From Actinokineospora auranticolor (GTDB taxonomy: Bacteria > Actinomycetota > Actinomycetes > Mycobacteriales > Pseudonocardiaceae): a stretch of DNA of 64,000 bases. Below, piece by piece: positions 1 through 64,000 of the stretch (positions are counted from its first letter, which is position 1; each line of letters begins with the position of its first letter). The notes under the pieces are model-generated. The model saw only the letters and a list, made by a program, of their open reading frames with translations. It was not told the DNA's origin and searched no databases. The stretch is from assembly GCF_002934265.1 (NCBI RefSeq), contig NZ_PTIX01000003.1:310001-374000 (forward strand), read 5' to 3'. A program made the position numbers and the translations under genes.

Positions 1-184
1 AGACGAACTCGGCGAGCCCGTCGTCGATGCGCATGGTGTCCCCACCGTCTTGCCTGCCCCGCCAAGTCTTGGAGATCTTCCCGGGTCCGAGGACCGCCGC
101 CACCTCCGCCACCGTGCTGGTGTGGTCGAGGCCCAGCACGGTCCGCGTGGTCATGAGGTCGACGAAGAAGTCCAGATCGCTCAC
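1..184 (-). CDS. Partial gene of unknown function, runs off the left edge
   Basis: The minus strand is open from a GTG at 184 to the window edge, giving 61 residues that begin VSDLDFFVDLMTTRTVLGLD and contain a region reading VAAVLGPGKISKTW before ending in GLAEFV. Codon third positions are strongly G/C, as expected for real coding here. The pattern, a short helix and then a 'LG...DYGL.EF'-like strand, resembles small cytoplasmic actinobacterial proteins often found near toxin or immunity genes, but I do not recognise the family with confidence. No clear ribosome binding site precedes the GTG, so the true start may lie further right. The C-terminus is missing. Confidence 0.5.
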   Translation of the reverse strand, partial: MSDLDFFVDLMTTRTVLGLDHTSTVAEVAAVLGPGKISKTWRGRQDGGDTMRIDDGLAEFV

Positions 185-253
185 CAGGCCAGGGTCGCAG
201 TGGGGGGTCGGTGATCGCGTGCGAGCTCGGTTACCGGCGGGTAGGGTCTGGGC

Positions 254-1393
254 ATGCTCGACATCGTGCTGTTCGGGGCGACCGGCTTCACCGGCGGGCT
301 CACCGCCGAATACCTGGCCCGGCACGCCCCGCCGACGCTGCGCTGGGCGATCGCGGGGCGGGATCGGGCCAAGTTGGCTGCGGTGCGCGACCGGCTCGGG
401 TTGCCCGAGCTGGAACTACTCGTTGCGGACGCGGGGGACCCCGCGTCGTTGAAGGCGGTCGCGGAGTCCACGCGGGTTGTCGTGAGCACGGTTGGGCCTT
501 ACCTGACGCACGGGGAGCCGTTGGTCGCCGCGTGCGCGGAGGCGGGCACCGACTACCTCGACCTCACCGGCGAGCCCGAGTTCGTCGACCGCGTCTACCT
601 GGGACACCACGCCCGCGCAGTGGAGACCGGCGCGCGGATCGTGCACTCCGCGGGCTTCGACTCGATCCCGTACGACCTGGGCGTGTACTTCACGGTCAAG
701 CAGCTGCCCCGGGACGTGCCGATCACCGTCGAGGGCTTCTTCCGCGCGTCCGCCGCCATCTCGGGCGGCACCTTCCACTCCGCCGTCCTGGTCATGTCCC
801 GCCTGCGCGAGGCGTCCAGGCTCGCGACCCAGCGCCGCCGCGCGGAGGGCAGGCCCGCCGGGCGGCGGGTGCGGGGCATGAAGGTCCGGCCCCGGCGGGT
901 GGACGAGCTGGCGCTGTGGGGGCTGCCCGCGCCGACGATCGACCCGCTGGTCGTGCTGCGGTCCGCCCGCGCGCTGGAGTCGTACGGACCGGACTTCCGA
1001 TACGGCCACTACCTGGGGATCAAGCGCTTGCCGTCGGTCGTGGGACTGGTCGGCGGGGTGGCCGCGGTGGCGGGCCTGGCGCAGGTCCCGTTCACTCGCG
1101 ACTGGCTGCTGTCCCGGCGCGAGGCGGGCACCGGCCCGAGCCCCGAACAGCGCGCCAAGTCCTGGTTCAAGGTCACCTTCCTGGCCCGCGCGGGCACCGA
1201 GCGCATCACCACCGAGGTCACCGGCGGCGACCCCGGCTACGACGAGACCGCCAAGATGCTCGGCGAGTCGGCCCTGTGCCTCGCCCTGGACGACCTGCCC
1301 GCCACCGCGGGCCAGGTGACCACCGCGGTCGCCATGGGCGACGCCCTCCTGGACCGGTTGGTGGCGGCCGGGATCCGGTTCGCGGTGCGCTGA
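254..1393 (+). CDS. Saccharopine dehydrogenase-like NAD(P)-binding reductase
   Basis: This 379-residue protein opens with a Rossmann nucleotide-binding loop (VLFGATGFTGGLTAEYLA, residues 5-22) followed by the AGRDRAKL motif, the signature of the saccharopine dehydrogenase NADP-binding family. Members of about this size in actinobacteria include the mycobacterial trans-acting enoyl reductases that act on polyketide or lipid intermediates. The substrate cannot be read from sequence here and no polyketide genes are adjacent. Mid-protein motifs GEPEFV and HSAGFDSIPYDLG fit the family. The ATG at 254 sits just after a weak GGGTCTGGG stretch and is the first plausible start. It appears monocistronic. 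Confidence 0.85.
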   Translation: MLDIVLFGATGFTGGLTAEYLARHAPPTLRWAIAGRDRAKLAAVRDRLGLPELELLVADAGDPASLKAVAESTRVVVSTVGPYLTHGEPLVAACAEAGTDYLDLTGEPEFVDRVYLGHHARAVETGARIVHSAGFDSIPYDLGVYFTVKQLPRDVPITVEGFFRASAAISGGTFHSAVLVMSRLREASRLATQRRRAEGRPAGRRVRGMKVRPRRVDELALWGLPAPTIDPLVVLRSARALESYGPDFRYGHYLGIKRLPSVVGLVGGVAAVAGLAQVPFTRDWLLSRREAGTGPSPEQRAKSWFKVTFLARAGTERITTEVTGGDPGYDETAKMLGESALCLALDDLPATAGQVTTAVAMGDALLDRLVAAGIRFAVR

Positions 1394-1487
1394 CCGTCCG
1401 GTGTGGAGTCGTTCGTCCGGGTGGTGTGACCGCCCGGGTGGGTGACGTCCGGAGTGGGCGGTCGCGGGACGGGCTAAAGGTGTTCGT

Positions 1488-1934
1488 ATGACCGCGAAAG
1501 CACGCAGATGCGCAGGTGTCCTGGCCGCGACCGCAACCATGACGGCCCTGGCGGCGTCCCCGGCCACCGCCGCCGTGGATCCGGGGTGGTACCACCTCCG
1601 CTCCACCGTCCGGGGGACCTGCGTCCCCAACACGGTCCCGACGACCCTCCAGGGCTGCGGCGGCACGGACACCGCCTGGGTCGTGGACACCGACGGCACC
1701 ACCGGCTACCGCATCTCCTACGACGGCCAGTGCCTCAACAGCGCGCAGGACAAGGTGTGGCTGTCGTCGTGCGACACGGGCACCCAGTACTGGGACATCC
1801 AGCTCACCCAGTCCGGCACCGCGCTCAAGCTGACCAACGTCTCCGGCCGCGTCCTGTCCGTCTCCGCCGCCAAGGTCCTCACCGTCAAGCCGACGGGCGC
1901 CGCTGAGCAGTCCTGGACCCTTGTGCCGCTCTGA
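1488..1934 (+). CDS. Secreted ricin-type beta-trefoil lectin domain protein
   Basis: The 148-residue product starts with a classical Sec signal peptide: a basic stretch (MTAKARRC), a hydrophobic alanine-rich core and a cleavage region ASPATAA around residue 28. The mature part of about 120 residues shows repeated small-strand motifs with paired cysteines (TCVPN, LQGCG, QCLNS, LSSCD) and a final QSWTLVPL, typical of a single ricin-like beta-trefoil, although the QxW triplets are degenerate. Such domains bind carbohydrate and usually accompany an enzyme; this one stands alone, so it may be a cell-surface or secreted sugar-binding protein. The gene is probably transcribed alone. Confidence 0.75.
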   Translation: MTAKARRCAGVLAATATMTALAASPATAAVDPGWYHLRSTVRGTCVPNTVPTTLQGCGGTDTAWVVDTDGTTGYRISYDGQCLNSAQDKVWLSSCDTGTQYWDIQLTQSGTALKLTNVSGRVLSVSAAKVLTVKPTGAAEQSWTLVPL

Positions 1935-1940
1935 TCCGAC

Positions 1941-1977
1941 CCCGGCGGGAGCCGCCTCCCCGGCGGCTTCAGCCGGG
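1941..1977. terminator. Shared hairpin between convergent genes
   Basis: A nested inverted repeat (outer CCCGGC/GCCGGG, inner GCCGCC/GGCGGC) lies between the lectin stop codon and the stop codon of the opposing gene, overlapping the 3' end of the latter. There is no U-tract. It probably serves as a two-way terminator. Confidence 0.4.
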
Positions 1978-2628
1978 CAGTTCGGCGGCGGCGTCCACGG
2001 CCATCCGCATGAGCCCGGGGTCGGGTTTCCCGGACACCACCGCCCCCTCGGCCACGACCAGCAGGTCCCGTTTCGGGCGCGACCGGTACGGGGTGCCGGT
2101 GAACCGCACACCCTGCCCCTCCAGCAGGTCGAACCCGATCGACTTGACGCTGCCGGTGCCGTCGCGGTCGATCAGCCGCCGCAGGTCGCCGGTGTCGCCG
2201 CTGCCGCGCATCCGGACCCAGGACACGGACACGACGAAGGTGCCGCCGTCGGGGGCGGCGAGGGTGAACAGGGTGCGCTCCAGGGAGCGGCACGGGTTGC
2301 GGAGGAAGAACTCGCGCACCTGCCCGTAGGAGTTCACCGCGCAGTTCGCGGCCTGCTCGGTGGCTTCCCGGACCTGCTTGAGCCGCATCCGCCGCCACGA
2401 CTTGTCCGACTCCGACTTGCGGGCTCGCCGGGTGTTCCCCCGCGCAGCCTGTCCGCCCGCCTGCTCGACAGCGGCTTGGCCCGCGGCCTCGACCGCCGCT
2501 CCCGTGGCCGCCCCACCGGTTCCGTTCGCCACGGCCAGCGCGATGGCCGCGCCGGTGACCGTGACCCCGGCACCGCCCTTGACGGTCCAACGCCCACCCG
2601 CATCGCGCGGTTGGTTCCACCAACCCAT
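1969..2628 (-). CDS. Membrane-anchored hypothetical protein
   Basis: The product has 219 residues. Residues about 18-40 form an alanine/glycine-rich hydrophobic stretch (VTVTGAAIALAVANG), next comes a basic low-complexity linker, and then a compact C-terminal domain beginning near residue 95 (NCAVNSYGQVREFFLRNPC) with two cysteines and strands such as GGTFVVSVSWVRM. I recall similar proteins only as uncharacterised Pseudonocardiaceae proteins, so no function is assigned. The single hydrophobic segment and cytoplasm-like C-terminal domain suggest membrane attachment. It is convergent with the lectin gene and stands apart from the sdh operon, whose terminator lies about 130 bases away. Confidence 0.7.
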   Translation of the reverse strand: MGWWNQPRDAGGRWTVKGGAGVTVTGAAIALAVANGTGGAATGAAVEAAGQAAVEQAGGQAARGNTRRARKSESDKSWRRMRLKQVREATEQAANCAVNSYGQVREFFLRNPCRSLERTLFTLAAPDGGTFVVSVSWVRMRGSGDTGDLRRLIDRDGTGSVKSIGFDLLEGQGVRFTGTPYRSRPKRDLLVVAEGAVVSGKPDPGLMRMAVDAAAELPG

Positions 2629-2760
2629 GTCAGCCCCCTTGTCCCAGCCGCGCAGGTTGCCAGGGCTGTCGGGGAAGCGGGCGGTTTTCGGTGTCGTTCA
2701 CCCGATTGAGCAACGGCAGGCGTCGAACTCCGCCCCGGTGCTGTGTTGCCGTGCAAAGAA

Positions 2761-2795
2761 AGAGGCCGTGGACCCCGGCGGGATCCACGGCCTCT
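2761..2795 (-). terminator. Terminator of the sdhCDAB operon
   Basis: A perfect 12-bp stem (AGAGGCCGTGGA / TCCACGGCCTCT) with an 11-base loop begins 15 bases beyond the sdhB stop codon. Read on the minus strand it is followed by a T-containing stretch (TTTCTTTGC). This is the clearest intrinsic terminator on the left side of the window. Confidence 0.85.
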
Positions 2796-2809
2796 CGTGT
2801 GCGAGTCGG

Positions 2810-3594
2810 TCAGCGGCGGAAGAGCAGGGCGCGCTTGACTTCCTGGATGGCCTTGGTGACCTGGATGCCTCGGGGGCACGCGTCGGTGCAGTTGAACGTC
2901 GTGCGGCACCGCCAGACACCCTCGGCGTCGTTGAGGATGTCGAGGCGTTCCTCGGCTCCCTCGTCGCGGGAGTCGAAGATGAAGCGGTGGGCGTTGACGA
3001 TGGCCGCCGGGCCGAAGTAGCTGCCCTCGTTCCAGAACACCGGGCACGAGGTGGTGCAGCAGGCGCACAGGATGCACTTGGTGGTGTCGTCGAAGCGCTC
3101 GCGGTCGGCGGCCGACTGGATGCGTTCGCGCGTGGGTTCGTTGCCGTAGGTGATGAGGAACGGCTTGACCGCGCGGAACGCCTCCATGAAGGGCTCCATG
3201 TCGACCAGCAGGTCCTTGTTCACCGGCAGGCCCTTGATCGGCGCCACGGTGATCGTGGTGTGCTTGCCGCCGCCCGCCAGCAGGTCCTTCACCAGCACCT
3301 TGCACGCCAGCCGGTTGACGCCGTTGATCTGCATGGCGTCGGAGCCGCAGATGCCGTGCGCGCACGACCGGCGGAAGGTCAGCGTGCCGTCGAGGTACCA
3401 CTTGACGTAGTGCAGCAGGTTCAGCACGCGGTCGGTGGGCAGCGCGGGCACCCCGAAGGACTCCCAGCGCGGCTCCGAGTCCGTCTCGGGGTTGAACCGC
3501 TGGACCCGCACCGTCACGGTGACCGCGCCATCGGGCACGGGGGGCTGGTCGCCGCGCTTGCCGGTCGCGGTCCGCTCAGAAGTCACCGCAGTCA

Positions 3595-3595
<1 letters not shown>
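2810..3595 (-). CDS. sdhB: Succinate dehydrogenase iron-sulfur subunit
   Basis: SdhB (261 residues) passes electrons from the flavin of SdhA to quinone through three iron-sulfur centres at the cytoplasmic membrane face. The ligands are visible: the [2Fe-2S] set C78, C83, D86, C98 (SCAHGICGSD); the [4Fe-4S] set C174, C177, C180, C184 followed by proline; and the [3Fe-4S]-type set C230, C236, C240. An open frame extends far upstream, but that is sdhA read out of frame. The ATG at 3595 overlaps the sdhA stop codon (TGATG), which fixes the start and implies translational coupling. It is the last gene of sdhCDAB, followed by a strong terminator. Confidence 0.97.
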
Positions 3596-5358
<1,763 letters not shown>

Positions 5359-5392
5359 CGGATCTACCGCTTCTTCCAGGTGGTGGTGCGCG

Positions 5393-5803
5393 TCAGTTGG
5401 CCGGGATCGTGGCGTCGAAGGTGAAGATGACGTAGCTGCCCAGCGCCAGGATCAGCACCATCGACACGTACAGCATGATCTTCAGCCAGAACCGGGTGCT
5501 GTCCTTGCGCGCGTAGTCGTTGATCACCGTGCGCAACCCGTTGCCGCCGTGGATCTCGGCCAGCCACAGCATGGCCAGGTCCCAGAACTGCCAGAACGGG
5601 CTCGACCAGCGGCCCGCGACGAAGGCGAAGTTGATCCGGTGCACGCCGCCGTCGAGGATGTTCATGATGAACAGGTGCCCGAGCACCAGCACGATCAGCG
5701 CCAGCCCCGAGATGCGCATGAACAGCCAGCTGATCATCTCGAAGTTGCCGCGGCGCGCGGCCGGGCGGCGGGGCGAGCGGGGCTTGTCCAGTGCGAGAGT
5801 CAT
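5393..5803 (-). CDS. sdhD: Succinate dehydrogenase hydrophobic anchor subunit
   Basis: The 136-residue protein has three predicted membrane helices: ISWLFMRISGLALIVLVLGHLFIMN near residues 24-48, a segment around residues 70-85, and LKIMLYVSMVLILALGSYVIF near 107-127. The motif RISGL...LGHLF carries a histidine in the position expected for haem b or quinone-site residues of SdhD. A proline/arginine-rich cytoplasmic N-terminus precedes the first helix. It lies one base after sdhC and before sdhA, so its role as complex II membrane anchor is well supported by position as well as sequence. Confidence 0.93.
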   Translation of the reverse strand: MTLALDKPRSPRRPAARRGNFEMISWLFMRISGLALIVLVLGHLFIMNILDGGVHRINFAFVAGRWSSPFWQFWDLAMLWLAEIHGGNGLRTVINDYARKDSTRFWLKIMLYVSMVLILALGSYVIFTFDATIPAN

Positions 5804-5804
5804 C

Positions 5805-6236
5805 TCAGTTGCCCCCGAACATCTCGCGCACGGTGCGCTCCATCATGAAGTACGCACCGGGGACCATGACCACGACCCAGATGCCCAGGATCGTCCACAG
5901 CATCGGCTTCTGCAGGCGCGGTCCCCTGGACCAGAAGTCCACCAGCATGACCCGCAGGCCGTTGAGCGCGTGGTAGAGCACGGCGCCCACCAGGCCGACC
6001 TCGATGAGGTTCACGATCGGGGTCTTGTAGGTCTCGATGACCTCGTCGTAGGCGTTCGGCGATACCCGCACCAGAGCGGTGTCGAGCACGTGCGCGAACA
6101 GGAAGAAGAAGGTGAGCACCCCGGTGATCCGGTGCGCGACCCAGGACCACATGCCCGGGTCGCCGCGGTAGAGCGTCCCGGTGCGCCGGGACCCGCGGGC
6201 CGCCACCTTCTCGGTGGCGCTGGCCGATTCGGACAT
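5805..6236 (-). CDS. sdhC: Succinate dehydrogenase cytochrome b556 subunit
   Basis: SdhC (143 residues) is the first gene of the operon. Three membrane helices are visible: HRITGVLTFFFLFAHVLDTA (residues 35-54), IVNLIEVGLVGAVLYHALNG (73-92) and MLWTILGIWVVVMVPGAYFM (112-131). The HRITGV motif and the histidines in FFLFAHVLD and YHALNG are the usual quinone-site and haem-ligand positions. The frame is open for another 77 codons upstream, but the ATG at 6236 begins the conserved part and the upstream sequence is proline-rich and non-homologous. The 640-base gap on its 5' side must hold the operon promoter. Confidence 0.93.
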   Translation of the reverse strand: MSESASATEKVAARGSRRTGTLYRGDPGMWSWVAHRITGVLTFFFLFAHVLDTALVRVSPNAYDEVIETYKTPIVNLIEVGLVGAVLYHALNGLRVMLVDFWSRGPRLQKPMLWTILGIWVVVMVPGAYFMMERTVREMFGGN

Positions 6237-6877
6237 CGGTATCGGGCCTCCACGTCGCTGATGGACCAGTCTGGAACCTGTCTGGTGGACAAGCCGCGCC
6301 CGTGCTGGTACCGCACACGAAACGGGCTTGACTGAAGGGATGCTAGACCCGACGAGTCGGGCACACCCAACCCGCCGATCCCCTCTGTGACGGACGAGAC
6401 ACGGCCTCCGGGCCCGTCCCCCGCTGGTGGGGCCCCTACCGCCCGAACCGGTCCGCGTGTTGGTCACCGCGCGTCACGGAGGTGCCGGTGACCACCGTGT
6501 CGGGCGATGCCGAGATCGGGTCGAGACTCTGAATCGATCACGCCGCGCCGCGCGAATCCCCGCACCGGGCCTTATCGGTGACCGCACCGTGTCCACTCAG
6601 GACCGCCGGGCACCCGCTCCGGTCATCCGCCGCCACCCGGAGGTGTCCTCGAGTGGCCACGGTGGGTGGTGTGAATCAACAATTGGGTTACGCCCTGGAC
6701 GGTACGCCGGAAAGCGCCGTACCGGGGAGTACGGTCCTGCGGCAACGCCGTGCGGCGCCCGTCACGCGGCGCGCGGACCGGGGAAGACGAAGACGACTCA
6801 GCCACTGAGCCGACAACTCCAACACTGCCGAGAAACCGAACGACTGCCGACTCTGTCGGATCCGGAAGGAGAAAGCC
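6237..6877. promoter_or_regulatory. Long divergent intergenic region between sdhC and the nucleoside importer
   Basis: No convincing gene lies in these 641 bases: open frames on the plus strand are shadows with arginine/serine-rich products. The region must contain the sdhC promoter (minus strand) and the BMP-operon promoter (plus strand). Near the sdh side, ACCAG and CTGGT halves enclose a 12-base spacer at 6267-6288. Nearer the importer, an inverted repeat CGGTAC...GTACCG occurs around 6698-6723. The last 25 bases hold a small CCGA/TCGG hairpin and the AAGGAG ribosome binding site. No known riboswitch fold was recognised. Confidence 0.55.
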
Positions 6878-7948
6878 TTGCGCCGAACGCGAGGAGTTCG
6901 TCTCGCCGCCGCCCTGCTGGCGCTGGGGATCGGCCTGGCCGGGTGCGGTGCGAAGAACAACGACACCGGCAGCGGTGGCGGCACCCCCACCAGCGGCGCC
7001 CCCGCCGCCGGGCTCAAGATCGGCCTGGCCTACGACATCGGCGGCCGCGGCGACCAGTCCTTCAACGACTCCGCCGCGCGCGGCCTGGACAAGGCCAAGA
7101 CGGAGTTCGGCCTCGACGTCAAGGAACTCGAGGCCACCGCGGGCGAGACCGAGGCGCAGAAGGAGGACCGGCTGCGCCAACTCGTCGAGGGCGGCTACAC
7201 CACGGTCGTCGCCGTCGGCTTCGCCTACGCCGAGGCCATCGGCAAGGTCGCCAAGGACTCGCCCGAGGTCAAGTTCGCCATCATCGACGACTTCACCGAC
7301 GGCGTGGACACCGGCGCCAACATCGCCAACCTGACCTTCGCCGAGCAGGAGGGCTCCTTCCTGGTCGGCGTGGCCGCCGCGCTCAAGAGCAAGACCGGCA
7401 ACGTCGGCTTCGTCGGCGGCGTCAACACCCCGCTGATCCAGAAGTTCGAGGTCGGCTACACCGCGGGCGTCAAGGCCGTGAAGGCCGACGCGACGGTGCA
7501 GGTCAAGTACCTGACCCAGCCGCCGGACTTCACCGGCTTCAACGACCCGGCCAAGGGCGAGACCGCCGCCAAGGGCATGTTCGACGCGGGCGCCGACGTC
7601 GTCTACGCGGCCGCGGGCGGCTCCGGCAACGGCGTGTTCAAGACCGCCAAGGCCAACTCGAAGTGGGGCATCGGCGTCGACTCCGACCAGTACAACCAGC
7701 CCGCGCTCGCCGAGGTCAAGGACGTGATCATCACCTCCATGATCAAGGAGGTGGACGTCGCGGTGTACGACTTCATCTCCTCGGTGAAGAACGGCAGCTT
7801 CAAGGCCGGGCAGAAGGTCTACGACCTGAAGGCGGGCGGCATCGACTACGCCACCAGCGGCGGCAAGATCGACGACATCAAGGCCAAGATCGACGAGTAC
7901 AAGGCCAAGATCGTCTCCGGCGAGATCAAGGTCGCCGACAAGAAGTAG
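6878..7948 (+). CDS. BMP-family nucleoside-binding lipoprotein of an ABC transporter
   Basis: This 356-residue solute-binding protein starts at a TTG preceded by GGAAGGAG at ideal distance. The N-terminus is a lipoprotein signal (RLAAALLALGIGLAGCG) whose lipobox LAGC gives a diacylated cysteine near residue 23, followed by a Gly/Ser/Thr linker. The mature domain has Bmp/Med-type motifs (AYDIGGRGDQSFND, VAVGFAYAEAIGKVAK, VGFVGGVNTPLI, GIGVDSDQYNQP) of the PnrA/BmpA family, whose characterised members bind purine and pyrimidine nucleosides. It heads an operon with ATPase, two permeases, cytidine deaminase and thymidine phosphorylase, which makes nucleoside uptake the natural role. Confidence 0.92.
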   Translation: MRRTRGVRLAAALLALGIGLAGCGAKNNDTGSGGGTPTSGAPAAGLKIGLAYDIGGRGDQSFNDSAARGLDKAKTEFGLDVKELEATAGETEAQKEDRLRQLVEGGYTTVVAVGFAYAEAIGKVAKDSPEVKFAIIDDFTDGVDTGANIANLTFAEQEGSFLVGVAAALKSKTGNVGFVGGVNTPLIQKFEVGYTAGVKAVKADATVQVKYLTQPPDFTGFNDPAKGETAAKGMFDAGADVVYAAAGGSGNGVFKTAKANSKWGIGVDSDQYNQPALAEVKDVIITSMIKEVDVAVYDFISSVKNGSFKAGQKVYDLKAGGIDYATSGGKIDDIKAKIDEYKAKIVSGEIKVADKK

Positions 7949-7970
7949 CCGACACCGGCGAGCAGAAGTC

Positions 7971-8012
7971 CCGACGGGCCCGGCGGCGCACCCAGCGGCC
8001 CGGGCCCGTCGG
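7971..8012 (+). terminator. Hairpin between binding-protein and ATPase genes
   Basis: A perfect 12-bp stem (CCGACGGGCCCG / CGGGCCCGTCGG) lies in the 133-base gap after the lipoprotein gene. Such hairpins often cause partial termination or 3'-end protection, so that the binding protein is made in excess over the transporter core. That role is inference. Confidence 0.55.
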
Positions 8013-8081
8013 CTTCGCCCCGGTCGGCCGAGGCGAGGCCCCGCGCTGTCCCCACCCCTGCCAGCGACTAAGGAATCGGCC

Positions 8082-9623
8082 GTGTCAACGGAGCCACCAG
8101 CAGCCGTCGAGCTGACCGGGATCACCAAGCGCTTCCCCGGCGTCATCGCCAACTCCGACGTCAACATCACCGTCCGGGCGGGCACCGTGCACGCCATCGT
8201 CGGGGAGAACGGCGCGGGCAAGTCCACCCTCATGAAGATCCTCTACGGCATGCAACCGCCGGACGAGGGCACCATCGCCGTCAACGGCGCACCCGTGTCG
8301 TTCGGCTCGCCCGCCGACGCCATCCGCGCCGGGATCGGCATGGTGCACCAGCACTTCATGCTCGCCGACAACCTCACCGTCCTGGAGAACGTGGTACTCG
8401 GCAGCGAACCCCGCAAGGGCGTCGCGCTCGACTTCGCCGCCGCCCGCGCCAAGATCCGCGACATCTCCGACGCCTACGGCCTCGGCGTCCACCCCGACCG
8501 GCTGGTCGACGACCTCGGCGTCGGCGAACGGCAGCGGGTCGAGATCCTCAAGGTCCTCTACCGCGGCGCCCGCGTCCTCATCCTCGACGAACCGACCGCC
8601 GTGCTCGTCCCCCAGGAGGTCGACGAGCTGTTCGGCAACCTGCGCGAGCTCAAGGCCGAGGGCCTGACCATCCTGTTCATCTCGCACAAGCTCGACGAGG
8701 TCCTCTCCGTCGCCGACGACATCACCGTCATCCGCCGCGGCACCACCGTCGCCAGCGTCTCGCCCAGCGACGTCACCGCCCGCGAACTCGCCGAACTCAT
8801 GGTCGGCAGCGCCCTGCCCGTACCCGAGCTGCGCGATTCCACCGTCACCGCGAAACCGGTCCTCACCGTCAAGAACCTGACCGTGACCGGCGCCGACGGC
8901 CGACTCGTCCTCGACGACATCTCCTTCACCATCCACGCGGGCGAAGTCCTGGGCATCGCGGGCGTCGAAGGCAACGGGCAGGCCGAACTCGTCGAGGCGC
9001 TGATGGGCATCCACGCCCCCAACGCGGGCCGCGTCACCCTCGGCGACCGCGCGGGGAACCAGCGCGACATCACCCGCGCCTCCACCCGCCACCGCCGCGA
9101 AGCAGGCATGGGCTACATCCCCGAGGACCGCCACCGCCAAGGCGTCCTGCTCGAAGCGTCCCTCTGGGAGAACCGCGTCCTCGGCCACCAGACCCGACCA
9201 CCGAACAACCGCGGCCCGCTGCTCGACCGCAAGGGCGCCAAGGCCGACACCCGCCGCATCGTGTCCGAGTACGACGTGCGCACACCGTCCATCGAGGTCA
9301 ACGCCTCCGCCCTCTCCGGCGGCAACCAGCAGAAACTCATCGTCGGCCGCGAGATGAGCGGACGACCCGTCGTGCTCCTCGCCTCCCACCCCACCCGCGG
9401 CGTCGACGTCGGCGCCCAAGCCGCCATCTGGGACCACATCCGCCGCGCCCGCGCCCAGGAACTGGCCGTGCTGCTCATCTCCGCCGACCTCGACGAGCTG
9501 ATCGGCATGTCCGACACCCTCGCGGTGATCCTGCGCGGCAGGTTCGTCGCCGAGTACGACCCCAGGACCGTGACCCCGGAGCAGCTCGGCTCCGCGATGA
9601 CCGGCGCGGGGAAGGAAGGCTGA
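8082..9623 (+). CDS. Nucleoside ABC transporter ATP-binding protein (duplicated ATPase)
   Basis: The 513-residue protein has two fused ATPase halves, as in sugar and nucleoside importers of the RbsA/YufO type. The first half carries Walker A GENGAGKST (about residue 42), a family signature variant LGVGERQRVEILK and Walker B VLILDEPTAVL. The second half has the degenerate Walker A GVEGNGQAEL, the signature SGGNQQK and a Walker B-like region VVLLASHPTRGVD in which the usual DEP is replaced by SHP. The second site is therefore probably catalytically weak, normal for this family. Its stop codon overlaps the start of the first permease (TGATG). Confidence 0.95.
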   Translation: MSTEPPAAVELTGITKRFPGVIANSDVNITVRAGTVHAIVGENGAGKSTLMKILYGMQPPDEGTIAVNGAPVSFGSPADAIRAGIGMVHQHFMLADNLTVLENVVLGSEPRKGVALDFAAARAKIRDISDAYGLGVHPDRLVDDLGVGERQRVEILKVLYRGARVLILDEPTAVLVPQEVDELFGNLRELKAEGLTILFISHKLDEVLSVADDITVIRRGTTVASVSPSDVTARELAELMVGSALPVPELRDSTVTAKPVLTVKNLTVTGADGRLVLDDISFTIHAGEVLGIAGVEGNGQAELVEALMGIHAPNAGRVTLGDRAGNQRDITRASTRHRREAGMGYIPEDRHRQGVLLEASLWENRVLGHQTRPPNNRGPLLDRKGAKADTRRIVSEYDVRTPSIEVNASALSGGNQQKLIVGREMSGRPVVLLASHPTRGVDVGAQAAIWDHIRRARAQELAVLLISADLDELIGMSDTLAVILRGRFVAEYDPRTVTPEQLGSAMTGAGKEG

Positions 9624-10741
9624 TGCGCAAACTCACCCCCCGGTCCGTCCTGCTCGGACTCGCCGCCCCCGTCGGCGCGCTGGTCTTCGCCGCCGTCGTC
9701 TCCGCGATCATCCTCGCCGTCACCGGGCACGCCCCCACCGACGCCGTCGACGCCATGGCCCGCGCCGCCGAACGACCCCGCACCCTGGTCAACGCCGTCA
9801 ACAGCGCCACCTACTACTACCTGGCCGCCGTCGCCGTCGCGATCGGCTTCCGGATGAAGCTGTTCAACATCGGCGTCGACGGCCAGTACCGGCTCGCCGC
9901 CCTGCTCTCCGCCGCCCTCGCGGGCGCGGCCTTCATGGAGCAACTGCCCTCGTTCCTGCGCATCACCGTGACCATCGTCGTCGCGATGCTCGTCGGCGCC
10001 GCCTGGGCCGGGCTCGCCGCGCTGCTCAAGGTCACCCGCGGCGTGTCCGAGGTGATCTCCACGATCATGCTCAACGCCGTCGCCACCTACCTGGTGTCCT
10101 ACCTGAACCGGCCGGAGCGGCTCGCGGTCAGCACCGCGGGCAGCAACAACATCGGCACCCCGAAGATCACCGAGGGCGGCCAGGTCGCCGGGTTCACCGT
10201 CGAGGGCTCCTCGTCGAAGCTGTTCGGGCTGATCTTCCTCGCCGCCGCCGTCGGGGTGCTCTACTGGTTCGTGCTCTCCCGCACCCGCTTCGGCTTCGAG
10301 CTCAAGGCCACCGGCCTCTCCGAATCCGCGGCCGTGGCCAGCGGCGTCAACGTCAAGAAGATGGTGGTGCTGTCCATGCTGCTCTCCGGCGCCGTCGCCG
10401 GACTGGTCGGCATGCCGCAACTGCTCGGCTCCTCCTACAGCTACTCCCTCGACTTCCCCGCCGGGCTCGGGTTCATCGGCATCGCCGTCGCCCTCCTCGG
10501 CCGCAACCACCCGATCGGCATGGCCATCGCCGCGCTGCTGTGGGGTTTCCTGGCCAACACGGCCAACTCCTTCGACACCTCCGGCATCCCGCGCGAGATC
10601 GTCGACATCATGCAGGGCGTCATCGTGCTCTCCGTGGTCGTCGCCTACGAACTCGTCCGCCGCTACCGGGTGCGCGCCGAACAGCACGCCGTCGGCGGGG
10701 CGCTGGGCCGCACCAAGACCCTCGAGGAGGTGTCGTCGTGA
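9623..10741 (+). CDS. Nucleoside ABC transporter permease, first subunit
   Basis: This 372-residue integral membrane protein has about eight to ten hydrophobic segments and the branched-chain amino acid/ribose permease fold (BPD_transp_2). Family motifs include FNIGVDGQYRLAALLSA near residue 73 and GLGFIGIAVALLGRNHPIGM near residue 285. It corresponds to YufP-type subunits of nucleoside importers. The start overlaps the ATPase stop codon, and its own stop overlaps the next permease start as GTGA, so the transporter subunits should be translationally coupled in fixed ratio. Confidence 0.93.
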   Translation: MRKLTPRSVLLGLAAPVGALVFAAVVSAIILAVTGHAPTDAVDAMARAAERPRTLVNAVNSATYYYLAAVAVAIGFRMKLFNIGVDGQYRLAALLSAALAGAAFMEQLPSFLRITVTIVVAMLVGAAWAGLAALLKVTRGVSEVISTIMLNAVATYLVSYLNRPERLAVSTAGSNNIGTPKITEGGQVAGFTVEGSSSKLFGLIFLAAAVGVLYWFVLSRTRFGFELKATGLSESAAVASGVNVKKMVVLSMLLSGAVAGLVGMPQLLGSSYSYSLDFPAGLGFIGIAVALLGRNHPIGMAIAALLWGFLANTANSFDTSGIPREIVDIMQGVIVLSVVVAYELVRRYRVRAEQHAVGGALGRTKTLEEVSS

Positions 10742-11997
10742 CCGTCGGCGGACTCTCGGTCGGACTCGACACGGCCGCGGCGCCCAAGCGCGGCAAACGC
10801 GCGTCGCCCTGGACCTACGCGCTGTTCGCGGTGGCCGCGCTCGCGGTCATCTCACTGGTGCGCGTCACCACCGGCGCCACCGACCTCACCTCGGCGGGCA
10901 CCGTGCAGGCCGCGCTGACCGCCGCCGTGCCGCTGGCCATGGCCGCGCTCGCGGGCCTCTGGGCCGAACGCGCCGGCGTGGTCAACATCGGCCTCGAGGG
11001 CATGATGGTGCTGGGCACCTTCGGCGCGGGCTACGCCGGTTACCAGTGGGGACCGTGGGCCGGTGTGGTGTTCGGCCTGTTCCTCGGCGTCGTCGGCGGA
11101 CTGCTGCACGCCGTCGCCACCGTCACCTTCGGCGTCGACCACATCATCTCCGGCGTCGCGATCAACCTGCTCGCGCCGGGCGCGGCGCTGTTCATGTCCA
11201 AGCTGTACTTCACCGACGCCCCCGGCGGCGGCGCCCGCCAGTCACCGCCCATCGGCGACGCGCCCAAGGTGACCGTGCCCGGCTTCGCCGACCTCATGGG
11301 CACCATCGAGGACAAGCACTGGTTCCTGCTCTCCGACCTCGCCGGTGTGCTGCGCGGCCTCACCACCCAGATCTCCGTGCTGACCCTGCTGGCCGCCGCG
11401 CTGATCATCGGCACCGGCTGGCTGCTGTGGCGCTCCGCGTTCGGGCTGCGGCTGCGCTCCTGCGGCGAGGCCCCCGCGGCGGCGGAATCGCTCGGCGTGA
11501 ACGTCTACAAGTACAAGTACCTCGCCGTCACCGCCTCCGGCGCGTTCGCCGGGCTCGGCGGAGCGTTCTTCGCGGTCAGCTCCGGGCAGTTCCGCGAGGG
11601 CCAGACCGGCGGCCGCGGCTTCATCGGCCTCGCCGCGATGATCTTCGGCAACTGGCGGCCCGGCGGCCTCGCCACCGGCGCCGGCCTGTTCGGCTACACC
11701 GACGCCATGTCGCTGCGCGGCTCCGACGCCGTGCACGCGCTGCTGTTGCTGCTCGGCATCGCGCTGCTGGTCGTCGCGGTCACCCAGTACCGGTCCGGGC
11801 ACCACGTGCTGTCCGGGTTCGCCGCCGCCATCGGCGTGCTGTTCGGCTGGTGGTTCTTCGCCAGCGACGAGGTACCGCCGGAACTGGTCGGCGCCGCCCC
11901 GTACGTGGTGACGCTACTTGTGCTCACCTTGGCGGCACAGCGGTTGCGACCGCCCAAACTGGCGGGCGAGCCGTACCGGAGGGGGCAATCCGGGTGA
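10738..11997 (+). CDS. Nucleoside ABC transporter permease, second subunit
   Basis: The 419-residue partner permease begins at a GTG overlapping the stop of the previous gene, with GGAGG at 10725-10729. An upstream open extension exists but is the first permease out of frame. Motifs RAGVVNIGLEGMMVLGTFGAG (near residue 79) and GFIGLAAMIFGNWRPGG are the second-subunit versions of the ribose/nucleoside permease signatures. A C-terminal cluster of additional hydrophobic segments makes it longer than YufQ-like proteins of about 320 residues; the extra part may be two or three further helices. The heterodimer with the preceding gene would form the membrane channel. Confidence 0.92.
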   Translation: MTVGGLSVGLDTAAAPKRGKRASPWTYALFAVAALAVISLVRVTTGATDLTSAGTVQAALTAAVPLAMAALAGLWAERAGVVNIGLEGMMVLGTFGAGYAGYQWGPWAGVVFGLFLGVVGGLLHAVATVTFGVDHIISGVAINLLAPGAALFMSKLYFTDAPGGGARQSPPIGDAPKVTVPGFADLMGTIEDKHWFLLSDLAGVLRGLTTQISVLTLLAAALIIGTGWLLWRSAFGLRLRSCGEAPAAAESLGVNVYKYKYLAVTASGAFAGLGGAFFAVSSGQFREGQTGGRGFIGLAAMIFGNWRPGGLATGAGLFGYTDAMSLRGSDAVHALLLLLGIALLVVAVTQYRSGHHVLSGFAAAIGVLFGWWFFASDEVPPELVGAAPYVVTLLVLTLAAQRLRPPKLAGEPYRRGQSG

Positions 11998-12398
11998 GCG
12001 AGATCGACTGGGACGCGCTGCGCGCGGCGGCCGTGGCCGCCGCCGCGTCCGCCTACTGCCCGTACTCGGGACTGCGCGTCGGCGCCGCCGCCCTGGTCGA
12101 CGACGGCCGCGTCGTCACCGGGTGCAACGTGGAAAACGCCTCATACGGCCTCGGGCTGTGCGCCGAGTGCACCCTCGCCGGCCAGCTCCAGCTGACCGGC
12201 GGCGGCAGACTCGTCGCACTGGCCTGCCGCGGCGGCGACGGGGAACTGCTGATGCCGTGCGGACGTTGCCGCCAGGTGATCTACGAACTCGGCGGACCCG
12301 CGTGCCAGGTCGACACCCCCGCCGGACCGCAGCCCATGACCGCCGTGCTGCCCGACGCGTTCGGCCCGCACGACCTGCCCGCGAAGGGAACCGCCTGA
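11994..12398 (+). CDS. cdd: Cytidine deaminase
   Basis: The enzyme (134 residues, normal for the tetrameric class) deaminates cytidine and deoxycytidine to uridine and deoxyuridine. Zinc-site motifs are intact: CAECTLAGQL supplies the first cysteine ligand and the catalytic glutamate, and PCGRCRQVIYEL supplies the other two cysteines. GCNVENASYGLG is the substrate-binding loop. The GTG start at 11994 overlaps the permease stop (GTGA), and the stop overlaps the deoA ATG. Being co-transcribed with a nucleoside importer indicates that imported cytidine is deaminated immediately on entry. Confidence 0.96.
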   Translation: MSEIDWDALRAAAVAAAASAYCPYSGLRVGAAALVDDGRVVTGCNVENASYGLGLCAECTLAGQLQLTGGGRLVALACRGGDGELLMPCGRCRQVIYELGGPACQVDTPAGPQPMTAVLPDAFGPHDLPAKGTA

Positions 12399-13675
12399 TG
12401 GAGCCGTTCGCCGCCGTCGACGTCATCCGGTCCAAACGCGACGGCCACCGGCTGACCGACGCCCAGATCGACTGGGTCGTCGACGCCTACACCCGCGGCG
12501 CGGTCGCCGAGGAACAGATGTCCGCCCTGGCCATGGCCGTGTTCCTCAACGGCATGGACGCCGCCGAGACCGCCCGCTGGACCGCGGCCATGGTCGACTC
12601 CGGCGACGTGCTCGCCCTCGACGTCGACCGGCCCACCGTCGACAAGCACTCCACCGGCGGCGTCGGCGACAAGATCACCCTGCCGCTGGCGCCCCTGGTC
12701 GCCGCCTGCGGCGCCGCCGTCCCCCAGCTCTCCGGCCGCGGCCTCGGACACACCGGCGGCACCCTCGACAAACTGGAATCCGTGCCCGGCTGGCGGGCCC
12801 GGCTCAGCCTCGCCGAGATCCAGGCCCAACTCGCCGACGTCGGCGCGGTCATCTGCGCGGCGACCGAAGGACTCGCCCCCGCCGACCGCAAGCTCTACGC
12901 CCTGCGCGACGTCACCTCGACCGTCGAGTCCATCCCGCTGATCGCCAGCTCCATCATGAGCAAGAAGATCGCCGAAGGCGCGGACGCACTGGTGCTCGAC
13001 GTGAAGTTCGGGTCCGGGGCGTTCATGAAAACCCTGGACGACGCGCGGGCCTTGGCGCGCGCACTGGTGTCGATCGGCGTCTCCCACGGACGGCGCGTCT
13101 CGGCGCTGCTGACCGACATGTCCGTGCCGCTGGGACGCGCCGTCGGCAACGCGGTCGAGGTCGAGGAATCCGTCGCGGTGCTGCGCGGCGGCGGCCCCGC
13201 CGACGTCGTCGAGCTGACCCTGGCGCTGGCCCGCGAGATGCTCGCACTGGCCGGTCTGTCCGATGTGGACCCCGAGGGAGTGCTGGCGTCGGGGCGGGCG
13301 TACGAGGTGTGGGCGCGGATGCTGCGCGCCCAGGGCGGCGACCCGGACGCGGCCTTGCCGTCACCCCGGCACGTGCACCTCGTCGACGCCCCGGCCGACG
13401 GCGTGGTGACCCGGCTCGACGCGTACGCGGTCGGCGTCGCCGCCTGGCGGCTCGGCGCGGGCCGGGCGCGCAAAGAAGACCCCGTCCAGGCCGCGGCCGG
13501 GATCCTGTGCCACGCCAAACCGGGGGAGACCGTCCGCGCGGGCGACCCGGTGCTGGAACTGCGAACCGACACCCCGGAAGCGGTGCCGTCCGCGCTGGCC
13601 GCGCTGGAGGGCGCCTGGGCCGTCGGCGAGTCCGCTGTGGACCGCGGTCCGCTGGTGGTCGAGACGATCCGCTAG
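12398..13675 (+). CDS. deoA: Thymidine/pyrimidine-nucleoside phosphorylase
   Basis: DeoA (425 residues) phosphorolyses thymidine or deoxyuridine to free base and deoxyribose-1-phosphate. Family motifs are complete: DKHSTGGVGDKITLPLAPLV (phosphate-binding loop, residue about 82), SGRGLGHTGGTLDKLE (about 112) and the MSKKIAEGADALVLDVK block (about 187), with the C-terminal PYNP domain ending the chain. It starts at an ATG overlapping the cdd stop codon and is the last gene of the importer operon. Its stop overlaps the stop of the convergent TetR gene by 4 bases, leaving no room for a separate terminator. Confidence 0.96.
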   Translation: MEPFAAVDVIRSKRDGHRLTDAQIDWVVDAYTRGAVAEEQMSALAMAVFLNGMDAAETARWTAAMVDSGDVLALDVDRPTVDKHSTGGVGDKITLPLAPLVAACGAAVPQLSGRGLGHTGGTLDKLESVPGWRARLSLAEIQAQLADVGAVICAATEGLAPADRKLYALRDVTSTVESIPLIASSIMSKKIAEGADALVLDVKFGSGAFMKTLDDARALARALVSIGVSHGRRVSALLTDMSVPLGRAVGNAVEVEESVAVLRGGGPADVVELTLALAREMLALAGLSDVDPEGVLASGRAYEVWARMLRAQGGDPDAALPSPRHVHLVDAPADGVVTRLDAYAVGVAAWRLGAGRARKEDPVQAAAGILCHAKPGETVRAGDPVLELRTDTPEAVPSALAALEGAWAVGESAVDRGPLVVETIR

Positions 13676-14409
13676 CGCTTGGACTCGATGAGCGCGGCGA
13701 CACCGTCGAGCGCCCGCTCCAGGCTCCACGAGAAGTCCTGCTCGCTCGTGTCGTCGTAGTCGAACACGCCCTCGTCGAGCACGTCGATCAACTCCGGGAA
13801 GTGCTTGGGGTCCAACAGGAGCCGCAGCGTCTTCCCGTAGTCGGGGAGCTTGCCCTCGGACTCCGGCTCACCCACCCGCAGGTCGATCATGAGCGTGGCG
13901 TCGTTCCGGACCAGGCTGTTGACCAGCAGCATCACCGCGATCTTCTCCTTGCCCGACAACGGCGTCCCGCGCAACGCGGCCAGCGACGCCTCCAGCCACC
14001 GCAACTGGTGCGGCGTGATCGGCGGACCGGTGACCGGCACCCGCACCACCCACGGGTGGCGGCGCAGCGTGTGCAGGTTGTTGAACGCCAACTGGGTCAG
14101 GTCCGCCCGCCAGCGACCGGTCGCGGCGATGGTCCAGGTGTCGGCGTAGACCGCGTCGACCATGAGCGTGAGCAGCTCGTCCTTGGCGGAGACGTACCGG
14201 TACAGCGACATCGCGCTGGTCCCGATCGCGTTGGCGACCCGGCTCATGGACAGCGCGTCCAGCCCCTCCCGGTCGGCCACCGCCACCCCCGCGGCCACGA
14301 TCCGCTCCAGGCTCAACGCGCGCTTGGGACCGCGGGCGGGCCTGCCACGCAACCCCCAGACCGCCTCAACGCTGGCGGGGAGGCTGGTGTCGGTCTCCTC
14401 GGAGGGCAT
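13672..14409 (-). CDS. TetR-family transcriptional regulator
   Basis: This regulator has 245 residues. The N-terminal helix-turn-helix spans about residues 30-80 (LERIVAAGVAVADREGLDAL and ANAIGTSAMSLYRYVSAKDE), preceded by a basic arm rich in Arg/Pro. The C-terminal half resembles the TetR_C class, with ligand-pocket helices of unknown specificity. It is convergent with the nucleoside operon, so nothing ties it to that operon; two inverted repeats directly upstream of its own start are good autoregulatory operator candidates. The ATG at 14409 follows a weak GAGCGAGACG stretch, and a start a few codons downstream cannot be excluded. Confidence 0.88.
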   Translation of the reverse strand: MPSEETDTSLPASVEAVWGLRGRPARGPKRALSLERIVAAGVAVADREGLDALSMSRVANAIGTSAMSLYRYVSAKDELLTLMVDAVYADTWTIAATGRWRADLTQLAFNNLHTLRRHPWVVRVPVTGPPITPHQLRWLEASLAALRGTPLSGKEKIAVMLLVNSLVRNDATLMIDLRVGEPESEGKLPDYGKTLRLLLDPKHFPELIDVLDEGVFDYDDTSEQDFSWSLERALDGVAALIESKR

Positions 14410-14444
14410 CGTCTCGCTCTCGGGTTACGGGCTTGACGACCAGG

Positions 14445-14488
14445 ATACGGCTGCGTATATCGTAAGCAGTAGCGCGTATGCGATACGC
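14445..14488. promoter_or_regulatory. Putative TetR operator, two related palindromes
   Basis: ATACG-GCTG-CGTAT occupies 14445-14458 and GCGTAT-GCG-ATACGC occupies 14474-14488. Both contain the same half-site (GCGTAT/ATACGC) in a region that is AT-richer than its surroundings and lies 35-80 bases before the TetR start. This arrangement is typical for an autoregulated TetR repressor. Confidence 0.65.
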
Positions 14489-14525
14489 AGATCTGGGGGT
14501 TACCTGACCCGATCGCACTGGGGGT

Positions 14526-14658
14526 GCCGTCCGCGCACGCGCGGACGGCGCGGCAGACCCCGGTGCGGCCCGTTCCCCGGAACGAGCCGCACCGGTCCTG
14601 GCACCGCGGTGCCAGGCGTCAGTGGGGCCACCTCACCAGCCTGGAGGTGGCCCCACTG
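14526..14658. repeat. Cluster of four consecutive perfect hairpins
   Basis: Within the 569-base gene-free region between the TetR gene and the YbaB gene, four inverted repeats follow one another. Hairpin 1 (14526-14549) is a 10-bp stem with a CACG loop. Hairpin 2 (14561-14594) has a 9-bp stem, a one-base mismatch and a further 6-bp CGTTCC/GGAACG stem. Hairpin 3 (14597-14616) is a perfect 20-base palindrome. Hairpin 4 (14620-14658) is a perfect 14-bp stem with an 11-base loop. No open frame with credible composition crosses them. Function is unknown; possibilities include transcription termination in both directions, a structured RNA or a protein-binding array. Confidence 0.8.
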
Positions 14659-14705
14659 CTCGGGTCCGGCCCGCGCCGCCCCTTCTGTCCACACCCCACC
14701 CGGAG

Positions 14706-14714
14706 TTGTCCACA
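14706..14714 (+). promoter_or_regulatory. DnaA-box-like motif TTGTCCACA
   Basis: This matches the actinobacterial DnaA box consensus TTGTCCACA exactly, in the context GAGTTGTCCACAG. A weaker neighbour CTGTCCACA lies at about 14685. The same extended motif recurs near 23137 and, with one change, near 31161. A single box far from an origin may only be a DnaA-titration or regulatory site. Confidence 0.4.
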
Positions 14715-14978
14715 GCCCCCCAGTCGATCAAGATTTTGTGTCGCCCCCCACCTCTACAATGGAGATCGGGGGGCCGTGGCCACCCCGCCGAAGTTGATCA
14801 CCGACTCCCGGCGGCCCCGCCCGGCCACCGACCGACAGCCCCGCCCGGCCGCGACCAGGTCCACGTCTGCCGCTTCCCGGTCGAGCCCGCGCTGCGCCGT
14901 GCCGTGCGACTCCCGCCGAGCCGCCCACGAACACCGCCCACCTAGGGCACACTGTTGGCCGAAACCGGAGGTGCGGGC

Positions 14979-15392
14979 GTGGAGATCGACGTCGAGCGCG
15001 AGCTCGAAGCGGTGGCGCGACGGGTCGAGCAGACCAGTGCCGAGGCGCGCGACCGCGCCCAGCAGGTCGGCCCCATCACCGGCAGCGCCACCAGCGCCGA
15101 CGGCGCCGTCGCCGTCGAGGTGCGCCCCGGCGGCCTGCTGTCCGCCGTCAAACTCACCCCCGCCGCCCTGACCAGCGGCTCCGAAGCCCTCGCCGCGCAG
15201 ATCACGGCCCTCGCCGCCAAGGCCACCCGCCGCGCGGGCGGCAACATGCACGCCGCGCTCGCCCCCGTGCTCGGTCCCTCCGGCGAGAAGCACCTCGCCT
15301 CCCTCGGCTACGAACCCATCGACGACGAAGACGCCGACGACACCGTCTTCGACCGCCCCCTCGGCGCCCAGCCCAGGCGGCGCGCCCGATGA
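14979..15392 (+). CDS. YbaB/EbfC-family nucleoid-associated-like protein
   Basis: The 137-residue protein begins at GTG 14979, chosen over a TTG at 14955 because GGAGG sits 7 bases before it. An N-terminal helix rich in Glu/Arg (VERELEAVARRVEQTSAEAR) is followed by the YbaB-like strand pattern SADGAVAVEVRPGGLLSAVKL and a second helix with an acidic tail. YbaB proteins bind DNA as dimers; the divergent actinobacterial version found beside WXG100/ESX-like genes has no settled function. It overlaps the next, related gene by 4 bases, suggesting that the two are made together and may form a heterodimer. Confidence 0.8.
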   Translation: MEIDVERELEAVARRVEQTSAEARDRAQQVGPITGSATSADGAVAVEVRPGGLLSAVKLTPAALTSGSEALAAQITALAAKATRRAGGNMHAALAPVLGPSGEKHLASLGYEPIDDEDADDTVFDRPLGAQPRRRAR

Positions 15393-16051
15393 CCGACCGC
15401 GTCCCCGTCGAACGCAGCACCCGCCAACTCATCGAGGACGGCCGCGCCCGCCAACAGGCACTCGCCTCCGTCGACACCGTCCTCGCCGACGTCCGCGGCA
15501 CCGCCCACGACAACCACGGCAGCGTCCGCGTCACCGTCGACGGCCGCGGCAAGCTCCTCGACCTGTGGCTGCGCCCCGACGCCGTCCGCTGGGGACCCGA
15601 CCAGCTCGGCCGCCTCATCGTCCTGGTCGCCGAGGCCGCCATGGACCAGGCCACCCAGGCCGGCTACAACAAGCTCGCCCCGATCCTCGGCGACGGCATG
15701 ACCCAGGCCATCGAGATGCTGTCCGGTCGAACGGCCCCCGCGCGCCGCGAAACCGGCCCCGGCATCACCGCCGAGGAGTTCCAGCGCAGGCGCGACGAGC
15801 GGATGCACGCGCAGGCGACCGGCCAACACCCCGGGCCCGGACCGTCCGAACCGGACCGCGGCCACTGGGCACCCGCCCCGGGAACCGTTGCCGGACAAGG
15901 CAACCACCCGGACAGGCCCGGTTCGCCCGATCAGGTGAGCCCGGCTGCCGCCGGGCCGGGCGGCAGCGGCCCGGGTACGGTCGAAAACGACGGTTTCGAC
16001 CCGGACGACCCGCTTTCCTTCGACCTGTCCTCCCTACGTTCCGACCGGTGA
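15389..16051 (+). CDS. Second YbaB-like protein with disordered C-terminal tail
   Basis: Residues about 15-110 repeat the YbaB-like layout: a helix, then GSVRVTVDGRGKLLDLWLRP, then a second helix (RLIVLVAEAAMDQATQAG). The remaining 100 residues are Pro/Gly/Asp-rich and presumably disordered. Total length is 220 residues. The ATG overlaps the stop of the preceding YbaB gene (ATGA). Paired YbaB-like genes of this kind accompany type VII secretion-like proteins in Pseudonocardiaceae, and a WXG100-like gene lies 7 kb away at 22.7 kb. The cellular role is unknown. Confidence 0.75.
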   Translation: MTDRVPVERSTRQLIEDGRARQQALASVDTVLADVRGTAHDNHGSVRVTVDGRGKLLDLWLRPDAVRWGPDQLGRLIVLVAEAAMDQATQAGYNKLAPILGDGMTQAIEMLSGRTAPARRETGPGITAEEFQRRRDERMHAQATGQHPGPGPSEPDRGHWAPAPGTVAGQGNHPDRPGSPDQVSPAAAGPGGSGPGTVENDGFDPDDPLSFDLSSLRSDR

Positions 16052-16136
16052 TCCGCACCCCGTAGGCTGCCGTCGCGCCACGCGTGCTCGCGGGGTGCGA
16101 CGTACGCCGATGGCTGCGCGACCAGGAGGACCTCCA

Positions 16137-17399
16137 ATGGCCCAGGACATCGTCCCGATCGAGCTGGGGTTGCCACAGGGTGACGTCGTCACGCTGTGGG
16201 CGCCGCGGTGGCGGGAAGACGGTGAGGAATGGGAGGCGTTCCTCGGTCACGAGGACGACCTCTACGCGTTCCCCGACGCCGCGCACCTGGCGGCGTTCGT
16301 GCGGACCACCGAGGAACACGACCTGTCCGACCACCCCGCCTGGCACCTCGTGCCCGCGCTGTCGGTGGCCGAGCTGATGCCCGACGAGGGCCACCAGTAC
16401 GACCTGGTCGGCGTGCCCGAACTGGTCGCCGAGGAACCGGACACCTGGACGGTCAACGAGCTGGCCGACATCATCACCATCGTCCGCGCGCTCGCCGACG
16501 TCTGCGAGCTCGACGAGGTGCACGAGGTCCTCAACGCCGCCGACGGCTTCTCCGTGCTCGAACAGGGCACCTTCCCGTTCACCGGCCGCGAGGGCGAGCG
16601 GCTGTGGACCGACATGGCCGAGACCATCTCCGAGCGCTGGGACGAGGTGCTCGACGCGCTGGACTCGGTGGTGACCGCCCCCGACGTGGACGAGGCCGCG
16701 CTGGAGAAGAGCTCCCAGGAACTGGCCGAGTTCCAGGCGGAGGCCGCCGAGGCGGGCGAGGACGCCGACGTCGACCTCGACAGCGAACTCGACGCCGCCG
16801 ACGACTCCGAGGACGACACGGCGGAGGACGAGGAGACGGGCCAGGTCGGGTTCTGGGCGGAGGTCGGCATCGACCCCATCAAGATCATTACCGACGGCCA
16901 CGAGTACTACACCCTCCGCTGCTACCTCGACGACGAACCGGTCTTCCTCGGCCGCGAGGGCAAGATCGACGTCGCGGGCTCCCCGCGCGCGCTGGCCAAG
17001 TTCCTGGCCACCGAGGACCTGTCGGAGAACGACCTCGCCGAGGTGTCCACCTGGTCCGACGTCGCCGCCAAGGCCACCGACGGCAGCCTCGAGATCGACG
17101 TGCACGCGGACAACACGTACGTCCTCCAGGGCCTGGCCGACGACCTGGGCGAGGGCGTGGACGCGGTCGACCCGGTCCAGCTCGACCTCGCCGTGGAACT
17201 GCTCAACGACGCCGCCGACTGGGCGGGCGACGAGGGCGTCGCCGAGGCCCTCAACCAGTCCGAGTCCCTGGGCTGGCTGGTCAGCTTCATCCTGGCCCCG
17301 GACCCGACCCGGATGGCCCCCAGCGCCCCCTTCACCGCCGAGTCGGCGGCGTGGAGCAAGCTGGTGCAGGACCTGGAAGACCGCCTGAACGCGCACTAG
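16137..17399 (+). CDS. Conserved acidic actinobacterial protein (sometimes labelled primosomal protein)
   Basis: The 420-residue protein starts at ATG 16137 behind a perfect AGGAGG, so a possible upstream start at 16095 is rejected. The N-terminal domain (IELGLPQGDVVTLWAPRW, then WEAFLGHEDDLYAFPD) and the C-terminal domain (EYYTLRCYLDDEPVFLGREG) share a theme of short aromatic strands and are joined by a very acidic linker (residues about 195-240). I recall this as a conserved actinobacterial family occasionally named primosomal protein without evidence; Rv3311 of M. tuberculosis appears to be the counterpart by size and neighbourhood. No catalytic motif was recognised. A strong terminator follows. 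Confidence 0.8.
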   Translation: MAQDIVPIELGLPQGDVVTLWAPRWREDGEEWEAFLGHEDDLYAFPDAAHLAAFVRTTEEHDLSDHPAWHLVPALSVAELMPDEGHQYDLVGVPELVAEEPDTWTVNELADIITIVRALADVCELDEVHEVLNAADGFSVLEQGTFPFTGREGERLWTDMAETISERWDEVLDALDSVVTAPDVDEAALEKSSQELAEFQAEAAEAGEDADVDLDSELDAADDSEDDTAEDEETGQVGFWAEVGIDPIKIITDGHEYYTLRCYLDDEPVFLGREGKIDVAGSPRALAKFLATEDLSENDLAEVSTWSDVAAKATDGSLEIDVHADNTYVLQGLADDLGEGVDAVDPVQLDLAVELLNDAADWAGDEGVAEALNQSESLGWLVSFILAPDPTRMAPSAPFTAESAAWSKLVQDLEDRLNAH

Positions 17400-17412
17400 T
17401 CGCGGACTCGCG

Positions 17413-17448
17413 GAAGGGGGAGGAACCCGGGTGGGTTCCTCCCCCTTC
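17413..17448 (+). terminator. Strong hairpin terminator
   Basis: A perfect 16-bp stem (GAAGGGGGAGGAACCC and its complement) with a 4-base loop lies 14 bases after the stop codon and is followed by GCTTTGCT. It ends the YbaB and acidic-protein transcription unit. Confidence 0.9.
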
Positions 17449-17542
17449 GCTTTGCTGCCGTCACGCATCGCGACCGGTCGCCACCCACGTGCGCACCGCT
17501 GGTCCCGCTGTCGGCCTGTGGTGGTTGGCTCCGGCGGGTGTG

Positions 17543-17647
17543 GCTACCTTGAGTGGGCGGAAGTTGCCCTGATCAGGCGATGTGAGGCTGGAACTTTGCA
17601 CACCAGTTCGAACGTTCGTTATATAGATCGGTGCAGGCGAGCGGGAC
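17543..17647 (+). repeat. Left copy of a 105-nt inverted, promoter-like element
   Basis: This noncoding sequence aligns without gaps to the reverse complement of 21330-21434. In the 81-base core (17567-17647), 68 positions agree by hand count, and 25 consecutive bases around GCTGGAACTTTGCACACCAG are identical. Features include the palindrome CCTGATCAGG, a CTGG...CCAG inverted repeat, a -35-like TTGCAC (17596-17601) and a -10-like TATATA (17620-17625) with an 18-base spacer. The conserved block ends at GCGGGAC. It points rightward, towards the 3' end of the convergent add gene. Confidence 0.85.
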
Positions 17648-17696
17648 TTGATGTGCCCGGGGGAGGAGAAGGTGTCCAGCCGAGCACCGCGGGTGT

Positions 17697-18848
17697 CTAC
17701 CTGGGAGCCGGTCGTCCGGCGGGTGCGGTTGGTCGGGACGCGCGCCAGTCGCCGACCAGGGGTGCGTAGGCGGGCTTGATGACGTCGTCGATGATCGCCA
17801 GCCGCTCGTCGAAGCCGATGAACGCGGACTTCATCGCGTTGATCGTGAACCGGCGCAGGTCGGCCCAGCCGTAGCCGAACGCGTCGACCAGGGCGGCCAG
17901 CTCGCTGGTGACGGTGCAGCCGCTCATCAGGCGGTTGTCGGTGTTGACCGTCACCCGGAACCGCAGGTCGGCCAGGAGGCCGAAGGGGTGCTCGCCGATC
18001 GAGGTGGCCGCGCCCGTCTGCAGGTTCGAGCTCGGGCACATCTCCAGCGGGATCCGGCGGTCCCGCACGTACGACGCCAACGGGCCGAGGTGGGCCTTGC
18101 CGTCGCCGTCCACGGTGATGTCGTCGATGATCCGCACGCCGTGCCCTAGCCGCTCGGCGCCGCAGTGCTGGATCGCCTCCCAGATCGACGGCAACCCGAA
18201 CGCCTCGCCCGCGTGGATCGTGAAGTGCGCGTTCTCGCGGCGCAGGTAATCGAACGCGTCGAGGGTGCGGGTGGGCGGGAAACCCGCCTCCGGGCCCGCG
18301 ATGTCGAAGCCGACCACGCCCGCGTCGCGGTAGCGGACAGCCAACTCGGCGATCTCCGAGGCGCGGGCGTTCTGGCGCATCGCGCACAGCAACGTGCCGA
18401 TCCGGACCGTGCGGCCGTCCGCGGCGGCGCGGCGCTCGCCCTCGCGGAAACCCGCCTGGACGGTCTCCACGATGGTGGGTAGGTCGAGGCCGTGTTCGGT
18501 GAACAATTCGGGCGCGTAGCGCACCTCGGCGTACACGACTCCATCCGCCGCAAGGTCCTGCGCGCATTCGGCTGCCACCCGAACGAGTGCATCTTGGTCC
18601 TGCATGACACCGCACGTGTGCGCGAAGGTCTCCAGGTACCGCTCCAGCGAACCCGAGTCCGCCGCCTCCCGGAACCAGACGCCCAGGGCCGCCGGGTCGG
18701 TCGTCGGCAGGCCGCGGTAGCCCGACGCCTCCGCCAACTCGACCACGGTGCCCGGCCGCAGCCCACCATCCAAGTGGTCGTGCAGCAGGACTTTCGGGAC
18801 GTCGCGGATGGTCTCCGGGGTCACCGGCACCGGCGTGGGGGTCGACAT
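17697..18848 (-). CDS. add: Adenosine deaminase
   Basis: The enzyme (383 residues) converts adenosine and deoxyadenosine to inosine and deoxyinosine. All metal and catalytic motifs are present: LHDHLDGG near residue 22 (two zinc-binding histidines), TIHAGE (third histidine and catalytic glutamate), ERLGHG, and NTDN near the C-terminus with the zinc-ligand aspartate. The MCPSSN motif is also conserved. The ATG at 18848 has no obvious Shine-Dalgarno, so translation may be leaderless. The gene stands alone inside the 3.9-kb segment bounded by inverted repeats and is convergent with the left copy. It complements the nucleoside importer operon functionally. Confidence 0.95.
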
Positions 18849-19075
18849 GCGGCCACGGTACTCAGACCAGGGACGCCACCCGATCGGGTAGCACCAGCGT
18901 CACGTAAGGTGGGTGACGATCACGTTATACCGCTGGATGGCCGTCCACCGAACGGACTAATAGTCCGTGTCTGGGCCCACGAACGAGCAACGGGTGGTGT
19001 ATGGACGCCTTCTGGGACTGGCTAGGCTCGCCAGCGTCTCCCCCATCTCCCCTCCCCAGGACGAAGGTCACCTCC

Positions 19076-20401
19076 GTGAACGAAAACAACCCCACGGTGT
19101 CGTTCGACCGGATGCGCAACATGCTCACGCGCGCGGCCGAGATCCGTGAGAGCGAACAGCAGCAGATCTTCGACGCCCTGGACGAGATCCACGCGCGGCT
19201 CTCGCCGCTTGAGTCCATCGGGTCGGTGCGCAAGCGGCTGTCCGAGATGCCGGACCGCACCGAGGTCAGCGTGCTGGCGGAGCGGCTCGACGAGGCGATG
19301 GCGAAGCTGGAGGGGCAGAACGCGGCCATCGCGGCGATCGGGCGCGCGGTGGAGAGCATCGTGGACAAGCTCGCCACGCCGTTCGCCCAGCTCGACGGCA
19401 GGCTCGACGGGGTCGCGGGCCGGTTCGAGGGCGTGGCCGGGCGGATGGACGGCCTGGAGGACAAGCTGTCGAGCATCCACCGGCGCATCGACGAGCTCGA
19501 CAGCCACCTCGACAAGCAGGACAACCGCATCGACCAGGTGCCCGGCTCGGTGCACGGGCCGGTGCGGGAACGCATCGAGATCATGGAGACGGCGCTGCGC
19601 GGCCGCCTCGACGAGGTCGACGAGGGCGTCCACGAACACCTCGACGGCACCAAGGACGCGCTGGCGCGGGTGGTCGGGGAGACCTCCGACGCGGTGCGCG
19701 GTGCGGTCACCGAGTCGGCGACCACCGTGCGCGGCCTGGTGACCGACTCGACCAACACCGTGCGCGGTGCGGTCACCGAGTCGACCAACGCCCTGCACGG
19801 CCGCTTCACCGAGACCTCCGACGCCCTGCACGGCAAGCACGACGCCGCGGCCCAGACCCTCGCGGGCATCCGCGAGGCGGTCGGCGCCTCCCGCGACGCG
19901 GTCTACGGCAAGCTCGACGAGGCCACCGACGCCCTGCAGAACGCCCTGCGGGAGACGAAGGAGACGGTCGACGCCAGCGACCGCCTGGAATCCCTCGCCC
20001 AGCGGCTGGAGAAGGTCACCACCCGCCTCGACGAGATGGCGACCCGCCTCGACACCGTCGAGGACGGCTTCACCGCGCGCCTGGGCGACCTGGGCGGCGC
20101 GATCGAGCGCGGCCTGACCAAGGTCGAGGGCACCCTCTCCAACCGCCCCGACTCGGACTCGGTGGAAACCCTGGTCCGCCGCAGCAACGACGAGTCGGTC
20201 CGCCGCATCGGCGGCCACCTCGACGAGGCCATGGCCACCTTCGCCGAACTCATGCTCGGCGGCGGCACCCCCACCCCGCCCCCGCCGACCACCCTGCCCC
20301 GTCAGGGCAACCGCCGCCGCACCAACGGCAAGGGCCCCAAGTCGGCCGACAAGGTCCGCGACGAGAACGCCGAAGACAGCGACATCGCCGCAGGCGCGTA
20401 A
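19076..20401 (+). CDS. Long coiled-coil, apolipoprotein-like protein
   Basis: The 441-residue protein begins at GTG 19076 behind GAAGGT; an ATG at 19001 lies upstream of a TAGGCT -10-like box and is unlikely to be used. From residue about 20 to 390 it is an almost uninterrupted amphipathic helix with heptad and 11-residue periodicities (for example RLDGVAGRFEGVAGRMDGLEDKL written as overlapping short repeats, and AVRGAVTESATTVRG/ TVRGAVTESTNALHG). The tail is Pro-rich and then charged. No signal peptide or membrane segment is seen. Such proteins are common hypotheticals in Pseudonocardiaceae; a structural or scaffold role is inference. A strong terminator follows. Confidence 0.75.
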   Translation: MNENNPTVSFDRMRNMLTRAAEIRESEQQQIFDALDEIHARLSPLESIGSVRKRLSEMPDRTEVSVLAERLDEAMAKLEGQNAAIAAIGRAVESIVDKLATPFAQLDGRLDGVAGRFEGVAGRMDGLEDKLSSIHRRIDELDSHLDKQDNRIDQVPGSVHGPVRERIEIMETALRGRLDEVDEGVHEHLDGTKDALARVVGETSDAVRGAVTESATTVRGLVTDSTNTVRGAVTESTNALHGRFTETSDALHGKHDAAAQTLAGIREAVGASRDAVYGKLDEATDALQNALRETKETVDASDRLESLAQRLEKVTTRLDEMATRLDTVEDGFTARLGDLGGAIERGLTKVEGTLSNRPDSDSVETLVRRSNDESVRRIGGHLDEAMATFAELMLGGGTPTPPPPTTLPRQGNRRRTNGKGPKSADKVRDENAEDSDIAAGA

Positions 20402-20411
20402 TCCCGCTCTT

Positions 20412-20449
20412 CTGGTGGGCCATCTCCGTTCGCGGAGATGGCCCACCAG
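20412..20449 (+). terminator. Terminator with 17-bp stem and TTCG loop
   Basis: CTGGTGGGCCATCTCCG pairs perfectly with its complement around a TTCG tetraloop, starting 10 bases after the coiled-coil gene. The length and perfection of the stem make termination or RNA 3'-end stabilisation likely. Confidence 0.9.
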
Positions 20450-20709
20450 CGTCTTCGGCGATGCTCGGCGCCTGCGGCTTGAAGGCCCGCTTCGGGGTCG
20501 CCTGGACGAACGACGACCAAACAGGTGACGTCCGCTCGGCGCGGTTTCCGGCCGTGCTCCGCCGCCCCTGGGCCGAACCCGCCGCCGCACAACCGAGCCC
20601 ACCCCCCAATCCCTCCCCTCAAACCCCGCGGCCAGCCCAAGTCGATCTCGGCACCCCGAATCGACTCCGCCGCCCCGAATCGCCCTCGCCGCCGCACAAC
20701 GGGTCATGC

Positions 20710-20740
20710 CCAGCGCGCGGCCGCCAAGGCCGCGCGCTGG
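20710..20740. repeat. Perfect 13-bp hairpin next to the tandem array
   Basis: CCAGCGCGCGGCC and its complement flank a GCCAA loop. It abuts the first copy of the 17-bp tandem repeats, so the two may form one structured unit. Confidence 0.75.
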
Positions 20741-20843
20741 CCCGACGCGGCTGTTGGCGCGACGCGGCTGTTGGCGCGACGCGGCTGTTGGCGCGACGCG
20801 GCTGTCGGCCCGACGCGGCTGTTGGCGCGACGCGGCTGCTCGG
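20741..20843. repeat. Six tandem copies of a 17-bp unit
   Basis: The unit CGCGACGCGGCTGTTGG is repeated six times. Copies 2 and 3 are identical; copies 1 and 5 differ at one base (CCCGACG), copy 4 at one base (TGTCGG), and copy 6 is 18 bases with a CTCGG ending. A period of 17 shifts the reading frame each time, which argues against a protein-coding repeat. Variable-number tandem repeats of this kind often differ between strains. Confidence 0.9.
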
Positions 20844-21329
20844 CCTCGTGCGCTGGCGGGCGAAGAGCGAGCGTGGCGTCGGCGGTGGTTGGCGGGATGG
20901 AGCGGGATCGGGATGTGTCGGCGTGGATGGGCCACGGGCCGTGGGCCGAGTTGGGTTGGTGCCGGTGTGCCGAAAGGAGGCGTCGGATGAGCTAACTTCC
21001 AGTCAACGCCGATGGGCTGCTTGAGCCAATGCGCTGCTCGGCGAGCCTGCGTCTGCGGTCGGCCGCGCCCATCCGTCTTCCCTCGTGAGGGGCTCGCCCG
21101 GCCGGGTGCGTGTCCCGTGTGACGGGGCTGGCTTGGTGTGACGGGGCTGGCTTGGGGTGCGGCGCTCTCCGGTGGCGGCGCAGCTGTGGTGGGCGTAGCT
21201 GTGGCCGCGCTGTTGGTGGGCTTGGTTTGCCTGCGGTGGTTTCCGGTTGGAGTGTGGCGGAGGGTGCCTTGTGGTTACCAAGTCAACGGTGGGGCCGGCT
21301 TGCGGGGTGGGGTGCCGTGTCGCAGTTTC

Positions 21330-21434
21330 GTCCCGCTCGCCTGTACTGATCTGATAAGCGAACGATCGAACTGGTGTGCAAAGTTCCAGCTTTGGATCGC
21401 TTGATCAGGGGAAACTGTGGTGACGATGGGTAGC
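21330..21434 (-). repeat. Right copy of the 105-nt inverted, promoter-like element
   Basis: Read on the minus strand this is the mate of the element at 17543-17647. The TTGCAC-like hexamer lies at 21376-21381, the CTGG...CCAG repeat and the TGATCA core are preserved, but the -10-like hexamer has changed (TATATA becomes TTATCA). The conserved block again ends in AGGCGAGCGGGAC. The downstream side (leftwards) leads into the gene-free region with tandem repeats. It starts 48 bases beyond the NlpC/P60 stop codon. Confidence 0.85.
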
Positions 21435-21481
21435 TGTGGGTGGGGTGGTCGGGGCTGGAGTGGTTTCGGAGGGGTGACGGG

Positions 21482-22606
21482 TCAGCCGGTGGGGCGGTAG
21501 AAGCCTACGAAGGGCATTCCCGAGTTGGTGGTGCGTAAGGGGCCTACCTGGACGGGGTCGCCTGCCTCGACGATCTGGCCGCTGCCGATGTACATGGCGA
21601 CGTGGCCTTCCCAGCAGACCAGGTCGCCGGGGAGGAGTTGGTCGGCGGACGGGACCTCCGCGCCGATGTCCTGTTCGCGGGAGGTGCGCGGGATCTCCAG
21701 ACCACCCTCGCCGTACGCGTACTGGGTGAGGCCGCTGCAGTCGAGGCCTACGCCGGGGGCCGTGCCGCCCCAGACGTACGGGACGCCCAGTTGGCCTAGG
21801 GCGGCTCGGACTGCTCGGGCGGCTGTTTCGTTGGGGGCCTGAACCGTGCTGCCGTCGGGGAGGTTGACGGCTACGCCCGTGCCCGGCTGCGGTGGGATGG
21901 CCATGGGCAGCCTGCGTTTGGTGACGGTGCCGCCGCCACCCCCGCCGCCGGAATAGCCGCCGCCGCCCCCTCCACCACCGCCGCCTCCGCCTCCGCCTTG
22001 GTGCTGGGTGTACGCGGTGGGTGGGGGTGGGGCGGTCGAGGTGGCGCCCGCCGTGCTGGTGGCGCCCGCGTCGCCGCCGGTGAGTCGGGTGACGACGCCG
22101 GTCAGCTGGGTCATCACCGCTTCGAGGTTGGTGGACGTGTCGCCGGTCAGCTGGGCGGCGTAGCGGGCCAGTTCGGTCAGCTTGGCCTGCGCCCCCGCGG
22201 GGTCGCCCGCTTGGCGCAGGGCGGCGGCGGTGCGCAGCAGTTCGGCGGCGCGGCGGTTGAACTCGTCGAGCTGGTCCTGGTTGACCTTCTGGCCGACCTT
22301 GAGGATCTCGCCCGCCTCGCGCACCGCCCGCTGCACCTCGGCGCTGTACTGGCTCAGGTCCGCGCTCGCCGCCCGCTGCGCCGTGGCGTCCTCCTGGTGG
22401 CGCACGGCGCTCTGCCCCGTCCACCCCTCCCGCAGGGTGGCGGCGTACCGGTACGCGTCGTCGTCGACCGTGGTGAGGGTGTTGCTGACGGTCGCGTGCG
22501 CCTGACCCAGGCGGTCGATCGCGTCGTCGTCGGTGGCCAGGTGCCGTTGCGCGGTCGCGGCAGGCTGGACCATCGGGTCCAGCAGCTCGTGCACGGGGCT
22601 CACCAC
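21482..22606 (-). CDS. NlpC/P60 peptidoglycan hydrolase with WXG-like N-terminal helices
   Basis: The 374-residue protein has a helical N-terminal region of about 160 residues (VQPAATAQRHLATDDDAIDR...), a threonine/proline linker, a run of about 20 glycines, and a C-terminal NlpC/P60 domain (about residues 240-374). The catalytic cysteine is in GVGLDCSGLTQYAY and the histidine in GHVAMYIG. NlpC/P60 enzymes cut peptide stems of peptidoglycan. There is no Sec or Tat signal, and the gene follows a WXG100-like gene, so export by a type VII-like route is inferred. GTG codons at 22606 and 22603 are both possible; 22603 overlaps the preceding micro-ORF stop. Confidence 0.88.
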   Translation of the reverse strand: MVSPVHELLDPMVQPAATAQRHLATDDDAIDRLGQAHATVSNTLTTVDDDAYRYAATLREGWTGQSAVRHQEDATAQRAASADLSQYSAEVQRAVREAGEILKVGQKVNQDQLDEFNRRAAELLRTAAALRQAGDPAGAQAKLTELARYAAQLTGDTSTNLEAVMTQLTGVVTRLTGGDAGATSTAGATSTAPPPPTAYTQHQGGGGGGGGGGGGGGYSGGGGGGGTVTKRRLPMAIPPQPGTGVAVNLPDGSTVQAPNETAARAVRAALGQLGVPYVWGGTAPGVGLDCSGLTQYAYGEGGLEIPRTSREQDIGAEVPSADQLLPGDLVCWEGHVAMYIGSGQIVEAGDPVQVGPLRTTNSGMPFVGFYRPTG

Positions 22607-22704
22607 GCGGACTCACCCGCCATCCGGCGCCCGGCGGTGACGGTCTCGGTGGTTCGCGTGCTCGGCATGGCCTCTGCGGTGTCGGTGGGGTGGGGCGGGG
22701 TCAC
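22600..22704 (-). CDS. Possible 34-residue micro-ORF between WXG100 and NlpC/P60 genes
   Basis: A GTG overlaps the stop codon of the WXG100-like gene (GTGA), and its TGA stop overlaps the NlpC/P60 GTG start (GTGA). The frame fills the 94-base gap exactly. The peptide begins MTPPHPTDTAEAMPS and is Thr/Arg-rich with no recognised motif. Perfect 4-base overlaps at both ends suggest that it is translated, at least to couple the flanking genes. A function for the peptide itself is unproven. Confidence 0.45.
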   Translation of the reverse strand: MTPPHPTDTAEAMPSTRTTETVTAGRRMAGESAW

Positions 22705-23042
22705 GCGAGGTCTCCGGCGGCGCGGCGGACGTTGGCGGAGGTGTCGTCCTCGGTGGCGGACAGGTTGGTCCAGGTGTTGCGCACCGCCTCGGCCGTGCCG
22801 CCGTAGCTGGTGGCGAGGCTGCGGACGCCGTCGGCCTGGCGCTGGGTGGCCGAGCGGAGGGCCTGGGCCAGGCCCACCTCGTCGCCGATCTTGGAGAACG
22901 CGTGGGCGCCGAACTGGCCGGGGCCGTGCAGGTCGCGGTCGGCCAGGCCGTGCAGCTGGTCGGCCAGCGGGTTCACCCCCGCCGTGTACGCGCGGAAGGC
23001 GGACTCCTCGCCGCGGTAGCCGCCGACGTCCGACTCGCCCAT
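22701..23042 (-). CDS. WXG100/ESX-like small helical protein
   Basis: The 113-residue, mostly helical protein starts at ATG 23042 behind CAGGGGGA. It has the size of a WXG100 protein but a slightly different centre: two helices are connected near HGPGQFGAHAF, and a single tryptophan lies in RNTWTNLSATEDD near residue 90. Proteins of this type precede NlpC/P60 or other effector genes in Pseudonocardiaceae. It may dimerise with the N-terminal helices of the NlpC/P60 protein as an export partner (inference). A DnaA-box-like motif lies about 100 bases upstream. Confidence 0.7.
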   Translation of the reverse strand: MGESDVGGYRGEESAFRAYTAGVNPLADQLHGLADRDLHGPGQFGAHAFSKIGDEVGLAQALRSATQRQADGVRSLATSYGGTAEAVRNTWTNLSATEDDTSANVRRAAGDLA

Positions 23043-23136
23043 GGTGTCCCCCTGCTCCCTCTGCCCGACCGGTTCGACGACCGCTCCCCGCGATCGGTTT
23101 CCCAGGTTAGGACACATCGGGCAACCGCGTGGGGAG

Positions 23137-23145
23137 TTGTCCACA
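23137..23145 (+). promoter_or_regulatory. DnaA-box-like motif TTGTCCACA
   Basis: Exact match to the actinobacterial DnaA box, in the context GAGTTGTCCACAGCCC, the same flanks as the copy near 14706. It lies in the divergent promoter region between the WXG100-like and Panacea genes. Confidence 0.4.
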
Positions 23146-23202
23146 GCCCTGGAAGTGTGGTTGCCGACCGGTATCATGGGAGGTGACGGAAGGGGTCCTC
23201 CG

Positions 23203-23802
23203 GTGCCTGGTACCGCCTCGGTGCACGACGTCGTGGCCGCGATCCTCGATCGGACCGGTCCCGAGTCGCCGATGAAGGTGCAGAAGCTGCTCTACTACAC
23301 CCAGGGCTGGCACCTGGGTCGCTTCGGCGAACCCCTCTTCCCCGACCGCATCGAGGCGTGGACCGCGGGCCCCGTGGTCCCCGAGGTCTACCGCCGCCAC
23401 GAGGGCACGCGGGAGGTCGCGGACTGGCCGGAGGGCGACCCCGGCAGGCTCAGCGACCAGGACCGGGAGCTGGTCGACACCGTCGTCGCCCGCTACGGCG
23501 GCTTCGACCGCCACCAGCTCAGCGCCATGACCCACGACGAGGAACCCTGGCGGGTGGCCCGCGGCGACCTGCCCGACTCGGCCCCCAGCCGGGTGCGGCT
23601 GTCGGAGTCGGTGATGGCCCGCTTCTTCGGCAGGCTGATGTGCGACGCGGACACCGCCGCCGCCGAGGCCGCCGCCAGCGCCCGGTTGGAGGGCCTGGAG
23701 GTCTCGGCGGAGGCCCGCCGGGCCTGTTCCCGGGTCGCGGACGGCACCATGACCACCGACCAGGCCGTCCGGCAGCGGCTGCGCGAGCTCCTGGGCGCCT
23801 GA
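23203..23802 (+). CDS. Panacea (DUF4065)-domain antitoxin
   Basis: The 199-residue protein starts at GTG 23203 after GGAAGGGG; a TATCAT box just upstream fits a -10 element. Residues about 5-130 carry the Panacea/SocA-like domain: MKVQKLLYYTQGWHLGRFGE, then AWTAGPVVPEVYR and the helix around LSAMTHDEEPWRVAR. Panacea proteins act as antitoxins for several unrelated toxins by direct contact, and the next gene encodes a Fic toxin. The C-terminal 60 residues form an alanine-rich helical extension that could carry toxin specificity. The toxin start follows 35 bases after the stop codon. Confidence 0.88.
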   Translation: MPGTASVHDVVAAILDRTGPESPMKVQKLLYYTQGWHLGRFGEPLFPDRIEAWTAGPVVPEVYRRHEGTREVADWPEGDPGRLSDQDRELVDTVVARYGGFDRHQLSAMTHDEEPWRVARGDLPDSAPSRVRLSESVMARFFGRLMCDADTAAAEAAASARLEGLEVSAEARRACSRVADGTMTTDQAVRQRLRELLGA

Positions 23803-23837
23803 ACCACCACCCAAGGAAGATCGACCGGGCGACGCGT

Positions 23838-24416
23838 GTGACCGACCCGTACCTCGACCCCGAGACCGGGGTGCTGCGCAACCTGCACGGCTGCACCGAC
23901 CACGCCACCCTCGCCGCCGTCGAGCGCGACCTGGCGTTCCTCCGCGACGAGGAGCTGAAGCGATTACCCCTGCCGGGCGCCTACGACTCCGCGCACCTCA
24001 CCAGGTTCCACCGCCACCTCTTCGGCGACGTCTACCCGTGGGCGGGCAAGCACCGCCGGGTCGACCTCGTCCGGGGCACGTCCCGCTTCGCGCACTGGCG
24101 CCACGTCGAGCCCGCGCTCACCGACCTGTTCACCAAGTTGAAGGCCGAACGCCTCCTCGTCGGATTGCGCCGCGCGGATTTCCTCGACCGGTTCGCTTAT
24201 TACTTCGGTGAAGTAAACGTCGTCCACCCGTTCCGCGAGGGGAACGGTCGCGCCCAGCGCGCGTTCTTCCGCCAATTGGCGCTATTCGCGGGGTGGCGAA
24301 TGGATTTCGCGCGTCTGGACCGAACGGACTATCTCCACGCGTGCGTCGCGGCGATGGTCGGTCAATTCGAACCCCTTACCGCGCAGTTCGACATCGCGCT
24401 CGTGGGCGGTGCATAA
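23838..24416 (+). CDS. Fic-domain toxin (probable AMPylase)
   Basis: The 192-residue Fic protein contains the complete catalytic motif HPFREGNGRAQR starting at H130, preceded by the flap region TSRFAHW. Fic enzymes transfer AMP or other phosphate-linked groups from a nucleotide to protein hydroxyls. No inhibitory (S/T)xxxE(G/N) helix was found, so inhibition must come in trans, consistent with the upstream Panacea gene. The GTG start at 23838 lacks a strong ribosome binding site, as often seen for toxins. From about 24140 onward the gene is less GC-rich than its neighbours, a possible sign of transfer. Its stop codon lies within a long terminator stem. Confidence 0.9.
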   Translation: MTDPYLDPETGVLRNLHGCTDHATLAAVERDLAFLRDEELKRLPLPGAYDSAHLTRFHRHLFGDVYPWAGKHRRVDLVRGTSRFAHWRHVEPALTDLFTKLKAERLLVGLRRADFLDRFAYYFGEVNVVHPFREGNGRAQRAFFRQLALFAGWRMDFARLDRTDYLHACVAAMVGQFEPLTAQFDIALVGGA

Positions 24417-24462
24417 AACCGTTGCCCCCCACGCGTTCGCGTGAGGGGCAACGGTTTTATGC
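24411..24462. terminator. Bidirectional terminator shared by fic and the dioxygenase gene
   Basis: A perfect 18-bp outer stem (GCATAAAACCGTTGCCCC and complement), one mismatch and a 5-bp CACGC/GCGTG inner stem overlap the fic stop codon. A-rich and T-rich tracts on the two arms (AAAA/TTTT) let it work in both directions between convergent genes. Confidence 0.92.
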
Positions 24463-24548
24463 TCGTCCCCGGCACAGGGCTACCGGGGGCGTGTCAGGCT
24501 GGTGCGGGCCTCGTCCGGGGTCGGTCGGTACCGGACGCGGTCAACCAC

Positions 24549-25445
24549 TCAGCCGACGCGCCAGAGGGCGGGCACGTTCGGCGGCTCCCAGCCGGGCTGG
24601 GCCGTGTGGCCCTGCAGGCAGGTGTAGTTCACGCCGCTGTAGGTGACCCGGGTGCCCGCGGCGTAGTTGGTGCCCGCGGCCCAGGTGGTACCACCGGGCG
24701 GGTTGTTGGTGGTGCTGGTCGGCGGCGTCGTCGAGCTCGACGGCGGACGGGTCGTCGACGAGGTCGGCGGGGTGCCGTTGACGTTCAGGACGAAGTCGAA
24801 CGACGCTTCCTTGCCGTTGCCCACGGTGCGGACGTTCATCAGCAGCCGGGGGTCGTAGATGGTGTCGGTGTTGTTGCGCGGCTCACCCGGGAAGTACGTC
24901 TGGGTGGTCAGGATCCGACCGCCGGGGTTCTGCACCTTCATGTGGATGTGCCGGGTGCGGCCGGGGTAGAGGCCGGGCACGATCGTGGTGAGGGTGTACT
25001 TGCCGTTGGCGTCGGTGTACTGGTGGCCGCGGAAGCGGTAGGTGGTGTTGTCGTAGTTGCCACCGTTGTCGGCCTGCCAGAAGTCGAGCAGGACGTTGGC
25101 GAGCGGCTGGCACTGGCGGCCGAAGACGTACCCGGTGACGGTCAGCGGGGTGCCGACGGTGCCGGGCTCGACCAGCGAGGTGCGCTGCGGCGAACCGGCC
25201 TTGAAGTACGGGCCCTCGGTCTGCTCGATGGTCGGGGCGTCCCCGTCGCTGCAGTCGGGGGTCAGTTCGAGCAGCTCGCCGTTGGCCGCGTCCTCGGCCT
25301 TGGTGCGGGCCAGGGCGGGCACGCCGACCAGCGCGATCGGCGCGGCGACTCCGGCGGCGATGGCGGCGCGCAGCACGGCCTTGCGGCTGACCTGCTTGCC
25401 GGGTTCCTGTGGCTGGTCTTGGTCGCCGTGCAGGGGGGCGTCCAT
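24549..25445 (-). CDS. Exported intradiol ring-cleavage dioxygenase with chitin-binding module
   Basis: The 298-residue protein has a Tat-like signal (SRKAVLRAAIAAGVAAPIAL, residues about 20-39). The intradiol dioxygenase domain (about 60-215) includes GPYFKAG, DFWQADNGG, YRFRGHQY and RTRHIHMKV, which supply the expected two tyrosine and two histidine ligands of non-haem iron. A Thr/Pro/Ser linker leads to a C-terminal carbohydrate-binding module of family 5/12 type (TTWAAGTNYAAGTRVTYSG, then YTCLQGHTAQPGWEPP). The same architecture is known from the Streptomyces enzyme SACTE_2871, active on catechols from lignin. Oxidation of plant-derived aromatics outside the cell is therefore likely. Confidence 0.9.
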   Translation of the reverse strand: MDAPLHGDQDQPQEPGKQVSRKAVLRAAIAAGVAAPIALVGVPALARTKAEDAANGELLELTPDCSDGDAPTIEQTEGPYFKAGSPQRTSLVEPGTVGTPLTVTGYVFGRQCQPLANVLLDFWQADNGGNYDNTTYRFRGHQYTDANGKYTLTTIVPGLYPGRTRHIHMKVQNPGGRILTTQTYFPGEPRNNTDTIYDPRLLMNVRTVGNGKEASFDFVLNVNGTPPTSSTTRPPSSSTTPPTSTTNNPPGGTTWAAGTNYAAGTRVTYSGVNYTCLQGHTAQPGWEPPNVPALWRVG

Positions 25446-25489
25446 GTAGGGCTCCTTGTGGGTGGGGGCGCCGGGGAATGAACACGAAC

Positions 25490-26491
25490 CTACGTAGACG
25501 ATTCGGCGTGGACGATGGACTGGAACCGTTGGACGTGGTGATTCCCATGGGGGCTGTTACCACTGTGGACGTCGTTCCCACGTAACTCAATGCGTTCCTC
25601 GCCGCCGCCGCGGCGGAAATCGCCCGGGCTCACCCCGGCTTCTCGTCGGAAAAACCGACAAAAGTACGCCGCGTCGGCGAAACCGACCCGTCCCGCGATC
25701 TGTCTGACCGTGAGATCGGTTCTCAGCAGCAGGCGTTTCGCCTCGTGTGCGCGCGCCTCCCGGACCAACTCCGACGGCGTGCGCCCGGTGGCCGCCTTCA
25801 CCGCCTCGGTGAGGTAGCCCGGCGTAACCCCTATGTGTTCGGCGTACGCCCTGACGGACCACAAGTCAAGGTCTATGCGCGCGGTGAGCCTGGTGAACTC
25901 GTCGGCGACGGACCCCGCGCGGGCGGGCGCGGGGGGCGCGGCGGCCGGGGTCTCGGGCAGCCTGCCCGCGCGGACGATGAGGACGTGGAGCAGGGCGCGC
26001 AGCACGGTGTGGGCGCCCTCGGCGTTGCGGCGGTACTCGTCGTGCAGGTCGCCCATGAGCCGCGCGGTCTGGGCGTGGGTGGTGCCGTCGAGGGTGAGCC
26101 AGGGGCGTTCGCTGAGCCTGCGCAGCAGGTCGCGGTCGGCGGGGTGGTCGAGCAGGAAGTCGTCGGTGAACAGGACGACGTTGCCCTCGAGGTTGCGCGT
26201 GTTCTCCCAGTGGTGCACCTGGCCCGGGGCGATCACGCACAGGTGCGGCGGGCGCAGGTCCCAGCGGGCCAGGTCGACCACGTGCGTGCCGGTGCCGCCG
26301 GTGACGTGCACGATCTCGTGGAAGGTGTGCCGGTGCGGGAAGGACGCGCGCGACAACGGGCCGACGCTGTCGAAGGTGCCCGCGACGAACGGGAGGGCGT
26401 TCGCCGTGGGTAACTCCAACCGGTGCATGGGAAGCTCTCCCGCACGCGCGGTGCGGGAGGGCGTCCCGGGTAAGACAGTGGTGCCGCGCAT
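25490..26491 (-). CDS. AraC-family transcriptional regulator
   Basis: The regulator has 333 residues. The N-terminal cupin-type sensor contains SFPHRHTFHEIVHV and VIAPGQVHHWE; the C-terminal double helix-turn-helix lies around residues 195-300 (VRAYAEHIGVTPGYLTEAVK and VRQIAGRVGFADAAYFCRFF). The ATG at 26491 has GAGGGG before it, though the first 20 residues look non-conserved and ATG 26428 is an alternative. It is upstream of the dioxygenase gene in the same direction, with only 44 bases between them, so regulation of that gene is plausible. A His-rich tail of 30 residues after the DNA-binding domain is unusual. Confidence 0.9.
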   Translation of the reverse strand: MRGTTVLPGTPSRTARAGELPMHRLELPTANALPFVAGTFDSVGPLSRASFPHRHTFHEIVHVTGGTGTHVVDLARWDLRPPHLCVIAPGQVHHWENTRNLEGNVVLFTDDFLLDHPADRDLLRRLSERPWLTLDGTTHAQTARLMGDLHDEYRRNAEGAHTVLRALLHVLIVRAGRLPETPAAAPPAPARAGSVADEFTRLTARIDLDLWSVRAYAEHIGVTPGYLTEAVKAATGRTPSELVREARAHEAKRLLLRTDLTVRQIAGRVGFADAAYFCRFFRREAGVSPGDFRRGGGEERIELRGNDVHSGNSPHGNHHVQRFQSIVHAESST

Positions 26492-26511
26492 GGAGCCGTT
26501 CCCCTCGCTTC

Positions 26512-26529
26512 CTGGACCAAAAGGTCCAG
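26512..26529 (-). promoter_or_regulatory. Short palindrome upstream of the AraC gene
   Basis: CTGGACC-AAAA-GGTCCAG is a perfect 7-bp inverted repeat 20 bases before the AraC start and 75 bases after the truncated aldehyde dehydrogenase stop. It may be an operator for the regulator or a weak terminator of the deoxyribose operon. Confidence 0.4.
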
Positions 26530-26603
26530 ACCAATCGTTGGCAAACCCTCACGATGGCACGCGCGGGGCCGACTGGGAACACGTCAGGGCATAGCAGGAA
26601 GTA

Positions 26604-27470
26604 CTAGACCCCCATGGGATGCCACACGGTCTTGGTCTCGACCAGTGCGCGCAGCCTGCCGATATCCGGCCCCGTGGTCCAGTCCGGCTCCCCGCGCCCG
26701 ACTCGCAGGACGCGGGTGACCGTACCGGCCGCGGCCCGCTCGAGTTCGGCCCGCTGCTCCACCGGCGCCCCGGCGAGGTCGAGCGCGTTGACGTCGGCGT
26801 GCGCGGCCAGCCACGGCGCCAGCTCCGCGGTGTGCCCGGTGAGCAGGTTGACCACCCCGCCCGGCACGTCCGAGGTCGCCAGCACCTCCGCGAGCGTGAT
26901 CGCGGGCAGCGGCCGGTCCTCGCTGGCCACCACGACGGCCGTCGCGCCGACCGCCAGCACCGGAGCCAGCACGCTGACCAGGCCCAACAGCGACGAGTCC
27001 GGCGGCGCGAGCACCCCGACGACGCCCGTCGGCTCCGGCACCGAGAAGGAGAAGTACGGCCCGGCGACCGGGTTCGCCGCGCCCAGCACGGTGGCCAGCT
27101 TGTCGGTCCAGCCCGCGTACCAGACCCACCGATCGATGGCCGCGTCCACAATCGACTGCGCCCGCCGCGACGGCGCGCCCTCGCCCGCGGCGACCTCGGC
27201 GGCGAACTGCTCGCGCCTGCCCTCCAGCAGCTCGGCCACCCGGTAGAGGACCTGTCCACGGTTGTAGGCGGTCGCGCCGGACCACTTGCCGAAGGCGCCG
27301 CGCGCGGCCACCACGGCCTCCCGGAGGTCCTTGCGCGAGGCCTGCGCCGCGTTGGCCAGGAACCGGCCGCGCGAGTCGGACACCGGGTAGGTGCGGCCGG
27401 ACTCGGAGCGGGGGAACGCGCCGCCCACGAAGAGCTTGTAGGTCTTGGACACCGTCACGCGGTCAGACAT
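26604..27470 (-). CDS. Truncated aldehyde dehydrogenase homologue lacking the catalytic half
   Basis: At 288 residues this is about 60% of a normal aldehyde dehydrogenase. It keeps the N-terminal oligomerisation and NAD-binding-like region (YKLFVGGAFPRSESG, then YFSFSVPEPTGVVGVLAPPD) but the PWNFP, LELGGK and catalytic cysteine motifs are missing, and the chain ends soon after a degenerate second half. It overlaps the end of the full-length enzyme gene by 8 bases and keeps good coding statistics, so it is not decaying. I recall tandem full-length and short aldehyde dehydrogenase pairs after deoC in other actinobacteria; a structural partner role is inferred. Confidence 0.8.
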   Translation of the reverse strand: MSDRVTVSKTYKLFVGGAFPRSESGRTYPVSDSRGRFLANAAQASRKDLREAVVAARGAFGKWSGATAYNRGQVLYRVAELLEGRREQFAAEVAAGEGAPSRRAQSIVDAAIDRWVWYAGWTDKLATVLGAANPVAGPYFSFSVPEPTGVVGVLAPPDSSLLGLVSVLAPVLAVGATAVVVASEDRPLPAITLAEVLATSDVPGGVVNLLTGHTAELAPWLAAHADVNALDLAGAPVEQRAELERAAAGTVTRVLRVGRGEPDWTTGPDIGRLRALVETKTVWHPMGV

Positions 27471-28893
27471 CGAGGTACGCCTCCAGCCCGGTCCGGCCGC
27501 CCTCGCGGCCGAAGCCCGACTCCTGGTAGCCGCCGAACGGCGCGGCGGGGTCGAAGCGGTTGAACGTGTTGGCCCACACCACGCCCGCGCGCAGCCGGTC
27601 GGCCATCCACAGGATCCGGGAGCCCTTCTCCGTCCACACGCCCGCGGAGAGCCCGTACGGGGTGTTGTTGGCCTTGGCCAGCGCCTCGTCGGGGGTGCGG
27701 AAGGTGAGGACGGACAGGACCGGCCCGAAGATCTCCTCGCGCGCGATGCGCATGGACTGGGTGACGTTGGCGAAGACCGTGGGCGCGAAGAAGAAACCCT
27801 TCTCCGGGAGGGGGCACGGGCTGGTCCACCGCTGCGCGCCCTCCTGCTCGCCGGAGGTGACCAGCTCCCGGATCTTGGACAGCTGGTCGCGCGAGTTGAT
27901 CGCGCCGACGTCGGTGTTCTTGTCCATCGGGTCGCCGACGCGCAGCGTCGCCACCCGCTCGTGCAGCCGGTCCAGCAGCTCGTCGGCGATCGACTCCTGG
28001 ACCAGCAGCCGCGACCCGGCGCAGCACACGTGGCCCTGGTTGAAGAAGATCCCGTTGACGATCCCCTCGACCGCCTGGTCCAGCGGGGCGTCGTCGAACA
28101 CGATGTTCGCCGCCTTGCCGCCCAGCTCCAGCGTGAGCTTCTTGCCGGTCCCAGCGAGGGAACCCTGGATGAGCTTGCCGACCTCGGTGGAGCCGGTGAA
28201 GGCCACCTTCGCCACACCCGGGTGGTTGACCAGCTCGGCGCCCACGTCGCCCGCGCCGGGCACGATGTTGACCACGCCCGGCGGCAGCTCGGCCTGCTGG
28301 ATGATCTCCGCCAGCACCAGCGCGGTCAGCGGGGTGGTCTCCGCGGGCTTGAGCACCACGGTGTTCCCGCAGGCCAGCGCGGGGGCGATCTTCCAGGCGG
28401 CCATCAGCAGCGGGAAGTTCCACGGGATGACCTGACCGGCCACGCCCAGCGGCCGCGGATCGGGGCCGTAGCCCGCGTACTCCAGCTTGTCGGCCCAGCC
28501 CGCGTGGTAGAAGAAGTGCGCGGACGCGGTCGGGACGTCCGTGTCGCGGGACTCCTTGATGGGCTTGCCGTTGTCGAGGGTCTCCAGCACGGCCAGCTCG
28601 CGCGCCCGCTCGGCGATCATCCGGGCGATGCGGAAGATGTACTTCGCGCGTTCGCTGCCGGGCATCCGGCCCCACACCTTGTCGTACGCGCGGCGCGCGG
28701 CCTTGACGGCCTTGTCGACGTCGGTCGGGCCCGCCGTGCCGACCTCGGCCAGGACCTCCTCCGTGGCCGGGTTGACGCTCTTGAGGGGCTCGCCGGTGCC
28801 GTCGACGAACTCGCCGTCGACGAACGGCCGGTAGGTCGGCTTGAGGTTCGCGATGGCCCGCGATTCCGGCGCGGGGTCGTATTCCCAGGTCAT
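27463..28893 (-). CDS. NAD(P)-dependent aldehyde dehydrogenase
   Basis: Full-length enzyme of 476 residues with all catalytic elements: the oxyanion asparagine N159 (VIPWNFPL), the general base E256 (LELGGK), the nucleophile C290 (NQGHVCCAGSR) and the EEIFGPV motif. The ATG follows directly after the deoC stop (TAG ATG), showing an operon. Since deoC releases acetaldehyde from deoxyribose-5-phosphate, the most economical function is acetaldehyde oxidation to acetate; substrate specificity is not proven by sequence. The downstream overlapping gene encodes a truncated homologue. Confidence 0.93.
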   Translation of the reverse strand: MTWEYDPAPESRAIANLKPTYRPFVDGEFVDGTGEPLKSVNPATEEVLAEVGTAGPTDVDKAVKAARRAYDKVWGRMPGSERAKYIFRIARMIAERARELAVLETLDNGKPIKESRDTDVPTASAHFFYHAGWADKLEYAGYGPDPRPLGVAGQVIPWNFPLLMAAWKIAPALACGNTVVLKPAETTPLTALVLAEIIQQAELPPGVVNIVPGAGDVGAELVNHPGVAKVAFTGSTEVGKLIQGSLAGTGKKLTLELGGKAANIVFDDAPLDQAVEGIVNGIFFNQGHVCCAGSRLLVQESIADELLDRLHERVATLRVGDPMDKNTDVGAINSRDQLSKIRELVTSGEQEGAQRWTSPCPLPEKGFFFAPTVFANVTQSMRIAREEIFGPVLSVLTFRTPDEALAKANNTPYGLSAGVWTEKGSRILWMADRLRAGVVWANTFNRFDPAAPFGGYQESGFGREGGRTGLEAYLDV

Positions 28894-29835
28894 CTAGTCC
28901 ACCGTCACATAGTCCGGGCCGCTGTAGTGGCCGCTGAGCTGGGTCTGGCGCTGCATCAGCAGGTCGTTGAGCAGGCTGGAGGCGCCGAAGCGGAACAGCT
29001 TCGGGGTCAGCCAGTCGGGGCCCGCGACCTCGTGCACGGCCACCAGGTGGCGGATGGCGTCCTTGGTGGTGCGGATGCCGCCCGCCGGTTTGACGCCGCG
29101 GTGCTGCCCGGTGGCGGCGTGCCAGTCGCGCACCGCCTGGAGCATCAGGTTGGTGACCGGCAGGGTCGCGGCGGGGGAGACCTTGCCGGTGGAGGTCTTG
29201 ATGAAGTCGCCGCCCGCGAGCAGCGCCAGCCAGGACGCGCGGCGCACGTTGTCGTAGGTGGCCAGCTCGCCGGTCTCCAGGATGACCTTGAGGTGGGTGT
29301 CGCCGCAGGCCGCCTTGATCGTGCGGATCTCGTCGAACACTTGGCCGTAGCGGCCCGCGAGGAAGGCGCCGCGGTCGATCACCATGTCGATCTCGGTGGC
29401 CCCGGCCTCGACGGCGTACTCGGTGTCGGCGATCTTGATCCGCAGGCTGGAGCGGCCGGACGGGAAGGCGGTGGCGACGCTGGCCACCTCGACACCGGTG
29501 CCCGCGACCTCTTGCGCGGCGGTGGCCACCATGTCCGGGTAGACGCAGACCGCCGCCACGCGCGGGGTGGCCGGGGCGGGGTGTCTGGCTTTCGCGCACA
29601 GGGAGCGCACTTTGCCTGGCGTGTCCGCACCCTCCAATGTGGTCAGGTCGACCATGGAGATCGCGGTGTCGATGGCCCAGCGCTTGCTCGACTTCTTGAT
29701 GCTCCGCGTGGCCAGGCCCGCGCTGCGCTGCTCCAGGCCGACCGCGTCCACGCCGGGCAGGCCGTGCAGGAAGCGCCGCAGCGACGACTCGTCCCTGGTC
29801 GCGTCGCTGAACTCGTGCGTTGTCGTCGCGGACAT
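28894..29835 (-). CDS. deoC: Deoxyribose-phosphate aldolase
   Basis: The product has 313 residues. DeoC cleaves 2-deoxyribose-5-phosphate to glyceraldehyde-3-phosphate and acetaldehyde through a lysine Schiff base. The catalytic lysine is in GDFIKTSTGK, the second lysine in GVKPAGGIRT, and the aspartate region in AGATEIDMVIDRG. An N-terminal extension of about 45 residues makes it longer than the 250-residue E. coli enzyme and matches the long actinobacterial form. No ribosome binding site is seen before the ATG; it lies 10 bases after the DUF4386 gene, so translational coupling is possible. It channels deoxyribose from nucleoside salvage into central metabolism. Confidence 0.95.
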   Translation of the reverse strand: MSATTTHEFSDATRDESSLRRFLHGLPGVDAVGLEQRSAGLATRSIKKSSKRWAIDTAISMVDLTTLEGADTPGKVRSLCAKARHPAPATPRVAAVCVYPDMVATAAQEVAGTGVEVASVATAFPSGRSSLRIKIADTEYAVEAGATEIDMVIDRGAFLAGRYGQVFDEIRTIKAACGDTHLKVILETGELATYDNVRRASWLALLAGGDFIKTSTGKVSPAATLPVTNLMLQAVRDWHAATGQHRGVKPAGGIRTTKDAIRHLVAVHEVAGPDWLTPKLFRFGASSLLNDLLMQRQTQLSGHYSGPDYVTVD

Positions 29836-29845
29836 GGGCTTGAGT

Positions 29846-30454
29846 CTATGCGGCTTGGAGGGCTCGCCGGGGGCGGGCGGTGCGGATGATCTTGATGGTG
29901 AGGGCCACGAGCCAGGCGGTCCACAGCACGTAGCCGAGGAAGTTGGCCAGGTCGGCGCCGGGGACGCCGAGCGGGATGAGGACGCCGGTGGCGACGAGCG
30001 CGGCGGCGGGCCAGGCGATGGCGCGGAGGCCGGAGCGGCGGGCGACGAGGAACGTCCACGCGGCGGTGAGGGCGTAGCCGATGGTCTCGCCGATGACGGT
30101 TCCGAGCACAGTGGACAGTGCGTGGAAGGTGTCGGGGTCGTCGACGAACGGGACGATCAGCGGCCACCGCATGAGTCCGATGACCTGTACCGCTGCTGCT
30201 GCGATGCCCAGCGGCACGATCGGGCCGGGGTTGTTTGTGCGTTTGGCGAGGTTGGTGGAGATCGGGGCCATAAGAGCGGCGGACGCGGCTAAGAGGAGAA
30301 ACAGCGCGGAGATGACGAACTGGTTCGCGTGGAACTGCGTGAGCACCTCCTGGGCGGGCTTGGCGAGGACGTCGGGGTAGTCGAAGACGCTTCCCAGGCC
30401 GAGGAAGGCCAGGTTGGCGCCCGCGGCACCGGCGATGAGCAGGAGGGGCAGCAC
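29846..30454 (-). CDS. DUF4386-type multi-pass membrane protein
   Basis: The start is placed at GTG 30454, which follows CGGAG by a few bases and begins directly with a hydrophobic helix (VLPLLLIAGAAGANLAFLGL). A longer open frame upstream overlaps the divergent TetR gene and its operator and is rejected. The 202-residue protein has six hydrophobic segments; DYPDVLAKPAQEVLTQFHAN between helices 1 and 2 is typical of DUF4386 proteins. Function is unknown. It is divergent from a TetR gene with a large palindrome between them, so it is probably repressed by that regulator, and deoC could be co-transcribed. Confidence 0.8.
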   Translation of the reverse strand: MLPLLLIAGAAGANLAFLGLGSVFDYPDVLAKPAQEVLTQFHANQFVISALFLLLAASAALMAPISTNLAKRTNNPGPIVPLGIAAAAVQVIGLMRWPLIVPFVDDPDTFHALSTVLGTVIGETIGYALTAAWTFLVARRSGLRAIAWPAAALVATGVLIPLGVPGADLANFLGYVLWTAWLVALTIKIIRTARPRRALQAA

Positions 30455-30468
30455 GGTCGCTCCGATCT

Positions 30469-30500
30469 CTGTACGGCGTGCAATATTGCACACTGTACAG
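30469..30500. promoter_or_regulatory. 32-bp palindromic operator between DUF4386 and TetR genes
   Basis: The arms CTGTAC and GTACAG enclose a perfect inner palindrome GTGCAATATTGCAC; 14 of 16 base pairs match overall. It sits between divergent starts only 55 bases apart, so one bound repressor could block both promoters. Confidence 0.85.
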
Positions 30501-30509
30501 TGATGCACC

Positions 30510-31151
30510 GTGGAAGAGAAGAGCGGTCGTCCGGGCCCGAAGCGGAGCCTGTCCGCCGGGCGGATCGTCGACGTGGCGTTGGAGCTGTTCGACGGTGAGG
30601 TCCCGTCGATCCGCGGTGTCGCCGCGCGGCTGGGGGTGCGGCCGAACACGCTGTACACGTACCTGCCGGACCGCGCGGCCCTGGAGCGCGCGCTGGTGGA
30701 CCGGCTGCTGGCCGAGGCCGACCCGGACCTGCTGCTCGGCCGCCGCAGCTGGCGTCGTCGGGTGGAGGATTACGCGTGTGCGCTAAGAGGGGTGTTGTTG
30801 CGCCGTAGGGGGGCTGCGGCGCTGCTGCACTCCGCTCCGATGGACGGGCCCAACGCGCTTCTGGTGGGGGAGCGGTTGTTGGCGCTGTTCATCACGGCGG
30901 GTCTACCGCCGACGGAGGCGTCGCGGGCGACGTATGCGGTCATCGTGCAGGTCTTGGGCGCGGCGACGCTGACCGCCGCGGACCAGGACGGGCGGTCGGA
31001 GGAGGAGGTCGTCGCGGCTCGACAGTCGTTGGAGATCCCGGCGGAGCACTTCCCCCTGACCGCCCAAACCTGGCCGACAGCGGCGACGTGGAACACGGAA
31101 CACCAGTTCCGCTGGTCGTTGCGCGCGCTGCTGGACGGCCTGGTGCGGTAG
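30510..31151 (+). CDS. TetR-family transcriptional regulator
   Basis: The repressor has 213 residues and starts at GTG 30510, immediately after the palindrome. The helix-turn-helix spans about residues 17-60 (GRIVDVALELFDGEVPSIRG, then ARLGVRPNTLYTYLPDR). The C-terminal domain is alanine-rich and helical, with no recognisable ligand motif. The leader is only about 10 bases, suggesting leaderless translation from a promoter embedded in the operator. Divergent TetR plus DUF4386 membrane protein is a common actinobacterial arrangement. Confidence 0.9.
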   Translation: MEEKSGRPGPKRSLSAGRIVDVALELFDGEVPSIRGVAARLGVRPNTLYTYLPDRAALERALVDRLLAEADPDLLLGRRSWRRRVEDYACALRGVLLRRRGAAALLHSAPMDGPNALLVGERLLALFITAGLPPTEASRATYAVIVQVLGAATLTAADQDGRSEEEVVAARQSLEIPAEHFPLTAQTWPTAATWNTEHQFRWSLRALLDGLVR

Positions 31152-31160
31152 CGATCGGAG

Positions 31161-31169
31161 TTATCCACA
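31161..31169 (+). promoter_or_regulatory. DnaA-box-like motif TTATCCACA
   Basis: Matches the classical DnaA box TTATCCACA in the context GGAGTTATCCACAGG, closely related to the motifs near 14706 and 23137. It follows the TetR stop codon by 9 bases. Confidence 0.4.
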
Positions 31170-31330
31170 GGCCGCCCGCTGACCTGCTCGCGGGCTGCTT
31201 TCGCCCGGTAGAATTGATATTGAGGGATCCCCGGCCCGGATGGGGTACCTGGCTGAAGGTCGCCCGGATTCGGGGTGGGCCGCAGCAGGGTTGGCTGCGG
31301 CTGGGTTGATCGCGGACCTGGGCCGGCTGG

Positions 31331-31401
31331 GCTCGGAGCGGCGAGTGCGGGTCGATCGCGGGCTGGGGCTTGCTCGGCGCGGCGAGTGCGTGTGGATCGG
31401 G
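31331..31401. repeat. Two degenerate direct repeats in a 304-base gene-free gap
   Basis: GCTCGGAGCGGCGAGTGCGG at 31331 recurs as GCTCGGCGCGGCGAGTGCGT at 31372 (period 41 bases); 25 of 28 positions match when the following GTCGATCG/GTGGATCG is included. The surrounding gap (31152-31455) otherwise holds the DnaA-like motif and a TAGAAT -10-like sequence at about 31210. No gene was found. Confidence 0.6.
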
Positions 31402-31455
31402 CAGCGACCGCGTGCGCCGAGGGGCGTCTGGCGGTTGTGCGAGCGGCGGGGTGGG

Positions 31456-32106
31456 TCAGCCCTGCTCGATCTGCTTCTTGTTCTTCGGCTTCTTCGGCGA
31501 CCGGATCTCCACGCCGCCCATCAGCGCGAGGCCGGTGACGCGGACGACCGGGGCACCCGGCGGCGGCGCCTGGTCGCGCAGGCCGTTGTGGAAGGCGCCC
31601 ATGAAGCCGGAGCCGGTCACGTGCACGACGACGTCCGGCGGGACCGTGATCTCGATGCCGCCCATCAGCGCGAAGGCGTGGATGACGGTCTCGCGGGCCT
31701 CGAACGTGGCGTGCGTCAGGTCGATCTCCACGCCGCCCATGACCGCGACGGCGTTGAAGGTCGGCGGCACGGTCCACTGTCCCTTGACCTCGGACCCGGA
31801 GAGCACCGCGATGGCGTTGTTCTGCGTGCCGCGTCCCCCGATCCGGTGACCCACGGCGTGCTGGGCGACCGGCCCGGGCTGGGTCGGCTGGTAGGCGATG
31901 ACCTGCTGCCCCGGCAGGTCGCGGACCAGCGGCTCCAGCTCGCCGAAGGTCTTCGCGGCGTAGACGTGCGTCAGCCGTTCGTCCAGCTCGGTGACGGTGA
32001 GCCTGCCCTCGGCCATGGCGTCGTGCAGGACCTTGGCGAACCGCTCCCGATCGGCGTCGGAGGCGCGCATGTCGCGCGGACCGGGGAGGCTTGGCTGCTC
32101 ACTCAC
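31456..32106 (-). CDS. DUF1707 plus LiaF-like C-terminal domain protein
   Basis: The 216-residue protein starts at GTG 32106. Residues about 13-65 form the DUF1707 (SHOCT-like) domain: MRASDADRERFAKVLHDAMA followed by LTVTELDERL and the VRDLP ending. The C-terminal half has repeated beta-helix-like strands AVAVMGGVEIDL, FALMGGIEITVP, GSGFMGAFHNG and GLALMGGVEIRSP, the cell-wall-active antibiotic response (LiaF C-terminal) pattern. It ends in a lysine-rich tail. No membrane segment is seen, unlike LiaF itself. A role in envelope stress sensing is family-based inference. Confidence 0.85.
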   Translation of the reverse strand: MSEQPSLPGPRDMRASDADRERFAKVLHDAMAEGRLTVTELDERLTHVYAAKTFGELEPLVRDLPGQQVIAYQPTQPGPVAQHAVGHRIGGRGTQNNAIAVLSGSEVKGQWTVPPTFNAVAVMGGVEIDLTHATFEARETVIHAFALMGGIEITVPPDVVVHVTGSGFMGAFHNGLRDQAPPPGAPVVRVTGLALMGGVEIRSPKKPKNKKQIEQG

Positions 32107-32207
32107 GCAGATGAGGGTAGCGCCATCGGGTGGCGCCGTGGTCTGGACATAACCGCTGGAAAAGTGGACCGCGTTCCGCCTGCCCCGGTGCGGCTACGGT
32201 GTCGCCC

Positions 32208-32831
32208 ATGGACGTGCTCACCGTCGACCACCCGCTCGCCAAGGCGCGGCTCACCGTCATGCGCGACGCCCGGACCGACAGCGCCACCTTCCGGGCCGCG
32301 CTGCACGACCTCACCAACATGCTGATCTACGAGGCCACCCGGGCCGCGCCGCTGCGGGTCGAGCGCATCCACACCCCGGTCGCCCGCACGGACGGGTACT
32401 GGCTGGCCAACCCGCCGCTGCTGGTGCCGGTGCTGCGCGCCGGGCTGGGCATGGCCGACCAGGCGCACAAGCTGATCCCGGACGCGCAGATGGGCTTCGT
32501 CGGCCTGGCCCGCGACGAGGCGACCCTCAAGCCGACCCCGTACATGGAGTCGTTGCCCGAGGACCTGTCGGGCCGCCCGGTGTTCGTCCTCGACCCGATG
32601 CTGGCGACCGGCGGTTCGATGCTGCACACCATCCGCCTGCTGACCGACCGCGGCGCCACGGACGTCACCGCCATCTGCGTCCTCGCCGCCCCCGAGGGCA
32701 TCGAACACCTCGGCGCGGCGGGCCTGCCCGTGCGCCTGGTGACGGCCAGCGTCGACGACCGGCTGAACGACTCCGGCTTCATCGTCCCGGGCCTGGGGGA
32801 CGCCGGTGACCGGCAGTACGGCGCGGTCTGA
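32208..32831 (+). CDS. upp: Uracil phosphoribosyltransferase
   Basis: The 207-residue enzyme converts uracil and PRPP to UMP. The PRPP-binding loop is [18 protein letters not shown] near residue 124, followed by uracil-contact residues near YGAV at the C-terminus ([13 protein letters not shown]), both typical of UPRTase. The start is ATG 32208; an upstream extension in the same frame has no conserved sequence. A TACGGT -10-like box immediately upstream suggests a leaderless or short-leader mRNA. It reuses uracil released by nucleoside phosphorolysis. The downstream gene overlaps it by 26 bases. Confidence 0.96.
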
Positions 32832-33288
32832 CCTCCTCGACGAGGTCGAACGGCACTGGGCCGCCCTGCTCGACGGCCGCCTGACCCGCGACGAGGTCGA
32901 CCGCTGGGCGGCCCGGTGGCACACCGACGACCGCGCCGCCCCGGAACCGCTGGCGGTGTGGGCGCTCGACCTGCTGCACGGGGTCGACCTGCCCGACCTC
33001 GACGGCGGCTTCCTGTTCGCGGACGAGCAGGTCGCCGACTGGTTCGCCGAGTTCCGCCGCCTGCGCGCCGAGGCCCCGCCGGGCCTGGCCGCCATCGGGG
33101 AACGCCTGGTCGACCTGGTCGAGGGGCGCGCAGAACGCGACGCCGTCGCGCACTGGGCGCGCTACTGGTGCGACCACTCGGCACGCCCCTTCACCGAGGC
33201 CGAGCGCCGCCTGCTCCAGGTGCTCACCCAGGCCCAGGAGCACTCGGACGAGCAGTTCCGCGAGTGGCTGGCCGGGACCCGGCGGTAG
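32806..33288 (+). CDS. Hypothetical helical protein overlapping upp
   Basis: The 160-residue acidic protein begins at a GTG inside the last codons of upp. Two halves look like degenerate repeats of one motif: [22 protein letters not shown] near residue 17 and [21 protein letters not shown] near residue 100, each about 22 residues and written here in short form. This suggests an internal duplication of a helical hairpin. No known domain or catalytic residues were recognised. Translation is probably coupled to upp through the 26-base overlap; a role in pyrimidine salvage is not indicated by sequence. Confidence 0.75.
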
Positions 33289-33291
33289 TCG

Positions 33292-33891
33292 TCACGGGGG
33301 TGCCACGGTCCAGCCCCTGGTGTGGGCGCGGAGGGCCTGTTCGTACATCGCCGGGACGTCCAGGCCCGGGGGTAAGTTCCCGCGCAGTTCCAGGGAAACC
33401 AGCCCGTGGACGATGCCCCAGCAGCCCATCGTCATGGTGGTTGCGTCGTCGTGGAAGACGCCGCGGGTGGTGCCGGTGGTGATCACCTCCATCAGGGGGG
33501 CCAGGGCCGCGCGGGCCTGTTCGGTGGCGTCGTCGTCCGGTTCGAAGCCGGGGATGGCGCCGCCGAACATGACCCCGTAGAGGTGGGGGCTGGTCCGGGC
33601 GCTCTCGCGGTAGGCGATGCCGAGTGCGACGAGGTCGGTCGCGGGGTCGCCGGTCGGGCGCACCGCGCGGAGGTGGCTGCCGAGACGGCGGAACGCCTCG
33701 ACGTACAGCTCCCGCACCAGGGCGGGTTTGCCGCCGAAGAGCGAGTACACGGCCGTGGTGGAGGTACCCGCGTCCGCGGCCAGCCTGCGCAGGCTCAGCG
33801 CGCTCGCGCCTTCGGCGGAGAGCAGTTCCCCCGCTCGGTCGAGCAGCCGCACCCGAAGCGCCTCGTCGTGGGTCCTGGGTCTGGGCACCAC
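33292..33891 (-). CDS. TetR-family regulator with WHG-type C-terminal domain
   Basis: The regulator has 199 residues. The helix-turn-helix occupies about residues 12-55 (LLDRAGELLSAEGASAL and RLAADAGTSTTAVYSLFGGK). The C-terminal part (YRESARTSPHLYGVMFGG, then GCWGIVHGLVSLELRG) is the WHG/TetR_C type common in actinobacteria. It is divergent from an RHH/Doc-like gene pair, and a perfect 18-bp palindrome lies between the two starts. It is convergent with the upp operon. The effector is unknown. Confidence 0.9.
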   Translation of the reverse strand: MVPRPRTHDEALRVRLLDRAGELLSAEGASALSLRRLAADAGTSTTAVYSLFGGKPALVRELYVEAFRRLGSHLRAVRPTGDPATDLVALGIAYRESARTSPHLYGVMFGGAIPGFEPDDDATEQARAALAPLMEVITTGTTRGVFHDDATTMTMGCWGIVHGLVSLELRGNLPPGLDVPAMYEQALRAHTRGWTVAPP

Positions 33892-33917
33892 GGGAGTCTA
33901 CCGTTCTGTAACACTGT

Positions 33918-33935
33918 CACGGTGGTACCACCGTG
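33918..33935. promoter_or_regulatory. 18-bp palindrome, probable TetR operator
   Basis: CACGGTGGTACCACCGTG is a perfect palindrome centred between the TetR start (33891) and the ribbon-helix-helix gene (33950). A second GGTACC follows at 33935-33940. Either protein could bind here, and both divergent promoters would be affected. Confidence 0.7.
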
Positions 33936-33949
33936 GTACCGTCGGCCGC

Positions 33950-34156
33950 ATGGCGATGACGTTGCGGCTCACCGAGGAAGACAACGCCCGGCTCGACGAG
34001 CTCGCCGCCGCCGAGGGGCGCTCGAAGCAGGAGGTGCTGCGGCTCGCCCTGGCCGACCGCTGGGCCCGCCTGCACAAGGAGGAGCAGCTCGGCGACGTCC
34101 TGGCCCGCGTCCTCCCGCGCTACCAGGGCCTGCTCGACCGGCTCGGCCCGGTCTGA
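33950..34156 (+). CDS. Ribbon-helix-helix antitoxin-like protein
   Basis: The 68-residue protein begins at ATG 33950, with ATG 33956 as an alternative. Residues 3-45 form a ribbon-helix-helix (CopG/Arc) DNA-binding domain: TLRLTEEDNARLDELAAAEG and SKQEVLRLALADRW. The C-terminal 23 residues would contact a toxin. It is followed after 43 bases by a Doc-like gene, the usual antitoxin-toxin order. Autorepression through the palindrome upstream is expected for this family but not shown. Confidence 0.85.
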   Translation: MAMTLRLTEEDNARLDELAAAEGRSKQEVLRLALADRWARLHKEEQLGDVLARVLPRYQGLLDRLGPV

Positions 34157-34199
34157 AAGCCGCACGCGGACTGTCCGACCCCTATGTGATCATCTTTCG

Positions 34200-34583
34200 G
34201 TGACCACCTACCTCGACGCCAGCGACCTCCTGGTGCTCGCCGCCGCGGTGACCGGCGGCGACCTGGTGGTCCGCGACCTCGGCCTGCTCGACTCCGCCGC
34301 CTACCGCCCCCGCGCCACAGTGCTCGGCGTCGAGGCCTACGGCACCCTATGGCTCAAGTCCGCCGCCCTGCTCGACTCGATCGTGCGCACCCGTCCCCTG
34401 GCCGAGGGCAACTGGCGGCTCGGCTGGGTCGCCGCGGTCACCCTGTGCGACCTCAACGGCTGGTGGATCGACGCCGACACCGACGACGCCCTGGAAGTGG
34501 TGCGCGAGGTCGGCCGCGGCGCCGTCGAGGTGCCCAAGATGGCCGAACACCTCGAGGCCTGGGCGCTGCCGAAGAACGAGTAG
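34200..34583 (+). CDS. Doc/Fic-like toxin with degenerate active site
   Basis: The 127-residue protein has the Doc-family layout: YLDASDLLVLAAAV at the N-terminus, VRDLGLLDSAAYRPRATV, then AALLDSIVRTRPLAEGNWRLGW and DLNG. In active Doc proteins the motif reads H-x-x-x-(D)-x-N-K-R. Here R65 replaces the catalytic histidine, E69 the aspartate and W72 the lysine, while N71 and R73 remain. The kinase activity on elongation factor Tu known for Doc is therefore doubtful. The GTG at 34200 begins the conserved sequence. It follows an RHH antitoxin gene, so a toxin-antitoxin origin is likely. Confidence 0.82.
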   Translation: MTTYLDASDLLVLAAAVTGGDLVVRDLGLLDSAAYRPRATVLGVEAYGTLWLKSAALLDSIVRTRPLAEGNWRLGWVAAVTLCDLNGWWIDADTDDALEVVREVGRGAVEVPKMAEHLEAWALPKNE

Positions 34584-34606
34584 CCGGTGCGAGAAATCAA
34601 ACACGC

Positions 34607-34637
34607 TTGACCTGGAGCGCACTCCAGCTCTTACGGT
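34607..34637 (+). promoter_or_regulatory. MerR-type promoter with operator in an 18/19-bp spacer
   Basis: TTGACC (34607-34612) and TTACGG (34631-34636) are separated by 18 bases, or 19 if TACGGT is the -10 element. The inverted repeat CTGGAG-CGCA-CTCCAG (34612-34627) fills the spacer. This is the classical layout for MerR regulators, which twist the long spacer to activate. Transcription would start at about the GTG of the MerR gene (34644), giving a leaderless mRNA. Confidence 0.88.
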
Positions 34638-34643
34638 CAGTGC

Positions 34644-35029
34644 GTGACTTACGCGATCGCCGAGGCGGCCCACCGCAGTGGGCTGTCGATCGACACCCTG
34701 AGGTACTACGAGCGGATCGAGCTGATCGACCCGCCTGCGCGTGACTCCGGCGGCAGGCGCGCCTACACCGACGAAGACCTGGCGTGGCTGCACTTCCTCA
34801 CCAAGCTGCGCACGACCGGCATGCCGATCAAGCTGATGCGCGAGTACGCGCGCCTGCGCCACCAGGGCGTCGCCTCCGTAGGCGCGCGCAAGCACATCCT
34901 GGTCCGCCACCGCGAGGACGTGCTCGCGCGGATCGAGGAGCTGCGGTCGTGCCTGCAGGTCCTCAACTACAAGATCGAGAACTACGAGCGGATCAGCGGT
35001 TCCGAGCAGGACCGCCAGGAGGTTCCGGC

Positions 35030-35033
<4 letters not shown>
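34644..35033 (+). CDS. MerR-family transcriptional activator
   Basis: The 129-residue protein carries the MerR winged helix at residues 1-70 ([20 protein letters not shown] and [20 protein letters not shown]) and a C-terminal dimerisation helix ([20 protein letters not shown]). Only one cysteine (near residue 105) is present in the effector part, so a metal sensor of the three-cysteine type is unlikely; MerR proteins next to aldo/keto reductases often respond to aldehydes or oxidants. The stop overlaps the reductase ATG (ATGA), making an autoregulated operon with two reductases. Confidence 0.92.
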
Positions 35034-36010
<977 letters not shown>

Positions 36011-36025
36011 GAGGGGAAACGAGAG

Positions 36026-37021
<996 letters not shown>

Positions 37022-37041
37022 GCCGATCGGCGCGCCGAAGT

Positions 37042-37064
37042 CCGCCCGGGTAGGTCCCGGGCGG
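37042..37064. terminator. Hairpin between convergent genes
   Basis: CCGCCCGGG and its complement surround a TAGGT loop. It lies 21 bases after the second reductase and 13 bases before the stop of the opposing NADAR gene. Confidence 0.7.
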
Positions 37065-37076
37065 GCCACGGCCCGT

Positions 37077-38231
37077 TCACAGCCGGATCCAGGCGCGGCT
37101 GAGCGCCGACTCCGAGCGGATCAGCTCCAGCAGCTGTCCCATCCGGTTCCGGTTGCCCACCCCGTGGACGCCCCAGAAGTCCGACAGCTCCTGGGGGTAG
37201 ACCAGCCGCGCGGTACCGGTTGCGGCCAGCGCCTGGGCGAAAGCGGGGTGCGCACTGGACTTCAGGCGCAGCAGGTACGCCATCGTCGCGGTTCGCAGGT
37301 GGGGCCAGTCGGCGCGGCGTTCGAGCCGCATGGCGAGCAACCGCGCGTCGTACGCGGCTTCCGTGCGCAGGATCGCGGCTTGGTCCCGCTCGTTGGCGAC
37401 CGCCAGCGCCCAGTAGGCGTGCGTGACGGTCGGGTAGGTCCGGCCCGCGACGGTGATGGGTGCCGGGAACTCGTTGCGCAGCACCAGGATTCCGGGATTC
37501 GGCGGTCTCTCGTCCGAGGGCCGCGGCTCACTGATGACGACGGTGGGCTCGTCCGGTTCAGGCGGGCTGCTCGCGGGTTCCCCTTCCGCGTGGAGCCGCG
37601 CTGCCTCCTCTTCCGCGTAGCGCTGTGCGGCCCGGCCTTGCTGGACGAGGTAGTCCAGCGCTTCGGCGTGCTTCTCCTCGGTGACCAGCACGGCTCCGCC
37701 GAGTCGGTTGACGTAGTGGTTGCCCGGTCCGGCCGCCACCACGCGCAGCGGCCAGCCCTTGCGGTCGTGGTCGCCGAGGAGGAAGTCCCGCCGGTGTTCG
37801 GGGACCGCGGCGAAGGCCGCGCGCAGCACCGCGCGGTTCTCCTCGGTCGGGTGGTCGCGGAAGACCTTGAGCGCGGCGACGCACCGGCCGGCGGAGTCCG
37901 GTCGGTCGTTGTACCTGTCGATGACGTCGCGGGCCTCGCCGATCAGCCCCTCGGCGGTGATGCGGGACCGCGGGTTGGCGAACTCCCAGCCCGCGAGCTG
38001 GTAGGCCGAGGCCGTGGCGCCCTCGGGGAGTTCGGTGGCGATCCAGCCCGAGGTGACCGCCGCGACGAAGTCGTCGAAGGTGTGCAGCGTCCCCCAGTCG
38101 ACCATGCCGTCGGCGTAGACCACCAGGTTGTCCAGGTGGTATTCGCCGTGGTTGCGGACGAACACGGGGCGCGAGGAGCCGATGATCCGCTCCCCGTCCA
38201 CGGTCCGCCAGGTCGATTGTCCGGTCCCCAT
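37077..38231 (-). CDS. Two-domain protein: actinobacterial N-terminal domain plus NADAR-like domain
   Basis: The 384-residue protein starts at ATG 38231; an upstream extension is low-complexity. Residues 1-170 match an uncharacterised actinobacterial family (TWRTVDGERIIGSSRPVFVR, FVRNHGEYHLDNLVVYADG, LPEGATASAYQLAGW). After a Pro/Glu linker, residues about 245-384 resemble the NADAR/YbiA fold: FPAPITVAGRTYPTVTHAYW at its start and DFWGVHGVGNRNRMGQLLE at its end. NADAR proteins are N-glycosidases acting on ADP-ribose derivatives, and some remove ADP-ribose from DNA guanine as antitoxins of DarT1. No DarT toxin is adjacent. Domain assignment is by motif pattern, so catalytic competence is uncertain. 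Confidence 0.72.
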   Translation of the reverse strand: MGTGQSTWRTVDGERIIGSSRPVFVRNHGEYHLDNLVVYADGMVDWGTLHTFDDFVAAVTSGWIATELPEGATASAYQLAGWEFANPRSRITAEGLIGEARDVIDRYNDRPDSAGRCVAALKVFRDHPTEENRAVLRAAFAAVPEHRRDFLLGDHDRKGWPLRVVAAGPGNHYVNRLGGAVLVTEEKHAEALDYLVQQGRAAQRYAEEEAARLHAEGEPASSPPEPDEPTVVISEPRPSDERPPNPGILVLRNEFPAPITVAGRTYPTVTHAYWALAVANERDQAAILRTEAAYDARLLAMRLERRADWPHLRTATMAYLLRLKSSAHPAFAQALAATGTARLVYPQELSDFWGVHGVGNRNRMGQLLELIRSESALSRAWIRL

Positions 38232-38309
38232 GGGGATGAGCCTAGGGGTGCGGAAAAAACAGGGTTCCGCCGCGGTGGGGGCATCACCGCGACGGAACCC
38301 CTGGTGTGG

Positions 38310-38348
38310 CCGCGGGTCGCCCGAAGGAGGGGGTCGGGCGACCCGCGG
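38310..38348 (-). terminator. Terminator after the FG-GAP protein gene
   Basis: A perfect 15-bp stem (CCGCGGGTCGCCCGA and complement) with a 9-base loop lies 35 bases beyond the stop codon of the minus-strand gene at 38383. Confidence 0.88.
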
Positions 38349-38382
38349 GGGCATTCGGTTGTCTGTCCGCTATGGACAGTCC

Positions 38383-39906
38383 TTAGTAGATGCTGCCGGT
38401 GTAGCAGACGGCGGCGATGTAGCCGAGGGTGGTGCAGCTCGACGGGGTGCCGCTGTCGTTGGCGGCGTTCGGGTCGGCGGGGGAGCTCGCGGTCCGCTTG
38501 GCGGTGACCTTCCAGGTGCCGATGGTCGACAGCTTCAGCGGGACCGAGAAGGTCTTGGTGACCGACTGGCCGACCGCCAGCGGGCCGACCTCGCAGCTGA
38601 CGGTGCCGCCCGCGACCGTGCAGCCGGGGCCGGCGACCGCGAGCAGCGGCGACGGGACCGCGGCGGTGACCGTGCCGGAGACCAGGGCGTCGGGGCCCGT
38701 GTTGCGGACGGTCATCGCGTACTGCAGCGCGGGCACCATGATGCCGACGCGCGGCGAGGCCTGCAGGGACACCGCGAGGTCGCTGGCCTTCGGGGTCGGC
38801 AGGACGGTGCGGTTGAGCAGCACCGAGATGCCGTCCGCGACCCGGTTCGTGGTGATCAGGTCGGCGCGGTTGTCGTTGTCGACGTCGGCGGCGTGCACCT
38901 CGGTCGGGGTGGTGCCGGTGGCCAGCGTGGCGGTCTGCTGGAACGTGCCGTCGCCGTTGTTGAGCACCGTGACGCTGTCCGCGCCGGAGAGGGAGACCGC
39001 CAGGTCGGGGTCGCCGTCGAGGTCGAGGTCGGCCACCGCGACGCCGAACGGGTTGGGGCCGATGGCCTTCGCGGTCGGCAGTCCGAAGACGCCCGCGCCG
39101 TTGTTCAGCAGGATCGAGACCGTGCCCGCGCCGTAGTCGGCGGTGGCCAGGTCGACCTTGCCGTCGCGGTTGAAGTCGCCCGCCGCGATGTCGATCGGGT
39201 TGACGCTGGTCGGGAACGGGATCGCCAGGCCGAAGGTACCGTCGCCGAGACCCGCGAAGACCGAGACGGTGCCGGTGAAGAAGCCCGCGGTCGCGATGTC
39301 GACCTTGCGGTCGCCGTTGAGGTCGGCGAGCACCACGCCGCGCGAGTAGCCGCCGGAGAGGTAGTCGGTGGGCGTGCCGAGCGTGCCGTCGCCCTTGCCC
39401 AGCAGCACGGTGATGCCCTCGGGCCTGCTGATCACGACGTCGGCCTTGCTGTCGCCGTTGAGGTCGCCGGTGGCGATGCCCTCCGCGCCGCCGCTGACCG
39501 GGTACCCCACGCGCGGGGCGAAGGTGCCGTCACCGTTGCCGAGCAGCACCGAGACGGCGCCCGAGGTGGTGACGGCCAGGTCGGCCTTGCCGTCCCGGTT
39601 GAAGTCGGCCGCCGCGATGGCGGTCGGCTCGTCGCCCGGGTAGATGGTCTGGCGGGGGCCGAGGACGCCGCCGCCGGTGCCGAGCAGCACGGTGAGGCGC
39701 CACTCGTAGCGGTCGGCGGTGATGACGTCGGTCTTGCCGTCACCGTTGAGGTCGGCGTCGATGACCGCTTCCGGGTGGTTCCCGGTCGAGTAGTCCACGC
39801 GCGGCGCGAACGTGATCGGGTTCGCCGCGGACGCGGGGACTGCGGCGAGGGTCAGCGTGGCGGCGGTGGCGGCCACCACACCCAACACCCGGGAACGAGC
39901 GGTCAC
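38383..39906 (-). CDS. Secreted FG-GAP/VCBS repeat beta-propeller protein
   Basis: The 507-residue protein begins at GTG 39906 behind a perfect AGGAGG; further upstream open sequence is rejected. A Sec signal peptide (VTARSRVLGVVAATAATLTL, cleavage near AVPASAA) is followed by seven to eight repeats of about 45 residues with calcium-binding motifs such as DADLNGDGKTD, ADFNRDGKADLAV, GDLNGDSKADV and VDNDNRADL, forming an integrin-like propeller. The last 110 residues resemble a DUF11-like beta-sandwich (YAMTVRNTGPDALVSGTVTA), and a Cys pair lies at the C-terminus. It likely works outside the cell in adhesion or ligand binding. Confidence 0.9.
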   Translation of the reverse strand: MTARSRVLGVVAATAATLTLAAVPASAANPITFAPRVDYSTGNHPEAVIDADLNGDGKTDVITADRYEWRLTVLLGTGGGVLGPRQTIYPGDEPTAIAAADFNRDGKADLAVTTSGAVSVLLGNGDGTFAPRVGYPVSGGAEGIATGDLNGDSKADVVISRPEGITVLLGKGDGTLGTPTDYLSGGYSRGVVLADLNGDRKVDIATAGFFTGTVSVFAGLGDGTFGLAIPFPTSVNPIDIAAGDFNRDGKVDLATADYGAGTVSILLNNGAGVFGLPTAKAIGPNPFGVAVADLDLDGDPDLAVSLSGADSVTVLNNGDGTFQQTATLATGTTPTEVHAADVDNDNRADLITTNRVADGISVLLNRTVLPTPKASDLAVSLQASPRVGIMVPALQYAMTVRNTGPDALVSGTVTAAVPSPLLAVAGPGCTVAGGTVSCEVGPLAVGQSVTKTFSVPLKLSTIGTWKVTAKRTASSPADPNAANDSGTPSSCTTLGYIAAVCYTGSIY

Positions 39907-40094
39907 GGAATACCTCCTAATCGGCACATGCCGTCGACCGCCCCATCGCTTTCCGCGCGCCACCCGTTTCGGGGTTGTCGCAGGTACCTCGCTGTGTGTC
40001 ACGTCCGATTCGGACAGTGACTGTTGATCGGTGTTCTTGCTCTTCTTGACCGGTTCACAGTGGACCGTGTCTTGATTTGTTGCCGAACCCCGCC

Positions 40095-40411
40095 TTACGG
40101 CATCAGGCGGGCGGCGACGGTGGCACCGAGTTCGCGGCAGGCCAGAAGGTCGACTTTGGAGGGCTCTCCCGTGACGCTGACGTGGGGGTGACCTTCTCCC
40201 AACCGAGCCCGGTGGTGATCGACTCGATTCCCCGGATCGCCCCCGCGGTGTCGTTGTTGCCGTGCGCGTAGAGGCCGAACGGGCGCGCGCGGGTGGCGTC
40301 GAGGCAGGGGTAGTAGGCGTCGAAGAATGGCGGAGACCAGAGGCCTCCGCCATCCAGGACGCAGTGGCCGACTTCCAGTCGGACTGTGCCGTGGTCTTCA
40401 GCCGATAACAT
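40095..40411 (-). pseudogene. Frameshifted remnant of a small unknown protein gene
   Basis: From ATG 40411 the frame reads HGTVRLEVGHCVLDGGGLW, FFDAYYPCLDATRARPFGLY and GAIRGIESITTGLGWE. Near 40205-40215 good coding composition moves to another frame (GEGHPHVSVTGEPSKVDLL, CRELGATVAARLMP, stop TAA at 40095-40097), while the original frame continues into an atypical Ser/Pro-rich tail. Total span is 317 bases, not a multiple of three. The simplest reading is one single-base indel in a gene of about 105 codons, either a real mutation or a sequencing error. The family was not recognised. It starts 3 bases beyond the phosphosugar mutase stop codon. Confidence 0.6.
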
Positions 40412-40414
40412 TCG

Positions 40415-42055
40415 CTATCCGTTGAGTAGGTCGCGGATTTCCGTGGAGATCGCGGTGAGGCGGTCCTGGGCCGCGGTGCGGGCGGCCGGGAGGGCGTCCG
40501 CGGTGGGGGCGGGTTCGACGACTTCCAGGTAGGCCTTGATTTTTGGTTCCGTGCCGGACGGGCGGACCAGGACTCGGAGGCCGTCGCCCGTGTAGCGCAG
40601 GACGTTCGCGCCCGGCATGAGGTCCTCCGCGGTCACCGCCACCCCGGCGAAGGTGGGGGGTGGGTTGGCGCGCAGCGCCGTCATCAGGGTACCGATTCGG
40701 GTTAGGTCGGTGACTCGCAAGGAGACCTGGGACGTCAGGTGCAGGCCGTGGCGCAGGGCCAGGTCGTCGAGGGCGTCCGCCAGGGTGCGGGTGGTGGCGC
40801 GGAGGGTGGCGGCCAGGTCCGCCAGCAGAATGGCGGCGGAGATGCCGTCCTTGTCGAGGACCGAGGTGGGGTCCACGCAGTGGCCCAGGGCCTCTTCGTA
40901 GGCGTAGATCAAACCCTCGCCCGCGCGGACCAGCCACTTGAAGCCGGTCAGGGTGGCTGCGTAGCGGGCGCCGTGCGCCGTGGCGATGGCGGAGAGCAGA
41001 GAAGAAGAGACGATGGTGTTGGCGACGAGCGGGGACACCGAGTCCGTTGTGGACAGGATGTGTTCGCCCAGCAGGGAACCGGTTTCGTCGCCGGTGAGCA
41101 TGCGCCAGCCGGTGGGGGTGGGGATGCCGATCGCGCAGCGGTCGGCATCCGGGTCGAGGGCGATGGCGATGTCCGCGTCCACTGTGGATGCCAGGGAAAG
41201 CAACAAGTCAGTGGCGCCGGGCTCCTCCGGGTTGGGGAAGCCGACGGTCGGGAAGTCCGGGTCGGGTTCGGTTTGCTCGCGGACCAGGTGGACATCGGTG
41301 AAACCCGCGCGGTGCAGCGCCAGGCTGAGGGGACCCGCGCCTACGCCGTGCAGGGCCGTCGCGGCGATGCGGAGTTCGCGGGCCGTGCCGCGGGGGAGCG
41401 TCGCCGCGCGGTCGAGGTAGGCGTTGAGGGTCGGCTCCTCGATCGGGGTCCACGTGCGCACCTGGGGGATCGACACGGCCGCCGGGCACGCGGCGATGGC
41501 GGCCTCGATGGCGTGGTCGTCCGGCGGCACGATCTGACCGCCGCCCTGGACGTAGAGCTTGTACCCGTTGTCCTGCGGCGGGTTGTGCGACGCCGTGATC
41601 TGGACGCCCGCCACCGCGTTCTGCGCGCGGACGGCGTAGGCCAGCAGCGGGGTGGGCAGGGCATTGGAGAGCACCCGCACGTCGAACCCGGCCGCCGCGA
41701 GCACACCGGCGGCAGCGGCCCAGAACGCCTCTGAGCCGTGCCGCGCGTCGCGGCCGACGACGACCACACCGCCCCGGTGCCCCTGGGACACCAACCACGC
41801 CGCCACCCCGGCCGTCGCCCGGATGACGACCGCGGTGTTCATCCCGTTCGGACCCGCCCGCACCGGCCCGCGCAGTCCCGCCGTGCCGAACGTCAGGGGG
41901 CCTGCGAGACGGTCCTCAAGCTCCTCGGCCCTCCCCGGCACGCCGCCCATCGCCTCCGCGACGATCTTCTGCAGCTCCGCGCGGCTGTCCGGGTCCGGGT
42001 CGTCGGCGATCCAGCGGAACGCCTGGTCGCGCAGGGCCGGGGTCAGCCTGCTCAC
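40415..42055 (-). CDS. pmmB: Phosphohexomutase/phosphopentomutase-type enzyme (PmmB-like)
   Basis: The 546-residue alpha-D-phosphohexomutase contains the phosphoserine loop [14 protein letters not shown], the metal-binding loop [12 protein letters not shown], the sugar-specificity loop [12 protein letters not shown] and the phosphate-binding [14 protein letters not shown]. The sugar loop GEEALG/YEEALG type is common to PGM2-like enzymes that act on both hexose and pentose phosphates. It overlaps the purine nucleoside phosphorylase gene (GTGA), as pmmB and deoD do in M. tuberculosis, so interconversion of (deoxy)ribose-1-phosphate and 5-phosphate is the likely role. The GTG start at 42055 is fixed by this overlap. 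Confidence 0.93.
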
Positions 42056-42864
42056 GAGCGCGCGACCAGTTCGCGCAGGAAGCCGCCCATGCCCTCGGCG
42101 GCGATCCGGCCCGCCTCCAGCACCTCCAGGTGGTTGAGCGGCTCACCGGTGATGCCCGCCGCCAGGTTCGTCACCAGCGACAGGCCGAACACCTCCACGC
42201 CCGCCGCGCGCGCCGCGATCGCCTCCAGCACGGTCGACATGCCGACCAGGCCCGCGCCGAGGACCCGCAGCATGTGGATCTCGGCGGGGGTCTCGAAGTG
42301 CGGGCCGGGCAGTCCCGCGTAGACCGCTTCGACGAGCGTCGGGTCGATCTCCTTGGCCAGCGCGCGCAGGCGCGGCGAGTACAGGTCGGTCAGGTCGACG
42401 AACTCGGCGCCGACCAGCGGGGACCGCGCGGTGAGGTTCAGGTGGTCGCTGATCAGCACCGGCTGCCCGACCCGGGCGCCCTCGATCAGGCACCCGGCCG
42501 CGTTGGTCAGGATGACCGTTCGGACCCCGGTCGCCGCCGCGGTGCGCACGCCGTGCACCGCGCGCGCCACGCCGTGGCCCTCGTACAGGTGGGTGCGGCC
42601 GAGCAGCACCAGAACCCGCTTGTCGCCGACCTCGATCGAGCGGATCGTGCCGCCGTGACCCTGCACCGTCGGCGCGAGGAAGCCGGGCAGCTCCGCCACC
42701 GGCACCTCGGCGGCGGGCTCGCCGAGCTGGTCGACCGCGGGGCGCCAGCCGGAGCCCAGGATCAGGGCGATGTCGTGGCTGGTCGCCCCGGTGCGGTCGG
42801 CGATGGCCTTGGCCGCCTCTTCGGCGGCGCGGCCCGGGTCGGTGTCAACGTCGATTCCGGTCAC
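42052..42864 (-). CDS. punA: Trimeric purine nucleoside phosphorylase
   Basis: The 270-residue enzyme phosphorolyses inosine, guanosine and their deoxy forms. Motifs are [13 protein letters not shown] (phosphate loop), [13 protein letters not shown] (His in catalysis), [20 protein letters not shown] and [20 protein letters not shown], then the purine-site TNLAAGIT with asparagine. It corresponds to mycobacterial DeoD/PunA. The GTG start overlaps the stop of the upstream membrane gene, and its own stop overlaps pmmB, so all four minus-strand genes from 44197 may be one operon. It is the purine counterpart of deoA. Confidence 0.95.
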
Positions 42865-43307
42865 GCTCCGGAGCCTACGCGCGACACCTCCTCGCGTGCC
42901 GGGAATCCCAGTCGCACCAGCAGGTAGAGCGGGAGCCCGAGCGGCGAGAGCAGGATGGTGAAGACCAGGATCGGCGCCATCAGCAGCGGGTGCACGCCGC
43001 GGTCGCGGCTGTCGAGGTACATCCACCGGCCGATGAACAGGTCCCACGCCAGCACCTGCGCCCAGACGAGCACGACGGCGTTGTCGTCGGTGAAGAACGC
43101 CAGCCAACCGGCCAAGGTGGGCTGGGTGACGCCCGCCCACAGCTCGCCGAACACCGGCACCGCCGCGACCGCCCACACCACCAGCGCGGGCAGCAGGATC
43201 AGCGGCGACTCGGCGATCCGCCGCGACCACGACCAGGTCGGGGCCACGATCATCAACGCCCAGAACGGGACGACGGCGTAGAACGCCAGGTTGAACAGGG
43301 TGCTCAC
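42861..43307 (-). CDS. ABA4-like (DUF4281) membrane protein
   Basis: The 148-residue protein starts at GTG 43307, overlapping the preceding gene by 4 bases. Four membrane helices are visible; the loops carry the family motif [20 protein letters not shown] followed by [14 protein letters not shown] and [13 protein letters not shown]. This matches the ABA4-like family, named after a plant neoxanthin-related protein; bacterial function is unknown. A longer reading frame across this region belongs to the upstream gene in another frame. Confidence 0.88.
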
Positions 43308-44197
43308 GCGGTGCTCGCTTCCCGGGTCGCGACCGCGGCCGGGCGCCGGGCGGACAGCGCGCCGATGGCGACGCCGACGACGATCACGCCGAACGCCGTC
43401 GCGGTCACCCAGTCGGGGTGGATCAGCGACTGCCCGCGCAGCGCCTGCCAGGTGAGCAGCACCAGCAGCGCCGTGTAGCCCGCGCCGACCGTCCACACCA
43501 ACCGGACCCCGGACCGCTCGTCGACCCGGCCGCGCAGGAAGTAGCCCAGCAGCGGCAGCAGTTGCAGCGCGTGCATGCCGACGAAGTGGCCGACGCGCAG
43601 GTCGCCGCCCGTGGTGCTCCAGCCGGTGAGCGGCATCGACGGGCCGCCGTCGGGGACGCCGACGCTGTGCGCGCCGACGATGTCCGGGACGCCGCTGGTG
43701 TTCATCGTCATCAGCACGCCGACGGCCATGCCCGCCAGCGACAGGAACATGCCCAGCCGGATCGCCGCCAGTTCCGGCGCCGGGGCCAGCCGCTGCGCGG
43801 CGAGCTTGATGGCGATCAGCAGCGTGCAGACCCACAGCACCGCGACGGTGATGCCCATGATGCTGAACATCAGCGTGTTGAACGGCGTGGTGTTGTTGAA
43901 GTGGCTGCGCTCCCCGCGCACCACCTGCATGACGACGATGACCATCTCGATCACGGTCGCGCCGACGATCACCGTCGCGGACCGGTTCAGCAGCTTGGAC
44001 GGCTTCTCCGGCAGCGACAGCAGCCACGCCCAGCTCAGCGCGAACGCCACGAACGACACGCTGAACTTCAGCGGCTTGAGCCAGATCGCCGAGCCGACCA
44101 GCACCCGGTCGTCGACGACCAGGCCGACGGCGGAGACCAGCCCGGTCAACACCATCAGCCCGGTCAACACCAGTAACGGTCGGTGCCAGGTCCGCAT
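43304..44197 (-). CDS. Multi-pass membrane protein of unknown function
   Basis: The 297-residue protein contains eight or so hydrophobic segments (for example [20 protein letters not shown] near the N-terminus and [18 protein letters not shown] near the C-terminus). Loops hold conserved-looking motifs [11 protein letters not shown] and [20 protein letters not shown] with two histidines inside a membrane segment, which could bind haem or metal. I recall similar proteins only as hypotheticals next to ABA4-like genes. Its stop overlaps the ABA4-like start. It is divergent from a MerR regulator, the presumed controller. Confidence 0.8.
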
Positions 44198-44213
44198 CGT
44201 GAGCCCCTCGAAT

Positions 44214-44252
44214 GGATAGTAGTGCTATCTGCTATCGATAGATACTCTATCC
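44214..44252. promoter_or_regulatory. AT-rich symmetrical operator region between divergent genes
   Basis: Outer GGATAG and CTATCC boxes enclose the perfect palindrome CTATCGATAG (44232-44241); GCTATC also occurs twice as a direct repeat. The stretch is far more AT-rich than its surroundings and sits between the membrane-protein start (44197) and the MerR start (44285). Confidence 0.7.
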
Positions 44253-44284
44253 ACCTACCCGTTGTCGAGGGGTTGGGAAGGTGC

Positions 44285-44935
44285 ATGCGGATCAGCGAGC
44301 TGAGCAGGCGCAGTGGCGTGGCGGTGCCGACGATCAAGTACTACCTGCGGGAAGGCATCCTCCCGCCGGGCGAGCGCACCAGCCCCAACCAGGCCAGATA
44401 TGACGACGGCCACGTGCACCGGCTCCGCTTCGTCCGCGCGCTGATCGAGGTCGGCGGCCTGTCCGTGGCCACGGTCCGCGAGGTGCTGGCCCGCATCGAC
44501 AGCGACGAGGCGAACCTCGACCTCCGGCTCGGCACCGTGCAGAAGGCGCTGCTCCCGTCGACCGACGGCCTGTCCGGGCCCGCGCAGGAGGCTGCCGAGC
44601 AGGAGGTGGTGAACCTGTTGGAGGAGTACGGCTACCGGTACTTCCGCGACCACCCGGCGATCGCGTCGCTGGCGAACGTCATGGTGGCCGCGCAGGCGCT
44701 GGGGCACAACCGGTTCGCCGAACACCTGCGCCGGTACGTCGCCGTGATGCCCCAGGTCGGCGTGATCGACATCGACTACATCGAACAGGCCCGCACGATC
44801 GACCACATGCTGGAGAGCGTCGTCGTCGGCACCGTCCTGGGCGACACGGCGATCGCGGCCGTGCGCAGGCTGGCCCAGACCAGCGAGTCGGCCAAGCGCT
44901 TCCCCCCGCGCGGGTCGGAGACCCCCGGCCCGTAG
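44285..44935 (+). CDS. MerR-family transcriptional regulator
   Basis: The 216-residue protein begins at ATG 44285 after GGGAAGG. The N-terminal MerR helix-turn-helix covers residues 1-72 (MRISELSRRSGVAVPTIKYY and NQARYDDGHVHRLRFVRALI). The C-terminal 140 residues are helical and longer than in metal sensors, without cysteines, resembling the class controlling membrane or transport genes. The divergent membrane-protein operon is the likely target through the AT-rich palindromic region. Confidence 0.9.
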   Translation: MRISELSRRSGVAVPTIKYYLREGILPPGERTSPNQARYDDGHVHRLRFVRALIEVGGLSVATVREVLARIDSDEANLDLRLGTVQKALLPSTDGLSGPAQEAAEQEVVNLLEEYGYRYFRDHPAIASLANVMVAAQALGHNRFAEHLRRYVAVMPQVGVIDIDYIEQARTIDHMLESVVVGTVLGDTAIAAVRRLAQTSESAKRFPPRGSETPGP

Positions 44936-44980
44936 GAAACCCCGTGGCCCGCCCGGACGCGCCTCGCTACGGTCGCTCCC

Positions 44981-45850
44981 GTGAGCTACGAGCACCCGCT
45001 GGCCTACCTGCTCGGCATCGAGGGATTGGCCCTGCTGCGCGGTTTCACCGGCGACCACGACCGCGAGTTCACCGAGGCGCGGATCGCCGAGATCCGGCGG
45101 CTGCTCGACGAGCCGTGGACGGGGGTGGAGGTCGACCGGGTCGGCGCGGCCGACGGCTACCGGATCTGGTCGCGCACGTACGACCAGCCCGGCAACGGCG
45201 CCTTCGCCATCGACGAACCGGAACTGCGGCGGATCATCGACCCGCTGCCCCCGGGCACCGCGCTGGACGCCGCGTGCGGCACGGGCCGCTACGCGCGGCT
45301 GCTGGCCGACCGCGGCCACCGGGTGCTCGGCGTCGACGGCTCACCGGAGATGCTCGACCACGCCCGCCCCCGGGTGCCCGAGGCCGAGTTCCGGCTCGGT
45401 GACCTGCGTGGACTCCCGGTGGACGACGCGTCGGTGGACCTGGTCACCTGTGGACTCGCGCTGACCCACCTCCCCGACCTCACCCCCGCCTTCGCCGAGT
45501 TCGCCCGCGTGCTCCGCCCCGGCGGCCACCTGGTGGTCGTGGACATGCACCCGGAGTCGGTGGCCCGCGGGTCGATCCCGTCGGTGCGCGACCAGGACGG
45601 CCGACCCGGTCGGCTCCCGGCCCACCGACACCTGGTCGGCGACTACCTGCGTGCCGCACTGCCACGGGGTTTCCAGGTCCGGGACTGTCGGGAACCGGTC
45701 GCGGAACTGGGTGGGACCCCCGAACCCGCCGACTCCCCGGGCCCCTGGGACGTCTGGCCGTGGAGCCTGATGGCGATGGTCCCCGAAGCCGCGCGCGCCG
45801 TTTACCCCGGCTCGCCCGTGATGCTCGTCTGGCACTTCCAACTCGCCTGA
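44981..45850 (+). CDS. Class I SAM-dependent methyltransferase
   Basis: The 289-residue protein has the methyltransferase core at about residues 70-200: motif I ALDAACGTGRYARLLA, motif II GVDGSPEMLDHAR, LGDLRGLPVDDASVDLVTCG and the post-core VLRPGGHLVVVD. An N-terminal domain of about 90 residues and a C-terminal segment with PWDVWPWSLMAMVPEA probably form the substrate lid. No gene cluster suggests the acceptor molecule. The GTG start follows a TACGGT -10-like box, so a short-leader or leaderless transcript is likely. Confidence 0.9.
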   Translation: MSYEHPLAYLLGIEGLALLRGFTGDHDREFTEARIAEIRRLLDEPWTGVEVDRVGAADGYRIWSRTYDQPGNGAFAIDEPELRRIIDPLPPGTALDAACGTGRYARLLADRGHRVLGVDGSPEMLDHARPRVPEAEFRLGDLRGLPVDDASVDLVTCGLALTHLPDLTPAFAEFARVLRPGGHLVVVDMHPESVARGSIPSVRDQDGRPGRLPAHRHLVGDYLRAALPRGFQVRDCREPVAELGGTPEPADSPGPWDVWPWSLMAMVPEAARAVYPGSPVMLVWHFQLA

Positions 45851-45955
45851 CCCCGAAAACCGGAGAATCTCTCCCGTACGAGGAAATACCGACCAGTGGC
45901 CCGGGGTGCGCATTCCCGTCGTTATCGCTTACGTGACCGCGGGACTTCCCACGAG

Positions 45956-47644
45956 CTACTTGGTCAATACCCGGAACTCGGGTGCGATCCTGGCGAAGAG
46001 GCCCCGCCTGCCCGTGTCCTCCAATTCGATCGGCACGGTCACGCTGACCACCCACAGGTCCCGGTCCATCGGCAGGATGTTGGCGATCGACGTCCGGTTG
46101 ACGTCCGTACCCGAGGAACCCGGGCCGCCGTCTTCGGCGAAGTCGACGCTGCGGTAGGTCAGCTGGACCGCGGTTTCCGGGATGTTCCCCGATTCCAGCG
46201 GCGTGCTGCCCACCACCCGGTATCCCGGTGTGCGGCTCGACAGGACGCGCAGGTACTGCTCGACCGTGTGCTTGGTGTAGAAGTTCGGGAACCGCTCCAC
46301 GACCAGTTCCGAGGTGCCGTCCGGGGAAACCCAGTGCACGCGGGTGCTGTTCGGGAGGGTTTTCGCGGTGCGCTGCTCCACGAACTTCACCCAGTTGTCC
46401 GGCACCGGGACGGTGAACGTCCCACCCTGCTCGCCCGCCAGGGTCGCCGCGTCGGCGGTGCGGGGGGCGAGTTCGCGGATCGGGGCCGCGGCCTGCTGGG
46501 ACGCGGGGGGCGGGCTCTGCGGCAGCACCTCCTGCCCGCCCACCGCCCGGGTCATGGCGAAGCCGCCGACCGCGGCGCCGCCGAAGAGCAGGACCGCCGA
46601 CGCCGCCAGGGCCGCGGTGACCAGCGGGGCGCGCCGGGGCAGGCGCTCCTGGCGGGTCGCGAACGGCAGGGGGCCGGGGGCCGCGGCGAGCGGGGCGCCC
46701 CGCTCGGTGGGCGCCTCGACCGACACCACCGGCTTGGTCACGACCGTGCGCGCGTCCTCGGGTGACGGCGGGTCCAGGCGCAGGCTCTCGTGGACCGGGC
46801 TGCCCGCGGGCGGCAGCAGCGGCAACAGCAGCTCCCTGGCCTCCCGCAGCGTCATCCGGGTGTCCGGGTCCTTCACCATCAGCCCGGTGATCACCGGGCG
46901 CAGCGGGCCGTCGTAGTCGGGGACCGGGACCTCGCCGTTGACGACCTGGCCGATGGTCTCCAGGGCGGGCGCGTCCGGGTCGTACGGGGCGTGCCCGTCG
47001 ACGGCGGCGAACAGCGTCGCCCCCAGCCCCCACAGGTCCGCCTGCGGGGTCACCGCGCCGCCGGAGGCGACCTCGGGGGCGATGTAGCAGGGCGACCCGA
47101 GCATCACGCCGAGCTGCGTCAGGGTGCGCTCGGAGACGTTGCGGGCGATGCCGAAGTCGGTGAGCTTGACCCGGCCGTCCGGGCAGACCAGGACGTTGCC
47201 CGGCTTCACGTCCCGGTGCACCACCCCGACCTCGTGCGCGGCCTGCAGCCCCGACGCCACCGCGTGGCCGACGATCGCGGCCTGCTCGGTGCTCAGCGGG
47301 CCGTTGCCCGCGATCAGCTCGGCCAGGCTGACCGCGACCAGGAACTCCATCACCACGAACGGCTCGTCGTCCTCGCGGGCGACGTCGTGCAGGATGATGA
47401 CATTCGGGTGCGACACGACCGCGATGGCCCGGGCCTCGCGCAGCGTGCGCTCGCGCAACTCCTCGATCTCCTCGACCGCGTCGTCGGCGAGGATGCGGAC
47501 CTGCTTGACCGCCACCGGCCTGCGCAGGAACTCGTCGTAGGCCTCCCACACCGTGCCCATCGAGCCCTGGCCGAGCTGTCTGCGCAGGCGGTAGCGCTCC
47601 GCTACGAGGCGTTGCTCGGGCTCCTGGGTCGACACGGCCGACAT
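45956..47644 (-). CDS. Membrane-anchored Ser/Thr protein kinase (PknB type)
   Basis: The kinase domain (about residues 15-275) has the glycine loop LGQGSMGTVWEAYDE, catalytic lysine VAVKQV, HRDVKPGNV, the metal-binding LTDFGIARN and the activation-segment end GSPCYIAPEV. After a Pro/Ala-rich juxtamembrane stretch, one membrane helix (LVTAALAASAVLLFGGAAVG, about residue 342) leads to an external domain of about 190 residues (VPDNWVKFVEQRTAK onward) without PASTA repeats. The start is put at ATG 47644 (MSAVSTQEPEQ); an ATG at 47662 is possible. Total is 562 residues. The extracellular sensor resembles no family I recognise. Confidence 0.9.
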   Translation of the reverse strand: MSAVSTQEPEQRLVAERYRLRRQLGQGSMGTVWEAYDEFLRRPVAVKQVRILADDAVEEIEELRERTLREARAIAVVSHPNVIILHDVAREDDEPFVVMEFLVAVSLAELIAGNGPLSTEQAAIVGHAVASGLQAAHEVGVVHRDVKPGNVLVCPDGRVKLTDFGIARNVSERTLTQLGVMLGSPCYIAPEVASGGAVTPQADLWGLGATLFAAVDGHAPYDPDAPALETIGQVVNGEVPVPDYDGPLRPVITGLMVKDPDTRMTLREARELLLPLLPPAGSPVHESLRLDPPSPEDARTVVTKPVVSVEAPTERGAPLAAAPGPLPFATRQERLPRRAPLVTAALAASAVLLFGGAAVGGFAMTRAVGGQEVLPQSPPPASQQAAAPIRELAPRTADAATLAGEQGGTFTVPVPDNWVKFVEQRTAKTLPNSTRVHWVSPDGTSELVVERFPNFYTKHTVEQYLRVLSSRTPGYRVVGSTPLESGNIPETAVQLTYRSVDFAEDGGPGSSGTDVNRTSIANILPMDRDLWVVSVTVPIELEDTGRRGLFARIAPEFRVLTK

Positions 47645-47765
47645 TCTCACCCACGGGCCCATCGGTCAGGGGTGAAAAGTGAAAGGTATCCGAGTGTCTA
47701 CTCGTCGGTAACCGCGATCTGGCTCACACGCCGGTGCTCTTGCCGGGTCCGTAGAGTCGACTGGC

Positions 47766-49627
47766 ATGACAGCTCAGACCGGGCCCACCGCCGGGCCGGA
47801 CGACCTGGTCCTCGCGGGTGAGTTCGAGCCCGCGACGCATTCGCGCTGGCAGGGCATGGTGGACCGGGTGCTGCGCAAGTCCGGTGCCGTGCCCGACGAC
47901 TACGACCACCCGGTCGAGACGCTGCTCACCACCCGCACCTACGACGGCGTCGAGCTGAAACCGCTCTATAACCGAGCTGAAGTCCCGGAGAACTTTCCCG
48001 GGCTCCCGCCCTTCCTGCGCGGTGCCCGGCCGGAGGGGTACGTGGCCGGTGGCTGGGACGTCCGCCAGCGGCACGCCGACCCCGACCCGGTCGCCACCCG
48101 GGCCGCGGTGCTCGCCGACCTCGAGCACGGCGTCACATCGCTGTGGCTGGTCGTCGGTGCCGCCGGGATCCCGGTGGGCGCGCTCGGCGACGTGCTCGCC
48201 GACGTCTACCTCGACCTCGCCCCGGTCACCCTGGACGCGGGCGCCGACTTCCGCGCCGCCGCCGGCGAGCTGCTGCGCCTGCACGCCGACAAGGGCGTCC
48301 CACCCGCCAGGGTGCGCGGCAACCTCGGCGCCGACCCGCTCGGCCACCGGGCGCGCACCGGCCAGGACGCCGACCTCGACGGCGCCGCCGCACTGGCCGC
48401 CGAGACCGCCCGCAGCCACCCGGGTCTGCGCGCGGTCGTCGTCGACGGCCTGCCCTACCACCAGGCGGGCGGCTCCGACGCCGAGGAACTCGGCGCCGCG
48501 CTCGCCGCGGGCGTCGCCTACCTGCGGGCGATCACCGCGGCCGGGCTGACCGTGGACGAAGCGGCGGCCCGGCTGGAGTTCCGCTACGCCGCCACCGCCG
48601 ACCAGTTCGGCACCACCGCCAAGTTCCGCGCCGCGCGCAGGCTGTGGTCGCGGGTGCTGGAGGTCTGCGGCGCCACCCCGGTCGGGCAGCGGCAGCACGC
48701 GGTCAGCTCGCCCGCCATGCTCACCGCGCGCGACCCGTGGGTGAACCTGCTGCGCACCACCCTGGCCTGTTTCGGCGCGGGTGTGGGCGGCGCGGACGCG
48801 GTCACCGTGCTGCCCTTCGACACCGCGCTCGGCCTGCCCGACCCGTTCGCCCGGCGGATCGCCCGCAACACCCAGGCGGTGCTGCTGGAGGAGTCGCGGT
48901 TGGCCGGGGTGATCGACCCGGCGGGCGGCTCCTGGTACGTCGAGGCGCGCACCGACGAGCTGGCCGGGGCCGCGTGGGCCTGGTTCACCGAGATCGAGCG
49001 CGCGGGCGGGCTGCTCGCCGCGCTGGACTCCGGCTTGGTCGCCGAGCGGCTCGCCGCGACCTGGGCGGCCCGGTCGGCGAACCTGGCCACCCGCACCGAC
49101 GCGCTCACCGGGGTCAGCGAGTTCCCGAACCTGGCCGAGCGGGTCCCGAGCAGGCGGCCCGCGCCCGCCGCGCCGTCCGGCGGGCTGCCGGTCGTGCGGT
49201 ACGCGCAGGAGTACGAGGAGCTGCGCGACCGCGCGGACCGCGTGCTCGCCGAGACCGGCGCCCGGCCGAAGGTCTTCCTCGCCACCCTCGGCCCCGTCGC
49301 CGCGCACACCGCGCGCGCCACTTTCGCCGCCAACCTGTTCCAGGCGGGCGGGATCGAGACCCCCGACGGCGGCGTGCTCACCGACGCGGAGACCGCCGCC
49401 GCGCGGTTCACCGAGAGCGGCGCGACCGTCGCCTGCCTGTGCGGGGCCGAGCGGTCCTACGGCGAACTGGCCGCCCCGGTCGCCCGCGCGCTCAAGGCCG
49501 CTGGTGCCGCCACCGTGCTGCTCGCCGGTAAACCGTCCGATGTGGAGGGTGTGGACGGTTTCGTGTTCACCGGCTGCGACGCGCTCGACGTCCTGCGCAC
49601 CACCCTGGAAACCCTGGGAGTCCCCGC

Positions 49628-49631
<4 letters not shown>
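47766..49631 (+). CDS. mutA: Methylmalonyl-CoA mutase small (beta) subunit
   Basis: The 621-residue protein shares the mutase barrel fold ([15 protein letters not shown], then [20 protein letters not shown] and [20 protein letters not shown]), but its C-terminal cobalamin-like domain lacks the DxHxxG base-off motif, as expected for the non-catalytic subunit. A TAGAGT -10-like box at 47752-47757 lies 8 bases before the ATG, suggesting a leaderless mRNA. It overlaps mutB by 4 bases (ATGA). With mutB it isomerises (R)-methylmalonyl-CoA and succinyl-CoA, connecting propionate, odd-chain and branched-chain catabolism to the succinate dehydrogenase encoded 45 kb away in this window. Confidence 0.95.
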
Positions 49632-51809
<2,178 letters not shown>

Positions 51810-51817
<8 letters not shown>

Positions 51818-52802
51818 GCCGGTCGACGTCGGGACCTACGCCAAGGGCGTGCTGGCGGGTGACCGCGCGCTGCTCTCGCGCGCGATCACCCTGGTCGAGT
51901 CCCGGCGGGCCGACCACCGCGCCATGGCCCAGGAACTGCTGGTCGAGCTGCTGCCGCACGCGGGCGGCGCGCACCGGGTCGGCATCACCGGCGTGCCCGG
52001 CGTCGGGAAGTCGACCTTCATCGACGCCCTCGGCACGAACCTGACCGCGGCGGGTCGCCGGGTCGCGGTGCTGGCCGTCGACCCGTCGTCGACCCGCACC
52101 GGCGGCAGCATCCTCGGCGACAAGACCCGGATGTCGCGGCTGGCGGTGGACCCCCGGGCGTTCATCCGACCGTCCCCCACCTCAGGGACCCTCGGTGGGG
52201 TGGCCCGGGCGACCCGGGAGACCATCGTGCTGATGGAGGCGGCGGGATACGACACCGTGCTGGTGGAGACCGTCGGGGTAGGCCAATCCGAGACGACCGT
52301 GGCGGCCATGGTCGACTGCTTCCTGTTCCTCACGCTCGCCCGAACGGGCGACCAGCTGCAGGGCATCAAGAAGGGCGTGCTGGAACTCGCGGACGTCATC
52401 GCCGTCAACAAGGCCGACGGCGACCACGCGCGCGAGGCCGCCAAGGCCGCCAGGGAACTGGCGGGCGCCCTGCGGCTGCTGCGCGACCCGGATGCGACCT
52501 GGACCCCGCCCGTGCTGACCTGCAGCGGCCAGGAGAACCACGGACTCGACGAGGTGTGGCAGCAGGTCGAGGCCCACCACCGCACCCTGACCGACTCCGG
52601 CGAACTGGCCGCGAAGCGCAGGCAGCAGCAGGTCGACTGGACCTGGGCCATGGTCCACGACACCCTGCTCTCCCGGCTCCGCGACCACGCCGGCGTCCGC
52701 GCCGCGGCCCCTGGCCTGGAAGAACGGGTCCGCGCGGGCACCCTCACCGCCACCCTGGCCGCCGAGGCCATCCTCGCCGCCTTCACCGACCCGGTCGAGT
52801 GA
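51810..52802 (+). CDS. meaB: Methylmalonyl-CoA mutase-associated GTPase MeaB
   Basis: The 330-residue G3E-family GTPase protects and reactivates the mutase and gates cofactor loading. Walker A is [13 protein letters not shown] (near residue 58), followed by [20 protein letters not shown] (switch I/base region), ETVGVGQSE (Walker B-like), and the guanine-specific VNKADG. A C-terminal helical dimerisation arm ends the protein. It starts at TTG 51810 within mutB; no other start fits the conserved N-terminus. Operon position confirms function. Confidence 0.95.
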
Positions 52803-52910
52803 CCCCGACAGGCTGACCCGCGCGGGACGCGCGGTGTTCGCGGACGGTGACCGCGACCACTAATCTTGGTGACGACTCTCTCTCCCCGAGCCCGGAGGGC
52901 AGGCAGTTCC

Positions 52911-53183
52911 ATGCGCATGGCCAGAGTGCTGCTCGCGGCGGTCGCCGCCGTCGTGCTCCTCGTCGGCGGGCCGCCCGCCGCCTTCGCCGCGTCACCCACG
53001 CAGGCGGGGGTGGTCGGTCTGGCGCAAGCCCCGACCGCGCCCGGTGTCGACCTCCAGCCCCCGCCCACCGAGGCCGAGCGGGACAAGGCCAAGAACAAGA
53101 TCGTCGTCGGGGTGGTCGCGGTGGTGCTGCTCGGCATCGTCATCTACGGCAACCGGGTGCGGGCCAAGCGGCGCAAGGGCTGA
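52911..53183 (+). CDS. Small exported protein with C-terminal membrane anchor
   Basis: The 90-residue product starts at ATG 52911 after GGAGGG. It has a signal peptide (MRMARVLLAAVAAVVLLVGG with cleavage near AFAASP), an external segment of about 35 residues rich in Pro/Ala, and a C-terminal membrane helix (KIVVGVVAVVLLGIVIYGNR) with basic cytoplasmic tail. A start 15 codons further upstream is possible but lacks a ribosome binding site. Neighbours give no hint of function. Similar short proteins occur next to M20 or meaB genes in related genomes, as far as I recall. Confidence 0.72.
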   Translation: MRMARVLLAAVAAVVLLVGGPPAAFAASPTQAGVVGLAQAPTAPGVDLQPPPTEAERDKAKNKIVVGVVAVVLLGIVIYGNRVRAKRRKG

Positions 53184-53397
53184 CGCGGTCGGCGGGTGAT
53201 GCGGTTCACCTCCCCTGGACCACCCCTCATCTTGATCAAGGACCAGTGCGGGCGAACCCCCGTCGCCCGCTCACCGCAGCACCACGACCGCGGGCCGTAA
53301 GCCACTGCTTTCCGGGGTTGTTCGACCCTCGAAATGCGGCAGGATCGTGGCAAATGGAAATCGGAACCACGATAGTCGTCGCAACCAGGGGGGTCGC

Positions 53398-54702
53398 GTG
53401 ACCGTGTTGGACTCGCGTCCCGACGTGCCGTCCGAGGGGGGACGGAAGGCGCGCTCGGGTGGGGGTGGGCCGGAGCCCACCGTGCTGATCACGCCGACTG
53501 GCGTCACGATGCCCCCTGTGCAGGATCTCGGAGCGGGTCGCGGGCCCGCGTGGCTCGACCAGTGGCTGACCGCCAACGCCTCGGACGTGGTGGCCTGGTT
53601 CCGCCACATCCACGCCAACCCGGAGCTGTCCCGGCAGGAGTTCGCGACCACCGAGCTGGTCGCGGGTCTGCTCAAGTCGTTCGGCCTGCAGCCGGAGCTG
53701 CTGCCCGGCGGCAGCGGGCTGGTCTGCGACGTCGGCACCGGCGAGCGCTGCGTCGCGCTGCGCGCGGACATGGACGCGCTGCCCATGACCGAGGCCACCG
53801 GCCTGCCGTACGCGGCCACGGCGCCCGGCGCCGCGCACGCCTGCGGCCACGACGCGCACACCACCATCCTGCTCGCCACCGGCATCGCGCTGGCCTCCGC
53901 GCCGTCGCTGCCCGGCCGCGTCCGGCTGATCTTCCAGCCCGCCGAGGAGGTCTTCCCCGGCGGCTCGCTCGACATCATCGACGCGGGCGGCCTGGACGGC
54001 GTGGAGCGGATCTTCGGCCTGCACTGCGACCCGCGCACCGAGGTCGGCAAGATCGGCACCCGGGTCGGCGCCATCACCTCGGCCACCGACCTGGTGCAGG
54101 TGCGGCTCACCTCCCCCGGCGGCCACACCTCCCGCCCGCACCTCACCGCCGACCTCGTGCACGCGCTGGGCACCGTCATCACCGGGCTGCCCGCGCTGCT
54201 GTCGCGGCGCATCGACCCGCGCTCGGGGACGGTGCTGGTCTGGGGCGCGGTGCACGCGGGCGACGCGCCGAACGCGGTGCCCCAGGACGGCCTGCTGCGC
54301 GGCACCCTGCGCACCGGCGACCACGACGTGTGGTCGGACCTGGAACCGCTGGTGTCCGGGCTGGTGCAGTCGCTGCTGGCGCCGACCGGGGTCGGCTACG
54401 AGCTGGAGTACCAGCGCGGCGTGCCGCCGGTGGTCAACGAGCGGGAGAGCACGCAGTACCTGCGCACCGCGATCGAGTCCGCGCTCGGCGAGTCCGGGCT
54501 GGTCGGCACCAAGCAGTCGGCGGGCGGCGAGGACTTCGCCTGGTACCTGGAGCACGTGCCCGGCTCGTTCATGCGGCTGGGCGTGTGGTCCGGCGAGGGC
54601 CAGCCCAAGGACCTGCACCAGCCCACGTTCCAGCTCGACGAGCGGGCGCTGCTGGTCGGGATCCGGGTGATGACCCACGCCGCGCTGGCGGCGCTGGGCT
54701 GA
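53398..54702 (+). CDS. M20-family amidohydrolase
   Basis: The 434-residue metallohydrolase starts at GTG 53398, preceded by AGGGGGG; an in-frame GTG at 53347 is less likely. An N-terminal linker of about 40 residues precedes the catalytic domain: FRHIHANPELSRQEFAT, the metal site LRADMDALPM, then HACGHDAHT, QPAEEVFPGG and the dimerisation domain with SPGGHTSRPHLTADLV. The C-terminal GGEDFAWYLEHVPGSF supplies the last ligand. Relatives hydrolyse N-acyl amino acids, hippurate or indole-acetyl conjugates; in M. tuberculosis the amiA1/amiB1 pair lies in the same neighbourhood. Only one copy is present here. Confidence 0.92.
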   Translation: MTVLDSRPDVPSEGGRKARSGGGGPEPTVLITPTGVTMPPVQDLGAGRGPAWLDQWLTANASDVVAWFRHIHANPELSRQEFATTELVAGLLKSFGLQPELLPGGSGLVCDVGTGERCVALRADMDALPMTEATGLPYAATAPGAAHACGHDAHTTILLATGIALASAPSLPGRVRLIFQPAEEVFPGGSLDIIDAGGLDGVERIFGLHCDPRTEVGKIGTRVGAITSATDLVQVRLTSPGGHTSRPHLTADLVHALGTVITGLPALLSRRIDPRSGTVLVWGAVHAGDAPNAVPQDGLLRGTLRTGDHDVWSDLEPLVSGLVQSLLAPTGVGYELEYQRGVPPVVNERESTQYLRTAIESALGESGLVGTKQSAGGEDFAWYLEHVPGSFMRLGVWSGEGQPKDLHQPTFQLDERALLVGIRVMTHAALAALG

Positions 54703-54708
54703 GAGCAA

Positions 54709-54745
54709 CCGGGGGAGTCCCTGTGCGGAACAGGGGCTCCCCCGG
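54709..54745 (+). terminator. Terminator after the amidohydrolase gene
   Basis: CCGGGGGAG-T-CCCTGT pairs with ACAGGG-G-CTCCCCCGG around a GCGGA loop: two stems of 9 and 6 bp joined by a T/G pair. It is directly followed by the 28-bp tandem repeats. Confidence 0.85.
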
Positions 54746-54885
54746 GTTCGACTGTCGGACCGGGCCGTTCCGGGTTCGACTACCGGGTACGGGTTACCCG
54801 TGTTCGACTACCGGACACGGGTAACCCGTGTTCGACTACCGGACACGGGTTACCCGGGTTCGACTACCGGATCGGGTCGCCTACC
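54746..54885. repeat. Five tandem 28-bp repeats with palindromic core
   Basis: Each unit begins GTTCGACTACCGG and, in units 2-4, ends with the palindrome ACGGGTTACCCGT or CACGGGTAACCCGTG. Boundaries are 54746, 54774, 54802, 54830 and 54858. Units 2-4 differ at only a few bases; units 1 and 5 are degenerate, as expected at array edges. There are no unique spacers. The array lies between convergent genes and its last few bases overlap the stop of the AMIN-like gene. It may act as a terminator array, protein-binding site or expandable minisatellite. Confidence 0.9.
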
Positions 54886-55453
54886 AGGCGTGCGCCACGT
54901 CGATGACCAGGCGTGAGCCGCCGCCCGGGCCGTCGAGGACGAGGACGCGGAACGGCAGCCGGGCCCGCACGCCGAGGCCGACGGTGGTCTGGCCCTCGAA
55001 CGAACCGGCCCACGCGACCTGGCGGAACGTCCGGTACCCGGTGGTGTTCACCAGTTCGGACCGGTTGGCCGGGGTGTAGGTGGGCTGCCCCGCGTCGTCG
55101 TAGGCGGGGGCGTAGGCGACGATCTGCAGCTTGGCGCCGCCGCGCAGCGGCACGACGTGGCCGGAGCCGTCCTCGGTGACCTCCGGGACGTAGCGCACGC
55201 TGTAGCCGTGCGCGGCCGGTGCGGCGATGTCCAGGACCAACCGGTCGTAGCAGTCCTGCTGGCCGGAGCGCACGTTGGTCAGCGTGCCGCGCTCCAGGGT
55301 GCCCGCCGACTTGTCCGTCGAGCCCCAGCTGATCCCGCAGTAGCCCTCGGTGGCCGAGGCCACGGACGGCACCGCGACCGCGAGCGCGGCGGCCGTGCCC
55401 ACGGCCACCACCGCCGCGGCGATCCGCTTGGGCGTGAGTCTCAGTGTTCGCAT
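54881..55453 (-). CDS. Secreted AMIN-like domain protein
   Basis: The 190-residue protein starts at ATG 55453 behind TTGAGGAAG. A signal peptide (RIAAAVVAVGTAAALAVAV, cleavage near SVASATEG) leads to a mature domain with two cysteines (GYCGISWGS and QDCYDRLVLDI). The pattern YDRLVLDI..., HGYSVRYVPEV, VPLRGGAKLQIVAYAPAYDD and ending LVIDVAH is the AMIN-like fold, related to N-terminal domains that target amidases and secretins to the cell wall. It carries no enzyme domain itself. Confidence 0.82.
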   Translation of the reverse strand: MRTLRLTPKRIAAAVVAVGTAAALAVAVPSVASATEGYCGISWGSTDKSAGTLERGTLTNVRSGQQDCYDRLVLDIAAPAAHGYSVRYVPEVTEDGSGHVVPLRGGAKLQIVAYAPAYDDAGQPTYTPANRSELVNTTGYRTFRQVAWAGSFEGQTTVGLGVRARLPFRVLVLDGPGGGSRLVIDVAHAW

Positions 55454-55599
55454 CTTCCTCAATCTCCCCTCTGACCCCGACCGCCACTCACGGTCCACTG
55501 TGGAGCAGCGGTCGATGCAGGTGCGGCCGTGGTCGGGCCGCACCTCGGGAGACGTGCGTACGGGCGTGGAGTTGCCCGGCGCCGAGGTGGAGCGGACTT

Positions 55600-56061
55600 T
55601 CAGCTGGCGGTGGCCGGGCCGATGCCGTCGCACGGTCGGGTGCGCAGGCCGTCGACGTAGTCGGCCGGTGCGCCCGCGGCCTCCGCCGCGTCCGCGACCA
55701 CGCCGAGGTAGCGGGCCGACGGCAGGCCGCCCTCGTAGGCGTCGAGCACGTAGAGCCAGGCCAGCACCGAGCCCTCCAGGGTCTGCACCCGCAGCCTGAT
55801 CTTGGAGTGCAGGCCGAGCTCGGAGCCCTCCCACCGGTCGAGGTTGACCTCGTCGTCGGTGACGTCGTAGAGCACGACGAACACCTGCGAGCCCGGGTCC
55901 TCGACGATGGTGGCGAGCGCGCCCTCCCAGCCGAGGTCCTCGCCGCCGAAGGTGAGCCGCCAGCCGACGAGCCACCCCGTCCCGGCCATCGGCGAATGCG
56001 GGGCTCGCTGCATCATCTGGCCCGGATCCATGTTCGACCCGTAGGCGGCGTAGAGCGGCAC
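55600..56061 (-). CDS. Gamma-glutamylcyclotransferase-like protein
   Basis: The start at GTG 56061 makes the protein begin VPLYAAYGSNMDPGQM, the nucleotide-fold entry motif YGSN typical of the family. The total is 153 residues. GWRLTFGGEDLGWEGALATI and VVLYDVTDDEVNLDRWEG carry the conserved strands and the acidic residue expected at the catalytic position; the enzyme would cyclise gamma-glutamyl peptides to 5-oxoproline. Rv3304 of M. tuberculosis appears to be the same gene beside lpdA. It has almost no leader and is divergent from the lpdA-like gene. Confidence 0.85.
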   Translation of the reverse strand: MPLYAAYGSNMDPGQMMQRAPHSPMAGTGWLVGWRLTFGGEDLGWEGALATIVEDPGSQVFVVLYDVTDDEVNLDRWEGSELGLHSKIRLRVQTLEGSVLAWLYVLDAYEGGLPSARYLGVVADAAEAAGAPADYVDGLRTRPCDGIGPATAS

Positions 56062-56200
56062 GCGGCACAGCCTAGCGACACAGTGCGGTGTCAGCAGGCA
56101 GCCGCGCCAAGGGATCACCTTTTCGCGGCCACCCCGGTGCTCGTCAGTGCGTCCCGGTTACCGTGTTCGCGGTACACGCGCGGGTGAAACGGAGGACCAG

Positions 56201-57604
56201 GTGACCCGGATCGTGATCATGGGTGGCGGACCGGCGGGCTACGAGGCCGCCCTGGTCGCCGCACAGCACGGGGCCGAGGTGACGGTCGTCGAGCGCGACG
56301 GTCTCGGGGGCGCCTGCGTGCTCTACGACTGCGTCCCGTCCAAGACGTTCATCGCCTCCGCGGGTGCCCGGGTGGCCTTCCGCGACGCCGACGAGCTGGG
56401 CATCGGCACCAACGACGTGGACTCCACCGTGCACCTGCCGGTGGTCCGCGGCCGGGTCCGGGGGCTGGCGCTGGCCCAGTCCGCCGACATCCGCAACCGG
56501 GTGCAGCGCGAGGGCGTGCGGGTGGTCGGCGGCACCGCCCGGTTCTGCGACGACCGCACCGGCATGGCCGCGCACCGGATCGCCATCGAGACCAACACCG
56601 GGGAGACCGAGGTCGTCGAGGCCGACGTGGTGCTCATCGCCACCGGCGCCACCCCCCGGGTGATCCCCGGCGCGGAGCCCGACGGCGTGCGGGTGTTCGA
56701 CTGGCGGCAGATCTACGACCTGTCCGAGCTGCCCGAGCACCTGGTGGTGGTCGGCTCCGGGGTCACCGGCGCGGAGTTCGCCTCGGCGTTCATCGAGATG
56801 GGCGTCAAGGTCACGGTCATCTCCAGCCGCGACCGGGTGCTGCCGCACGAGGACGCCGACGCGGCCGCGGTGCTGGAGGACGTGTTCTCCGAGCGCGGCA
56901 CCACGCTGGTCAAGCACGCCCGCGCGGAGAAGATCGAGCGTGACGCCGACGGGGTCACCGTGCACCTGCGCGGTGGCGAGACCGTGCGCGCCAGCCACGC
57001 GCTGATGACCGTGGGCTCGGTCCCCAACACCACCGACATCGGCCTGGACAAGATCGGCATCGAGCCGGGCCCCGGCGGGTTCATCACCGTCGACCGGGTC
57101 TCGCGCACCAGCGTGTCCGGTGTCTACGCCGCGGGCGACTGCACCGGTGTGCTGATGCTCGCGTCCGTGGCCGCGATGCAGGGCCGGATCGCGATGTGGC
57201 ACGCGCTGGGCGAGGGCGTGGCGCCGATCAAGCTGAAGACGGTGGCGGCGAACGTGTTCACCCACCCGGAGATCGCCACCGTGGGCATCAGCCAGCAGGC
57301 CATCGACGCGGGCGAGGTGCCCGCGCGCACCATCACCCTGCCGCTGGCCACCAACGCCCGGGCCAAGATGTCCGGCCTGCGCCGCGGGTTCGTGAAGCTG
57401 TTCTGCCGCCCCGCCACCGGGGTGGTCATCGGCGGCGTCATCGTCGCGCCGAGCGCCAGCGAGCTGGTCCTGCCGATCGCGCTCGCGGTGCAGAACCAGC
57501 TGACCGTGGACGACCTCGCGCTGACCTTCTCCGTGTACCCGTCGCTGTCGGGTTCGATCACCGAGGCGGGTCGCCAGCTGATGCGGCACGACGATCTGGA
57601 CTGA
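56201..57604 (+). CDS. lpdA: LpdA-type NAD(P)H quinone reductase / flavoprotein disulfide reductase
   Basis: The 467-residue protein begins at GTG 56201 after GGAGGA. It has the FAD loop IVIMGGGPAGYEAALVAA, the NAD loop LVVVGSGVTGAEFASAF, the FAD-closing YAAGDCTG and the C-terminal dimer interface. It resembles M. tuberculosis LpdA (Rv3303c), which acts as a quinone reductase rather than a true lipoamide dehydrogenase. The active-site segment here reads GGACVLYDCVPSK, with both cysteines of the CxxxxC pair, whereas from memory Rv3303c keeps only one; the C-terminal His-Glu pair of lipoamide dehydrogenases is not evident. In mycobacteria the gene neighbours glpD2, and glpD is also close by here. 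Confidence 0.9.
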   Translation: MTRIVIMGGGPAGYEAALVAAQHGAEVTVVERDGLGGACVLYDCVPSKTFIASAGARVAFRDADELGIGTNDVDSTVHLPVVRGRVRGLALAQSADIRNRVQREGVRVVGGTARFCDDRTGMAAHRIAIETNTGETEVVEADVVLIATGATPRVIPGAEPDGVRVFDWRQIYDLSELPEHLVVVGSGVTGAEFASAFIEMGVKVTVISSRDRVLPHEDADAAAVLEDVFSERGTTLVKHARAEKIERDADGVTVHLRGGETVRASHALMTVGSVPNTTDIGLDKIGIEPGPGGFITVDRVSRTSVSGVYAAGDCTGVLMLASVAAMQGRIAMWHALGEGVAPIKLKTVAANVFTHPEIATVGISQQAIDAGEVPARTITLPLATNARAKMSGLRRGFVKLFCRPATGVVIGGVIVAPSASELVLPIALAVQNQLTVDDLALTFSVYPSLSGSITEAGRQLMRHDDLD

Positions 57605-57793
57605 ACTCCGGCGGAATTCACCCGGTTCGGGGGTTTGAACGCTAGGTTCACCACATCGTGCAAATCTAGCGCCTGACTGCTCGCTTCTCGGTGACTGGAT
57701 TTACACGAGAAAGAGTGAAACTCTGGCCCCGCTCTTTCGATAGACCTACTGAGCCGGTACCCCTGGGGGACCGAACCGTTACGGAGGCTGACC

Positions 57794-57949
57794 ATGCCGC
57801 GTCGGACTGAGTGCCCGGAATGCCTGGGCTCAGGACTCGCCCCCAACCGCAAGGACTTCTGCCCGCGCTGCGGCGGGATCGGACAGATCCCGCGGCTGTG
57901 GGCCGGGGTGTTCGCGATCGCAGGAAAAGACAGAACGACCAACGCCTAG
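57794..57949 (+). CDS. 51-residue zinc-ribbon (CxxCxGxG) protein
   Basis: The short gene has a good ribosome binding site (ACGGAGG, 7 bases before ATG 57794) and codes for MPRRTECPECLGSG, then FCPRCGGIGQIPRLW and a charged tail. The two CxxCxGxG motifs match a single DnaJ-type zinc-binding unit, enough to bind one zinc ion. Codon composition is typical for the genome. Such mini zinc-ribbon proteins are usually overlooked; function is unknown. It is separated by 189 bases from lpdA, has its own upstream region and is flanked on both sides by TACCCC/GGGG palindromes. Confidence 0.72.
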   Translation: MPRRTECPECLGSGLAPNRKDFCPRCGGIGQIPRLWAGVFAIAGKDRTTNA

Positions 57950-58280
57950 TACCCGGGCATTGCCGGTGCGCCGCACTGGGGCGGTGCACCGGACACCCGT
58001 GCACTCGGCGAACCAGGTTCGGTGATGTTCGTTCGCTTCCCGGTCGCTACCGCGCGGTGGCGGGCCGCCGCGGTGGGTGGCCGGGGGTGGACCGTGCCGG
58101 AATCGGATCGCGCTGAGCGGTCCAGCGGATCGCGCTGAGCGGCCCGCTGTTCGACGAAAGCTGGAAATACCCCAGGGGTAGGGGTGCTGGTCGCCCGGGC
58201 GGGGCGGCCGGTGCCCCCGCCGAAAAGGGGATTGGCACTACGCTATTCGGTTGATGCCGTTCTCCGGTCGCGCGCGGAAT
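57950..58280. other. 331-base gap with direct repeats and a TACCCC palindrome
   Basis: No gene is seen. A 17-base sequence, CGGATCGCGCTGAGCGG, occurs at 58104-58120 and again at 58126-58142. The palindrome TACCCC-A-GGGGTA occupies 58168-58180 and resembles copper-sensing CsoR operators, though no csoR or copper gene is nearby. The glpK stop codon forms the right border. Confidence 0.55.
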
Positions 58281-59792
58281 TCAGTCATTCCCCGCCCAGT
58301 CGAATGTGCGCGTGACGGCCTTCTTCCACTGGCGGAACAGGCGTTCGCGCTCCGCCTCCGGCATGGACGGTGCCCACTCCTCGTCCTTGGCCCAATTGGC
58401 GCGCAGGTCCGCTTCCCCCGCCCAGAAGCCGACGGCCAGCCCGGCGGCGTAGGCGGCGCCGAGCGCGGTGGTCTCCGCGACGACCGGCCGGATCACCGGC
58501 ACGCCCAGGATGTCGGCCTGGAACCCCATCAGCAGGTCGTTGACCACCATGCCGCCATCCACCTTGAGCGAGGTCAGCGGCACGCCGGAGTCGGCGTTCA
58601 TCGCCTCGATCACCTCGCGGGTCTGGTACGCGGTGGCCTCCAGCACCGCGCGGGCCAGGTGTCCCTTCGTGACGAACCGGGTCAGGCCGACGATCGCGCC
58701 GCGCGCGTCGGCGCGCCAGTAGGGGGCGAACAGGCCGGAGAACGCGGGGACGAAGTAGCAGCCGCCGTTGTCCTCGACCGACCGCGCGTGCTCCTCGATC
58801 TCCGCCGCCGTGCCGATCATGCCGAGGTTGTCCCGCACCCACTGCACCAGTGAGCCGGTGACCGCGATGGAACCCTCCAGCGCGTAGACCGGTGGGCGGT
58901 CGCCGAGCTGGTAGCAGACGGTGGTGAGCAGGCCGTTCTCGCTCGCGACGCGCTCGGTCCCGGTGTTGAGCAGCACGAAGTTGCCGGTGCCGTAGGTGTT
59001 CTTGGCCTCGCCGGGGTCCAGGCAGGCCTGGCCGAAGGTGGCGGCCTGCTGGTCGCCGAGGATGCCGGTGATCGGCACGCCGCCCAGCGCGCCGCGCTCG
59101 CGCACCCGGCCGAACTCGCCCGCGGACGGTCGGATGTCGGGCAGCATGGACAGCGGGATCCCCATCTCCGCCGCGATGTCCGCATCCCAGTCCAGTGTGG
59201 ACAGATCCATGAGGAGGGTGCGGGAGGCGTTGGTCGGGTCGGTGAGGTGCGCGCCGCCGTCGACGCCGCCGGTCATGTTCCACAGCAGCCAGGTGTCCAC
59301 GGTGCCGAACAGCAGGTCGCCCGCCTCGGCCCGGGCCCGGGCACCGTCCACGTTGTCCAGGATCCAGCGGACCTTCGGGCCGGAGAAGTAGGTGGCCAGC
59401 GGCAGTCCGGTGGTCGCGCGGTAGCGCTCCTGGCCGCCGCCGAGCGCGCCGAGGTCGGCGGCGATCCGGTCGGTGCGGGTGTCCTGCCAGACGATCGCGT
59501 TGTACACCGGTTCCCCGGTGGTCCGGTCCCACACGACGGCGGTCTCGCGCTGGTTGGTGATGCCGACCGCGACGACGTCCGACGGCGCGAGGTCGCCCTT
59601 GGCCAGCGCGCCCGCCACCACGGTCCGGGTGTTCGCCCAGATCTCCACCGGGTCGTGCTCGACCCAGCCCGCCCGCGGGAAGATCTGCTCGTGCTCGCGC
59701 TGGTCGATCGCGACGACGCGACCCTCGTGGCTGAAGACCACGCAGCGCGTGGAGGTGGTGCCCTGGTCGATCGCGGCCACGTAGTCGGTCAT
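58281..59792 (-). CDS. glpK: Glycerol kinase
   Basis: The 503-residue FGGY-family kinase phosphorylates glycerol to sn-glycerol-3-phosphate. It has the expected N-terminal [19 protein letters not shown] (phosphate loop), INQREH-like [14 protein letters not shown], the first FGGY signature region around [12 protein letters not shown], and the C-terminal signature [20 protein letters not shown]. It is encoded on the minus strand 25 bases after the glycerol facilitator gene, forming a glpF-glpK operon. GlpD is divergent from glpF, so the whole pathway is grouped. Confidence 0.97.
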
Positions 59793-59817
59793 GGGGTCAG
59801 CCTCTCGTGAACTCTCG

Positions 59818-60567
59818 TCAAACAGGCAGGGTGCGGTAGAGGAGACCCGCGGCGGTCGCGCCGAGCAGGGGGCCGAGCACGGGGACCCAGGCGTAGGGCC
59901 AGTCCGGGTCGCCCTTGCCGCGGATCGGCAGCACCGCGTAGGCCAGGCGCGGGCCCAGGTCGCGGGCGGGGTTGATGGCGTAGCCCGTCGGGCCGCCGAG
60001 GGAGGCGCCGACGGCGATGACCACGAAGGCGACGGCCGCGTAGCCCAGCGCGGAGTTGCCGAACTGGGGCACGCCGCTGCTGTCGGCGGCTTTGGCGGCG
60101 GGGCTGGTGAGCACCCAGAACACCAGCACGAAGGTGCCGATGACCTCGGTGACCAGGTTCCACGGCAGCGCGCGGATGGCCGGGCCGGTGGCGAAGATCC
60201 CGAGTGTGGCCCGGGGTTCGTCGTGCGCGTCGAAGTGGGGTTTGTAGGCCAGCCAGCACAGCACCGCGCCGAGGAAGGCGCCGGTGAACTGGCCGAGCAG
60301 GTACGCCGGTACCGCCGACCAGGGCAGTTGCCCGGCGCACAGCAGGCCGGCGGTGACGGCCGGGTTGAGGTGCGCGCCGCTGGGGGCGGCGACGCTGGCG
60401 CCGGTGAACACGGCGAAGCCCCAGGCCAGGGTGATCAGCAGCCAATTGGTCCCGTGCCCGAGGGTGCCCCTGAGCGTGGTGTTCGCGACGACGCCCGCGC
60501 CGAGCAGGATCAGCGTGCCCGTGCCCAGCAGTTCCCAGAGGACGGTCTGCCAGAAGGGCAAAGGCAT
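59818..60567 (-). CDS. glpF: Glycerol facilitator / aquaglyceroporin
   Basis: The 249-residue MIP-family channel starts at ATG 60567 behind TGAGGAG. The two pore motifs are [10 protein letters not shown] and [13 protein letters not shown], each an NPA, with the additional aspartate after the second NPA typical of glycerol-conducting channels. Six membrane helices are visible. It moves glycerol passively into the cell, where GlpK traps it. It shares a 152-base divergent region with glpD. Confidence 0.95.
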
Positions 60568-60719
60568 GCGGTGCTCCTCACGCCGGTGCGCACCTACCCT
60601 GAGTGACCTGGACGTTACCTTTCGCCCGTTCGACTGGCAACGGGTCGACTGCCCGCGCGGCCGCGGGCGGGTAGCGTGGTCGTGGTCGGTCCACCCGCTG
60701 CCGCACCGGGAGGCGAGCC

Positions 60720-62459
60720 ATGGCCAGCCGCACACCACACTCCACATCGGACTCGCCGGGCGGTGTGCTCGGCCCGGCGGAGCGCGACCGGGCCTGGCGG
60801 CGGCTCGCCGCGGAGCCGTTCGACGTCGTGGTGATCGGCGGCGGGATCGTCGGCTGCGGTGTGGCGCTGGACGCGGCCACGCGCGGGCTGCGGGTCGCGC
60901 TGGTGGAGGCGCGGGACCTGGCGTCGGGCACGTCGAGCCGGTCCAGCAAGCTGTTCCACGGCGGGCTGCGCTACCTGGAGCAGCTGGAGTTCGGCCTGGT
61001 GCGCGAGGCGTTGCGGGAGCGGGAGCTGATGCTCACCCGGATCGCGCCGCACCTGGTGAAGCCGGTCAGCTTCCTGTACCCGTTGCGGCACCGGGGATGG
61101 GAGCGCCCGTACACCGCGGCGGGCCTGTTCCTGTACGACACCATGGGCGGCGCGCGGTCGGTGCCCGGGCAGAAGCACCTGACCCGCGCGGGCGCGCTGC
61201 GCATGGTCCCGGCGCTGCGCCGCGACGCGCTGATCGGTGGGATCCGCTACTACGACGCCCAAGCCGACGACGCCCGCCACACCATGACCGTCGCCCGCAC
61301 GGCCGCGCACTACGGCGCCGTCGTGCGCGCGTCGACCCAGGTGGTGGGTTTCACGCGCGAGGCCGACCGGGTGTCGGGCGTGCGCGTGCGCGACGTGGAG
61401 ACCGGCGCGGAAACCGTTGTGCGCGCGGACGTCGTGGTGAACTGCACGGGCGTGTGGACGGACGAGCTGCAGCGCGCGTCGGGCAGCCGGGGGCGGTTCC
61501 GGGTGCGGGCCAGCAAGGGCGTGCACATCGTGGTCGCCCGCGACCGGATCGTGGCGGAGTCGGGGCTGATCCTGCGCACGGCGAAGTCGGTCCTGTTCGT
61601 CATCCCGTGGCGCAACCACTGGATCGTCGGGACCACGGACACCGACTGGAACCTCGACCTGGCCCACCCGGCGGCCACCCGGCAGGACATCGACTACATC
61701 CTGGCGCAGGTCAACTCGGTCCTGGCCACACCGCTGACGCACGACGACATCGAGGGCGTGTACGCGGGGCTGCGGCCCCTGCTGGCCGGTGAGAGCGAGG
61801 AAACGTCGAAGCTGTCGCGCGAGCACGCCGTGGCCCGCGTCGCGCCCGGCCTGGTCGCGATCGCGGGCGGGAAGTACACGACGTACCGGGTGATGGCCGC
61901 CGACGCGGTGGACGCCGCCGCCGTCGACCTACCGGGGCGGCTGCGCCCGTCGATCACCGACCAGGTCCCGCTGCTGGGCGCGGACGGCTACCACGCGCTG
62001 GTCAACCAGGCGGACCTGCTGGCGGCGCGGTACGGGCTGCACCCCTACCGGGTGCGGCACCTGCTGGACCGGTATGGATCCCTGGTGCACGCGGTGCTCG
62101 AACTGGCCACCCCGGAACTGCTGAAACCCGTCGACGCGGCCCCGGACTACCTCCTCGTCGAGATCGCCTACGCGGCGGCGGCGGAGGGGGCGCTGCACGT
62201 GGAGGACGTGTTGACCCGGCGGACGCGGATCTCGATGGAGTACGCGCACCGGGGCGTGGACTGCGCCAGACAGGTCGCGGAGGTCATGGCGGGAGTACTG
62301 GGGTGGGACGAGGACCGCGTCGAGTTCGAGATCGCGAACTACGTCGCCCGAGTCGCCGCCGAACGCGACTCCCAGATAAAACCCGACGACGCGGCGGCGG
62401 ACGCGGTTCGGGCTGGGGCACCGGACGTGCGGGAGTTCCTGGTATCGCCGGTCTCGTAG
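60720..62459 (+). CDS. glpD: Glycerol-3-phosphate dehydrogenase (FAD, respiratory)
   Basis: The 579-residue flavoenzyme oxidises sn-glycerol-3-phosphate to dihydroxyacetone phosphate, giving electrons to quinone. Motifs: FAD loop VVIGGGIVGCGVALDAATRG (about residue 35), SRSSKLFHGGLRYLEQ, the NHWIVGTTDTDW segment and AGGKYTTYRVMA, with the C-terminal helical cap (VEIAYAAAAEGALHVEDVLT, RRTRISMEY). It corresponds to mycobacterial GlpD2. It starts at ATG 60720 after CGGGAGGCG. It is divergent from glpF-glpK and convergent with the XRE gene, 3 bases apart. Confidence 0.96.
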   Translation: MASRTPHSTSDSPGGVLGPAERDRAWRRLAAEPFDVVVIGGGIVGCGVALDAATRGLRVALVEARDLASGTSSRSSKLFHGGLRYLEQLEFGLVREALRERELMLTRIAPHLVKPVSFLYPLRHRGWERPYTAAGLFLYDTMGGARSVPGQKHLTRAGALRMVPALRRDALIGGIRYYDAQADDARHTMTVARTAAHYGAVVRASTQVVGFTREADRVSGVRVRDVETGAETVVRADVVVNCTGVWTDELQRASGSRGRFRVRASKGVHIVVARDRIVAESGLILRTAKSVLFVIPWRNHWIVGTTDTDWNLDLAHPAATRQDIDYILAQVNSVLATPLTHDDIEGVYAGLRPLLAGESEETSKLSREHAVARVAPGLVAIAGGKYTTYRVMAADAVDAAAVDLPGRLRPSITDQVPLLGADGYHALVNQADLLAARYGLHPYRVRHLLDRYGSLVHAVLELATPELLKPVDAAPDYLLVEIAYAAAAEGALHVEDVLTRRTRISMEYAHRGVDCARQVAEVMAGVLGWDEDRVEFEIANYVARVAAERDSQIKPDDAAADAVRAGAPDVREFLVSPVS

Positions 62460-62462
62460 CGG

Positions 62463-63785
62463 CTACTCGGGCCGCTTGAGGTCTTCGAGGAACACGCGGA
62501 AGTCCGCACCCGTCCCACGGGCACGCAGCTCGTCGTCCAACTCGCCCGCCACCATGAGCAACGACGGCCTGCTGCGCCTCCCGCCCCGCAACGCCGCCGC
62601 ACCCAATCGGGACGCCTCGTCCGAGTCGCCTTTCCGGGCCGCGACGACGGCGAGGGTGAGTTCGGCCTCCGCCTTGCGCATCGGTGCCACGACCACCCCT
62701 TCGGGATTGACGCTGCGCCGGATCACCTCCTCCGCATTGCGCTCGGCGAGGTCGTCCTGCCCGGCGATGCGGTAGGTGTCCATGGCGTAGAAGTCCCACT
62801 TGTCGGGGTCGACCACGAAGTGGTTGTCCGGTCGTGCCGGGTAGGCCAACTTGTCCAACAGCTCTCGGCCCCGTTCCAGGGCGCTGTGGGCCGCTTCGGT
62901 TCTGCCCATCCGGGCATGGGCTTTCGCCTGCTGGCCGTAGAGCTGCACGGCGACCGAGCGGGATGGCGCGGCGGTGATCCCGGCTGCCGCGGCCGGGATG
63001 GCAGCGCGGAGGTTCCCGGAGGTGAGGTGGAACCAGGCGAGCATTTCGTGCGCCCACCCGATGATGTCGGGATTCCCGCACTCGACCCCGAGCCCCAGCG
63101 CCATCCGCCGGGTGGCCTCGGCGGAGGCCGCGTCGCCCAGGTCGTAGTCGAGGCACCCGACCAGCAGCGCGAGTGTCCCCGCCTGGCCGAGGAGGTCGCG
63201 GTGCTGAGCCAGGGTCAGGCGGTTCTCCAGCAGCTCGGTGATCCGGGCCAACCACTGCTTTCCCGTGAGCGCCAACTCCCGGGCGTCGGCGTGGGCGTAG
63301 TCGCAGCAGAGCTGTTCGACGGTGATGTCCAGCGCCTCCACCGTCGCCCGGTCGACCGCTGAGGCCCGAAGGCGCTGGAGCAGTTCGACGGTGTCCATGC
63401 CCGTGGCCGCGATCAGCGGGTTCTGCCGGGTTGCCTGCGTGTCCAACCGGCGTTGTCCCGGGAAGTCGAACCACAGGAGGTGCTGGGGGAGGTGGAGGGT
63501 CCTCGCCCAGTTCCGGAGGACTTCGAGGTCGTGCTGCGGCGTTCGGCCGGTCTCGAGATTGCTGATCTGGGTTTGCGTGAGCCCGAGCCATCTCCCCAGC
63601 ACGCTCTGGTTCAGGGGTTTGCCGAACAGGTGCAGGTTCCGGGGGTGGGTTCGGTATGCCTTGAATACCTGGCCGATGTTCTGGCTTTCGAAGGCGGCCC
63701 GGAATTCGGGAGTTTCGAAGAAATCGTGGCGTAGTTGAACGGGTGGTGTGCGGAGTTGCTCGCTGTCGATCCGGGTGGTGTTCAT
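62463..63785 (-). CDS. XRE-family regulator with TPR-like sensor domain
   Basis: The 440-residue protein has a helix-turn-helix at about residues 35-95 (NIGQVFKAYRTHP, LGRWLGLTQTQISNLETGRT). The remaining 340 residues are helical repeats of TPR type (ALTGKQWLARITELLENRL, GWAHEMLAWFHLTSGNLRAA, YGQQAKAHARMGRTEAAHSA, YRIAGQDDLAERNAEEVIRR). This architecture is widespread in Pseudonocardiaceae and Streptomyces, often linked to peptide or small-molecule sensing. Target genes are unknown; a gene on the plus strand beginning at the window edge may be controlled by it. Confidence 0.9.
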   Translation of the reverse strand: MNTTRIDSEQLRTPPVQLRHDFFETPEFRAAFESQNIGQVFKAYRTHPRNLHLFGKPLNQSVLGRWLGLTQTQISNLETGRTPQHDLEVLRNWARTLHLPQHLLWFDFPGQRRLDTQATRQNPLIAATGMDTVELLQRLRASAVDRATVEALDITVEQLCCDYAHADARELALTGKQWLARITELLENRLTLAQHRDLLGQAGTLALLVGCLDYDLGDAASAEATRRMALGLGVECGNPDIIGWAHEMLAWFHLTSGNLRAAIPAAAAGITAAPSRSVAVQLYGQQAKAHARMGRTEAAHSALERGRELLDKLAYPARPDNHFVVDPDKWDFYAMDTYRIAGQDDLAERNAEEVIRRSVNPEGVVVAPMRKAEAELTLAVVAARKGDSDEASRLGAAALRGGRRSRPSLLMVAGELDDELRARGTGADFRVFLEDLKRPE

Positions 63786-63980
63786 CGAAACCCCTTGCCC
63801 GTCGCGGTTCCGGCGCGAATTCGGTCGAACACCAGGCTACACGGGGTGTCGAGCCCGCACTTCGCGGTTGGATCCGGGCTGGCGGGCGCGGTTCGACCTG
63901 GCGATATGTCGGCCTGGGAATATCTTATTCAGATCGCGGTATGGCGTTCTTGCTCAGGTCGCCGGGAGGAGAGTTGACAC

Positions 63981-64000
63981 GTGGTGCAACAGGCGACGGG
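63981..64000 (+). CDS. Possible 5' end of the next gene, cut by the window edge
   Basis: GGGAGGAG at 63964-63971 precedes GTG codons at 63981 and 63984. Only seven codons (V-V-Q-Q-A-T-G) are visible, so nothing can be said about the product. It would be divergent from the XRE regulator, a common arrangement. Confidence 0.3.

Follow-up and report, generated by a model that had tools for sequence, protein, structure and literature searches.

The add gene of Actinokineospora auranticolor lies between two inverted copies of a short noncoding sequence, and the question raised by this locus, within the 64,000-nt stretch of DNA that was analysed (the window), is what these copies are and what they could do. 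An inverted-repeat search paired positions 17564-17647 with 21330-21413 read in reverse complement, 70 of 84 ungapped positions being identical (83%; BLAST identity 86%). This is the top ungapped 84-nt match between both intergenic regions, and 300 shuffles, in which the copy-1 region was permuted as non-overlapping dinucleotides, never exceeded 46; the inverted pair reported in a preliminary description of the locus is therefore real, and its identity is not the random level that had been named there as grounds for dismissing it. Of the 105 nt proposed, 84 nt match well and about 20 nt are a poorly matched edge; the identical run of 25 bases has the same length as the longest exact run in a gapped alignment. 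As described earlier, both copies are noncoding in location, being intergenic and flanked by convergent genes, and add, a coiled-coil gene and a tandem array (unit of 17 nt) were all found inside the segment, with no transposase among the subset of ORFs scanned with Pfam. Copy 1 is separated from add by just 49 nt, which is atypical among copies; by eye, it is followed by an AGGAG resembling a Shine-Dalgarno sequence and a short open frame. The features of the locus are given in Table 1, in which the matches come from an R3 profile whose training set included copies 1 and 2 themselves. No Pfam family was found for the p434 gene at E 0.01. In the 928 nt ahead of copy 2, codon scoring calls no gene and Pfam gives no match in three scanned ORFs; the hairpin at its far end could, in addition, terminate a copy-2 transcript.

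Table 1. Features of the add locus, with coordinates in the window and the basis of each assignment.
Feature	Position	Strand	Basis
Element copy 1	17564..17647	+	Repeat search, BLAST, alignment, shuffles; R3 match 17565-17649, E 1.7e-15
-35 box GGAAC, copy 1	17590..17594	+	Pattern match and conservation profile
-10 box CGTT, copy 1, 18 nt past GGAAC	17613..17616	+	Pattern match and conservation profile
G-rich stretch near predicted transcript start, copy 1	17630..17647	+	Sequence; family-wide GC skew
Element copy 2	21330..21413	-	Repeat search, BLAST, alignment, shuffles; R3 match 21329-21414, E 2.5e-16
-35 box GGAAC, copy 2	21383..21387	-	Pattern match and conservation profile
-10 box CGTT, copy 2	21361..21364	-	Pattern match and conservation profile
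Apparently noncoding repeat-bearing DNA, 928 nt, ahead of copy 2	20402..21329	-	Codon scoring, Pfam, tandem repeats
17-nt tandem repeat array within the 928-nt noncoding DNA	20738..20838	.	Repeat search
Terminator-like hairpin, 17-bp stem, 3' of coiled-coil gene	20412..20449	.	Sequence; putative function
Terminator-like hairpin after p434 gene, upstream of copy 1	17413..17448	.	Sequence; putative function
p434 gene, upstream neighbour of copy 1	16137..17399 (alternative earlier start 16095)	+	Codon scoring
add, adenosine deaminase	17697..18848	-	Pfam PF00962, E 1.3e-105
Coiled-coil protein gene	19076..20401	+	Codon scoring, Pfam scan
NlpC/P60 protein gene, upstream neighbour of copy 2	21482..22606	-	Pfam PF00877, E 8.4e-20

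The pair belongs to a larger family. BLASTN of the element against its own genome (8.43 Mb), a check suggested by the preliminary description, returned copies 1 and 2 only at E<=0.1, and profile searches added two diverged copies, C18:135971-136058(-) and C32:82126-82218(+). At E<1e-3 the profiles give 4 copies in the own genome, 7 and 24 in two carrier congeners and none in the other 13 congeners (150 candidates scored per genome). A second genus has 3-9 matches in each genome; matches in G014, G006, G003 C4 and G000 C4 were dismissed as chance. Under strict filters, the order-wide R3 search matched 2 of 298 genomes. An exact 24-mer search of the genome contig collection gave no match, and a broader pattern in the same collection gave 56 loci, one of them in Actinokineospora enzanensis, a carrier of the family, the remaining 55 lying mostly in bacteria that are unrelated, judged by name. 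A distant BLAST of copy 1 against plasmids and phages found nothing, and a literature search covering few subscription papers found no title describing such a family. The elements are multicopy, dispersed and intergenic, only 2 of the 56 listed copies (G012C1c, G125) overlapping a called gene. They are also clustered locally, with 9 pairs within 15 kb where 0.98 would be expected for 52 positions (left out were two weak G012 matches, the weaker second-genus matches and an incomplete second copy on G012 C1 next to a run of N, which was excluded throughout), and the nearest relative of a copy is located in the same genome in 35 of 51 cases.

What the copies share is mainly a pair of boxes. The exact motif GGAAC-N18-CGTT occurs in 48 of 56 copies and a relaxed form, again with 18 nt between the boxes, in 51 across subfamilies having unrelated spacers, a share which is partly circular because motif-bearing copies went into the making of the profiles; three copies have a changed box and five (G012C6c, G012C3e, G012C21b, G031c, G125) lack the motif, among which G012C21b may be a false match. 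In the conservation profile, from which these five were left out, the conserved parts are GGAAC, CGTT, an upstream block including TTCACC and ATCG, and a G-rich end, with information peaking at the two boxes. The family agrees with the consensus GGAAC-N17-18-cGTT given for SigH/SigE promoters in the accessible text of PMC10012870, a related consensus being given in the available parts of PMC4803200 and PMC2375139. The same motif precedes mca in the own genome (TIGR03446, E 9e-152; about 78 nt between its start and the motif centre), and the accessible part of PMC10012870 names mca among the SigH targets of C. glutamicum, so that this putative promoter stands at a gene whose counterpart in a related organism is a known target. 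The exact motif has 36 occurrences in the own genome, 19 of the 30 fetched fall within genes, and of the 8 intergenic sites among these 30 that are not copies only the mca site is close before a co-directional gene; with so few gene-proximal sites, the motif alone is weak evidence. TTGCAC and the CTGG...CCAG repeat, highlighted earlier, are indeed kept in copies 1 and 2, but they lie wholly or partly inside the family-variable spacer and are not conserved in the family. A sigma-70 reading of TTGCAC was therefore rejected, as was a LexA-box reading of the G003 C64 copy, other copies having no such box. The conserved promoter looks like the ECF stress-sigma type rather than a TTGCAC type.

The position of the copies gives a direction to this putative promoter. 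The start that follows the boxes is G-skewed (mean skew 0.49, positive in 50 of 51 copies), compared with 45% positive among 9600 random intergenic 24-mers. In 47 of 52 copies the gene behind lies closer than the gene ahead (medians 140 and 682 nt; p 1.3e-9; G012C6b, G012C1c, G000C32 and G125 excluded for an overlapping gene or one side uncalled), and for motif-bearing copies with a called gene ahead no co-directional gene start is nearer than 361 nt. Element-bearing gaps have a median length of 1080 nt against 34 nt for convergent gaps devoid of the element, a preference which weakens as evidence because intergenic insertions favour long gaps anyway. The genes ahead and behind appear by eye to be unrelated between copies, and a shared pathway of the neighbours was rejected on this ground. 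A protein encoded after the element was also rejected, since orthologue indels include lengths not divisible by three. As for a structured RNA, RNAalifold predicts zero pairs on 27 copies, and Rfam gave nothing at the gathering threshold over the whole window and two weak matches within 17400-21600 (E 0.34 and 0.76), neither on the element.

Comparison between sister species shows which part is kept. Conservation of the element is above the fourfold-site value in 7 of 8 gaps and that of the DNA ahead is below it in 8 of 8, counts which are not independent, since the second-genus copies are largely orthologous and the test was made on two species pairs. The DNA behind is also below this value in 6 of 7 measurable gaps, so that variability confined to the DNA ahead of the start was discarded, and 6 of 12 element-free control gaps of at least 200 nt are equally variable. 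Among 32 of 34 Actinokineospora copies (G012C1c and G012C21b excluded), no match at E 0.01 between downstream regions exceeds 53 nt.

Taken together, these data are in agreement with copies 1 and 2 being members of a family of dispersed promoter elements of about 85 nt that start noncoding transcripts, a reading to which we give a probability of roughly 60%. From the boxes we infer that a stress-type ECF sigma factor (SigE/SigH/SigR-like) would read the -35 GGAAC and the -10 CGTT, 18 nt apart; the transcript would begin with a G-rich 5' end and cover between less than 100 and about 2000 nt of gene-free DNA, often in the direction of a convergent gene's 3' end and terminator. Conservation covers the promoter and the first few tens of bases but not the sequence of the RNA, suggesting that transcription itself, or its location, is what has an effect, possibly by interfering with the convergent gene or titrating the sigma factor, or else that the element is a largely selfish repeat. 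Copies would have spread by DNA-level copying, often nearby, and copies 1 and 2 could be such a local pair. The dispersed regulatory element with a conserved RNA start proposed earlier is thus close to the evidence, apart from the type of its promoter. A stress-inducible generator of diversity, in which the ECF promoter and a G-rich zone of R-loop initiation make transcription destabilise the DNA ahead, so that tandem duplication would turn over up to 1 kb or more of noncoding DNA beside a fixed promoter, is very unlikely. Such a generator would fit the conserved promoter island, its G-rich non-template start and the repeat turnover; it is weakened by the variability seen behind the element and in half of the gaps that have no element.

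A mobile element has to be weighed against the dispersed-promoter reading. A non-autonomous mobile element (MITE-like or an IS end), mobilised by an enzyme acting in trans and carrying its promoter incidentally, would explain why copies occupy different places in different species, mostly share a genome with their nearest relative and cluster locally, and why G012 has a long, copy-bearing gap after clpX where G000, G009, G002 and G004 have a short one. We consider it unlikely, since terminal inverted repeats show no excess over shuffles (mean score 5.16 against 5.22 over 51 copies, with ends set by conservation, so that repeats further out may exist), conservation peaks at the promoter boxes and not at the ends, copy 1 has no plasmid or phage match, and no recurring transposase was noticed in an unsystematic inspection by eye, which met one IS110-like gene beside one copy. 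A reverse-transcriptase partner (DGR, retron) is not supported: PF00078 is absent from carriers G000 and G012 and occurs in 3 of 16 congeners, namely carrier G003 and non-carriers G007 and G011. That the copies mark the two ends of a decayed mobile element is not supported, because many copies elsewhere are solitary and the p434 gene, add and the coiled-coil gene occur in the same order in each of the 15 congeners examined, which makes the segment ancestral. This comparison covers the left side of the segment, since in the relatives' fetched loci the NlpC gene does not adjoin the coiled-coil gene, one 41-residue match lying at the far edge of the G015 locus. The same loci make recombination sites inverting the add segment extremely improbable: relative to the p434 gene, add and the coiled-coil gene each point the same way in 15 of 15 congeners, and copies 1 and 2, with the identity and exact run given above, are rather diverged for this role. 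Their opposite orientation, shared by other nearby pairs (e.g., G123, G160, G012 C26), had favoured an invertible segment, but further nearby pairs (G012 C3, G031) are direct.

The copies could also be solo promoters left after the decay of genes they once drove, as a promoter followed by gene-free DNA, and the AGGAG and short frame of copy 1, would recall. This is improbable given the apparently unrelated genes around the copies, the lack of downstream matches longer than 53 nt, and an element that stays conserved where the DNA ahead does not. Equally doubtful, or slightly more so, is a protein-binding or chromosome-organising site whose ECF-like boxes would be binding half-sites: the additional upstream block speaks for it, whereas the boxes and their spacing equal the promoter consensus in the accessible text of PMC10012870, and position and GC skew are strongly polar.

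If the dispersed-promoter reading is true, many noncoding transcripts in these actinobacteria may switch on together under stress. At the core of the family would be a stress-sigma promoter that sits 3' of unrelated genes and points into DNA that is not conserved, and the loci of the family in several species are offered for testing transcript function, selfish spread and local DNA change.

Among known systems, Correia repeat enclosed elements (CREE) of Neisseria are bounded by Correia repeats. No terminal repeats were found in our element. Both are small dispersed repeats with a promoter, and CREE tend to occur near predicted noncoding RNAs, but CREE number about 90-250 per genome with sigma-70-like promoters, against 4-24 copies and an ECF-type promoter here, and the accessible parts of these sources associate promoter-bearing small repeats with sigma-70-like promoters and terminal repeats (PMC5039591, PMC10969869). 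Prokaryotic MITEs are likewise short, multicopy and mostly intergenic, some with promoters and one reported mainly in 3' regions of ORFs, in the available text of PMC10969869; here, in contrast, no TIRs are detected, conservation is highest inside and the boundary towards the variable DNA is undefined. The closest likeness in the boxes themselves is to SigE/SigH/SigR-type ECF promoters, which share GGAAC, CGTT and the spacing of 18 in the part of PMC10012870 available to us, whereas the promoter described here is carried by a multicopy element of about 85 nt and not placed close before a gene.

The preliminary description had put an inverted pair of noncoding copies in the window, and this pairing was confirmed: copies 1 and 2 of the element share 70 of 84 ungapped positions once copy 2 is reverse complemented, against at most 46 in 300 shuffles, and the BLASTN check on its own genome, which has now been run, returned these two copies as sole matches (E<=0.1). 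The copies face one another, are mutual nearest neighbours (0.81) and form one of the local pairs of a larger family. The sequences show the family itself, its boxes, their polarity and their conservation, and the best-supported reading drawn from them is that this family consists of dispersed, locally multiplying stress-sigma promoters whose predicted role is to start noncoding transcripts.

Copies of the element and related features (C, contig; L, fetched locus; p434, gene without Pfam family; add, adenosine deaminase gene; ahead, the side the predicted promoter points into)
Feature	Genome or locus	Coordinates	Strand	Description
Copy 1	Window	17564-17647	+	Flanked by convergent p434 gene and add
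Copy 2	Window	21330-21413	-	Flanked by convergent coiled-coil and NlpC/P60 genes
Two same-strand copies	G012 C1 (L093)	~6000-6290		~226 nt apart; second partial; N run between
IS110-type transposase-like gene (by eye)	G012 C56 (L094)	237-1442		282 nt ahead of copy, opposite orientation
Insert in p434-add gap	G007 (L038)	~2259-2826		Unrelated, 567 nt; GAACAATCC-type repeats at its borders
Hairpin in p434-add gap	G010 (L033)			Long, GAGTCCAAC-type sequence, between convergent genes
Long fast-changing gap	L228	8197-8812		No detectable element; repeat-rich, strand-biased
Long fast-changing gap	L220	8411-8793		No detectable element

A 28-nt pattern with at most 3 mismatches found 2 additional sites, both in the congener G003, and no match in the other 148 of the 150 sampled genomes of the bacterial family. 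A sequence-only profile (R1) of five copies, namely the window pair, these 2 sites and one copy in a second congener, G012, recovered many additional copies in G003 and G012. Among 16 genomes of the genus (150 candidates scored per genome, E<1e-3), a second profile built on 26 copies (R2) gave 24 matches in G012, 7 in G003 and 4 in the genome of the window (G000), with no copy in the remaining 13; the motif of GGAAC and CGTT boxes is absent from 3 of the 24 G012 matches. Across the 150 family genomes, 12 from 6 genera have an R2 match at E<=1e-3, the strongest outside Actinokineospora being in a second genus, g17, five genomes of which carry 3 to 9 matches each to a third profile, R3 (E<=0.01). 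Order-wide, under strict filters and with 14 candidates scored per genome, R3 matched G000 and G003 alone of 298 genomes.

Of 51 copies, 35 have their nearest neighbour within their own genome, and 9 pairs lie at most 15 kb apart when 0.98 are expected (52 positions, 8 genomes), one pair in G123 and that of G160 being orthologous. Such close pairs are direct in some cases and inverted in others. From these data we infer a local multiplication. Terminal inverted repeats were not detected in the 51 copies, copy 1 had no match among plasmids and phages, and reverse transcriptase is absent from the carriers G000 and G012, some being present in the carrier G003. When the p434-add gaps of 15 congeners were read, one copy was seen, in G012, in the orientation opposite to copy 1; the gap measures 5-95 nt in 13 of the 14 others. 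An R3 search of the window and these 15 loci recovered both window copies and the G012 copy, plus one further match at chance level (E 0.61). Since copies 1 and 2, as well as the C18 and C32 copies of G000 (0.83), are mutual nearest neighbours, the G000 and G012 p434-add copies are not simple orthologues. The G007 insert differs from the element, indicating that this gap is a target of unrelated insertions.

Gene calling relied on a codon-usage scorer made for the present analysis, and 52 of 56 copies had a called gene on either side. The gene behind is closer than the gene ahead in 47 of these 52 (medians 140 vs 682 nt; p 1.3e-9, orthologous copies being counted separately), and is co-directional in 43, co-directionality being automatic in convergent gaps. 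Copy-bearing gaps of Actinokineospora have a median of 1080 nt (n=31), and copy-free gaps medians of 34 (convergent, n=46), 137 (divergent, n=57) and 37 nt (tandem, n=181); such lengths would partly be expected from any insertion landing in proportion to length. After clpX, the G012 gap holds a copy (893 nt ahead, 160 nt behind), and none is found where the gap is 64-168 nt (G000, G002, G004, G009), 300-800 nt (six other genomes) or short with different neighbours (four genomes). When the regions downstream of 32 of the 34 Actinokineospora copies were compared with one another, no match exceeded 53 nt; private tandem repeats are present in many of these regions.

Conservation was evaluated on seven orthologous g17 locus pairs from two species pairs, with 8 shared copies and a fourfold-site identity of 0.858-0.933. 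The 97-nt element block (0.82-0.99) is more conserved than the fourfold sites in 7 of 8 cases. Ahead of it, identity (0.54-0.82 over aligned columns, 0.15-0.70 over all columns) falls short of the fourfold value in 8 of 8, as it does behind it in 6 of 7 measurable cases; the element thus forms an island of conservation within fast-changing DNA. Fast-changing DNA is also found without the element, 12 element-free gaps (at least 200 nt in either species) splitting into 6 at >=0.84 and 6 at <=0.62 over all columns. The alignments show turnover through tandem repeats private to either species. Transcription-driven turnover of the DNA ahead by R-loops is an unlikely reading with weak support.

For the conservation profile, 51 of the 56 copies could be anchored on the boxes, the arrangement being absent in the other 5. 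Information peaks at GGAAC (predicted -35) and at TTCGTT, whose CGTT (predicted -10) lies 18 nt from GGAAC; the sequence in between varies, and TTCACC...ATCG forms a further conserved block upstream. Both boxes are exact in 48 of the 51. The share of motif-bearing copies is an upper estimate because profile searches favour such copies. The R1 source copies have spacers such as TTTGCACACCAGTTCGAA, and R1 still recovered others in which identical boxes enclose an unrelated spacer, TTTCCCGGGCGTGTCGTT. Over the 24 nt starting 7 nt past CGTT, the predicted transcript start, GC skew averages 0.49 and is above zero in 50 of 51 copies; it is near 0 in the flanks, and 45% of 9600 intergenic 24-mers drawn at random have a positive value. 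No conserved base pair was predicted when 27 copies were folded as RNA.

GGAAC-N18-CGTTSS occurs at 36 sites in the genome of the window, and the reversed pattern at 8. This excess is not mainly due to promoters, since 19 of 30 fetched sites are intragenic. Three of the 11 intergenic ones are family copies, one lies upstream of mca, and the other seven are not close before a co-directional gene. We infer the sigma identity from the likeness of the boxes to known consensus sequences: in C. glutamicum, promoters that depend on SigH/SigE follow GGAAC-N17-18-cGTT (PMC10012870), the SigH consensus of M. tuberculosis is GGAAYR-(N17-18)-GTT (PMC4803200), and that of SigR in S. coelicolor is GGAAT-N18-GTT (PMC2375139). 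The mca site is centred ~78 nt upstream of the gene, and mca belongs to the SigH targets of C. glutamicum (PMC10012870).
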